Source of the DNA: Bacteroidales bacterium
GTDB lineage: Bacteria; Bacteroidota; Bacteroidia; Bacteroidales; UBA3824
Assembly: GCA_017651345.1 (NCBI GenBank)
Contig: JAGCDD010000278.1
Span: forward strand, 1 to 34,146
Direction: 5' to 3'
DNA length: 34,146 bases
Part shown: one piece after another, positions 1-34,146 of the stretch
How the letters are laid out: the number at the start of each line of letters is the position of its first letter
How positions within the stretch are numbered: the first letter of the stretch is position 1
Notes under the pieces: generated by a model
Told to the model about the DNA's origin: nothing
What the model saw: only the letters and a program-made list of their open reading frames with translations
Database searches by the model: none
Program-made: the position numbers and the translations under genes

Positions 1-1071
1 CTTTTTGCCGCTTGTATCGATGGCAAAAATGGTTTTATCGACATTGATGGCAATTGGGTAATTGACCCTCAGTTTTATAAATGCAACGGCTTTGGCAACA
101 ATGGTTTGGCTAAGGTTTCGGTTGGTGATATTTTTCACGAAACATATGGATATGTCAACAAAAAAGGAGACCTTGTGGTGGAGCCGGTGTACAGATTTTT
201 GGGCGATTTTGCCGACAACGGATTGGCAAGTTTTACAGCAGTTTACAAAGATGGTGAGCCTTCAAAATGCGGATTTTTGAATAGTAACGGCAAAATCATC
301 ATTGAGCCTCAGTTTCAATACGCACGTAAGTTCAACCAATTTAACATCTGCCCCGTATGCATCAACGAAAAATGGGGTTTTATCGACGCCACAGGCCAAA
401 TGGTGATAGAACCGCAGTTTCAAAATGTTACTGAGTTTGGCAACAACGGTTTGGGCGCAGTAAAATATCAAAACAAATACGGATATATCGACACCACAGG
501 CAAATGGGTTATTGAACCAAAATTTGACATTGCATTTCCCTTCAATCAATTTGGTTTGGCAACAGTACGTCTCAACGGTTATGTTGGCTTTATCAACACC
601 TCGGGCGAATGGGCAATAGAGCAAAAGTTCGAAGACAAAGATAATCCTGCATTTGGGGCAAACGGCTTAGCACCAGTCCCCTACAAAGGCAAATACGGAT
701 ACATCGACACCACCGGCAAATGGGTTATAGAACCAAAATTTACCGAGGCTCATCTATTCACAAACAACGGATTGGCAATGGTTTGCAGCAAATCAGGATG
801 GGGATATATCAACGCCTCAGGCAATTATGTGGTTGAGCCAAAATTCTCATTTGCCTATCCATTCGATCGTTATGGCTTTGCTGTGATAGAGGTAAACCGA
901 AAATGCGGACTCATTGACTCCACGGGCAAGATAATTGTTCAGCCTATCTACGACGATGTATTTGTAAACCAAGGCGTTATCTTTGCCACCTTAAACAAAA
1001 AATGGGGCGTTTTAGACCACAACGGCAAACTTATCCGATTCTTATCAGTGGATTGGGTAGGCAAAGAATAA
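1..1071 (+). CDS. WG-repeat protein, 5' end outside the window
   Basis: The reading frame is open from base 1, so the start lies upstream; the first in-window ATG (106) falls in the middle of a repeat and is not the true start. About 357 codons are present. The protein is an almost unbroken array of WG/KWG-type repeats of about 45-50 residues, with recurring units such as GKWVIEPKF, KYGYIDTTG and NNGLA (for example codons ending near 540, 740 and 850). WG repeats form surface or periplasmic beta-rich domains of unknown role and are common in Bacteroidetes. No signal peptide can be judged because the N-terminus is missing. The repeats are highly similar at DNA level (for example around 480-515 and 698-740), so the copy number could vary by recombination. 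The family call is firm; the function is unknown. Confidence 0.9.
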   Translation, partial: LFAACIDGKNGFIDIDGNWVIDPQFYKCNGFGNNGLAKVSVGDIFHETYGYVNKKGDLVVEPVYRFLGDFADNGLASFTAVYKDGEPSKCGFLNSNGKIIIEPQFQYARKFNQFNICPVCINEKWGFIDATGQMVIEPQFQNVTEFGNNGLGAVKYQNKYGYIDTTGKWVIEPKFDIAFPFNQFGLATVRLNGYVGFINTSGEWAIEQKFEDKDNPAFGANGLAPVPYKGKYGYIDTTGKWVIEPKFTEAHLFTNNGLAMVCSKSGWGYINASGNYVVEPKFSFAYPFDRYGFAVIEVNRKCGLIDSTGKIIVQPIYDDVFVNQGVIFATLNKKWGVLDHNGKLIRFLSVDWVGKE

Positions 1072-1092
1072 TGGTAAAAAATTATCAAGTTT

Positions 1093-1125
1093 TTTGCATT
1101 ACATAAAAAAATAGCCTTATATTTG
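1093..1125 (+). promoter_or_regulatory. Bacteroidetes-type promoter for the membrane protein gene
   Basis: TTTG at 1093-1096 and TATATTTG at 1118-1125 are separated by 21 bases, matching the known Bacteroidetes sigma pattern (TTTG, 19-21 bases, TAnnTTTG). The ATG at 1172 lies 46 bases downstream. Confidence 0.6.
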
Positions 1126-1171
1126 TAGCCAAAGAATAAAGCAATTTTTAACAAAAATAAATAATTAAACA

Positions 1172-1870
1172 ATGGTAAGTAAAGGAAAAAAAGAACTGAT
1201 GATTTTTCAAAAAAGAATCTTAGGATTGTTGGGATTCTTTTTGGCTCCGTGTGCTATTGGCTTCGGACTTTTGGGCGACAATTCGGCTATTATTGACCCC
1301 AAATGGTGGTATTCTATAAGTATGACCTACTATGCCAACTCGCAGATTTGTATGATCGGAGTATTATTCTCAATGGCAGTGATGTTTTTATCGTATATCG
1401 GCTACAACACCTCCGACAAAGTTTTAACCATAATCTCCGGCATAAGCGCCATGGGCATAATTGTGTTTCCGTGCGGACACGAGGGAATCGAAATCACAGG
1501 ACTTTTGGGATTGGAATGTGGCACAAGTTTTATAATCCATTGCACCTTTGCAAGCCTGATGTTTATAAGTTTTGCCATAATGGTGGGATACAATTTTACC
1601 CAAACCAAAGGTGGCGACAATATGACCCCCGAAAAACAACTCAGAAACAAGATTTATTACACCTGCGCAGGCATAATAGGAGTATTTATGCTCAACCAAG
1701 TAATAGCCTCGATATTTGGATTCCCGGGATATTGGACCCTCATCAACGAAGCAATAATGCTTTGGGCATTTAGTTTTGCGTGGCTAGTAAAAGCAGAGTT
1801 TTTTGAGTGTTTCAACGACAAAAAAGCATCGCCAGAACTCAACAATGTTATTAAGAATGAAATAGCATAA
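1172..1870 (+). CDS. Multi-pass membrane protein of unknown function
   Basis: This 232-residue protein has about six hydrophobic helices: roughly residues 14-34, 55-77, 82-102, 118-142, 165-188 and 192-210. It opens with a short Lys-rich cytoplasmic start. Conserved-looking features include a DPKWWYSISMTYYA loop after helix 1 and a PCGHEGIE segment between helices 3 and 4. The arrangement recalls small DUF998-like integral membrane proteins, but I cannot assign a family with confidence. It has its own promoter just upstream. The next gene begins 108 bases downstream, and I see no terminator between them. The start at 1172 is the first ATG after the promoter. Confidence 0.75.
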   Translation: MVSKGKKELMIFQKRILGLLGFFLAPCAIGFGLLGDNSAIIDPKWWYSISMTYYANSQICMIGVLFSMAVMFLSYIGYNTSDKVLTIISGISAMGIIVFPCGHEGIEITGLLGLECGTSFIIHCTFASLMFISFAIMVGYNFTQTKGGDNMTPEKQLRNKIYYTCAGIIGVFMLNQVIASIFGFPGYWTLINEAIMLWAFSFAWLVKAEFFECFNDKKASPELNNVIKNEIA

Positions 1871-1978
1871 ACCAACTTTTTATAACTTTTTGTCGTAGTA
1901 ACGAGAAAAAGCATTATGGATCCCGAAGCAAAAGCAAGACAGGTAATAATGATAAATAATAGCCTGAAAACTGTATAA

Positions 1979-3082
1979 ATGGAAAAGCCCGAATTCATAA
2001 AACGCGATGGTGTAATTGCCGAACAAAAATATGTGGAATGGCTCACGGACATCAAAAGCCGATACCGCAAAAGCCAAATCAAGGCGGCTGTCAAAGTCAA
2101 CAGCACGCTATTGGAATTTTATTGGACATTGGGACGCGACATTGTTGCTCTGCAAGCCGACAGCAAATGGGGACGAGGATTTTTCAACCAACTGAGCCTT
2201 GATATGAAAACCGAATTCCCCGAAGAAACAGGCTTTTCTGTTACCAACCTAAAATACATAAAACGGTGGTATCAGTTTTATTATGAGGAAGTTATAATTC
2301 GTCAACAAGTCGTTGACGAAATTCGTCAGCAAGTTTCTGACGAAAAAAGCCAACAAGTTGTTGACCTTTTGGAAATGCCCCAAAATTTTGGCTTGGTGCC
2401 GTGGGGACAACATATAATGATTATCACCAAATGCAAAACCGTCAGTGAGGCGTTGTTCTATATCAACAACATTGCCGAAGAAGGATGGAGTAGAAGCCGA
2501 CTTGAACACGAATTGGAATCAAACCTCTATGGGCATCAAGGCTCTGCCATTACCAATTTTTCACGCACTCTGCCGCAGCCGCAAAGCGAACTGGCTCAGG
2601 AGATTTTGAAAGATTCGTACAATTTCGGGTTTCTCGACATCAAAGCCAAACACGACGAAAAAGATTTGCAAGAAGCATTGGAAAAAAACATCACGCGATT
2701 TCTCCTTGAACTCGGCAAAGGATTTGCTTACGTTGGCCGTCAGATGGAACTGCGTATGGACGAGGAAACATCTTTTTTCCCCGACCTGATTTTCTACCAT
2801 ATTCCGCAAAAAAGATACGTAATCATCGAACTCAAAGCAGTGAAGTTCGCTCCCGAATTTGCCGGCAAACTCAATTTCTACGTTACAGCCGCCGACAAAC
2901 TACTCAAAGGCGACGGCGACAATCCGTCGGTGGGTCTGATAATTTGCCGCACTGCAAAAAAAACAATTGTGGAATGGTCGCTGCAAGACATCCAAAAACC
3001 ACTCGGCGTTGCCACCTACCAAATTGAACAAATTGTGGAACGCACAGTCAAAGAATTTACCCTAAAAAAATCTCAAACCTAA
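1979..3082 (+). CDS. DUF1016/YhcG-family PD-(D/E)XK nuclease
   Basis: This 367-residue protein has the two-part layout of the YhcG family. The N-terminal helical DUF1016_N domain (about 17-150) includes the STLLEFYWTLGRDI and GFSVTNLKYIKRWYQFY signatures. The C-terminal nuclease domain (about 205-355) carries FFPDLIFY (Asp269) and VIIELKAVKF (Glu284-x-Lys286) as the PD-ExK catalytic core, followed by GKLNFYV and PSVGLIICR. The family is widespread in defence islands and near restriction genes; the exact substrate is not established. Residues about 107-129 contain three near-copies of an (R/S)QQVVDE unit encoded by a short tandem DNA repeat (2297-2365), which extends the interdomain loop. It is flanked by genes of other function and may be monocistronic. 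The start at 1979 gives the usual family N-terminus. Confidence 0.88.
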   Translation: MEKPEFIKRDGVIAEQKYVEWLTDIKSRYRKSQIKAAVKVNSTLLEFYWTLGRDIVALQADSKWGRGFFNQLSLDMKTEFPEETGFSVTNLKYIKRWYQFYYEEVIIRQQVVDEIRQQVSDEKSQQVVDLLEMPQNFGLVPWGQHIMIITKCKTVSEALFYINNIAEEGWSRSRLEHELESNLYGHQGSAITNFSRTLPQPQSELAQEILKDSYNFGFLDIKAKHDEKDLQEALEKNITRFLLELGKGFAYVGRQMELRMDEETSFFPDLIFYHIPQKRYVIIELKAVKFAPEFAGKLNFYVTAADKLLKGDGDNPSVGLIICRTAKKTIVEWSLQDIQKPLGVATYQIEQIVERTVKEFTLKKSQT

Positions 3083-3091
3083 AAAAAGATT

Positions 3092-3099
3092 TATCTTTG
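3092..3099 (+). promoter_or_regulatory. Probable -7 box for the ADP-ribosylglycohydrolase gene
   Basis: TATCTTTG matches TAnnTTTG and lies 52 bases upstream of the ATG at 3152, right after the stop of the preceding gene. No clear TTTG is seen at the -33 position. Confidence 0.45.
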
Positions 3100-3151
3100 T
3101 AACCATATAAACAACAAATAACATTTCATCAACCAAACACCCTAACCCGCT

Positions 3152-3934
3152 ATGATATTAGGCTCAATAATAGGCGACACAGTAGGCTCGGTCTACGAAT
3201 TTGACAACAACAAGTCGGTGGATTTTCCGCTGTTCGACACGGAATGTGACTTCACCGACGATTCGATACTAACCGTGGCTGTTGCCAAATGGCTCGTTAC
3301 AGATAAGAAACACACTTTGGAAAAATTAGAAGAATGTCTTGTAGATTTTACAAGGCGTTATCCCGACCCGATGGGTTCGTACGGCACAGGATATTGGGCT
3401 TGGTCGCGTTCCAAAAATCGAAAACCCTACAACTCTTGGGGCAACGGCTCGGCAATGAGAGTTTCTGCCGTGGGTTGGGCGTTCGACACTTTGGAAGAAA
3501 CTCTTGAAATAGCCAAACGCTCTGCCGAAATCACACACAACCACCCCGAAGGCATCAAGGGCGCACAGGCAACGGCTGCGGCTATCTACCTTGCTCGCAC
3601 TGGCAAATCAAAACAAGAAATCAAAGATTACATTACCCAGACATTCGGCTACGATTTAACCCGTACTTGCGACGACATCCGCCCAAAATATACGTTCGAC
3701 GGTTCGTGTCAAGGCACTGTACCCGAGGCAATGACGTCGTTTTTCGACAGCAAGGATTTTGAATCTGCCATACGTCTTGGAGTTTCGCTCGGCGGCGACA
3801 CCGACACTCTTGTTTGCATCACCGGCGGCATAGCTGAGGCATTCTACAAAAAAATCCCGCAAGCAATCACCGACAAAATTCTATCGATGATTCCGCAGGA
3901 GTTTAAAGATATACTTGGCGAGTTTAACAAATAA
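3152..3934 (+). CDS. ADP-ribosylglycohydrolase (DraG/ARH-like) family protein
   Basis: This 260-residue protein matches the ADP-ribosylglycohydrolase family over its full length. The N-terminal GSIIGDTVGSVYEF is followed by FTDDSILTVAVA, the metal-binding Thr-Asp-Asp motif. Then come NSWGNGSAMRVSAVGWA, THNHPEGIKGAQATAAAIY and the C-terminal GGDTDTLVCITGGIAEA, whose Asp-Thr-Asp provides the second metal site. Family members remove ADP-ribose from proteins, nucleic acids or small molecules. All metal-binding motifs are intact, so it is probably active. Its own -7 box lies upstream, and a small membrane protein follows 10 bases after the stop, so the two are probably co-transcribed. It converges on a TIR protein whose family consumes NAD, which is suggestive but not proof of a link. 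Confidence 0.92.
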   Translation: MILGSIIGDTVGSVYEFDNNKSVDFPLFDTECDFTDDSILTVAVAKWLVTDKKHTLEKLEECLVDFTRRYPDPMGSYGTGYWAWSRSKNRKPYNSWGNGSAMRVSAVGWAFDTLEETLEIAKRSAEITHNHPEGIKGAQATAAAIYLARTGKSKQEIKDYITQTFGYDLTRTCDDIRPKYTFDGSCQGTVPEAMTSFFDSKDFESAIRLGVSLGGDTDTLVCITGGIAEAFYKKIPQAITDKILSMIPQEFKDILGEFNK

Positions 3935-3944
3935 CATCACAAAT

Positions 3945-4319
3945 ATGAACAAGAAGGTTGACAAACTCATCGATTGCATTATAGCGATTGTTGTAGGCGC
4001 ATTGGTATTAGCAGCAATCTATTTTTCGTCAAAATGGAATTGCGTAGTAGGTTCCATTGTTCTTGGATTTGGATATTATATATATTGCTTAGTAACACAG
4101 ATCTACCCCCATCACAGCGACCCAGCCGGCGACGGAATGGCAGAGGGATTTGCCGCCCTGTTCAACATAGCAAAATCCGTTATTTTTGCAATAACGTTTA
4201 TGCTCTTTATGCTTTTATCCGACAACCCAATGTCGGTGCTAAACGTGTCGATGATTATCTTGATAGTCTTTTGTGTAAAGCGGCTTTTGTTTATGATATT
4301 TGGGATATCGTTTATATAA
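3945..4319 (+). CDS. Small four-helix membrane protein
   Basis: This 124-residue hypothetical protein starts with the ATG at 3945 (MNKKVDKLID). The frame is open a little further upstream, but into the end of the preceding gene. Hydrophobic segments fall at about residues 10-28, 33-53, 70-92 and 98-122, with a polar HHSDPAGDG loop after helix 2. The gene lies 10 bases after the ADP-ribosylglycohydrolase and is probably in its operon. It ends 4 bases before the converging TIR gene. I do not recognise a family. Confidence 0.65.
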   Translation: MNKKVDKLIDCIIAIVVGALVLAAIYFSSKWNCVVGSIVLGFGYYIYCLVTQIYPHHSDPAGDGMAEGFAALFNIAKSVIFAITFMLFMLLSDNPMSVLNVSMIILIVFCVKRLLFMIFGISFI

Positions 4320-4323
4320 AACT

Positions 4324-5499
4324 TTAAAACTCATTCTCTTCCAAAAACTTAATAGCCTCATCGTACTCTTGTTCGGCAGAAGCACTAATAAGTTCGTAAG
4401 CCTTTTTGGTGTTTTCCTTAACGCCATCGCCATAATAATAGCAAGTGCCAAGGTTGAATTGACCAATTGCATCTTCCTGATCTGCCGCCTTTTTGTATAG
4501 TTTTGCAGCCTCTTTGTAATCTTGCTCCACTCCGTCGCCTTCGTAATAGCAATTGCCAAGGGCGTTTAAACCTTCGGGGTCGTCTTGTTCTGCCGATAAA
4601 CGATACCATTTAACAGCCTCTTTCAAACTTTTCTTTACGCCGAAACCATTGTAATAACAGTGCCCTACATAGCATTGAGCGGTGGAATGTTCCTGTTCGG
4701 CAGACTCTTTGAACCAACGGAAAGCCTCATCGTTGTCTACCTTTACGCCATTGCCCATGTAATAGCAATATCCAAGACTATATTGTGCACAAGAGTTGCC
4801 CTGTTCTGCCGAGGCGCGATACCATCTAACTGCCTCTTTGTAGTTTTTGCGGACATCCTCGCCATCAAAATAACAATCTCCAAGAGTGTTTTGGGCGGCG
4901 TGATTGCCCTTGGCGGCTTCTTGTTTCAGTTCTTCAATGTCGTCATATTCATACTCTTCGTAATAATCCTCGTCGTCGTATTCCTCATTGTCGTAGTCAT
5001 CGTCTTCCACTTGTTCGCGGGTGGGCGAATCCACATTTTTCGACGAAGACGGATTGTTGAGTCCGAAATGATTGTAAAACTCATCTTTGAAATATTTTGC
5101 GTATTCTGCCACATATTTCACGGTTTGACACGAACGCAATCCGCGACCTTTGAGCGATGGTGGAAGAATGTCCTCGTTGAATGTTCCGCTAAAAATCACA
5201 GGCGTAATACGGTCTAAACCAACGGTTTCGATAGCGAGACCAATTTCCTCGTAATACCAATCGCGCTTGCCGGGCACTTCGGGACGGTCGAACGCTCCTT
5301 CGGTTACCACAAGTATAAACCGTTCGGTATTTTCCAAGGCCTTGCGAATTTGTTCGTCGAATTTGCCTTCGGTAATTGAGTCTACATCATAAAAAACATT
5401 ATAGTCGCTAAGCAATCCCACAAGGAAACTGCCGCATACAGTGCCGTTATTTGCACGGCGATAACTTATAAAAAAGTCATATTTCTTTTTTGTTGCCAT
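4324..5499 (-). CDS. TIR-domain protein with Sel1-like repeats
   Basis: This is a 391-residue two-domain protein. The N-terminal TIR domain (about 4-145) has the opening YDFFISYRR, a box-2-like DVDSITEG (38-45), and WYYEEIGLAIE (81-91), where Glu84 or Glu85 sits at the position of the catalytic glutamate of NAD-cleaving TIRs. A strongly acidic Asp/Glu/Tyr linker (about 160-195) follows. The C-terminal half holds five Sel1-like repeats of 36 residues, with units such as AQYSLGYCYYMGNGV and EAVRWYRASAEQ. Sel1/TPR-type repeats commonly mediate protein binding, so a sensor-effector arrangement is likely: repeats sense, TIR degrades NAD. Many bacterial TIR proteins act in abortive anti-phage defence; for this one it is inference. 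It is monocistronic, with its own TATATTTG box at 5518-5525. Confidence 0.9.
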   Translation of the reverse strand: MATKKKYDFFISYRRANNGTVCGSFLVGLLSDYNVFYDVDSITEGKFDEQIRKALENTERFILVVTEGAFDRPEVPGKRDWYYEEIGLAIETVGLDRITPVIFSGTFNEDILPPSLKGRGLRSCQTVKYVAEYAKYFKDEFYNHFGLNNPSSSKNVDSPTREQVEDDDYDNEEYDDEDYYEEYEYDDIEELKQEAAKGNHAAQNTLGDCYFDGEDVRKNYKEAVRWYRASAEQGNSCAQYSLGYCYYMGNGVKVDNDEAFRWFKESAEQEHSTAQCYVGHCYYNGFGVKKSLKEAVKWYRLSAEQDDPEGLNALGNCYYEGDGVEQDYKEAAKLYKKAADQEDAIGQFNLGTCYYYGDGVKENTKKAYELISASAEQEYDEAIKFLEENEF

Positions 5500-5517
5500 T
5501 ATTCAATTTTGTTTTGG

Positions 5518-5525
5518 CAAATATA
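5518..5525 (-). promoter_or_regulatory. -7 box for the TIR-Sel1 gene
   Basis: On the minus strand this reads TATATTTG, a perfect TAnnTTTG match, 18 bases upstream of the ATG ending at 5499. Confidence 0.5.
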
Positions 5526-5593
5526 GTCAATAATTTTAAAATCTTATTCGATTGAGGAGTTTTTTTTATTGGCTATATGTGTAATAAATTTTT

Positions 5594-5626
5594 GGCTATA
5601 ACTCGATTTTTTTCGGGGTTATAGCC
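5594..5626. other. Hairpin in the 325-base gap between the TIR and RhuM-Fic genes
   Basis: GGCTATAAC (5594-5602) pairs with GTTATAGCC (5618-5626) around a T-rich loop. On the plus strand it is followed by CTTTTT; on the minus strand by an A-rich run, so it is a weak terminator candidate for the RhuM-Fic gene and could equally be regulatory. A partial direct copy (GGCTATA) lies about 25 bases to the left. The rest of 5500-5824 holds only the TIR promoter and AT-rich sequence with no convincing gene. Confidence 0.4.
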
Positions 5627-5824
5627 TAACTTTTTGAAGTGAACAAATCTGAAATTTCGATACAACTATTTGATATACTACTATTTGCATTTAATTTTAA
5701 TCCCCAAGGCGTTACAAAAGTGATGTGCAAAGCGGAGGTGGTTTTTGTAATATGCAAAAATGGATTTTATCAACTGCCAACATTGAATATGCTTTTTGTT
5801 CCAAAGATGTATGAAGAGCGGTGA

Positions 5825-6823
5825 TTAATTATCCTGATTTATAAGGTTAACAACAACCTTTACCATTGTATCTTTCTCCTCGGTACGGCTTTCAGCAATC
5901 ATTAGTGTGAGGGCAACAAGGGTGTTGTCGGCAATTCGCTTGGAACCATCGGAATTGTAAAGTAAGTGGTTGTTATCCATAAACCACAGGAAAAGCGTTG
6001 CGGCAATACGTTTGTTGCCATCGCTAAAAGAATGGTTTTTGGTAACAAGATAGAGCAACATTGCCGCTTTTTCCTCCACCGAGGGATAAAGTTCCACGCC
6101 GCCAAATGTTTGATAAATCTGACCGATGGAACTTTTGAACGACTCGTCTTTTTCGTTTCCGAACAAGGCACTTCCACCAAATTTTGACTTCAATGATAGT
6201 ATTGCCGCCATTGCATTTTCGTAGGTGGCGTGGAATTTCTCCGTTTTAGTTGTTTCCTTGATGCTAAGACGCTCGTAGTCGTAATCGTCCAATGTGTCGA
6301 GGGCATAATTATAGTTGGTAACAACGTTGATAAGGGCGGTAGCATCATCAGAAGTTAGTTGCTCTTGTGCCTTTACCGTGCGACCCAATACGTTCACAAG
6401 TTTTTTGAGGTCGTCAAATTTCTGTTGGGATATTTTGGTGTTTACTGCGTAACCTTTTATGAGATAATCTTTTAAGATTTTGTTAGCCCAAATACGAAAC
6501 TGAGTACCGCGCTTGCTCTTTACACGGTAGCCAACGGAGATTATTACGTCGAGGTTGTAAAGTATAGTTTCCTGAATTTGAGTTTGATCTTTAATATAAC
6601 CATGTGGAGTGGTATGTGCAAATTTTGCACATACCACTTTTTCGTCAAGTTCACATTCTGAAAAAATGTTTTTTATGTGTCGTCCGATTACTGTTCGGTC
6701 TTTCTGAAACAGTTCTGCCATCTGTTGTTGTGACAGCCATACCGTTTCGTTTTCCATACGGACATCAATTTGCATTTGTCCGTCGTCGGTTTGGTAAATC
6801 AGTATTTTGTCGTTGAGTGTCAT
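5825..6823 (-). CDS. RhuM-family protein with C-terminal Fic/Doc domain
   Basis: This protein has 332 residues from the ATG at 6823. A TTG ten codons further upstream lies inside the apparent -7 promoter box, so it is rejected as the start. The N-terminal two-thirds is the RhuM (virulence-associated) domain, with VWLSQQQMAELFQKDR, an HTH-like GRHIKNIF segment and ILYNLDVIISVGYRVKS. The C-terminal domain carries HSFSDGNKRIAA (about 264-275), which fits the Fic/Doc motif HxFx(D/E)xNKR. Fic enzymes transfer AMP or, in Doc, phosphate to proteins; Doc inactivates EF-Tu. RhuM-Fic fusions are common in Bacteroidetes accessory regions, but their target is unknown. I see no inhibitory (S/T)xxxE(G/N) helix with certainty. 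The gene lies downstream of the five-gene cassette on the same strand, behind its own promoter and an inverted repeat. Confidence 0.88.
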   Translation of the reverse strand: MTLNDKILIYQTDDGQMQIDVRMENETVWLSQQQMAELFQKDRTVIGRHIKNIFSECELDEKVVCAKFAHTTPHGYIKDQTQIQETILYNLDVIISVGYRVKSKRGTQFRIWANKILKDYLIKGYAVNTKISQQKFDDLKKLVNVLGRTVKAQEQLTSDDATALINVVTNYNYALDTLDDYDYERLSIKETTKTEKFHATYENAMAAILSLKSKFGGSALFGNEKDESFKSSIGQIYQTFGGVELYPSVEEKAAMLLYLVTKNHSFSDGNKRIAATLFLWFMDNNHLLYNSDGSKRIADNTLVALTLMIAESRTEEKDTMVKVVVNLINQDN

Positions 6824-6850
6824 ACTTGTGAGTTGTAATAATACTTTTGG

Positions 6851-6858
6851 CAAATATA
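6851..6858 (-). promoter_or_regulatory. -7 box for the RhuM-Fic gene
   Basis: On the minus strand this reads TATATTTG, 27 bases before the ATG at 6823. Its presence is the reason for choosing the internal ATG over the upstream TTG at 6853. Confidence 0.5.
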
Positions 6859-6902
6859 ATGATTATATATAAATAATAGATTTTTTATACCCAAAAAGTG
6901 CT

Positions 6903-6975
6903 AAGTGCCAAAAATGTGTAAAAACCCACAAAAATAGGTGCCAAAAATCAGTAAATTTACACATTTTTCGCACTT
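6903..6975. repeat. 20-base inverted repeat between the cassette and the RhuM-Fic gene
   Basis: The arm at 6903-6922 (AAGTGCCAAAAATGTGTAAA) is matched by the reverse complement of 6956-6975 with one mismatch, across a 33-base spacer. A related third copy (GGTGCCAAAAATCAGTAAA) lies directly repeated inside the spacer at 6938-6956. The element sits upstream of the RhuM-Fic promoter and downstream of the cassette's last gene. It could be an operator or a terminator-like structure; there is no T-run on either strand right after an arm. Confidence 0.6.
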
Positions 6976-7065
6976 GGTACAAAATCATCAAAACACAAGC
7001 ACAAGCAATTTGATGTGTCGGCAACACATCCACATTCAAATACTGTATCTAACAATTCTCCTTTA

Positions 7066-7440
7066 TCATAGTCTTGTATCCTCTTCAAATTCCAACGTAT
7101 TCAATCCCTTATACTTATCGTAAATATTGTAGATTTGCATAAACTCATCTATCGTAATTGCGTGGTTGCCAATCGGTTTGATGATTTCTACGCCAGGCAT
7201 TCCGTATGCATACAATTTATTAGTAATATTGATAAAAACCCAAGGACAACTATCATAATGCCCCTTATGCCAAGCGTGTTGAAAATGGTTATTATCTAAC
7301 CATTTATAGAATGGAGCATCCATATCCGCTAACGAAGGGTCTTTTACCAAAAACGCTTCGGGGTTGATACGGCTGATGATGGGCTTGCCGAGATCTTTGT
7401 CGTAATAGTATGGGTGTTTGGATTTTGGCATAAGGTGCAA
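7066..7440 (-). CDS. Small protein of unknown function, last gene of the five-gene cassette
   Basis: This is a 124-residue soluble protein, rich in aromatic residues (HPYYYDKDLGK, APFYKWLDNNHFQHAWH, SCPWVFINIT), with no signal peptide or membrane segment. It may start at the fourth codon (Met4). It begins 2 bases after the stop of the EVE-nuclease gene, so it is almost certainly co-transcribed and translationally coupled. I recognise no family. Its position at the end of a nuclease/helicase operon makes an accessory or immunity role possible, but nothing in the sequence shows it. Confidence 0.7.
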   Translation of the reverse strand: MHLMPKSKHPYYYDKDLGKPIISRINPEAFLVKDPSLADMDAPFYKWLDNNHFQHAWHKGHYDSCPWVFINITNKLYAYGMPGVEIIKPIGNHAITIDEFMQIYNIYDKYKGLNTLEFEEDTRL

Positions 7441-7442
7441 TA

Positions 7443-8984
7443 CTAAATAGATTTTACAATGTCTTTACCTATGATTTGTTTGAGTTTTGCGCCAATAAGT
7501 TCATTGCCGTAGATATTTGCCCAATGTTCTTCAAATATAGGATTGTTGCGGTCGGCAGAGCCGTTGCCATCCACGGAGAAAACAACAAGACGTTCTTTGT
7601 CGCAAATAGACATAAGTTTTGAACGCAACATACGAGCGTACGATAGACATTGTGAAAAAGCATTGATGCGTTCTGCCATCGGAGACATATCTAATTTTGC
7701 TTCAATCACCAACGGTGCCGATGCAAAGTGTTTTTCGCCTTGCGGCAAAAATACGAAATCAGGAATGGCTTTTAAACCGCGACCTGCCTTTTGCGACAAT
7801 TGTCGTGTGTAGTCGCTATCGCTGTAACCAAGACGGTGGAGAATAGGAATGAGTATTTTCTCCTCAACGTCTTTTTCTATTTTGATTTCTCCAAAATCCA
7901 TTGCATCGGTTTCAAACAACTTTGGAAACATATCTACATTATCGCCGCGATCCTTTACATAACGGATTATTTCAGAATAGTCTTTGGGAGAGAGTTCCAC
8001 ACCATTTACACCTTGCAGGTTTTTCCTGACAATTGGAATTTGCGACAGGTAAGCATCTTCTCGTAGTTCCTTGATTGTTATTGGTGGAATTTTAACACCT
8101 TCGCATACTGTTGTGCGGCATTGGTAATAGTCGAAGGGATTGAAAATGCCGTCAGTGTTTGCTCTCCAAACGGAGTGTATATAACTTCGTGGCGAACGGC
8201 AATACATTACAATTAAATCGCCGCGTTTGGTTTTTTCGTTGCATTGCCATATATGTTCAGGATTATCATCTGTTTCTGCGCCAAGTGTGTCTAGAAACTT
8301 GAAATCTCCGGGTGCTGCCCCCACAAGCCAAACATTTGTTGGATTTGGCAGTTCGGATGGTTTGGTGGGCGTAACAAGCATTGGTGCAAAATCGTAGAGA
8401 CAAGCGCATAATTCTGCATCCGAAAGGTTGTTTTCTTTTTGGAATTCGTTCCAAACTTGACAAATATCCCAATAATACATCATATACTGTTTGTAGTCTT
8501 TTGTGCGCGGTATTGGTGGCAACTCTATTCCTAAAACGTCACAGTTGCGCATTAAGTTTGGAAATCGGGTTTGGTAGAATATTGGCTTGTAAAGTGACGG
8601 ATTTTGGATGTACAATGCCATTGATAATAATTGCATCCACGAGTTTTTTTCGCGATAACGGTTATTTGGCAAAACAATTTGGTCTTCGTGAAATTGAAGT
8701 TCGCCTTTTTCGTCAACAGAGAAATTAACTAAGTCGAAATTGGTAACATATTTTTCAAATTCTTCACGAGTTGCAGGTGTTTCCATACAACTAACGTTAA
8801 CTTCCCATAAGACGAACCATTCACTATTGAAATCAGATGGAAAATCGCCGTGTTTTGTTTCCATACAATCGGCAATTTTCTGAATTTCCTCATATTTGGG
8901 ATGTTCGCCCAAATCAAATAGAGCGATTGCCTTTTTGCCATCTTCTGAGGTCTTATAAAGATTCCATATTTGTGGGTTTAGCAT
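7443..8984 (-). CDS. EVE-like domain fused to a PD-(D/E)XK (HsdR_N-like) nuclease
   Basis: This 513-residue protein has an N-terminal region (1-210) of no family I recognise. Residues about 217-345 resemble an EVE/PUA-like domain: NVWLVGAAPGDF, then GDLIVMYCRSPRSYIHSVWRA, then the downstream IPIVRKNLQG and ELSPKDYSEIIRYV. EVE domains bind modified bases and are often fused to nucleases in modification-dependent restriction. Residues about 370-470 form a PD-(D/E)XK domain: VEEKILIPILHRLGY, IPDFVFLP (Asp409) and LVIEAKLD (Glu428-x-Lys430), followed by a QCLSYARML helix. This resembles HsdR_N-like restriction nucleases. The nuclease motifs are complete; the EVE call rests on pattern only. It is the fourth gene of a tight minus-strand cassette, 58 bases after the EF-Tu-like gene. 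Confidence 0.75.
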   Translation of the reverse strand: MLNPQIWNLYKTSEDGKKAIALFDLGEHPKYEEIQKIADCMETKHGDFPSDFNSEWFVLWEVNVSCMETPATREEFEKYVTNFDLVNFSVDEKGELQFHEDQIVLPNNRYREKNSWMQLLSMALYIQNPSLYKPIFYQTRFPNLMRNCDVLGIELPPIPRTKDYKQYMMYYWDICQVWNEFQKENNLSDAELCACLYDFAPMLVTPTKPSELPNPTNVWLVGAAPGDFKFLDTLGAETDDNPEHIWQCNEKTKRGDLIVMYCRSPRSYIHSVWRANTDGIFNPFDYYQCRTTVCEGVKIPPITIKELREDAYLSQIPIVRKNLQGVNGVELSPKDYSEIIRYVKDRGDNVDMFPKLFETDAMDFGEIKIEKDVEEKILIPILHRLGYSDSDYTRQLSQKAGRGLKAIPDFVFLPQGEKHFASAPLVIEAKLDMSPMAERINAFSQCLSYARMLRSKLMSICDKERLVVFSVDGNGSADRNNPIFEEHWANIYGNELIGAKLKQIIGKDIVKSI

Positions 8985-9042
8985 TGTTGTGTTGTTTTTT
9001 AAGATTATCTCATCTTGCGGAAAAATGTAAGTTTATTATTAG

Positions 9043-9669
9043 TTATTCTGCAATCAAATTTTCCACGCCGTCTAATTCTCCTTTTTTGATACCGGAAATC
9101 AAGATTCCGACGTTTGTATCGAATGCGCAAGCATAATTAGCACCATTATCAAACTCCTTTACTTTGGCTTTCATACCATTGCTGAGAGTTATCGTTTCAT
9201 CAAGGTTAATTATGCCACTTTTAATAATACCTGTTAAAAGGTATCCTTTTTTTGCTTCTACCCAAAATGCGCTTTCAATCTGCATTTTGAACGGTTCATC
9301 TAATTCGTCGGTTGTGGGCGGTACATCGAGAACTTTTACTTTTTTGTTGTGTTCGCTAAGTTCATTTGTTAAGCGGTTTTCGTAGAAATCGTCATCGGCT
9401 TCTACGTATAGGTTTTGTGGTAGGTCTTGCAAATCTTTTTCTGATAGGTTTAGCAAATGTAATGTTATTTCGTCGCCTTTGGCTGCGGAGGTAACATTTT
9501 TACCGTCTTTTATAATTTCCACCAAAAAGGCGTGTCTGCCGTTGCTTAACACAACTTCTGTTTCAACGTTTATTTTACCAGACTGCACAGTTCCAGTCAA
9601 ATTGCTGTATTCAGTTGCCGGTGTGTATGAGATACTTGATACCGACATTACAAAGTGGTCTTTATTCAT
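9043..9669 (-). CDS. Tandem EF-Tu domain-II-like protein (second of two)
   Basis: This 208-residue protein is made of two copies of the beta-barrel seen in domain II of EF-Tu-type factors. Copy 1 (about 5-85) runs DHFVMSVSSISY, TGTVQSGKINVETEVVLSNG and AAKGDEITLHLLNLS. Copy 2 (about 125-205) runs FKMQIESAFWV, GYLLTGIIKSGIINLDETITL and LISGIKKGELDGV. The pattern F-h-h...TG.I.SG.I.h...h.h and the C-terminal GI.K.... are typical of GTP_EFTU_D2. No P-loop, DxxG or NKxD is present, so it is not a GTPase. The start MNKDHFVM falls immediately before the first barrel. It follows its paralogue by 20 bases and precedes the EVE-nuclease gene. Its role is unknown; binding of RNA, tRNA or a protein partner would suit the fold. 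Confidence 0.8.
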   Translation of the reverse strand: MNKDHFVMSVSSISYTPATEYSNLTGTVQSGKINVETEVVLSNGRHAFLVEIIKDGKNVTSAAKGDEITLHLLNLSEKDLQDLPQNLYVEADDDFYENRLTNELSEHNKKVKVLDVPPTTDELDEPFKMQIESAFWVEAKKGYLLTGIIKSGIINLDETITLSNGMKAKVKEFDNGANYACAFDTNVGILISGIKKGELDGVENLIAE

Positions 9670-9689
9670 TTTTGTGATTTTATTTGTTG

Positions 9690-10409
9690 TTATTCTCGGT
9701 TTATTTTTGTAGTTATGATATTGTCAACTTGATTTCGTGCTGTGAGACCTTTGAAAGAAAGACTAACTGTATCTCCGTTGGTTTCTATTTCGTCAACGCA
9801 AGCGCTTTTGAACAAACCATGGTCATCGGCGATAACAATAATTGGGTCGCCAACATGGATTTCTCCGCTGTGAATTTTGCCAGTTACCACAACGCCTTTG
9901 CCTTTTACAGACTTCTGTTCTGTAACATTCATTACAAAATCGGGAGCGGGATTGTCGATTGTTTTAACGGTTAACTTTTCGGGTGCATCGTCGAGATCGC
10001 CTTTTTTGAGACTTCCGACAAACAAGGTGATTGTTTCGCCCTTTGTTGCCCAATTAACAAGTTCCTTGTTGATGTCGATGGCGGCAATGAGTGATTTTTT
10101 ACCATTGTTCAAAATTACTGTGTCACCAACGTGAATAGTTCCTGATTCTATTGTCCCATTTAAAACATATCCACGTCCGCCGATATGGAGTATTTCAGAT
10201 ACCGGCATTACAAAATGCCCTTTGTCTTGTTGAATTTCTTCGTTTTCTGCCATGGTATTATCGTTTTTAAAGTTAATATTTTCATTTGTTTCTGTTTGTT
10301 CACGATATTTGTTTGTGTATTTGTCCATCATTTTGGAGACAATGCGGGCAGATTCGGCGAATTGTTTTTCGCCTGTTTTAAGAAACATGTCCGCATTGCT
10401 TGCAAACAA
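9690..10409 (-). CDS. Tandem EF-Tu domain-II-like protein (first of two), start uncertain
   Basis: Two EF-Tu domain-II-like barrels follow an N-terminal helical extension. Numbered from the TTG at 10409, barrel 1 is about 64-145 (GHFVMPVSEI, GRGYVLNGTIESGTIHVGD, FVGSLKKGDL) and barrel 2 about 155-236 (PDFVMNVTEQ, GKGVVVTGKIHSGEIHVGD, SLSFKGL). The motifs are closer to EF-Tu than in the downstream paralogue. There is no GTPase domain. The start is unclear: TTG 10409, ATG 10388, ATG 10253 (parallel to the paralogue's start), or none of these, because the frame is open to 10475 and the extension (RAFEDWFNLF and following) looks genuinely coded. That open frame overlaps the helicase 3' end in the -1 frame, just after an A7 run. 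Confidence 0.78.
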   Translation of the reverse strand: MFASNADMFLKTGEKQFAESARIVSKMMDKYTNKYREQTETNENINFKNDNTMAENEEIQQDKGHFVMPVSEILHIGGRGYVLNGTIESGTIHVGDTVILNNGKKSLIAAIDINKELVNWATKGETITLFVGSLKKGDLDDAPEKLTVKTIDNPAPDFVMNVTEQKSVKGKGVVVTGKIHSGEIHVGDPIIVIADDHGLFKSACVDEIETNGDTVSLSFKGLTARNQVDNIITTKINRE

Positions 10410-10444
10410 ATTGAACCAATCTTCAAAGGCCCTTACCGTTTGTT

Positions 10445-12757
10445 TTAACGGATCAGGCCGGAGGATTTTTTTGATTCATCGTATTTATCACCTTTTTTGC
10501 GGTTTGCCCACCAAGTTAACAATTGGAGGTTTTCAAAAACTGTTTTCCCTCCTTTGCTACGTGGTTTTATGTGGTCGATTTCAAAATCTTCGCGTTTGCG
10601 GCTCTTGTAATTGCCTTCTGCCGAATAATAAAAACCGTTTGCATCGGTGAATTTTTCAAATACTCGGTTGCGAAGCCATTTTTCGTATTCTGGGTTAACT
10701 TCGCGTATTTGTGCCATTGACATATCTTCGTAGCGACGATCTTCAAGTATTTCTTGCGGTTTTTCGGGCTTTGGCTTGTTAAATTCGGGATATAGAATTC
10801 GTTTTTTTGCCCGATATATTTCGTCATTGAATAAATTTTGTGTGAAGTCAAAGAAGGTCTGCCATCCACCCTTTTCACTGTTCCATTTTTCTGTAATATA
10901 CTTAACTTCTGCTTTAACACCTAAATCATTGTCAATAATGTATTGTGCTATTACTCCGACATCGTATTTTTCTCTATCTTTGAACTCATAGTATACTGGG
11001 GTTTCACCTGTTAAAAGATAATATCGGATTAGGTCATCAATATCTTCTAAGCGGTACGCTGGGTAACGCGGTACATTAGAAAAAAATTCGGTTTCACAAT
11101 TGTCGCTAAAATTGATTATTTGTTCTTCTGTAATGTCTTCTACACGCTCTTTCATGTCATCGAATTTTAGCGGTATATTGGCGATAAGTGTTTTGTAGGC
11201 AGTTTCCAAATTGTCGTAAACTAATATTTCGCAGACTTTATCAATTGGGTTGTCGTTGAAATCGTAATATGGGTATGAAAATTTGTAAACTCCTTTGGGA
11301 ATGCGGTCAATAAAGTCTACACTCTCAATTAACGCCTTTTTGTCGGGATCAATTATCTTGTCATTGAGAATGGCAAATTCTTCTACTTTTGAAATTGCGA
11401 TGAGACGGGTAATACGTTTACGAGTAACGATATCAAGATCTTCGAAATCGAGATGGTCGATGTATAGTTTTTCGGGATTAACCCAAGCAATTTTGTCGGA
11501 CCATTCGTCGATGAAAGTTACAATGTTTGCATCGGGTGTTCCACCAGCATTGACACCTCGGAGCGCACGACCCATCATTTGTGTCATAAGTATTGTAGAC
11601 TTTGTGGGACGTGTTAAGAAAACACTTTGTACATCGGGTACATCAGTACCCTCAGTAAGTATGTTTACATTAATAAGCACATCAAGGTCGCCGCCTTTGC
11701 GGAAGCGTTGGATTTTTTCTTTGTTTTCTTTGCTGCTAATACTATGTATCCCTGATTTATCGCGAGTGTCGGACATTACATAATCAGAACTAATGCCTTT
11801 CTCTTTGAATAATTTGTTGAGCGCAATCACATTCTCTTTATTTACAGCAAAAACTATTGTTTTACCATATTTTTCTTTGTTTTCTACGTAACGGTTTACA
11901 ATCAAATTGTTACGTTCGTTGTTGTCGGCAATTTTCTTTGCAACATCGAAGCCAATAGATTCCAACTCGAAACCTTCGTTTATTTTACGTATTTGTTCTT
12001 CGTCGAGGTCTTTTTTGAAGTCCTGACCAGTTTCAATTTCCTCGAATTTTGGTTCGGCAAGTATTCCTAATGTGATAAGGCTTTTTAAATCAATATTATA
12101 TACCATATCATCAGGGAATAATTTGGCTAAATACCCTAATTCGTGATTTGCTGTTCTGAACGGGGTGGCGGTTAAACCTAACATTCTGAATTTAGGAATG
12201 TTGTTTTCAATATTTGCAATAAGTGTGCGGTATGTTTTGGCAGGAGCATGATGTGCTTCGTCAATTACCAAAAAAATTTCTTCTTGTCCTTTCAAAAAGT
12301 GATTTTTTAGATAACCGAAACTTTTTTCACTGCTAACGCTATCTTTGCTTGCAAAAATTATATCGTCATCGGGTTTGATATTAACTGCCATATCGTGAAT
12401 ACCCGAAACTAAACGCCAATTGAGTTCTTTCTTATTTTTGAATATATCTTTATAGGCAAGGTATACTGTAAATGTCTTTTTGGCTTGTTCTAATAGTTCG
12501 TGTCGATGTGCGAGCCATAGAACCTTAATTCCCTTGTCTAAGATGTTTTCTGAAATCCATCGTGCAGCGGTCATCGTTTTGCCGCCGCCTGTGGGTAATA
12601 CAAGAAGTCCTTTGTAAGGGTATTGTCCTGATTGGACAATTTTTTTTGTCATTTTGTCAAATGCCTTTTTTTGATGTTCGTAAAGTTTAATTCCGCTCTC
12701 GTCTTGCGAGATAAACACCTTGCCGGCGTTCGGGGTTTTGGCTGTCTTTTCTTCCAT
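10445..12757 (-). CDS. SF2 DEAH-box helicase with C-terminal HNH nuclease
   Basis: This 770-residue protein is the first gene of the five-gene cassette. Helicase domain 1 holds motif I PTGGGKT (55-61), motif II DEAH (166-169) and motif III TATP (196-199). Domain 2 holds ILTEGTDVP (366-374) and motif VI QMMGRALRG (393-401). This is the type I/III-restriction-like (SSL2/HsdR-type) SF2 subgroup. After a region of about 250 residues with no recognised fold, the C-terminus is an HNH domain: DFEIDHIKPRSKGG (725-738), NLQLL (743-747) and NRKKGD (752-757), with Asp728, His729, Asn743 and Asn752 at the expected places. All motifs are intact. The likely role is ATP-driven DNA translocation with cleavage. 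The stop at 10445 lies 19 bases after an A7 run in the coding strand (see separate entry). Confidence 0.9.
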   Translation of the reverse strand: MEEKTAKTPNAGKVFISQDESGIKLYEHQKKAFDKMTKKIVQSGQYPYKGLLVLPTGGGKTMTAARWISENILDKGIKVLWLAHRHELLEQAKKTFTVYLAYKDIFKNKKELNWRLVSGIHDMAVNIKPDDDIIFASKDSVSSEKSFGYLKNHFLKGQEEIFLVIDEAHHAPAKTYRTLIANIENNIPKFRMLGLTATPFRTANHELGYLAKLFPDDMVYNIDLKSLITLGILAEPKFEEIETGQDFKKDLDEEQIRKINEGFELESIGFDVAKKIADNNERNNLIVNRYVENKEKYGKTIVFAVNKENVIALNKLFKEKGISSDYVMSDTRDKSGIHSISSKENKEKIQRFRKGGDLDVLINVNILTEGTDVPDVQSVFLTRPTKSTILMTQMMGRALRGVNAGGTPDANIVTFIDEWSDKIAWVNPEKLYIDHLDFEDLDIVTRKRITRLIAISKVEEFAILNDKIIDPDKKALIESVDFIDRIPKGVYKFSYPYYDFNDNPIDKVCEILVYDNLETAYKTLIANIPLKFDDMKERVEDITEEQIINFSDNCETEFFSNVPRYPAYRLEDIDDLIRYYLLTGETPVYYEFKDREKYDVGVIAQYIIDNDLGVKAEVKYITEKWNSEKGGWQTFFDFTQNLFNDEIYRAKKRILYPEFNKPKPEKPQEILEDRRYEDMSMAQIREVNPEYEKWLRNRVFEKFTDANGFYYSAEGNYKSRKREDFEIDHIKPRSKGGKTVFENLQLLTWWANRKKGDKYDESKKSSGLIR
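10466..10472 (-). other. Candidate -1 frameshift heptamer A_AAA_AAA
   Basis: On the minus strand the helicase frame reads TCA AAA AAA TCC here, so the seven A residues form the heptamer A_AAA_AAA in the zero frame. A -1 shift would enter a frame that is open from 10475 through the whole downstream EF-Tu-like gene, bypassing the helicase stop at 10445-10447. The product would be a helicase-HNH-EF-Tu-domain fusion. No stimulatory stem-loop has been established. Confidence 0.35.
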
Positions 12758-12888
12758 TATTTATAAGTTTAAATGTTATTAGTATCATTATTCGTCTCTG
12801 CAAAACCCAAATCAGAAACATTGTTACATAAAAAAAGCGCGGGTTTTGACTAATTGCCCGTCCCTTACATTGTGGCTTTGGCCTTGCC

Positions 12889-13003
12889 CGGTAATGAAGA
12901 ACGAGCAACGCCTTAGCCCACGCAAAATATGTATACAGCACACCGTATGTATGCCTTAAATACATATCACGGGGCATCACCGTTGCCTTGCCTCGCATTA
13001 CCG
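12889..13003. repeat. Extended imperfect inverted repeat in the 400-base gap upstream of the cassette
   Basis: Three nested arm pairs line up: CGGTAATG (12889-12896) with CATTACCG (12996-13003), GCAACG (12905-12910) with CGTTGC (12981-12986), and ATATGTAT (12927-12934) with ATACATAT (12960-12967). Together they could fold into one long interrupted stem. The sequence is more GC-rich than its flanks. The rest of 12758-13157 is AT-rich and holds no convincing gene; the cassette promoter must lie here, but I see no clear TAnnTTTG box for it. Confidence 0.6.
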
Positions 13004-13157
13004 TTTTTGAAATGGCCAAATTTCAATGTAACGAGATCAAAGCGTTTAGTAACGCCTAATTATATATGTCGGCCTTCGTTTTTACACGTCGGCAAGGCAA
13101 ATATACGGATTTTATAATAATGCTGTATACAATTTGCGAGGTTTTTTTGTAATTTTT

Positions 13158-13709
13158 TTATTGTCGGGCACCCCAATCAAAAGCAAATTTTATCATTAGG
13201 GCGTTGGCAACAATTTTTGCGATTTTGGCATCGGGTAATTTGCCGGTTTCGCTTTTGGAATATTCCATCGGCGAGGCTTCCCATCCTATTGAAAAATTGC
13301 AATGATTGAAACGGTATCCTGCCGAAAATGCTAAATAACCGTCTTCAAGGTCGAGGTCGTCGGCAAAATCGCCGTAACAATGTCCGCCACGGAAGTCTAC
13401 AAATGGTGTTTTATCTTTTTCCAAAATGTCTACGCGAATATTGGCAAAGAGTGCAACCGCATAATGCCCTTCGGTATAAAAATGATTTACGAAACCTCCG
13501 CCAAGATACAATCGAGGGTTGAACTGATAGCCGTGTACAGTGGAGATATTCAATCGGTTAACGTTTTGCGCACCCAAGACGGTTGCATCTTTAAGTCCGC
13601 CTTTGGCAAAACCGGCTTCGGCAAATCCACGATAGCCACGGTCAAGATTTTGAGCAAATGTTGCCATACAAACAAGCAACAAAACGATGGTGAAATTTAT
13701 CTTTTTCAT
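13158..13709 (-). CDS. Small outer-membrane beta-barrel-like exported protein
   Basis: This 183-residue protein has a clear signal peptide (MKKINFTIVLLLVCMATFAQ). The mature part shows alternating hydrophobic/aromatic beta-strand patterns with glycines typical of small 8-strand outer-membrane barrels: GYRGFAEAGFAKGG, HGYQFNPRLYLGGGFVNHFY, VALFANIRVDIL, PFVDFRGGHCYGD, YLAFSAGYRFNHCNFSIGWEASP. It ends in ALMIKFAFDWGARQ, close to an outer-membrane C-terminal strand. Its function is unknown. It is transcribed divergently from the WYL regulator gene, and the shared 127-base intergenic region contains a palindrome that could be the regulator's site. Confidence 0.8.
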   Translation of the reverse strand: MKKINFTIVLLLVCMATFAQNLDRGYRGFAEAGFAKGGLKDATVLGAQNVNRLNISTVHGYQFNPRLYLGGGFVNHFYTEGHYAVALFANIRVDILEKDKTPFVDFRGGHCYGDFADDLDLEDGYLAFSAGYRFNHCNFSIGWEASPMEYSKSETGKLPDAKIAKIVANALMIKFAFDWGARQ

Positions 13710-13766
13710 TGTTGTAAATTTTTAAGTGAAACACTATTGAAAATTGTGCTGCAAAGAAAAATGTCG

Positions 13767-13789
13767 CTTGTACCATTTGGCGGTACAAG
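13767..13789. promoter_or_regulatory. Palindromic operator candidate between the barrel and WYL genes
   Basis: CTTGTACC (13767-13774) and GGTACAAG (13782-13789) form a perfect 8-base inverted repeat with a 7-base spacer. It lies upstream of a minus-strand TTTCTTTG box (13752-13759) for the barrel gene and 48 bases before the ATG of the WYL regulator. Confidence 0.5.
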
Positions 13790-13836
13790 GTTGTTTTTTT
13801 GAAAAATTTTTTGTAATATTGCGCAAAACATTGATT

Positions 13837-14739
13837 ATGGCTACACCTACACATAGCGTTCAAGAATATATTTGGCTTATCGACACCATCCATCGTATGC
13901 GTGGGATTACTTTTGCCGAGATTTCTACGCGTTGGGAAAGTACATCGTTTAGCAATGGCAGAACTTTTTCTCGCACCACTTTTAACCGTCACCGCGATGC
14001 TATAATGGATATTTTTGGCATCAATATCGCTTGTGACCGTCGTACAAATGGTTATTACATCGAAAATGATGAGGTTTTTAATGCTCACAGCGTACAAAAT
14101 TGGATGATTTCTACCCTGAGCGTCAACAATATAATTAGTCAAAGTTTTGGCATACAAGATAGAATTTTGTTGGAGAATATTCCGTCGGGCGGTACGTTTT
14201 TAGAGTTGATTATCAAGGCAATGAAAAACAGCCGGATGATTTCTGCCGAATATCGTCGTTATGGGAGCGACGTTTGTACCAAGTTTTTGATGATGCCCTA
14301 TTGCGTTAAACTATTTCGTCAGCGATGGTATGTGCTTTGCCGTCATCGCAACGGCAGAATGGGAGTTTTTTCGCTCGACAGGTTTGCGCATTTGGAAGTT
14401 TCGGAACAAAAGTTTGTTATCGACCCGGATTTTAATGCAGCGGAATATTTTTCAGAATGTTTTGGAATTGTCAGCGAAGTAAATGCACCTGCGGAAAGGA
14501 TTGTGATAAGAGCGTTTGACAGTGAACGTTTTGCACTTCGCGACCTTCCGTTACATCATACCCAGCGCGAGATTTTTGAGGGTGAAGATTATTCTGATTT
14601 TGAAATCATGATGCGTCCCACGTTTGATTTTTCGGCTCATCTACTTTCACGCGGCGTAATGGCTATGGTGATAGAACCTCAATGGCTCGCAGATGAGATA
14701 AGGGATATGCATAGAGAGGCGGCGGAGATGTATGGATGA
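13837..14739 (+). CDS. WYL-domain transcriptional regulator
   Basis: The protein has 300 residues from the ATG at 13837; the frame is open further upstream, but across the palindrome and promoter region. The N-terminal 70 residues form a helix-turn-helix (YIWLIDTIHRMRGITFAEIS, FSRTTFNRHRDAI) followed by the wing-like GYYIEND. The WYL domain (about 130-210) has ISAEYRRYGSD, MMPYCVKLFRQRWYVLCRH and MGVFSLDRFAHLEV, with RWYVL in place of the name-giving WYL. The C-terminal WCX region follows. WYL regulators bind nucleic-acid-derived ligands and often control defence or DNA-damage genes. It is divergent from the barrel gene and 48 bases upstream of the AbiE-like pair. It could regulate either neighbour. 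Confidence 0.88.
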   Translation: MATPTHSVQEYIWLIDTIHRMRGITFAEISTRWESTSFSNGRTFSRTTFNRHRDAIMDIFGINIACDRRTNGYYIENDEVFNAHSVQNWMISTLSVNNIISQSFGIQDRILLENIPSGGTFLELIIKAMKNSRMISAEYRRYGSDVCTKFLMMPYCVKLFRQRWYVLCRHRNGRMGVFSLDRFAHLEVSEQKFVIDPDFNAAEYFSECFGIVSEVNAPAERIVIRAFDSERFALRDLPLHHTQREIFEGEDYSDFEIMMRPTFDFSAHLLSRGVMAMVIEPQWLADEIRDMHREAAEMYG

Positions 14740-14765
14740 TGGGTACAACTTATTATTTTTTTTAT

Positions 14766-14773
14766 TATCTTTG
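14766..14773 (+). promoter_or_regulatory. -7 box for the AbiE-like toxin-antitoxin operon
   Basis: TATCTTTG matches TAnnTTTG, 14 bases before the ATG at 14788. Confidence 0.5.
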
Positions 14774-14787
14774 CAAAAAAGATTGTT

Positions 14788-15168
14788 ATGAAGAGCATTG
14801 TAAGAACAATACCGCCAATAACCCGTTCGCGTGCAGACAGAGATGCCCGAAAACACTTCCTGATTGAGAAATTGAAGGAAGAAAATCGTTTTTGGAGTTA
14901 TGCGCCCGGATTTGCCGACAGCGATGTGCCCGATGATATTATCATCGAGAAAACGCTTGTTTACTTAGATTTAGATGAAATCCGTATGTTGTTTGAACTT
15001 TATGGCAAACAGAAGGTTAAACATGTTTGGCTCGAACGACTTGTTCCCCAAGGTGATTATCTGTATAGTCTCAATCGATTTTTTGCGTGGTTTTACTTTC
15101 GGGTAAAAAAGCCCGATATGTATGTTAAGAGTATGGAAACGAGGATATTGAATAGGAGGCTGAAATGA
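14788..15168 (+). CDS. Probable AbiEi-type antitoxin (DUF6922-like)
   Basis: This is a 126-residue basic protein. The central part has the short-helix pattern VPDDIIIEKTLVYLDLDEIRMLFELYGKQKVKHVWLERLV, followed by a LNRFFAWFYF stretch. Its stop overlaps the ATG of the nucleotidyltransferase gene by 4 bases (ATGA at 15165-15168), the usual arrangement of antitoxin then toxin in AbiE-type loci. The product resembles the DUF6922 proteins that sit upstream of AbiEii toxins in Bacteroidetes. The AbiEi antitoxin acts as repressor and blocks toxicity in characterised systems; here that is inferred from position and size. Confidence 0.75.
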   Translation: MKSIVRTIPPITRSRADRDARKHFLIEKLKEENRFWSYAPGFADSDVPDDIIIEKTLVYLDLDEIRMLFELYGKQKVKHVWLERLVPQGDYLYSLNRFFAWFYFRVKKPDMYVKSMETRILNRRLK

Positions 15169-15812
15169 AAGGATTGTCGGATAAAACATTGAGGATTTTT
15201 GAGGCTGTTTCTAAAACAGAATGTATCAAGCCATACGTTTTGGTAGGCGGAACGGCTCTTAACTTGCAAATTGGTGCAAGAGAAAGCGAGGATTTGGATT
15301 TTATGCGTTGGAAAAAACGTCCCGATGAACGTCTTGAAGTGGATTGGCCTTCAATTAAAAAAGAGTTTTCTACATTTGCCGAGGTTCAAAATATTGATAT
15401 TCTTGACATTGACCATATTGAGTTTTTGGTAGACGGTGTAAAATTTTCGTTTTATGCCGCCGATAAGTATGCACCCGAAATTCAACCTATTACCTTTTGT
15501 CACAATTTGAAAGTGGCTGATATTAACGCTATTGGAGCAATGAAAATGGAGGTTATGCTACGTCGCAGCAATTTTCGCGATTATTACGACCTTTATGCTA
15601 TTTTGCAAACGGGTGTTGATATTAAAACTCTAATTGATAATGCGTTAAGATATTCACGGCATCGTCTTAAAACCAAACATCTTATATCTATGCTCACCAA
15701 TGGAAATCGCTTTCATGTAGAACATAACTTTCCGCAGTTAAATCCGGTTTATGATGTTACCGCCGCGGAAATTGAGGATTTTATGAAGGGGGTTTTGGAA
15801 GGGAAGGTATAA
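15165..15812 (+). CDS. AbiEii/AbiGii-family nucleotidyltransferase toxin
   Basis: This 215-residue protein has the family core: YVLVGGTALNLQIGARES (24-41) followed by EDLDFM (42-47), giving the G-G-T and Asp-x-Asp metal motifs of the nucleotidyltransferase fold. Then come FLVDGVKFSFYA, LKVADINAIGAMKMEVMLRR and FRDYYDLYAI, matching the conserved AbiEii Lys and FRDxxDL segments. In characterised family members the enzyme adds nucleotides to tRNA 3' ends and stops growth. It is shorter than some AbiEii proteins but has all core motifs. It is translationally coupled to the upstream antitoxin-like gene. Confidence 0.9.
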   Translation: MKGLSDKTLRIFEAVSKTECIKPYVLVGGTALNLQIGARESEDLDFMRWKKRPDERLEVDWPSIKKEFSTFAEVQNIDILDIDHIEFLVDGVKFSFYAADKYAPEIQPITFCHNLKVADINAIGAMKMEVMLRRSNFRDYYDLYAILQTGVDIKTLIDNALRYSRHRLKTKHLISMLTNGNRFHVEHNFPQLNPVYDVTAAEIEDFMKGVLEGKV

Positions 15813-15817
15813 TTTAT

Positions 15818-15825
15818 TATCTTTG
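15818..15825 (+). promoter_or_regulatory. -7 box for the phosphoribosyltransferase-like gene
   Basis: TATCTTTG, 17 bases before the ATG at 15843 and immediately after the toxin gene's stop. The sequence around it (ATTATCTTTGCAAAAAA) nearly repeats the promoter at 14764-14780. Confidence 0.5.
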
Positions 15826-15842
15826 CAAAAAAAATAGTCGAT

Positions 15843-16409
15843 ATGGGCATAACATTTTTTGATGGAACAAATAAGTTTGTGTTTGATTTTGAACACGATG
15901 AAGTTGTTTCATTAAAAGGATTTGGTTCTAATCTCAATTATTTAGATAATTGCTTTTACTACGGTTTTGATTTTGCCGATGATGTTCCAGATGCGATTAG
16001 AAATAAATTCAATCACTTTATTAAGTGTAATGTTGGTTTAAAAACGAAGCCGGAGTTGACTGATATTATTCAACGTGCTGTTGATTCTTTACATAAGCAA
16101 GTGAACCTTTATTTTTACGAACTTGTGATAATGCCCGATTTGCAAAACGATGTTACACGCTATATGATGCGTTACATTTACCGTTTTGCTCAGCCAAAAA
16201 TGGTGTATTATAAGGATGTTTTATCTGCCGACGCAGAACTTTGTGCCCAAATTCGCAAACAAAATGTGCTTATTATCGATGATGTTACCACAAGCGGCTC
16301 TACTCTTGGTGAAATTTTGAGAACGTTGCGTATTATTAATGAGGACAATAAGATAACTATTTTTAGTCTTATTGGTAGAAAAGATTTGATGGCTGATTCG
16401 TTTGTATAA
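15843..16409 (+). CDS. Orphan type I phosphoribosyltransferase-like protein
   Basis: This is a 188-residue protein. Residues 142-155 (VLIIDDVTTSGSTL) form a textbook PRPP-binding loop. Around it, LYFYELVIMPD, MVYYKDVLSAD and ITIFSLIGRKD fit the alternating strands of the PRTase fold. The first 90 residues are unlike the ComF or pyrimidine-salvage enzymes I know, and there is no zinc-finger as in ComF. The substrate cannot be told. It sits directly behind the AbiE-like toxin gene but has its own promoter. Orphan PRTase-like genes recur in defence-associated neighbourhoods; whether that applies here is inference. Confidence 0.75.
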   Translation: MGITFFDGTNKFVFDFEHDEVVSLKGFGSNLNYLDNCFYYGFDFADDVPDAIRNKFNHFIKCNVGLKTKPELTDIIQRAVDSLHKQVNLYFYELVIMPDLQNDVTRYMMRYIYRFAQPKMVYYKDVLSADAELCAQIRKQNVLIIDDVTTSGSTLGEILRTLRIINEDNKITIFSLIGRKDLMADSFV

Positions 16410-16449
16410 ATTTAAAAACATTAATTGCATAATCCCTTCCCCCAAAAAA

Positions 16450-16480
16450 TTTGTTTTTTAATACATTTATTGTATATTTG
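16450..16480 (+). promoter_or_regulatory. Bacteroidetes-type promoter
   Basis: TTTG at 16450-16453 and TATATTTG at 16473-16480, 19 bases apart. The first ATG that gives a good protein start is at 16518, which argues against the in-frame start further upstream at 16425. Confidence 0.55.
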
Positions 16481-16517
16481 CGGTATCAGAAAATATTGGA
16501 AACGAAAGAATCTTACT

Positions 16518-17312
16518 ATGTCAAAAAACGATTTTCAAACAGCAATTAACCTTATCCGAAGCGGAGAAACCGACCGTGGGTTGGAACTTTTAGAAAAAGC
16601 CACCGCACCCGAAACCATTAAAAACATTGCCAAGGCGGAAATCGCTTACTACCGCGACGACCTCAAAAACGCAATGTATTTTGATGAACATTCGCTCCCT
16701 GCCGATCATCAGTGGTACGATCCTCTTATCGTTAACCATCACCTTCGCGCATACGTTTACGCCGCAAAAAAAACTGGCAGCATAAGCCGTGCTATCGAGT
16801 TTCTCGATTACTACATTGCCCAAAAACGAAAGGAATACGGATTTGCGGCAGCCAAACCGTTTGAAAATATCTACCTCAATGCAATGCGCCGTCTCAATGG
16901 TCAAAAAACCACCGACGCGCCCAAAAAGATAAAAATCATCACCCCTGCCGAGTGCCAATCTACCATTATTTTTGAAAACAACGGCTGCACTCGCGAAGAA
17001 TCGGCACGTATGATTTCGTCGATGCTGATGTATATGTGGAACAATATCGAAACCGAAAAAGTGCTAAAAATTTATGAGGAATACGCCGACCTTATCACCC
17101 TCGACGACCATCATATTTGGGCTGCACGCAACTATATAAAACTGCACGACGACGTAAACGCACTAACTTGTTTAATGCGTTACGTCAAAGGGTGGACTCC
17201 AACAGAAAAATTCACTGTTATGCCAATGAAAGTATTCGTTTTCAACGACATACTAAAATATTGGACACCCGAAATACGTCGTCAGTTTCTTGTGCTCAAC
17301 AAAAACCGTTAA
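16518..17312 (+). CDS. Helical-repeat (TPR-like) protein of unknown function
   Basis: This protein has 264 residues from the ATG at 16518 (MSKNDFQTAINLIRSGETD). It is soluble, with no signal peptide. The N-terminal half has TPR-like helix pairs (FQTAINLIRSGETDRGLELLEKA, AEIAYYRDDLKNAMYFDE, SISRAIEFLDYYIAQKR), and the C-terminal half repeats the pattern (TEKVLKIYEEYADLI, AARNYIKLHDDVNALTCL). No enzyme motif is seen. Its stop overlaps that of the converging alcohol dehydrogenase gene by 3 bases (TTAA at 17309-17312), so there is no room for a separate terminator between them. Confidence 0.75.
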   Translation: MSKNDFQTAINLIRSGETDRGLELLEKATAPETIKNIAKAEIAYYRDDLKNAMYFDEHSLPADHQWYDPLIVNHHLRAYVYAAKKTGSISRAIEFLDYYIAQKRKEYGFAAAKPFENIYLNAMRRLNGQKTTDAPKKIKIITPAECQSTIIFENNGCTREESARMISSMLMYMWNNIETEKVLKIYEEYADLITLDDHHIWAARNYIKLHDDVNALTCLMRYVKGWTPTEKFTVMPMKVFVFNDILKYWTPEIRRQFLVLNKNR

Positions 17313-18496
17313 GCATTATTAGCCAAGGCAAAAATTTCACGTACATCTGCCATTTTCAGCACTTTAAACGAACCTTGCGTAATGGTGTCGCCACGGCTGC
17401 ATTTTTGGGCAAGTTCGTCGATTTGAGCATCGGTAAGTTTTTTGCCCAAAAGTTCGCTGATATTTGTCGGCATATTAATATCGTGATAAAAACGTTCCAT
17501 TGCCTCAATGCCTTTGAGAGCCGTTTTTTCGGGATTATTGTAATCGTTTTCCACGCCCATAACATTCACAGCAAAACGCACAAAACGGCTGACATTCACA
17601 TTCATAACATATCTTGCCCAACTGCCCCACAACGCCGAAAGTCCTGCCGCGTGAGCCACATCAAACATTCCGCTGAGTTCGTGTTCCAAACGATGAGTAG
17701 CAAAATCGCGCTTAGTGCCGCAGCCAGTTAAATCGTTGTGCGACAGACTTGAAGCCCACATCATTTGAGCACGTGCCTGATAATCGTTGGGATTTTTCAA
17801 AAGGTCGTAAGCCGTATCCTTAACAGTGCGCATAAGTGCCTCAGCAATAGCGTCGGTGAGGGTCATATCGGTGTCGGGACTAAAATATCGTTCCATAGTG
17901 TGCATCATAATGTCAACCGCACCGCAGGCAGTTTGATAAGCCGGAAGCGAGTAGGTAAATTCGGGATTCATAACGGCAAACTTGCAACGACAGAGGTTGT
18001 TGTTAGAGCCGCGTTTCCAATCTCCGTCTTCATTGGTAATAACGCAACTATCGCTCATTTCGCTACCAGCCGCAGGAATCGTAACAATGGCTCCCACAGG
18101 CATAGATTTTTGCGGAACAGCCTTATTATCAAAAAAATCCCACACATCGCCATCGTATTCCACGCCGTAAGCAATTGCCTTAGACGAATCTATAACGCTG
18201 CCCCCTCCTATTGCAAGTATAAAATTGATGCCATTAGCACGACAAATTTCTATACCTTTGCGCACCATCGAAAGTCGTGGATTTGGCACTACTCCGCCCA
18301 AAAGTGTATATTTAATACCCTCACTATCAAGCATTTGCGTAACGAGCGAAATTAATCCAAGACGTTCGGCACTTTTGCCACCGTAATGGATAAGCACATT
18401 AGTGCCGTTATATTTTTTTATGAGCGATGCCGTTTGCTGTTCAGCACCTTTTCCAAAAACCACCTCAGTGGGCGTGTAATATGTAAAGTTTATCAT
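17309..18496 (-). CDS. Iron-type alcohol dehydrogenase, YqhD/butanol-dehydrogenase subgroup
   Basis: This 395-residue protein is full length for the group III alcohol dehydrogenases. The NAD(P)-binding segment has AIGGGSVIDSSKAIAYG (about 95-111), and ITIPAAGSEMSDSCVI follows. The metal ligands fit the YqhD/FucO spacing: Asp195 and His199 (DIMMH), His268 (ATHRLEHE) and His282 (DVAHAAG), with His268 to His282 exactly 14 apart. These enzymes reduce aldehydes, usually with NADPH, in fermentation or detoxification. The N-terminal FTYYTPTEVVFGKG is typical of YqhD and BdhA. It lies 30 bases after comB on the same strand and is probably co-transcribed with comB and mgtC. Only the substrate is uncertain. 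Confidence 0.93.
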   Translation of the reverse strand: MINFTYYTPTEVVFGKGAEQQTASLIKKYNGTNVLIHYGGKSAERLGLISLVTQMLDSEGIKYTLLGGVVPNPRLSMVRKGIEICRANGINFILAIGGGSVIDSSKAIAYGVEYDGDVWDFFDNKAVPQKSMPVGAIVTIPAAGSEMSDSCVITNEDGDWKRGSNNNLCRCKFAVMNPEFTYSLPAYQTACGAVDIMMHTMERYFSPDTDMTLTDAIAEALMRTVKDTAYDLLKNPNDYQARAQMMWASSLSHNDLTGCGTKRDFATHRLEHELSGMFDVAHAAGLSALWGSWARYVMNVNVSRFVRFAVNVMGVENDYNNPEKTALKGIEAMERFYHDINMPTNISELLGKKLTDAQIDELAQKCSRGDTITQGSFKVLKMADVREIFALANNA

Positions 18497-18526
18497 TTTT
18501 TATTACTTTTAAAGTTCAAATTATAC

Positions 18527-19258
18527 TTATTTTTTCAGCACAAAGATATAAGGATTTTCCTCTTCGGGAACAATGCCAAACTTATCAATATTAAACGAAA
18601 AATCCAAATCAGCGCGATAATCCATATTTGAGTTATAAAGGTCGAACAAATACTTGGAATGCGACAGCGCATACTGTTTTAAATCATCTTTTGCATTATT
18701 ATACAGCAACATACACATCATCACACTAACGCTATTGAAAGAGAATTTGCCCGAACTTACCAACCTATCTGCCAACATTCCAGCAAAAAGTGAATCCTCA
18801 ATATTGGGTTTGTTTCTTCCACCAGAACAAATCAACTGCACATCATCAAATTCGTTTATCAATCTATCAGCCAAAGCCTTACAATTAAGAAAACATCCTG
18901 CGTAAACACGCTCGGCATCGGTAATGAGCGACCGCATATAAGTGCCGTTGGTGGTAACAAAAGCGAGTTTGCGGTTTGAGATATTCTGCGGAGTCATTGC
19001 CACAGGCGAATTGTTGTAATCAAAACCGGGGATAATTATGCCGTTTTGCTCGCCCACAAAAATATAATCATTATCGCTTTTTTTTGCCTCAAAAACCGAT
19101 TGAGGAGAGCCAAAAGTCTCGGCACTCAAAGCACCGTTGGCAAGGGCTGTGGTAATGGTAGATGTGCACCTCAGCACGTCGATAAGCACCACCGTTCCGC
19201 ATTTGTGGTAATACGGATAAAGCGCAGGCGACAGCACAATCTCAATATTTTTGGTCAT
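18527..19258 (-). CDS. comB: 2-phosphosulfolactate phosphatase (ComB family)
   Basis: This 243-residue protein matches the ComB family throughout: VVLIDVLRCTSTITTALANGA (about 23-43), FVGEQNGIIIPGFDYNNSPV, LAFVTTNGTYM, QLICSGGRNKPNIEDSLFAGMLAD and a C-terminal FDLYNSN. ComB hydrolyses 2-phosphosulfolactate to sulfolactate in coenzyme M synthesis in methanogens. In Bacteroidetes, which do not make coenzyme M, the family member's real substrate is unclear. The gene lies 51 bases downstream of mgtC, separated by an AT-rich mirror-like spacer, and 30 bases upstream of the alcohol dehydrogenase. Confidence 0.9.
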   Translation of the reverse strand: MTKNIEIVLSPALYPYYHKCGTVVLIDVLRCTSTITTALANGALSAETFGSPQSVFEAKKSDNDYIFVGEQNGIIIPGFDYNNSPVAMTPQNISNRKLAFVTTNGTYMRSLITDAERVYAGCFLNCKALADRLINEFDDVQLICSGGRNKPNIEDSLFAGMLADRLVSSGKFSFNSVSVMMCMLLYNNAKDDLKQYALSHSKYLFDLYNSNMDYRADLDFSFNIDKFGIVPEEENPYIFVLKK

Positions 19259-19275
19259 CGGTCTTAATTAATTTT

Positions 19276-19309
19276 GAATTGTCAATTGTGAATTGTGAAT
19301 TATCAATTA
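19276..19309. repeat. Short tandem/inverted AT-rich spacer repeat
   Basis: The mgtC-comB spacer is built from repeats of GAATTGT and its near-complement CAATT: GAATTGTCAATTGTGAATTG and onward. It is a simple-sequence stretch directly abutting the mgtC stop. No promoter box or terminator is visible in it. Confidence 0.5.
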
Positions 19310-19972
19310 TCAAATAGTATCAATACTAACATCATCAAAGTTGGCAAATAGTTCGCTAACTTTTTGGTCGTACTCCTTGCGGTTAACCTTCACCTCCATT
19401 GTAAGTTCGTAAACATCGCCATCGGAGCGCTTTTTCAACTCCATATTATATGTATCAACTTTAAAACCAGCGTTTTTGAGGTTTTGTAAAATGGTGGTGA
19501 TTTCAGCCTTTGAATGAGCCGAAATACTTAGCGAAATAATCTTTTTGCCAAGTTTGCTAAGCACAAAATTAAGAGTTTCGAGGCAGAGCAGCACCATCAC
19601 CGTGGCGGCAATAGCAAGAAGGAATTTTCCCGACCCTGCGCACACACCGATAGCCGCCGTAACCCAAAGTCCCGCAGCAGTGGTGAGTCCCCTGACGGCG
19701 TGTTTTTGAAACATAATTGCGCCCGCACCAATAAAGCCGATACCCGAAACTATCTGAGCAGCAATACGCGACGCATCGTAACGCACAGCCAAATCGTCGA
19801 ATCCGTGTATCGACATCACCATAAACAGCGAACTGCCCAAAGCCACAAGAAAATGCGTGCGAAACCCGGCGAATTTCGACCTGTATTCTCTCTCCAAGCC
19901 GATAATTCCGCCAAGCACCGAGCCCACAAACAGCCTCAGCATTAGGTCAATATCTAAATCGGATAATGTCAT
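19310..19972 (-). CDS. MgtC/SapB-family membrane protein
   Basis: This 220-residue protein has the MgtC signature near the N-terminus: LRLFVGSVLGGIIGLEREY, then FRTHFLVALGSSLFMVMS, IAAQIVSGIGFIGAGAIMF and VRGLTTAAGLWVTAAIGVCAGSG. Five membrane helices are predicted (about 10-25, 38-55, 68-90, 95-115, 117-137). A C-terminal cytoplasmic domain (about 145-220) has an ACT-like pattern, LSISAHSKAEITTILQNLKNAGF. MgtC proteins support growth at low magnesium and modulate ATP synthase in pathogens; in other bacteria the role is less clear. It is probably the first gene of the mgtC-comB-adh run. Confidence 0.93.
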   Translation of the reverse strand: MTLSDLDIDLMLRLFVGSVLGGIIGLEREYRSKFAGFRTHFLVALGSSLFMVMSIHGFDDLAVRYDASRIAAQIVSGIGFIGAGAIMFQKHAVRGLTTAAGLWVTAAIGVCAGSGKFLLAIAATVMVLLCLETLNFVLSKLGKKIISLSISAHSKAEITTILQNLKNAGFKVDTYNMELKKRSDGDVYELTMEVKVNRKEYDQKVSELFANFDDVSIDTI

Positions 19973-20034
19973 TTTCGCTTAACATTAATAATACTTTAAA
20001 ACGTATAATGACAAAAAAAGGTTATGTATAAATA

Positions 20035-20403
20035 CTAAATCGCAGAACGCCTTATTTCCGAATTTTTTGAAAGCAAGTACAGACAATATTGGTTGAGTGT
20101 AACACCTTCTTTTCGAGAATCTTCCTTTAAAGATTTTAGGAGACTGCGTGGTATGTTGATACCGAACTGATACGAAACAGAGGGATCAATTTTAGGCTCG
20201 ATAATATCTACATTATCTTCTATCGCTGCCAACAGCCATTGTTGCTTAGCATCTTCGGCATTATTGATAGCGTCTGAAATAGTAGAGCCACAAGTAATAC
20301 AGCCCGGAAGTTCAGGATAAGATGCAACATATCCATCCTCTTCCGTGTCAGGAATAATTTCCAACTTGTACGGCATCTTCATATATTCTTCCAATGTTTT
20401 CAT
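20035..20403 (-). CDS. hicB: HicB-family antitoxin
   Basis: This protein has 122 residues from the ATG at 20403; a GTG at 20409 two codons upstream is the alternative start. The N-terminal RNase-H-like HicB domain shows YKLEIIPDTEEDGYVASYPELPGC, then SDAINNAEDAKQQWLLAAIE. The C-terminal part (FGINIPRSLLKSLKEDSRKEGVTLNQYCLYLLS) is a ribbon-helix-helix DNA-binding domain for autoregulation. It follows hicA, with its GTG immediately after the hicA stop, so the pair is coupled. Confidence 0.93.
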   Translation of the reverse strand: MKTLEEYMKMPYKLEIIPDTEEDGYVASYPELPGCITCGSTISDAINNAEDAKQQWLLAAIEDNVDIIEPKIDPSVSYQFGINIPRSLLKSLKEDSRKEGVTLNQYCLYLLSKNSEIRRSAI

Positions 20404-20409
20404 AAACAC

Positions 20410-20664
20410 CTAATTAAGATTTTTACTGTTATTATCACACTCCACAACGGCTTTCACCATTTTTACGTATACTACTTTGATAGGTTCGTGTTTTGGTATG
20501 GTAATAGGACAACACCCCGGTTTACGGAATGTAAAATGACTACTACCGCCTTTCGGTGCAGTCATCTCGTAACCATAGTTTTCCAAAACTTTTTGAAGTT
20601 CTGCAAACCGCATACTCTTGTCAAGAGATTTTATACGACTTATCAGTTTGTCCCATTGTGTCAT
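20410..20664 (-). CDS. hicA: HicA-family mRNA interferase toxin
   Basis: This 84-residue toxin has the HicA double-stranded-RNA-binding-like fold: RFAELQKVLENYGYEMTAPKGGSSHFTFRKPG, with the catalytic His43 inside GSSHFTF, then ITIPKHEPIKVVYVKMVKAV. HicA cleaves mRNA in a translation-independent way and is neutralised by HicB. Toxin-first order is normal for this family. A good promoter lies 30-60 bases upstream. The C-terminal extension (ECDNNSKNLN) is slightly longer than in minimal HicA. Confidence 0.93.
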   Translation of the reverse strand: MTQWDKLISRIKSLDKSMRFAELQKVLENYGYEMTAPKGGSSHFTFRKPGCCPITIPKHEPIKVVYVKMVKAVVECDNNSKNLN

Positions 20665-20692
20665 AAAAAAAATACTCTTTTGATATCAACCA

Positions 20693-20723
20693 CAAAGATA
20701 ACGTTTTAAAATCATTTTACAAA
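20693..20723 (-). promoter_or_regulatory. hicAB promoter
   Basis: On the minus strand TTTG (20723-20720) and TATCTTTG (20700-20693) are 19 bases apart, matching the Bacteroidetes consensus. The hicA ATG is 28 bases downstream. Confidence 0.6.
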
Positions 20724-20754
20724 AAAAATAACCCAATCCATTTAATTTTTGTGC

Positions 20755-20784
20755 AAAAAAAACAACGTCCATCGGGGCGTTGTT
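20755..20784 (-). terminator. Rho-independent terminator after nhaD
   Basis: AACAACG (20761-20767) pairs with CGTTGTT (20778-20784), extended by GG/CC pairs around a 4-base loop. On the minus strand the stem is followed by a T-run (20760-20755). A T-rich stretch on the other side could make it bidirectional. Confidence 0.7.
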
Positions 20785-20814
20785 CTTTTTATTCTTTTAG
20801 TTGGTGCAATTAAC

Positions 20815-22191
20815 CTAAGCCAGCATTACGCTATGAAGAAGCCAGAAGCACACTGCACCAGCAAAATAACCTATCAATGCCAACCAACTGATATGTTTGA
20901 GATACCAAATAAACTCGATTTTTTCTAAGCCCATAGCGGCAACTCCGGCGGCACTACCAATAATGAGGATACTTCCGCCCGTTCCAGCACAGTAGGCAAG
21001 CAACTGCCAGAATGTTCCGTCTTGAACTAAATCGGCTGTTGCGCCCATATCGTACATTCCCATTGCTCCGGCTACCAAAGGCACATTGTCAACAATCGAC
21101 GAAAGAACACCAATTGTTAAGCCTATTCCGTAAGTGTTTTGGTTGAAAGCCGAATCCAAAACATTCGACATTGCAGCCAAATGTCCCGAAGTCTGCAATG
21201 CAGCCACAGCGGTAAGAATACCGAGGAAAAAGAGAATTGTAGGTGTATCAACGCTTGTAAGCACCTGAATAACAGAATTTTCTTTATGGTCGCCCATTTT
21301 GTGGTGAATAATATCTGTAATAAGCCAAAACAATCCGAGAACCAAAATCATACCCATATAAGGCGGCAGATGGAGGAAAGTTTTGAGCACGGGAACCATC
21401 AGCAGCGAACCGATACCCCAATATAGGCAGAACGATTGAAGACGGTTTTCGCTCTTGCTAACCAGAACCTTATCCTCGCCGGGCATTTCAAGGTCGCCTT
21501 TGAGGGTAAAGCCCAAAACAATCAGCGGAATCACCATCGACACAATTGAGGGCAGCAACAGCATCGTAATCACTTTACCAGCAGTGATATATCCGCCAAT
21601 CCACAGCATAATGGTGGTAACATCTCCGATAGGACTCCACGCACCGCCTGCATTAGCAGCAAGCACAATCATACCGGCGTAGGTCCACCGCAAATGCCTG
21701 TCGGCCACCAACTTATTAAGCAGCGTTACCATAACGATTGTGGTAGTAAGGTTGTCTAACACTGCCGACATAAAGAAGGTGAGGATACTAAGCATCCAAA
21801 TAAGTTTTTTCTTGCTTCGGGTAGTTATCTTGTTGGTAATGATTGAAAAACCGTTGTGTTTGTCGATAATAGCCACGATTGTCATTGCGCCAAGAAGGAA
21901 AAACAGCGTCTCGGACGTTTCGCCCAAGTGGTGTAGACTCTCCTCTTGAATAATAAAAGTGGTAAAAAACGAATCGTCGTGCGGCTTGTCGGGGTTTTCA
22001 GCCACATATTCGTCCCACGACTTGTTGGTGATGCCGGGGTCGTTGAGGATAGATTCTTTACCGATTACAAACAGGATCCACATTAATGCACCGAGCATAA
22101 GGGCTGTGGCGGCCTTGTCGATTTTTAGTTTGTGTTCGAGGGCAATGCACGCATACCCAATCACAAACACTACAATCATTAGAATAAACAT
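20815..22191 (-). CDS. nhaD: Sodium:proton antiporter NhaD
   Basis: This 458-residue integral membrane protein of the ArsB/NhaD ion-transporter superfamily has about 11-12 hydrophobic helices. NhaD signatures include the histidine-containing LHHLGETSETLFFLLGAMTIVAIIDKHNGF (about 90-119), LTFFMSAVLDNLTTTIVMV, LAANAGGAWSPIGDVTTIMLW, GILSSIVDNVPLVAGAMGMY-like and GTGGSILIIGSAAGVAAMG. It exports Na+ or Li+ in exchange for H+ in pH and salt homeostasis. It is monocistronic: a TTACCTTTG-type promoter lies 41 bases upstream and a terminator just downstream. Confidence 0.95.
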   Translation of the reverse strand: MFILMIVVFVIGYACIALEHKLKIDKAATALMLGALMWILFVIGKESILNDPGITNKSWDEYVAENPDKPHDDSFFTTFIIQEESLHHLGETSETLFFLLGAMTIVAIIDKHNGFSIITNKITTRSKKKLIWMLSILTFFMSAVLDNLTTTIVMVTLLNKLVADRHLRWTYAGMIVLAANAGGAWSPIGDVTTIMLWIGGYITAGKVITMLLLPSIVSMVIPLIVLGFTLKGDLEMPGEDKVLVSKSENRLQSFCLYWGIGSLLMVPVLKTFLHLPPYMGMILVLGLFWLITDIIHHKMGDHKENSVIQVLTSVDTPTILFFLGILTAVAALQTSGHLAAMSNVLDSAFNQNTYGIGLTIGVLSSIVDNVPLVAGAMGMYDMGATADLVQDGTFWQLLAYCAGTGGSILIIGSAAGVAAMGLEKIEFIWYLKHISWLALIGYFAGAVCFWLLHSVMLA

Positions 22192-22231
22192 AACTAATAC
22201 CTTTTAAGATTTTCTTTTTTTAAAAACGCCG

Positions 22232-22239
22232 CAAAGGTA
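22232..22239 (-). promoter_or_regulatory. -7 box for nhaD
   Basis: On the minus strand this reads TACCTTTG, a perfect TAnnTTTG match, 41 bases upstream of the nhaD ATG. Confidence 0.55.
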
Positions 22240-22299
22240 ATAACTTTCTCTGAGTAAGAAAAAATGTTTTTTCAAAAAAAACTATCCATTTTCACACCC

Positions 22300-22389
22300 T
22301 CACCCCCAGCCTATAATACAGCCCAACGCGATAGCCCAAATTGAGATACCGCCAAAACTATGTGTGCCGTTGCTATTCTCTTCTGTCAT
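22300..22389 (-). pseudogene. 29-codon stub of an amino-acid permease (APC family)
   Basis: From the ATG at 22389 the minus strand encodes a 29-residue peptide containing HSFGGISIWAIALGCIIGWG, then TGA. This is the characteristic first-helix start of APC-family amino-acid permeases (GSIIGWGxF-like). After the stop the sequence matches nothing in the family and runs into the nhaD promoter region, so the remaining 400 or so codons are gone. An intact TATATTTG box lies 21 bases upstream. I take it as a decayed gene; a genuine short peptide is less likely. Confidence 0.6.
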
Positions 22390-22409
22390 AATTTGATAGA
22401 TTGTCTACG

Positions 22410-22417
22410 CAAATATA
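22410..22417 (-). promoter_or_regulatory. -7 box in front of the permease stub
   Basis: On the minus strand this reads TATATTTG. It may still fire, producing a short transcript across the stub towards nhaD. Confidence 0.4.
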
Positions 22418-22470
22418 AGAAAAAAGCGATACGACATATACGAAAAAACAAAAAAATACGAAGAATACAA

Positions 22471-22508
22471 AAAAATACCGTCTGAGCATATCCCAAACGG
22501 TATTTTTT
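22471..22508 (-). terminator. Terminator hairpin after the variable-region lipoprotein
   Basis: AAAAATACCGT (22471-22481) and ACGGTATTTTT (22497-22507) form an 11-base stem with a 15-base loop; on the minus strand the stem ends in a T-run. It lies 29 bases after the lipoprotein stop. Some DGR targets carry a hairpin just after the variable region, so this structure could have a second role. Confidence 0.65.
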
Positions 22509-22536
22509 ATTTGTGTATGTTTTGTTAGCGTAATAA

Positions 22537-23970
22537 CTACAAGGCGCGGACGAGGCGCACAGAGAGACCGAGGCCGCGGCTGTTGGCGTCGTCCGGGCCG
22601 ACGTAGTCCGAGCCGAAGAACAAGTCGCACGCGTCGTCCTCGTCGCGGGCAGACGAAGACCAGTAGTCGCCGTAGTCGCCTACGGCGTAGACATCCGTAC
22701 CGAAGCGGTAACCAGCAGCGGGAAGGAAAACCGCACCGGCGGATTCTAAGGTTGCCCAATCAATTGAACTCCAAATCAAGCCTTCGGTATCATAATCATC
22801 GGGGAGGATGATAAGACCGTTTACACTGTTGACACTTGCCCAATGGCGCAAATCGGAGGCACCGCTGCGCGAAGGGTCGCTACCTTTGCCTAAAAGGTAT
22901 ACCCACTCTTTGTGGCTGAGTGTGTACCACGGGCTGTCCTCACCGAACACCTTGCCCCAATCGGATTTCAGGGCTTCATTTTTACCAGTGCCGTATGTGT
23001 TGGTGCTGTTGGGTGTAGTAGAATTGCTGATGCCATACATAGCCGCGCCTGTCCACGTTGACGACTCGCCAACCCATCCGAAGAGGTCAACAGTACCGTT
23101 GGTTGACACTGTTCCGTCGCCGTTGATTGAGGTGTTGGCGGCGGCTTTGCCGATGATGGTCGTTTGTGAAGGTGCGAAACCCCAAGCCCATTCAGTACCG
23201 TTGTAAGTTGCCTGCAAATTGCCGGGGCTGAAATATACTTTCTTGCCGTCGGCTACGGTGAAGCACTGGCGGGCTACGGTGTAGATTGTGCCGGGGGATA
23301 CTTCGGTGGCGGACTTGCTGATTTCTTTGCCAAGGCCTGTGCTTGTTACATCGGCATCGGAGGGTATGGCAATCCATATTCTGCCGTCCTTCACGGTGTA
23401 GTCAGTTGTGTTGATTTTTATCTCGTGTTCGCAGCAAGGCGACATAGAGATGGCTAAGTAGGCGTTCTGGTCGGTGAGGTCAACTGTTTTGTCTCCGAAT
23501 TTAAATTCACCGATGAAATTGTGGGCACAGGTGGCAAGAAGGTCTGCGAGCGATTTGTCGGATGAGTTTTTGCTGCCTGATACGCTGATTTCGGCGGTGA
23601 GGGAGGCATTTGACGAAGGCTGCTGGGTAAGGCTGCCCGAGAATGTGGCTTTGTCCGATTGAAGGGTGGCTTCGCCGATTGGTGTGTTGCCTTCTTTGAT
23701 TATCATTTTAAGTTGGTTTGCAACATCGTTGTCGGAGAAGGTGATGTTGTACCAGCCTTTCTCGCCCTCGTTGGTGGATTCGGCGTAACCTACTTTTTTT
23801 AGCGAATGCCCGGTATTTACGCGGATTGAGAACGGGATGGTGTTTGTAGCAACGGTGTGCACATCGTCTTTACTGGTTGCGGGTGCGTTGTCGTTGTCGT
23901 CTTTGCTGCACGATGTGGCAAGCATTACTGCCGCAATTATGGGCAGAAATTTAATAAATGCGGTTTTCAT
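22537..23970 (-). CDS. Lipoprotein with C-terminal C-type-lectin-like (FISUMP-type) domain; candidate DGR target
   Basis: This 477-residue protein has a lipoprotein signal peptide ending at LATSC (Cys21), followed by an Asp/Asn-rich linker. Residues about 40-230 are a beta-rich region of no known family. From about 235 (FTVADGKKVYFSPGNLQAT) to the end it matches the Bacteroidales proteins with DLFGW, EWVYLLGKG, NGLIILPDD, GAVFLPAAGYR, YWSSS and a terminal SVRLVRAL. This C-type-lectin-like fold is shared by FISUMP domains and many DGR variable proteins. The last 55 codons (22704-22540) are strikingly GC-rich and dominated by NNC codons, unlike the rest of the gene. A small ORF precedes it by 18 bases and a terminator follows. 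The likely role is surface ligand binding. Confidence 0.82.
   Translation of the reverse strand: MKTAFIKFLPIIAAVMLATSCSKDDNDNAPATSKDDVHTVATNTIPFSIRVNTGHSLKKVGYAESTNEGEKGWYNITFSDNDVANQLKMIIKEGNTPIGEATLQSDKATFSGSLTQQPSSNASLTAEISVSGSKNSSDKSLADLLATCAHNFIGEFKFGDKTVDLTDQNAYLAISMSPCCEHEIKINTTDYTVKDGRIWIAIPSDADVTSTGLGKEISKSATEVSPGTIYTVARQCFTVADGKKVYFSPGNLQATYNGTEWAWGFAPSQTTIIGKAAANTSINGDGTVSTNGTVDLFGWVGESSTWTGAAMYGISNSTTPNSTNTYGTGKNEALKSDWGKVFGEDSPWYTLSHKEWVYLLGKGSDPSRSGASDLRHWASVNSVNGLIILPDDYDTEGLIWSSIDWATLESAGAVFLPAAGYRFGTDVYAVGDYGDYWSSSARDEDDACDLFFGSDYVGPDDANSRGLGLSVRLVRAL
22540..22704 (-). other. Candidate DGR variable region (last 55 codons of the lipoprotein)
   Basis: By hand count about 110 of 165 bases are G or C, and 38 of 55 codons end in C. 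Asp, Tyr, Gly, Ala, Val, Ser, Phe and Arg codons of the form NNC alternate with fixed positions (YWSS, GLSVRLVRAL). That is the pattern left when AAC codons of a template repeat are randomised at A. No template repeat or reverse transcriptase is present in the window. Confidence 0.55.
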
Positions 23971-23988
23971 TTTTTCTTCCTCCTTTTT

Positions 23989-24171
23989 TTACCATTCGCT
24001 GGAGGATGGCTTTATTGGGTTAATTTTGGGTGATGGTGTGCCGCTGCCTGCAAGAAGCGGTGTTTCGTTTACAAGCGGAATCACCTGAAAATCAGGCTTC
24101 GCGTAGGGCTTTTTGGCTGTTGTCTGCGCCAAATGTATAAACGGCGGAGAAAAATGTTTTAAATTTTCCAT
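23989..24171 (-). CDS. Small leader-type protein upstream of the lipoprotein
   Basis: This 60-residue protein (MENLKHFSPPFIH, then KPYAKPDFQVIPLVNETPLLAGSG) has no signal peptide or membrane segment. The motif of a Lys/Tyr-rich start followed by PxFxVIxLxxExxLLAxSG resembles the short proteins that Bacteroidales often encode directly before surface lipoproteins. It ends 18 bases before the lipoprotein start, so both are co-transcribed. Its function is unknown. Its promoter must lie in or just after the terminator of the upstream nuclease gene; no clear box is seen. Confidence 0.6.
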   Translation of the reverse strand: MENLKHFSPPFIHLAQTTAKKPYAKPDFQVIPLVNETPLLAGSGTPSPKINPIKPSSSEW

Positions 24172-24192
24172 TGTGTGTATTAATTTAGATAT

Positions 24193-24238
24193 AAAAAAAT
24201 CCCCTGTGGAATATCCGAAATGGACATTTCACAGGGGA
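24193..24238 (-). terminator. Rho-independent terminator after the Rpn-family gene
   Basis: TCCCCTGTG (24200-24208) pairs with CACAGGGGA (24230-24238), with a further TCC/GGA pairing inside. On the minus strand the stem is followed by seven T residues (24199-24193). Confidence 0.75.
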
Positions 24239-24331
24239 ACAATAATTATCAAACAAATATTATGTTATGGAGAGGTGGTTTTACCCCCCCATATAATTTA
24301 TTATATTATTTTTAGAAAATATTATCATAAT

Positions 24332-25177
24332 TTATAACAATTCTATTTCTTCAATAGTAAGACCAGTTAATTTTATAATGGTCTCAATAGGTAAGTTCAA
24401 TGCCTTAGCGTTGCGAGCAGTTTCGAGCATTGCTTCTTCGCGACCTTCGGCACGACCTTCATTTCTCTCCCGTTCCATTGATGATTTTTCGGTGCTAACA
24501 TTCAGCCAATACAAATCGTATGCAAGTAATTCACCATCGGTAAACGCCGAACGCCTTACAATTTCCAACGCCTCAGATGTTTCTTTGTTGGCCAAAAGTT
24601 CGGGGTCGGCATCATCGGTTTTTTCGTCTATTTCGGTAAGAAATTTCAACCATAGGTTGTGCATCACTTTTGTGGCGCGGTTCTGAGGTTTAAAATTTGG
24701 CAGCACCACAAAGACCATCGAAAGGTCGGTATGAATGTCGGATGTATGTTTTTTGTTGCTGAGGTAATATTCTTGAATATATTCGTTAGGATATTCAGAA
24801 AAAGCCTTTTCGTCGTTTACCAAGCACAAGGCGTACACATCGTTTAATTCACCAAATGCCTTTCCTTTATCCAACTGTTTGGAATACATTGATGTGGCAT
24901 TAAACAATGTTCGCTGAAAAAATTCTGTATTCCAGATAGATTGCATTTCCACTATAAAATGTCTGTCATAGTTATCAACACAATATACGTCAACAATAGA
25001 ATACTTTTTACCAGGATTTTCGGGAATATTTTCGGGCGTAAGATAACTAACGGTTTTGATTTCCATACCATCGGGCAATGGCAAAAGTGCGTTCAATAGG
25101 CTAAGCACGAGGTTTGGATGCTCACCAAACACCTTTTTGAACGTCAAATCCGCTTTCGGGTCAAGATATTTCGACAT
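24332..25177 (-). CDS. Rpn-family recombination-promoting nuclease (PD-(D/E)XK 'transposase'-like)
   Basis: The protein has 281 residues from the ATG at 25177 (MSKYLDPKADLTFKKVFGEHPNL), chosen because the promoter box lies just upstream; the open frame continues another 33 codons. The nuclease core is YSIVDVYCVDNYDRHFIVEMQ (about 78-98), with Asp and Glu-x-Gln as in the Rpn family, followed by FQRTLFNATSMYSKQL. The C-terminus has the RNEGRAEGREEAMLETARNAKALNLPIETIIKLTGLTIEEI segment typical of these proteins. Rpn nucleases cleave DNA and promote recombination independent of RecA; they are often annotated as transposases, but there are no terminal repeats here. Some act in phage defence. It is monocistronic with promoter and terminator. 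Confidence 0.9.
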   Translation of the reverse strand: MSKYLDPKADLTFKKVFGEHPNLVLSLLNALLPLPDGMEIKTVSYLTPENIPENPGKKYSIVDVYCVDNYDRHFIVEMQSIWNTEFFQRTLFNATSMYSKQLDKGKAFGELNDVYALCLVNDEKAFSEYPNEYIQEYYLSNKKHTSDIHTDLSMVFVVLPNFKPQNRATKVMHNLWLKFLTEIDEKTDDADPELLANKETSEALEIVRRSAFTDGELLAYDLYWLNVSTEKSSMERERNEGRAEGREEAMLETARNAKALNLPIETIIKLTGLTIEEIELL

Positions 25178-25202
25178 AATACATACGGTTTTTATTGTAA
25201 TC

Positions 25203-25233
25203 GCAAAAATACAAATATTTTCAGAAATTACAA
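25203..25233 (-). promoter_or_regulatory. Promoter of the Rpn-family gene
   Basis: On the minus strand TTTG (25233-25230) and TATTTTTG (25210-25203) are 19 bases apart, with the ATG 25 bases downstream. Confidence 0.6.
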
Positions 25234-25285
25234 AATAAACTCGGCAATTTAAATTTTTAAATAACGAAAATCTCATACTAATTTT

Positions 25286-25315
25286 TTTGTAATTCGTAAT
25301 AATGGGTTACTTTTG
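25286..25315 (+). promoter_or_regulatory. purT promoter
   Basis: TTTG (25286-25289) and TACTTTTG (25308-25315) are 18 bases apart, 27 bases before the purT ATG. Confidence 0.6.
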
Positions 25316-25342
25316 CGATGATAATCTCCTAATATTTTAGAT

Positions 25343-26524
25343 ATGACAAAATTTGGTACAGTATTCAAACAAGGCGGAAAAAAAGCCCTCCTTTGCGGTA
25401 GCGGCGAACTTGGAAAAGAAGTTGCAATCGAACTTCAACGCCTTGGTATTGAGGTAATTGCACTCGACAAATACGAAAACGCTCCCGCTATGCAGGTGGC
25501 GCACAAATCGTATGTGGTGTCGATGCTCGACGGCGAAAAACTCCGCGAAATTATCTCCACCGAAAAACCCGACTACATTATTCCCGAAGTGGAGGCAATT
25601 GCCACCAAAACCCTTGTTGAACTTGAAAAAGAGGGCTACAACGTTATCCCCACCGCCCGCGCCACTTTCCTCACTATGAACCGCGAGGGAATACGCCGAC
25701 TTGCTGCCGAAGAACTTGGCATCAAAACTTCTGAATATCGTTTTGCAGCCACTCACGATGGTTTTGTAGACGCTGTAAAAGCCGTGGGAATACCCTGCGT
25801 GGTAAAACCCATTATGAGCAGTTCGGGACACGGTCAGAGCGTTATTAAATCAGAATCCGACATCGAAAACGCGTGGAAAATTGCCCAAGAAGGCGGTCGT
25901 GCTGGCGCAGGAAAGGTTATTGTAGAGGCGTTTGTAAAGTTCGACTACGAAATCACCTTGCTCACAGTACGACACAAGGGCGGAACAAGTTTTCTCGAAC
26001 CCATCGGACATTGGCAAAAAGACGGCGACTATCAAGAATCGTGGCAACCGCAACCCACTACGCCCGAAGTGCTTCAAAAGGCTCAGCAGATTGCCGAAAA
26101 AATCACCACAGCCCTCGGCGGATACGGTATTTTTGGCGTTGAGATGTTTGTAAGTGGCAACGATGTAATTTTTAGCGAAGTGTCGCCACGTCCGCACGAT
26201 ACAGGTATGGTAACTATGATTTCACAAGACCTTTCGGAATTTGCGCTCCACGTTAGGGCAATTCTCGGACTGCCTATTCCAAACATCGCATTCCACGGAC
26301 CGTCGGCATCCAAAGCCGTTGTGGTAAGCGGCGACAGCGACCACGTAACATTTGAAAACCTTGAAGAAGCACTCAACATTCCCGACACGCAGATCAGAAT
26401 TTTTGGCAAACCCGAAGTGCACGACCACCGTCGTATGGCAGTTCTTCTTGCTCGTGGCAACGACATCGACGACGCCCGCCGAAAAGTTCAAGAAATGTAT
26501 TCCAAACTCAAAATTGAGATATAG
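25343..26524 (+). CDS. purT: Formate-dependent phosphoribosylglycinamide formyltransferase
   Basis: This 393-residue protein is the same length as E. coli PurT and matches it across all three ATP-grasp domains. The N-terminal domain has [21 protein letters not shown] and [12 protein letters not shown]. The central domain has [25 protein letters not shown] and [16 protein letters not shown] (ATP loop). The C-terminal part has [13 protein letters not shown] and [19 protein letters not shown] (metal ligands), plus [15 protein letters not shown]. The enzyme makes formyl-GAR from GAR, formate and ATP in de novo purine synthesis, without folate. It has its own promoter. The start is supported by promoter spacing and family length. 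Confidence 0.97.
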
Positions 26525-26531
26525 GTTTTCA

Positions 26532-26774
26532 TCAACGAATTAAACGAATGGAACTAATACTTTAACAAAAAAACTATTAAAGAATAATAAAGGAAGTTCC
26601 ATAAAGGAACCTCCTTTACAAATTAAACTAATATTCTAAATAAAATAGGAATCCTAAACGAGTATTAGTTTTCTTCCAAATAAGTATTAGTTTAATTCGT
26701 ATAAAAGATAATCGCAGATTATTTTTTATTAATTCTTTAAAAGAGTTATTTGTATAATTCGTTTAATTCGTTGA
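26532..26774. repeat. 243-base nested inverted-repeat element (MITE-like)
   Basis: Perfect 18-base terminal inverted repeats TCAACGAATTAAACGAAT (26532-26549) and its complement (26757-26774) enclose further nested pairs: AACTAATACTT (26552-26562) with 26682-26692, AATTAAACTAATA (26621-26633) with 26685-26697, and a central hairpin. GTTTAATTCGT recurs at 26690-26700 and in the right end. There is no coding potential, and I see no clear flanking target duplication. It fills nearly all of the 311-base gap between purT and the CE15 gene. Confidence 0.6.
26588..26618 (+). terminator. Strong hairpin 3' of purT, possible terminator
   Basis: TAAAGGAAGTTCC (26588-26600) pairs with GGAACCTCCTTTA (26606-26618) with one mismatch and a 5-base loop. 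Only a short T-run lies within the 3' arm, so it may be part of the repeat element rather than a classical terminator. Confidence 0.4.
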
Positions 26775-26835
26775 CAAAAAATAATTGACAAACAAATAGT
26801 AGATAAATAAATAGATAAAACTCAAAATAATAAGT

Positions 26836-28065
26836 ATGAAAAAAAGCTTAGTATTATTGACTGGCGCGTTGCTGTTCTCTTTGTTGGCATCGGCGCAAAC
26901 CCTCCCCTTGGTTTTTGCCAAGGAAAACACCGGCAAAAGTCTCAAAGAAGGCTCGTCAACCGCTCCGGCACAACTGAGTTACAACAACGAGGCTCTCCCC
27001 GACCCGTTTCTCTATCAAGACGGCACCTACAACGCCGACTACAAAGGTTGGGAACGCCACCGCAACGAAACCGCCCGAATGGTGCAGGATTACGAAATAG
27101 GACCTATCCCCTCTTTCAAAAAAGTTACTGCCACCTACAACGCCGCCGAAACCACCATTAATATAAAGGTGGATACCAAAGGCGGAAGTTTGGAGTTTTC
27201 GTCAAAAATAATCATTCCCGAAGGCAACGGACCTTTCCCCGTGATTATTGGAATGAATATGCCCTCAGGCAGCATTCGTCCCGAATTTGTAAAAGGCTGC
27301 ATACTTGTTCCATTTAAGCACGACCAAATTATCAAAAGCAGTCATCAGGCAGTAAGAGACAGTGCCGCAGCATTTTACAAATTATTCCCTAACTATAAGA
27401 ACACCAGTGGAAACTATTCGGGATGGACTTGGGGAATTAGCCGCCTAATCGATGCACTCTACCAAGTAAAAGACCAAATCCACGCCGATGTAAACCACAT
27501 TGCCGTAACGGGTTGCTCCTACGCAGGCAAAATGGCTATGTTTGCCGGAGCGTTCGACGAGCGCATTGCCCTCACAATAATTCAAGAATCGGGTGGCGGC
27601 GGCATCAACTCGTGGCGTGCAAGCGACTATCACACAGCCACTACCAATGTTAATGTAGAACGTGTGGAAAACACCAACTACTCTTGGTTCGCCCCCTCGT
27701 TTAAAGATAATTTCAATGGAAAACTCAACCGCTTGCCCTACGACCACCATCAAATCATTTCGATGATTGCCCCCCGCGCCGTTTTGGTGCTCGGCAACTC
27801 CGACTATCCCTGGCTCTGCGACTATTCAGGATACGTTTCCACAGCAGCAGCCTCCAAAGTTTGGGACAAATTTGGAATCTCCGACCGTTTTGGCTACGTG
27901 TTTGAAGGCGGACATCCTCACTGTATGGCGTGCGACTCCGAAAACGATGCCGTTAAACGCTTTGTAGAAAAATTCCTCTTCAACAAACCCTCCGACACCA
28001 ACATCCGCAAAGCCGACGAGTTTAAAGACACCGACTTGAACAGATGGATTGGAGGATGGAAATAA
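26836..28065 (+). CDS. CE15-like (glucuronoyl) esterase, exported
   Basis: This 409-residue alpha/beta hydrolase has a signal peptide (MKKSLVLLTGALLFSLLASAQ). The catalytic triad fits CE15: nucleophile Ser228 in TGCSYAGKMAMFAGAFDER, acid Glu251 in IIQESGGGG, and His362 in GGHPHCMA. CE15 enzymes split the ester between 4-O-methyl-glucuronic acid of xylan and lignin alcohols. The family motif is usually GCSRxGK; here Tyr229 replaces the Arg that normally helps form the oxyanion hole, so activity or substrate may differ. A C-terminal tail (RKADEFKDTDLNRWIGGWK) is normal for Bacteroidetes members. The neighbours are not polysaccharide-utilisation genes. The start is the first ATG before the signal peptide. 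Confidence 0.85.
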   Translation: MKKSLVLLTGALLFSLLASAQTLPLVFAKENTGKSLKEGSSTAPAQLSYNNEALPDPFLYQDGTYNADYKGWERHRNETARMVQDYEIGPIPSFKKVTATYNAAETTINIKVDTKGGSLEFSSKIIIPEGNGPFPVIIGMNMPSGSIRPEFVKGCILVPFKHDQIIKSSHQAVRDSAAAFYKLFPNYKNTSGNYSGWTWGISRLIDALYQVKDQIHADVNHIAVTGCSYAGKMAMFAGAFDERIALTIIQESGGGGINSWRASDYHTATTNVNVERVENTNYSWFAPSFKDNFNGKLNRLPYDHHQIISMIAPRAVLVLGNSDYPWLCDYSGYVSTAAASKVWDKFGISDRFGYVFEGGHPHCMACDSENDAVKRFVEKFLFNKPSDTNIRKADEFKDTDLNRWIGGWK

Positions 28066-28078
28066 AATATACCCCATT

Positions 28079-28552
28079 ATGACACAATCAGAAAAAATAT
28101 CAAAATACGAGGAGATTGTTCCTCAAATTCAAGCACTTGTTTCGGGTGTAAAGTACGGAATTAGTTCGCTTGCAAATTTTGTGGCGGCGGTTCACCGAAA
28201 TATGAATTTCTTTTGGACAGGTTTTTATGTAGTGGACGGCGACTATTTGCTGCTCGGACCATTTCAAGGCGACCCTGCTTGTTTAAGCATTCACAAAAGC
28301 AAAGGAGTTTGCGGCACTGCTTATACAAAAGAGCAAACCATTGTGGTAGAAGATGTTGAAAAATTTCCGGGACACATTGCTTGCAGTTCGCTCTCTAAAT
28401 CAGAGATTGTAGTTCCTGTATTTTCAAAATCGGGCAAAATCACAGCGGTTTTAGACATCGACAGCGATAGTTTGGCTACATTCGACGACATCGACAAGAA
28501 ATATTTAGAAAAGGCAGTAGCCTACTTACAAGAATACGAAAGTTTTATTTAA
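28079..28552 (+). CDS. msrC: Free methionine-(R)-sulfoxide reductase (GAF-domain fRMsr)
   Basis: The protein has 157 residues from the ATG at 28079; the open frame extends 10 codons into the preceding gene and is rejected there. It is a single GAF domain with GPFQGDPACLSI (Cys68), GVCGTAY (Cys78) and PGHIACSSLSKSEIVVPV (Cys102). The spacings of 10 and 24 residues match the three redox cysteines of E. coli MsrC. It reduces free L-methionine-R-sulfoxide with thioredoxin. It lies 13 bases after the CE15-like gene and is likely read from the same transcript, although the functions are unrelated. Confidence 0.93.
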   Translation: MTQSEKISKYEEIVPQIQALVSGVKYGISSLANFVAAVHRNMNFFWTGFYVVDGDYLLLGPFQGDPACLSIHKSKGVCGTAYTKEQTIVVEDVEKFPGHIACSSLSKSEIVVPVFSKSGKITAVLDIDSDSLATFDDIDKKYLEKAVAYLQEYESFI

Positions 28553-28568
28553 ACTTAGATTTTTTTTA

Positions 28569-28576
28569 TATCTTTA
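28569..28576 (+). promoter_or_regulatory. Probable -7 box for the zeta-toxin locus
   Basis: TATCTTTA, one base off TAnnTTTG, 19 bases before the ATG at 28596. Confidence 0.4.
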
Positions 28577-28595
28577 CACTCAAATAATAATACCA

Positions 28596-29177
28596 ATGCC
28601 AACTAAAAAACTCTACATAATATCCGGCTGCAATGGTGCAGGTAAAACCACCGCTTCGGTAACAATTTTACCGGAAATATTTGAGTGTAAAGAGTTTGTT
28701 AATGCTGATGAAATTGCAAAAGGTCTTTCGCCATTTAATCCTGAAAGCGTGGCAATTCAGGCAGGCAAACTGATGCTCGAACGCATTAACTATCTCCTTA
28801 CCCAAAACGATAGTTTTGCTATTGAAACCACTTTGTCTACCAAAAGTTATCAAAACCTTGTTTTACAAGCCCACGAAAAGGGTTTTTATGTACAACTTCT
28901 TTATTTTTGGCTTCCATCGCCTGAGTTTGCAACAGCAAGAGTGGCGCAGCGAGTAAAAGAAGGCGGGCACAATATTCCAAAAGACGTGATTTATAGACGA
29001 TATTTTGCAGGGCTCAAAAACCTTTTTGAAATATATATGTCAATTGTTGATTATTGTATGATAATCGACAACGCAGAAAATCCAAGAGCAATTATTGCCG
29101 AAAAAGACGAAGATGGTTTAGTAATTTACAATAAATCAACATTTAACAACATTAGACACTATGAGCAATCAAGATAA
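28596..29177 (+). CDS. Zeta-toxin-family kinase
   Basis: This 193-residue P-loop protein has Walker A GCNGAGKTT (11-19), FVNADEIAKGLSPFNPE (34-50), the FAIETTLSTKSY loop (74-85) and RVKEGGHNIPKDVIYRRYFAGLKNLFEIY (119-147), a signature of the zeta-toxin family. Characterised zeta toxins phosphorylate UDP-N-acetylglucosamine and block cell-wall synthesis; chromosomal relatives such as this are mostly untested. It is somewhat shorter than PezT/zeta from Gram-positives. The stop overlaps the start of a small gene by 17 bases, which suggests a coupled pair, but no epsilon-like antitoxin is recognisable upstream. Confidence 0.88.
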   Translation: MPTKKLYIISGCNGAGKTTASVTILPEIFECKEFVNADEIAKGLSPFNPESVAIQAGKLMLERINYLLTQNDSFAIETTLSTKSYQNLVLQAHEKGFYVQLLYFWLPSPEFATARVAQRVKEGGHNIPKDVIYRRYFAGLKNLFEIYMSIVDYCMIIDNAENPRAIIAEKDEDGLVIYNKSTFNNIRHYEQSR

Positions 29178-29343
29178 GGAACTTATAAAACACGCCCTAC
29201 AAATTGCCGAATACGAAACATTAAAACGCAAGGCGATGCTTAATCAAATGGTGGTACAAACCGACACGAACGGAAACATCATATATGTCCCCGCCCGTGA
29301 GGTGTTTGTTAAACTATATAACGAGCCTGTGCCCGAATTCTAA
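29161..29343 (+). CDS. Small protein coupled to the zeta-like toxin, antitoxin candidate
   Basis: This 60-residue protein (MSNQDKELIKHALQIAEYETLKRKAMLNQMV, then a short beta-like tail NGNIIYVPAREVFVKLY) starts inside the end of the zeta-like gene. The first half is a charged amphipathic helix, as in small antitoxins. The composition and tight overlap support a real gene. I know no named family for it. The antitoxin role is inference from position; the order toxin then antitoxin is the reverse of epsilon-zeta. Confidence 0.6.
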   Translation: MSNQDKELIKHALQIAEYETLKRKAMLNQMVVQTDTNGNIIYVPAREVFVKLYNEPVPEF

Positions 29344-29347
29344 CGCC

Positions 29348-30181
29348 TTATTTCTTAGCATAATAAGTTACCGACTCGGTGCCGTCGTTGGTAGAGATGC
29401 AGGCATTGCCTTCGTAGGTTAAAGTGGTTGCGGCATATTCACCCATTGGCGTGCCTTGTTTGTTGAGAATCGTTGATTTAATTAAATCTCCGGCAGTGTT
29501 GTATTCATAAATTATACGCGAACGGAACTCCATTTTGTTGGTGCTAACATCCTTGCCATAGTTGGTTAAATCAATTACACGACCGTCTTTATACTTTTTG
29601 ATGTAATAACTTTCAAGTTCGTATTGAATTTCGGGTTCGTTTTCATCTTCCATAGTGTCCCACGAAACATCGGCGGTGAAGGTTTGTCCAAGAGTGTCCA
29701 TCTTAAAATCGCTGTCGGCAAAATATGTTACCTCCTTAACCTCTGTAAACGATGGATAACCCTCGGTAACGTTGCTGCCCTTGCCGGTGCGAATTTTGCC
29801 CTCGTAAGTATAATCCATTTCATCGTTGTGAATGTTGCCCGAATTAATAGTACCGCATTGCGAAATTATGCGACCTTTTAAATCGTAAACAGTGGTTTCA
29901 TCACCCTCATAGCCATACGAAGCCTCGGTGTAAATAGATGTTTCAACAATCGAGGTATCAGTGTAGAGCCATTTGGTAATGGTATCGCCAGTTTCGGTGT
30001 CGATGGTGAAAAGTGGTTTGTCCCAATCAACAGAAGGGTCGGCTGCGGGAGCATCGTCCTTAGGTTCGGGAATGGAAATTTTGGTAGTGTCGGAAGCATT
30101 GTCCGAATTTTGCTGAGGCGCATTATTGCAACTGTAAAAGGCTAATAATAACGCTGTTAATGATAAAATTACTTTTTTCAT
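29348..30181 (-). CDS. Lipoprotein of unknown function
   Basis: This 277-residue protein has a lipoprotein signal peptide MKKVILSLTALLLAFYSC (lipobox AFYSC, Cys18) and a Pro/Asp/Ser-rich linker (NAPQQNSDNASDTTKISIPEPKDDAPAADPS). The rest is beta-rich with repeated motifs such as ETSIYTEASYGYEGDETTVYDLKGRI and MDYTYEGKIRTGKGSN, resembling RHS/YD-like strand repeats seen in many Bacteroidetes lipoproteins. No catalytic motif is seen. It is divergent from the TPR gene, with overlapping promoters. Confidence 0.8.
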   Translation of the reverse strand: MKKVILSLTALLLAFYSCNNAPQQNSDNASDTTKISIPEPKDDAPAADPSVDWDKPLFTIDTETGDTITKWLYTDTSIVETSIYTEASYGYEGDETTVYDLKGRIISQCGTINSGNIHNDEMDYTYEGKIRTGKGSNVTEGYPSFTEVKEVTYFADSDFKMDTLGQTFTADVSWDTMEDENEPEIQYELESYYIKKYKDGRVIDLTNYGKDVSTNKMEFRSRIIYEYNTAGDLIKSTILNKQGTPMGEYAATTLTYEGNACISTNDGTESVTYYAKK

Positions 30182-30207
30182 AATAATTTTCGAGTTTTAA
30201 TTCACGG

Positions 30208-30232
30208 CAAATGTAAAAAATTTTTATATTTA
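30208..30232. promoter_or_regulatory. Divergent -7 boxes for the lipoprotein and TPR genes
   Basis: Minus strand: TACATTTG (30215-30208), 27 bases before the lipoprotein ATG. Plus strand: TATATTTA (30225-30232), 27 bases before the TPR gene ATG. The boxes lie only 9 bases apart, so the two promoters overlap. Confidence 0.5.
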
Positions 30233-30259
30233 CGCATCTATTAATTTAAACAAAATATT

Positions 30260-30985
30260 ATGGCAAACATTACATTTCAAGAAGCATTTAAGGCAGGCAA
30301 AGAAGCCTACAAAGCCGAAGATTACCAACAGGCAGAGCAATATTTTATCACCGCTGTTGACATCGCCAAAAATCAAGACGAATACGAGTGGTATGTAGAC
30401 GCTTTGATTGAACTTGGCGAATGTTATATGAACCTCCGCGATGGCGAAAACATGTTTAACGCGTGGAAAACAGCCGAGGAAACTGCACGCCATTTCGACT
30501 ATAAATACGGTTTGCACAAATCGCTCCGCCGCCTCGGACATTTACATCATCAAAACGACTACGACGATGAGGCGCTTGACTTCCTAAAAGAGTCTATCCA
30601 AATAGGTATTGACAACGAATATGACCCGCAGCACGTTGCGTATATGATGTATACTGTGCAAAAGATTCTTTACAAAAAAGAGGAATACCAAGAGGCTCTA
30701 CAATACGCTCTCGAATGTGAAAAATGGGCACATAAATATAATAGTATCAATTATATAGATAGCCTTTTGAGCGATATATCAAACATTTACCTTTCGCTCG
30801 ACGATTACGAAAGTGCCCGCCGCTATATGACCGAAGCGTTTGTATACAGCGAACCTCAAAACCAAAAAATCCTTCTCCAATCCATCGCCTTCATCAACCG
30901 TCAACTCAACTACCAAGCCGACAGCGAATTTTTCGACAACTGGGCTGATAGCATCAACGACGAAGGACAAACAAGCGAGGCGTGA
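30260..30985 (+). CDS. Tetratricopeptide-repeat protein
   Basis: This is a 241-residue soluble protein of TPR helix pairs: FKAGKEAYKAEDYQQAEQYFITAVDIAKNQ, WYVDALIELGECYMNLRDGENMFNAWKTAEETA, KSLRRLGHLHHQNDYDDEALDFLKESIQIG and later units. Tyr and Ala lie at the usual TPR positions. No fused effector domain is present. The stop at 30985 directly abuts the stop of the converging type III restriction gene at 30986. The likely role is protein-protein binding; the partner is unknown. Confidence 0.85.
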   Translation: MANITFQEAFKAGKEAYKAEDYQQAEQYFITAVDIAKNQDEYEWYVDALIELGECYMNLRDGENMFNAWKTAEETARHFDYKYGLHKSLRRLGHLHHQNDYDDEALDFLKESIQIGIDNEYDPQHVAYMMYTVQKILYKKEEYQEALQYALECEKWAHKYNSINYIDSLLSDISNIYLSLDDYESARRYMTEAFVYSEPQNQKILLQSIAFINRQLNYQADSEFFDNWADSINDEGQTSEA

Positions 30986-33628
30986 TTATAACTCTTTTAA
31001 CACTTCCAAAAATCCTTGTTTGGTGTATGCACCATCGACTTCGCGGTTTTTGTAAACTAAGCAATAACGGTAATTGTTGCCCGCTTTGCTTGCCCAAAGG
31101 TTGCCGAGCTTTATCTTTTTTTCGGCGTCGAGATGGTCGCCCTTGGTTTCGAGAAGGACGATTTTACCCTTCTTGGTCTTGATAATAAAATCGGGATAAT
31201 GATTGATGAAACCATTGATACAGAAACCTTTGCCGCGTTCAAGATTGCGCGTCCACCATTCCACATTCGATAGGTTGGCAACGTCGTTGATTACCTCGCG
31301 CTCAAAGCCGTCGATGTCGCCCTCTTTTTCGTATAGCGATTTTGGCAAGCCCGAAATAGTCTTGTTGGGAATTATCTCGTCGGGCAATGGGAACGCCCCC
31401 TCCGTAAAAATCAAATCCTTGTCAACCAAATTAAAAAACTGTCTTTCTTTGTAGTCGGTAGCCAACTGACGGATTTTAGCCTTGATTTTTTCGGCGTAGG
31501 TATATTCGTGGTTAATCAAGTCGGCAAATTGCTCGTCGGAAAAACGTTCCAAAACGTGTTTGATGTAGAGTTCAATCTCCTTGTCGGGAATCGGATACAT
31601 TTTGCCAATAATGTTTTTAAGGCGGAATGTGCAATTCTTGACCCTGATATTTTTCTTAGAGGGATCAAGAATGTAAGCGGCAATTGTTTCGTGCGCTATG
31701 CCGTCCACCTTCAGGTATGTTGGAGTATGACTATGCGAAGTTTCGTCCAAATCTACACGGTACATTGTGGATTCTACGGCATCAAAATCAATGTCGGATT
31801 TCTCGCTGCCGAGTTTAAAATCCTTCAAAAGCATTTCGCCTTCAAACATAGCCTTTTCATATACCTCCACAAACAAATCCGTGGTGAGTTCCTGCGACTT
31901 GTCGGCACTCATAAACTGCGGAAGTTTCAACGATTGTGCCGAATCGCGAAACACTTCTTTCATCTTATAACACTTCACTTGCTTTGACAATTCGTTTGGT
32001 ATGTTGTTGATGTTATGGTTGGTTGCAATGTCAACTTCTTTTTCAGCCTCGGCTTGCGCTTGCTGCACTATCTGTGCGACATCGCTTTTGGGGGTTGATT
32101 CCTCTTGCGGATTAAACTCTATTTTTGCCGCATCAAGTTCGTCCCCATTGCCATCGTCAGCAACCTCTGTCGTAGAATTAACCTTTGTATCAAACAAATC
32201 TTTCATCCCAACATTTTGGATTACGGATTCTGCAACCACAGGTTCTTTCGGTTTTTCGGTTTCGGCAATTTTGTAATCATTTTCACTGAAACCCGCACGA
32301 TTCAACCCCTTGACGATATTGTCGAGCGTATCCAAAAATTTTGCCGACGATGTGAGCACATAACTCATATTGAGCATTGGATTTTGGTTTTTGCTAACCC
32401 ACGGCATACGCAGCACGCGCCCAAGAATCTGTTCCACATCCACCGACGAAGAGCGGTCGGCAAGCGATGCAAGTATATAGGCAAACGGACAATCCCAACC
32501 CTCTTTCAAGGCGTTGACAGTGATGATATAACGCACAGGGCAAGAGGGAGACAGCAAATCCTCGTCTTTGATTTCATTGCGGTCGGCGGTCTTGATGCGG
32601 ATTTGCTCTTCGGGGATTTTGAGGTCGAGAAGCGTCTGTTTGATTTTGTCGTAGGTGATATTCTCCTCGCCGGTGCGTGGCTGCGCCTGAAACAACACAA
32701 TCGGGCGGATATATTTGCCACCTTCTTTTTGCGATTTTTTGGCGTCGCGCTCCAAATTGCGCTGCAATTCCAGCGCCGAATTTATTACATCGTTTTTGGT
32801 CTGATGATTATGAACAATAACAGGCAATTTTACCATACACTCCTTTTTGAGTTCGTAGGCATCGGTAAAACTTATGATGTTGCTGTTTTTGCGCGGCGTA
32901 GCGGTGAGGTCGAGGATAAAACTCGGATTCAAGTTTTGCAACATCTCTACGCTGAGTTCGGTTTCGGCGTTGTGGCTTTCGTCAACAATTACAACGGGAT
33001 TCAACGCCTGCAAAACGCGCATCAACTGCAAATCGGGTTCGCCGTTTTCGTCCGTTTCAACAATTGACTGGAACGAAAGTAAATTGCCGTTTTCTTGATA
33101 AACCTTACGGTCTTCCTTTTTGCGGGCGCGGAGGCTGTCGAAACTCATCACTATGATACAAAGGTTTTCTTTTACAACCTGCAACGAAAATCCTGCGCCC
33201 TGCAAGGCTTGCGATTTGTCGAGCACTTCAACACGGTTTTGAAAATCTACATCGATACGATTTCTGTACGGATGATTTTTGTTGCGAAGGTTTTTCAACG
33301 TCTGTTCCAAAATGGTAATCGACGGCACGAGCCAAACCACTGTTTTAAAATGGTTGTCATCAAAATTATTGAAAATAGTGCCCAACGCCGCCGAGGCAAT
33401 AAAAGTTTTTCCGCCGCCCGTAGGCACTTTGATACACACGTGAGGAGCGTTTTTCACGTTGTCTTTGTACGGCTCCACCGCCTCGCCCGGAAACGGTGTA
33501 AGACCAGTGCGCGGATGCTCAAACCAAAACTTATGGAACGCATCCTGAATGTTTTTGGTCTCCTGCACATATTGCATAAAACGCTGCAAATCGTCTAATA
33601 TCTGTTGTTGATAGGGTTTCAGTTCCAT
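30986..33628 (-). CDS. Type III restriction endonuclease, Res subunit
   Basis: This 880-residue protein has an N-terminal SF2 translocase with VPTGGGKTFIAS (Walker A, 68-79), a DESHNAE motif II, LDLTATPRK (motif III) and QILGRVLRMPW (motif VI). The C-terminal PD-(D/E)XK nuclease has YPDFIIK (Asp813) and VLLETKGDHLD (Glu827-x-Lys829). A low-complexity Glu/Ala/Gln segment (around EESTPKSDVAQIVQQAQAEAEKE) separates the two halves. Type III Res acts with Mod to cut about 25 bp from an unmethylated site after ATP-driven diffusion. It starts 2 bases after the Mod stop, so the pair is coupled. The length is on the short side of the family (about 900-1000). Confidence 0.95.
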   Translation of the reverse strand: MELKPYQQQILDDLQRFMQYVQETKNIQDAFHKFWFEHPRTGLTPFPGEAVEPYKDNVKNAPHVCIKVPTGGGKTFIASAALGTIFNNFDDNHFKTVVWLVPSITILEQTLKNLRNKNHPYRNRIDVDFQNRVEVLDKSQALQGAGFSLQVVKENLCIIVMSFDSLRARKKEDRKVYQENGNLLSFQSIVETDENGEPDLQLMRVLQALNPVVIVDESHNAETELSVEMLQNLNPSFILDLTATPRKNSNIISFTDAYELKKECMVKLPVIVHNHQTKNDVINSALELQRNLERDAKKSQKEGGKYIRPIVLFQAQPRTGEENITYDKIKQTLLDLKIPEEQIRIKTADRNEIKDEDLLSPSCPVRYIITVNALKEGWDCPFAYILASLADRSSSVDVEQILGRVLRMPWVSKNQNPMLNMSYVLTSSAKFLDTLDNIVKGLNRAGFSENDYKIAETEKPKEPVVAESVIQNVGMKDLFDTKVNSTTEVADDGNGDELDAAKIEFNPQEESTPKSDVAQIVQQAQAEAEKEVDIATNHNINNIPNELSKQVKCYKMKEVFRDSAQSLKLPQFMSADKSQELTTDLFVEVYEKAMFEGEMLLKDFKLGSEKSDIDFDAVESTMYRVDLDETSHSHTPTYLKVDGIAHETIAAYILDPSKKNIRVKNCTFRLKNIIGKMYPIPDKEIELYIKHVLERFSDEQFADLINHEYTYAEKIKAKIRQLATDYKERQFFNLVDKDLIFTEGAFPLPDEIIPNKTISGLPKSLYEKEGDIDGFEREVINDVANLSNVEWWTRNLERGKGFCINGFINHYPDFIIKTKKGKIVLLETKGDHLDAEKKIKLGNLWASKAGNNYRYCLVYKNREVDGAYTKQGFLEVLKEL

Positions 33629-33630
33629 AA

Positions 33631-34146
33631 CTACAATTTTTTTATGTCGCGTGGTATCTTTTTGAAAATAATGTGGTTAGCCTGCATAAACTCTGCCGAC
33701 AGCAAACAATTGTCGGCATAGATAACGTATTGCTCAGCCTTTTGAATAATGGTGTTGAGAAACGCCTTGTCGAGCGTAGTGATTTTATCGGGTTCGTAAT
33801 AGAAATAATACGCCGTGCCATTGAGGTTGCCCAATAGATATTTGGTGGCGGTGGTTGTGGTTGTGGTTGTAGAGACGTCATAATATGGCGTCTCTACGGA
33901 TGGCGTTACGTCAAATGGCATTCGTGTTTCCGAATACCAAATATATTCGCGTATTTTTTCTATTCCGATATTTTCATTAAGTTTGCCGTCATCATTGAAA
34001 ACGGGTTCTCCCAATTCGTAAAAATCAAAACTTCCGCCTGTGCCTTCGGTGTCGCCGTAACCATCAATCACCCTTTTAACACGCTCAGCGGTAATAGTTT
34101 CGGCATAATCCTCCATTTCGACAAGGATAAATTTGCGGTTACCGCC
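33631..34146 (-). CDS. Type III DNA methyltransferase Mod subunit, C-terminal part
   Basis: The frame is open to the last base of the window, so at least 171 C-terminal residues are seen and the catalytic DPPY part lies outside. The visible part begins GGNRKFILVEMEDYAETITAERV, then GGSFDFYELGEPVF and IREYIWYSETRMPFD, which are typical of the C-terminal region of type III and related beta-class methyltransferases; it ends LSAEFMQANHIIFKKIPRDI. Between YSETRMPFD and KYLLGNLNGTAYYFYYE lies an unusual insert containing a palindrome-encoded segment and a poly-Thr tract (see the repeat entry). It is co-transcribed with Res. Confidence 0.85.
   Translation of the reverse strand, partial: GGNRKFILVEMEDYAETITAERVKRVIDGYGDTEGTGGSFDFYELGEPVFNDDGKLNENIGIEKIREYIWYSETRMPFDVTPSVETPYYDVSTTTTTTTATKYLLGNLNGTAYYFYYEPDKITTLDKAFLNTIIQKAEQYVIYADNCLLSAEFMQANHIIFKKIPRDIKKL
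33869..33897. repeat. Palindromic element inside the mod coding sequence
   Basis: GTAGAGACG (33869-33877) and CGTCTCTAC (33889-33897) are perfect inverted arms; the inner bases also pair (CAT with ATG) to give a 3-base loop. The arms resemble dispersed GTAGAGACG palindromes seen in intergenic regions of other bacteria. Here the element lies in frame in a gene and encodes VETPYYDVST, followed by an (ACAACC)n tract that gives poly-Thr. Confidence 0.6.

Follow-up and report, generated by a model that had tools for sequence, protein, structure and literature searches.

The question raised by this locus is whether the unusual 3′ end of one gene was written by a diversity-generating retroelement (DGR) and, if so, where the reverse transcriptase (RT) and template repeat (TR) that wrote it are to be sought. 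The gene lies on a contig of 34,146 nucleotides, hereafter the window, which is contig 261 of a Bacteroidales draft genome (G000). The features at the locus are as follows.

22537–23970, minus strand: target gene, predicted lipoprotein of 477 residues (ORF, C-terminal domain model, structural matches and homologues)
23908–23970, minus strand: lipoprotein signal peptide up to the lipobox cysteine (LATSC), predicted from the translation
22540–23265, minus strand: C-type-lectin-type domain, residues 236–477 (AlphaFold2 model and VIA-align matches)
about 22540–22728, minus strand: putative variable region (VR), FLPAAG to SVRLVRAL, rich in NNC codons (composition, alignment to relatives' TRs and relatives' TR/VR borders)
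22540–22572, minus strand: conserved VR 3′ end, GLSVRLVRAL (position; TR/VR identity in the relatives G379, G363 and G416 stops there)
22470–22508, minus strand: strong hairpin with a T tract (fold z-score −3.34)

As read from the translation, the N-terminus of the target protein is MKTAFIKFLPIIAAVMLATSCSKDD, with the lipobox ATSC, and the SKDD after the lipobox cysteine resembles the surface-export signal of Bacteroidota, which suggests that the protein may be exported to the cell surface. A beta-rich N-terminal region and a C-terminal domain of the C-type-lectin or Lcl_C-like kind are predicted, and the motifs KVYFSPGNLQ, FLPAAGYR, YWSS and GLSVRLVRAL are all present, as the initial annotation of this DNA had stated. 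The hairpin begins about 29 bases past the stop codon and is most simply read as a transcription terminator. The neighbours differ from those of the closest homologue (G005), with a valyl-tRNA synthetase gene there and an antiporter-like gene at the window locus. Elsewhere the window holds many toxin–antitoxin or defence-like genes (1979–6853, 14788–15812, 20035–20664 and 28596–29177), including those for a YhcG-type nuclease, an ADP-ribosylglycohydrolase, and TIR-Sel1, RhuM-Fic, AbiEii, HicBA-like and zeta-toxin-like proteins.

It is the codon composition of the gene end that calls for an explanation. Over the last 55 codons the GC content is 0.667 (66.7%) compared to 0.513 in the remaining gene, 38 codons are of the NNC type, and only 3 begin with A compared to 145 of 422 elsewhere in the gene. 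These counts agree with those first made by hand (about 67% GC, 38 codons ending in C, few starting with A), though the description of the gene as AT-rich was too strong for a sequence that has 51% GC outside this segment. When all ORFs of the window with at least 150 codons were scanned for stretches of 55 codons in which 36 or more end in C and no more than 4 begin with A, 11 overlapping segments out of 10,108 passed, every one at the end of the target gene, and the signature is thus unique to this gene end among the window's long ORFs. The arrangement, NNC-type codons within a fixed scaffold at the 3′ end of an ORF, is that of DGR variable proteins. In TR/VR pairs of relatives, identity opens at the FLPAAG codons and stops just past SVRLVR, and therefore the window VR probably spans about 22540–22728; the location first proposed (22540–22704) stands, but the region reaches some eight codons further on its 5′ side. 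Its conserved end at 22540–22572 lies at the position of the homing-initiation (IMH) site of known DGRs and may have that function.

The predicted fold is also that of DGR variable domains. Though the whole-protein model has low confidence in the N-terminal half, the AlphaFold2 model of the C-terminal domain has a pLDDT of 84.7 and a pTM of 0.86, and its matches by VIA-align are nearly all proteins of the C-type-lectin fold, with Z-scores of 4.6–5.6. They include the C-terminal domain of Legionella Lcl (5.6), Treponema TvpA (5.3), Bd2740 (5.2), Mtd variants (4.6–5.1), PvdO (4.9) and TaqVP (4.8), as well as CarF and formylglycine-generating enzymes; three of these, TvpA, Mtd and TaqVP, are DGR variable proteins. 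Scores near 5 are modest, yet the agreement on one fold is consistent across the modelled domain's matches. Foldseek alone gave no significant match for the target protein in the PDB, and a sequence search of the PDB gave no match. The protein itself falls below Pfam thresholds, while among 38 homologues six match Lcl_C and two match Fib_succ_major, weakly.

Neither a TR nor an RT is in the window, as had been noted at the outset, nor did an Avd-like accessory gene come to notice among the window's ORFs. We extended the search for TR and RT to the whole of G000 (4.64 Mb in 483 contigs, with 90.4% completeness and 6.1% contamination). One reverse transcriptase, on contig C223 (L001:1306-2517), was found with Pfam RVT_1, and we rejected it as the driver: it is UG26-like (PADLOC E-value 1e-148) and carries GVPVSAFFAN where DGR RTs carry GNLTSQ. 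RTs of this kind, with the motif G[AIV]P[IV]SAFFAN, recur in several sister genomes. In the 90% of the genome that is represented, no DGR RT was found with a single DGR RT query or with a profile of four DGR RTs, the sole match to the profile being the same UG26-like protein at a low score, and no template repeat was found by DNA, A-tolerant pattern or TR-peptide searches. A short DNA match on contig C304 was discarded as a TR since it has no VR-like reading, and the A-tolerant pattern in relatives picked up only A-rich noise. No TR-like peptide was found in phage and plasmid records, where low-complexity filtering may hide some, and a search of viral contigs gave one locus with a weak 37% match. 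The initial annotation had proposed a remote target whose AAC-rich template copy would lie beside an RT elsewhere in the genome, and had held that a genome with no DGR-type RT or TR would refute it. That copy was not found in the draft, and the assembly has no DGR RT and no TR as far as its incompleteness allows.

Related cassettes are found in the same genus and order. RTs with the GLPIGNLTSQ motif occur in four of 18 genomes of the genus (G009, G010, G011 and G012), with each species represented by one genome. In G009 (contig C32) the TR just before the RT encodes FLPAAGYCFGTDRNNDGSNGYYWSSTPNGESNAYYLNFNSGNANVNNNNRNYGQSVRAVR, which is the domain end of the window gene, with Asn at the sites where variation is expected. 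Compared to three gene ends in two sister species, G004 and G015, adenines of this TR are changed at 21/44, 20/43 and 21/44 positions and other bases at 10/145, 17/142 and 16/145, while no close VR was found within the G009 genome. The other three genomes have, on contigs G010:C134, G011:C92 and G012:C151 (L096, L093 and L092), an RT in the neighbourhood of sulfatase-modifying-factor-like genes; a gene for a short conserved protein immediately precedes this RT, and the arrangement is a second type of DGR in the genus. A search of 393 genomes with the G009 RT as query identified, in the same order, close RTs with complete RT–TR–VR cassettes in G379 (C8) and G363 (C16); these two RTs are 62% and 57% identical to the query, and all three belong to one lineage. 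The C-type-lectin end encoded by both cassettes is that of the window gene, and in both the changes between TR and cis VR are confined to adenines (16/46 A and 0/119 non-A positions in G379; 20/48 and 0/135 in G363). A further genome, G416, has a TR with a cis VR plus a second VR on another contig, which differs from the TR at 23/56 A and 6/120 non-A positions and, judged from these sequences, is a remote target within one genome. In a horse-gut Bacteroidales MAG (L183), two VRs lie within about 3 kb of each other (4504 and 7660) and differ from the G379 TR at 20–23 of 49 A and 1 of 67 non-A sites each, counted at codon positions 1 and 2; no RT of the G379/G363/G009 lineage was found in that genome.

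We compared the window VR to the G379 TR, a template that belongs to a relative. At codon positions 1 and 2, 31 of 49 A and 7 of 67 non-A positions differ, and all 17 AAC codons of the TR correspond to NNC codons in the window VR, with the third base kept. For a control paralogue on contig C29 of G000, the values are 29/49 and 13/67, with the third base kept at 9 of 17 codons. Against a foreign TR, then, part of the contrast between A and non-A positions is confounded: the adenine sites of the template are exposed sites of the fold, where ordinary homologues vary too. Fisher p-values from such comparisons are descriptive rather than proof, since ordinary paralogues also give small ones. What sets the window VR apart is the full retention of the third base together with the low rate of non-A changes. 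Among 95 homologous ends compared to the G379 TR it ranks near the top, and only three combine a lower non-A rate with comparable third-base retention, all of them much closer to this TR and one being its own cis VR.

These comparisons bear on whether a DGR was involved at all. The gene could be an ordinary paralogue of the Fib_succ_major/Lcl_C type, with a GC-rich end that arose by recombination or drift and loops under ordinary selection, and the paralogues in G000 that share the fold, look unlike DGR targets and vary at the same sites lend this some weight. However, the codons of these other lectin-like paralogues are balanced, the window VR keeps C at every AAC site of a foreign TR and agrees with that TR at almost every scaffold base, and the cassettes of relatives carry out exactly such adenine-limited rewriting, so that we consider this explanation very unlikely. 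The paralogue on G000 contig C147, for instance, shares its lipoprotein N-terminus with the target and has an AT-rich end; it and the paralogue on C265 show little or no jump in composition at the gene end, a jump that is present in most sister-species targets. Another gene in G000 (C67, L007) has two tandem lectin-like ends (LPAAG...YW...SVRAVR) with ordinary codons in both.

With high probability, then, the 3′ end of the target gene is a VR written by a DGR of a Bacteroidales lineage. The proposal of a DGR-written VR in a C-type-lectin lipoprotein, made from the window alone, is well supported by the RT–TR–VR cassettes in the order, the TR–RT cassette in the same genus and the predicted fold. 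In the mechanism proposed, an error-prone RT would copy an AAC-rich template repeat and insert bases at random wherever the template has an adenine. The resulting cDNA would then replace the 3′ end of the target gene; the outcome would be NNC codons at ligand-facing sites of the C-type-lectin domain with scaffold codons left fixed. We infer that the same mechanism wrote the window VR, and the lipoprotein would be displayed on the surface and bind ligands there.

The responsible RT and TR, absent from the assembled contigs, either lie in the missing part of the genome or on an unbinned element, or have been lost, and we regard these two cases as about equally likely. The first would make the gene an active remote target, with its VR rewritten in trans by a cassette that is unassembled or carried by a phage, plasmid or integrative element. 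In codon signature (C3 0.67, A1 0.05) the window VR exceeds all other family members in the genus, the G416 genome pairs a remote VR with an RT and TR on another contig, remote variable proteins are established elsewhere (PMC7517822), and a draft that is 90% complete in 483 contigs could lack a cassette; against this, no assembled contig carries an RT of the DGR type or a TR. We give this possibility close to an even chance.

The second, to which we assign a probability somewhat under one half, is that the writing DGR has since been lost and that the VR, now an ordinary binding domain passed on by inheritance, has yet to lose its codon bias. VR-type ends, defined as ends with a GC content of at least 0.6 in genes of 0.36–0.52, are found over the listed loci in 12 of 18 genus genomes, compared to the four with DGR RTs, and no DGR RT accompanies the VRs of two well-assembled genomes, G004 (98% complete) and G017 (95%). 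In an orthologous pair from G014 and G017 the VR differs at 8 of 192 bases and the remaining gene at 75 of 1206; this VR is frozen rather than hypervariable, with fewer differences for its length than the rest of the gene. On contig 81 of G009 (L285), a target-like gene is followed, some hundreds of bases downstream, by an 88-residue C-terminal piece of an RT that closely resembles the intact DGR RT on C32, evidently a decayed cassette. However, the signature of the window VR is strong and un-ameliorated, MAGs can lose mobile cassettes, and the frozen pair comes from other species. Taken together, the VRs without an RT in G004 and G017, the frozen pair, the RT remnant and the G009 TR without a close VR suggest that a target may persist after its cassette is gone, or exist without one. 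Because the VRs that fit the G009 TR lie in G004 and G015, with no close one in G009, the targets of the genus might even form a resident reservoir while RT–TR cassettes come and go between species, which we think unlikely; if true, one transferred cassette could re-diversify pre-adapted targets in trans.

With this locus, the DGR targets gain a surface lipoprotein from a gut Bacteroidales that has not been cultured, and its genus is a place to ask if trans-acting cassettes still drive targets of this kind or have left them behind. DGR targets can be recognised by their codon signature without an RT, and would be missed by contig-based surveys; the method of one global survey, by its own account, would not detect remote targets (PMC8144416). 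DGR variable proteins with DUF1566 (now Lcl_C) or Fib_succ_major domains, including a predicted lipoprotein with C-terminal Fib_succ_major, have been described from human gut microbiomes (PMC4159848). The target resembles these in its C-terminal VR within a DUF1566/Fib_succ_major-type domain, its lipoprotein N-terminus and the similarity to BACOVA_04982 (4EPS) and TvpA, but differs in having no RT or TR adjacent or in the draft genome and in falling short of the Pfam models. As with the remote variable proteins of cyanobacterial DGRs (PMC7517822), the C-type-lectin gene lies far from any RT and has its VR at the 3′ end, though in those genomes a DGR is present and the TR known, which is not so for the window gene. 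Closer at hand, the TRs of the cassettes in G379, G363 and G009 encode the domain end of the window gene, the first two with a cis target and G009 (C32) with TR and RT in a genome where no close VR was found. Treponema denticola TvpA (2Y3C), Mtd of BPP-1 (1YU0–1YU4) and Thermus TaqVP (5VF4) differ from the target protein in their N-terminal parts and are only about 10% identical to it in sequence, but share the C-type-lectin fold of the variable domain. In all three, NNC codons at the C-terminus encode the variable residues.
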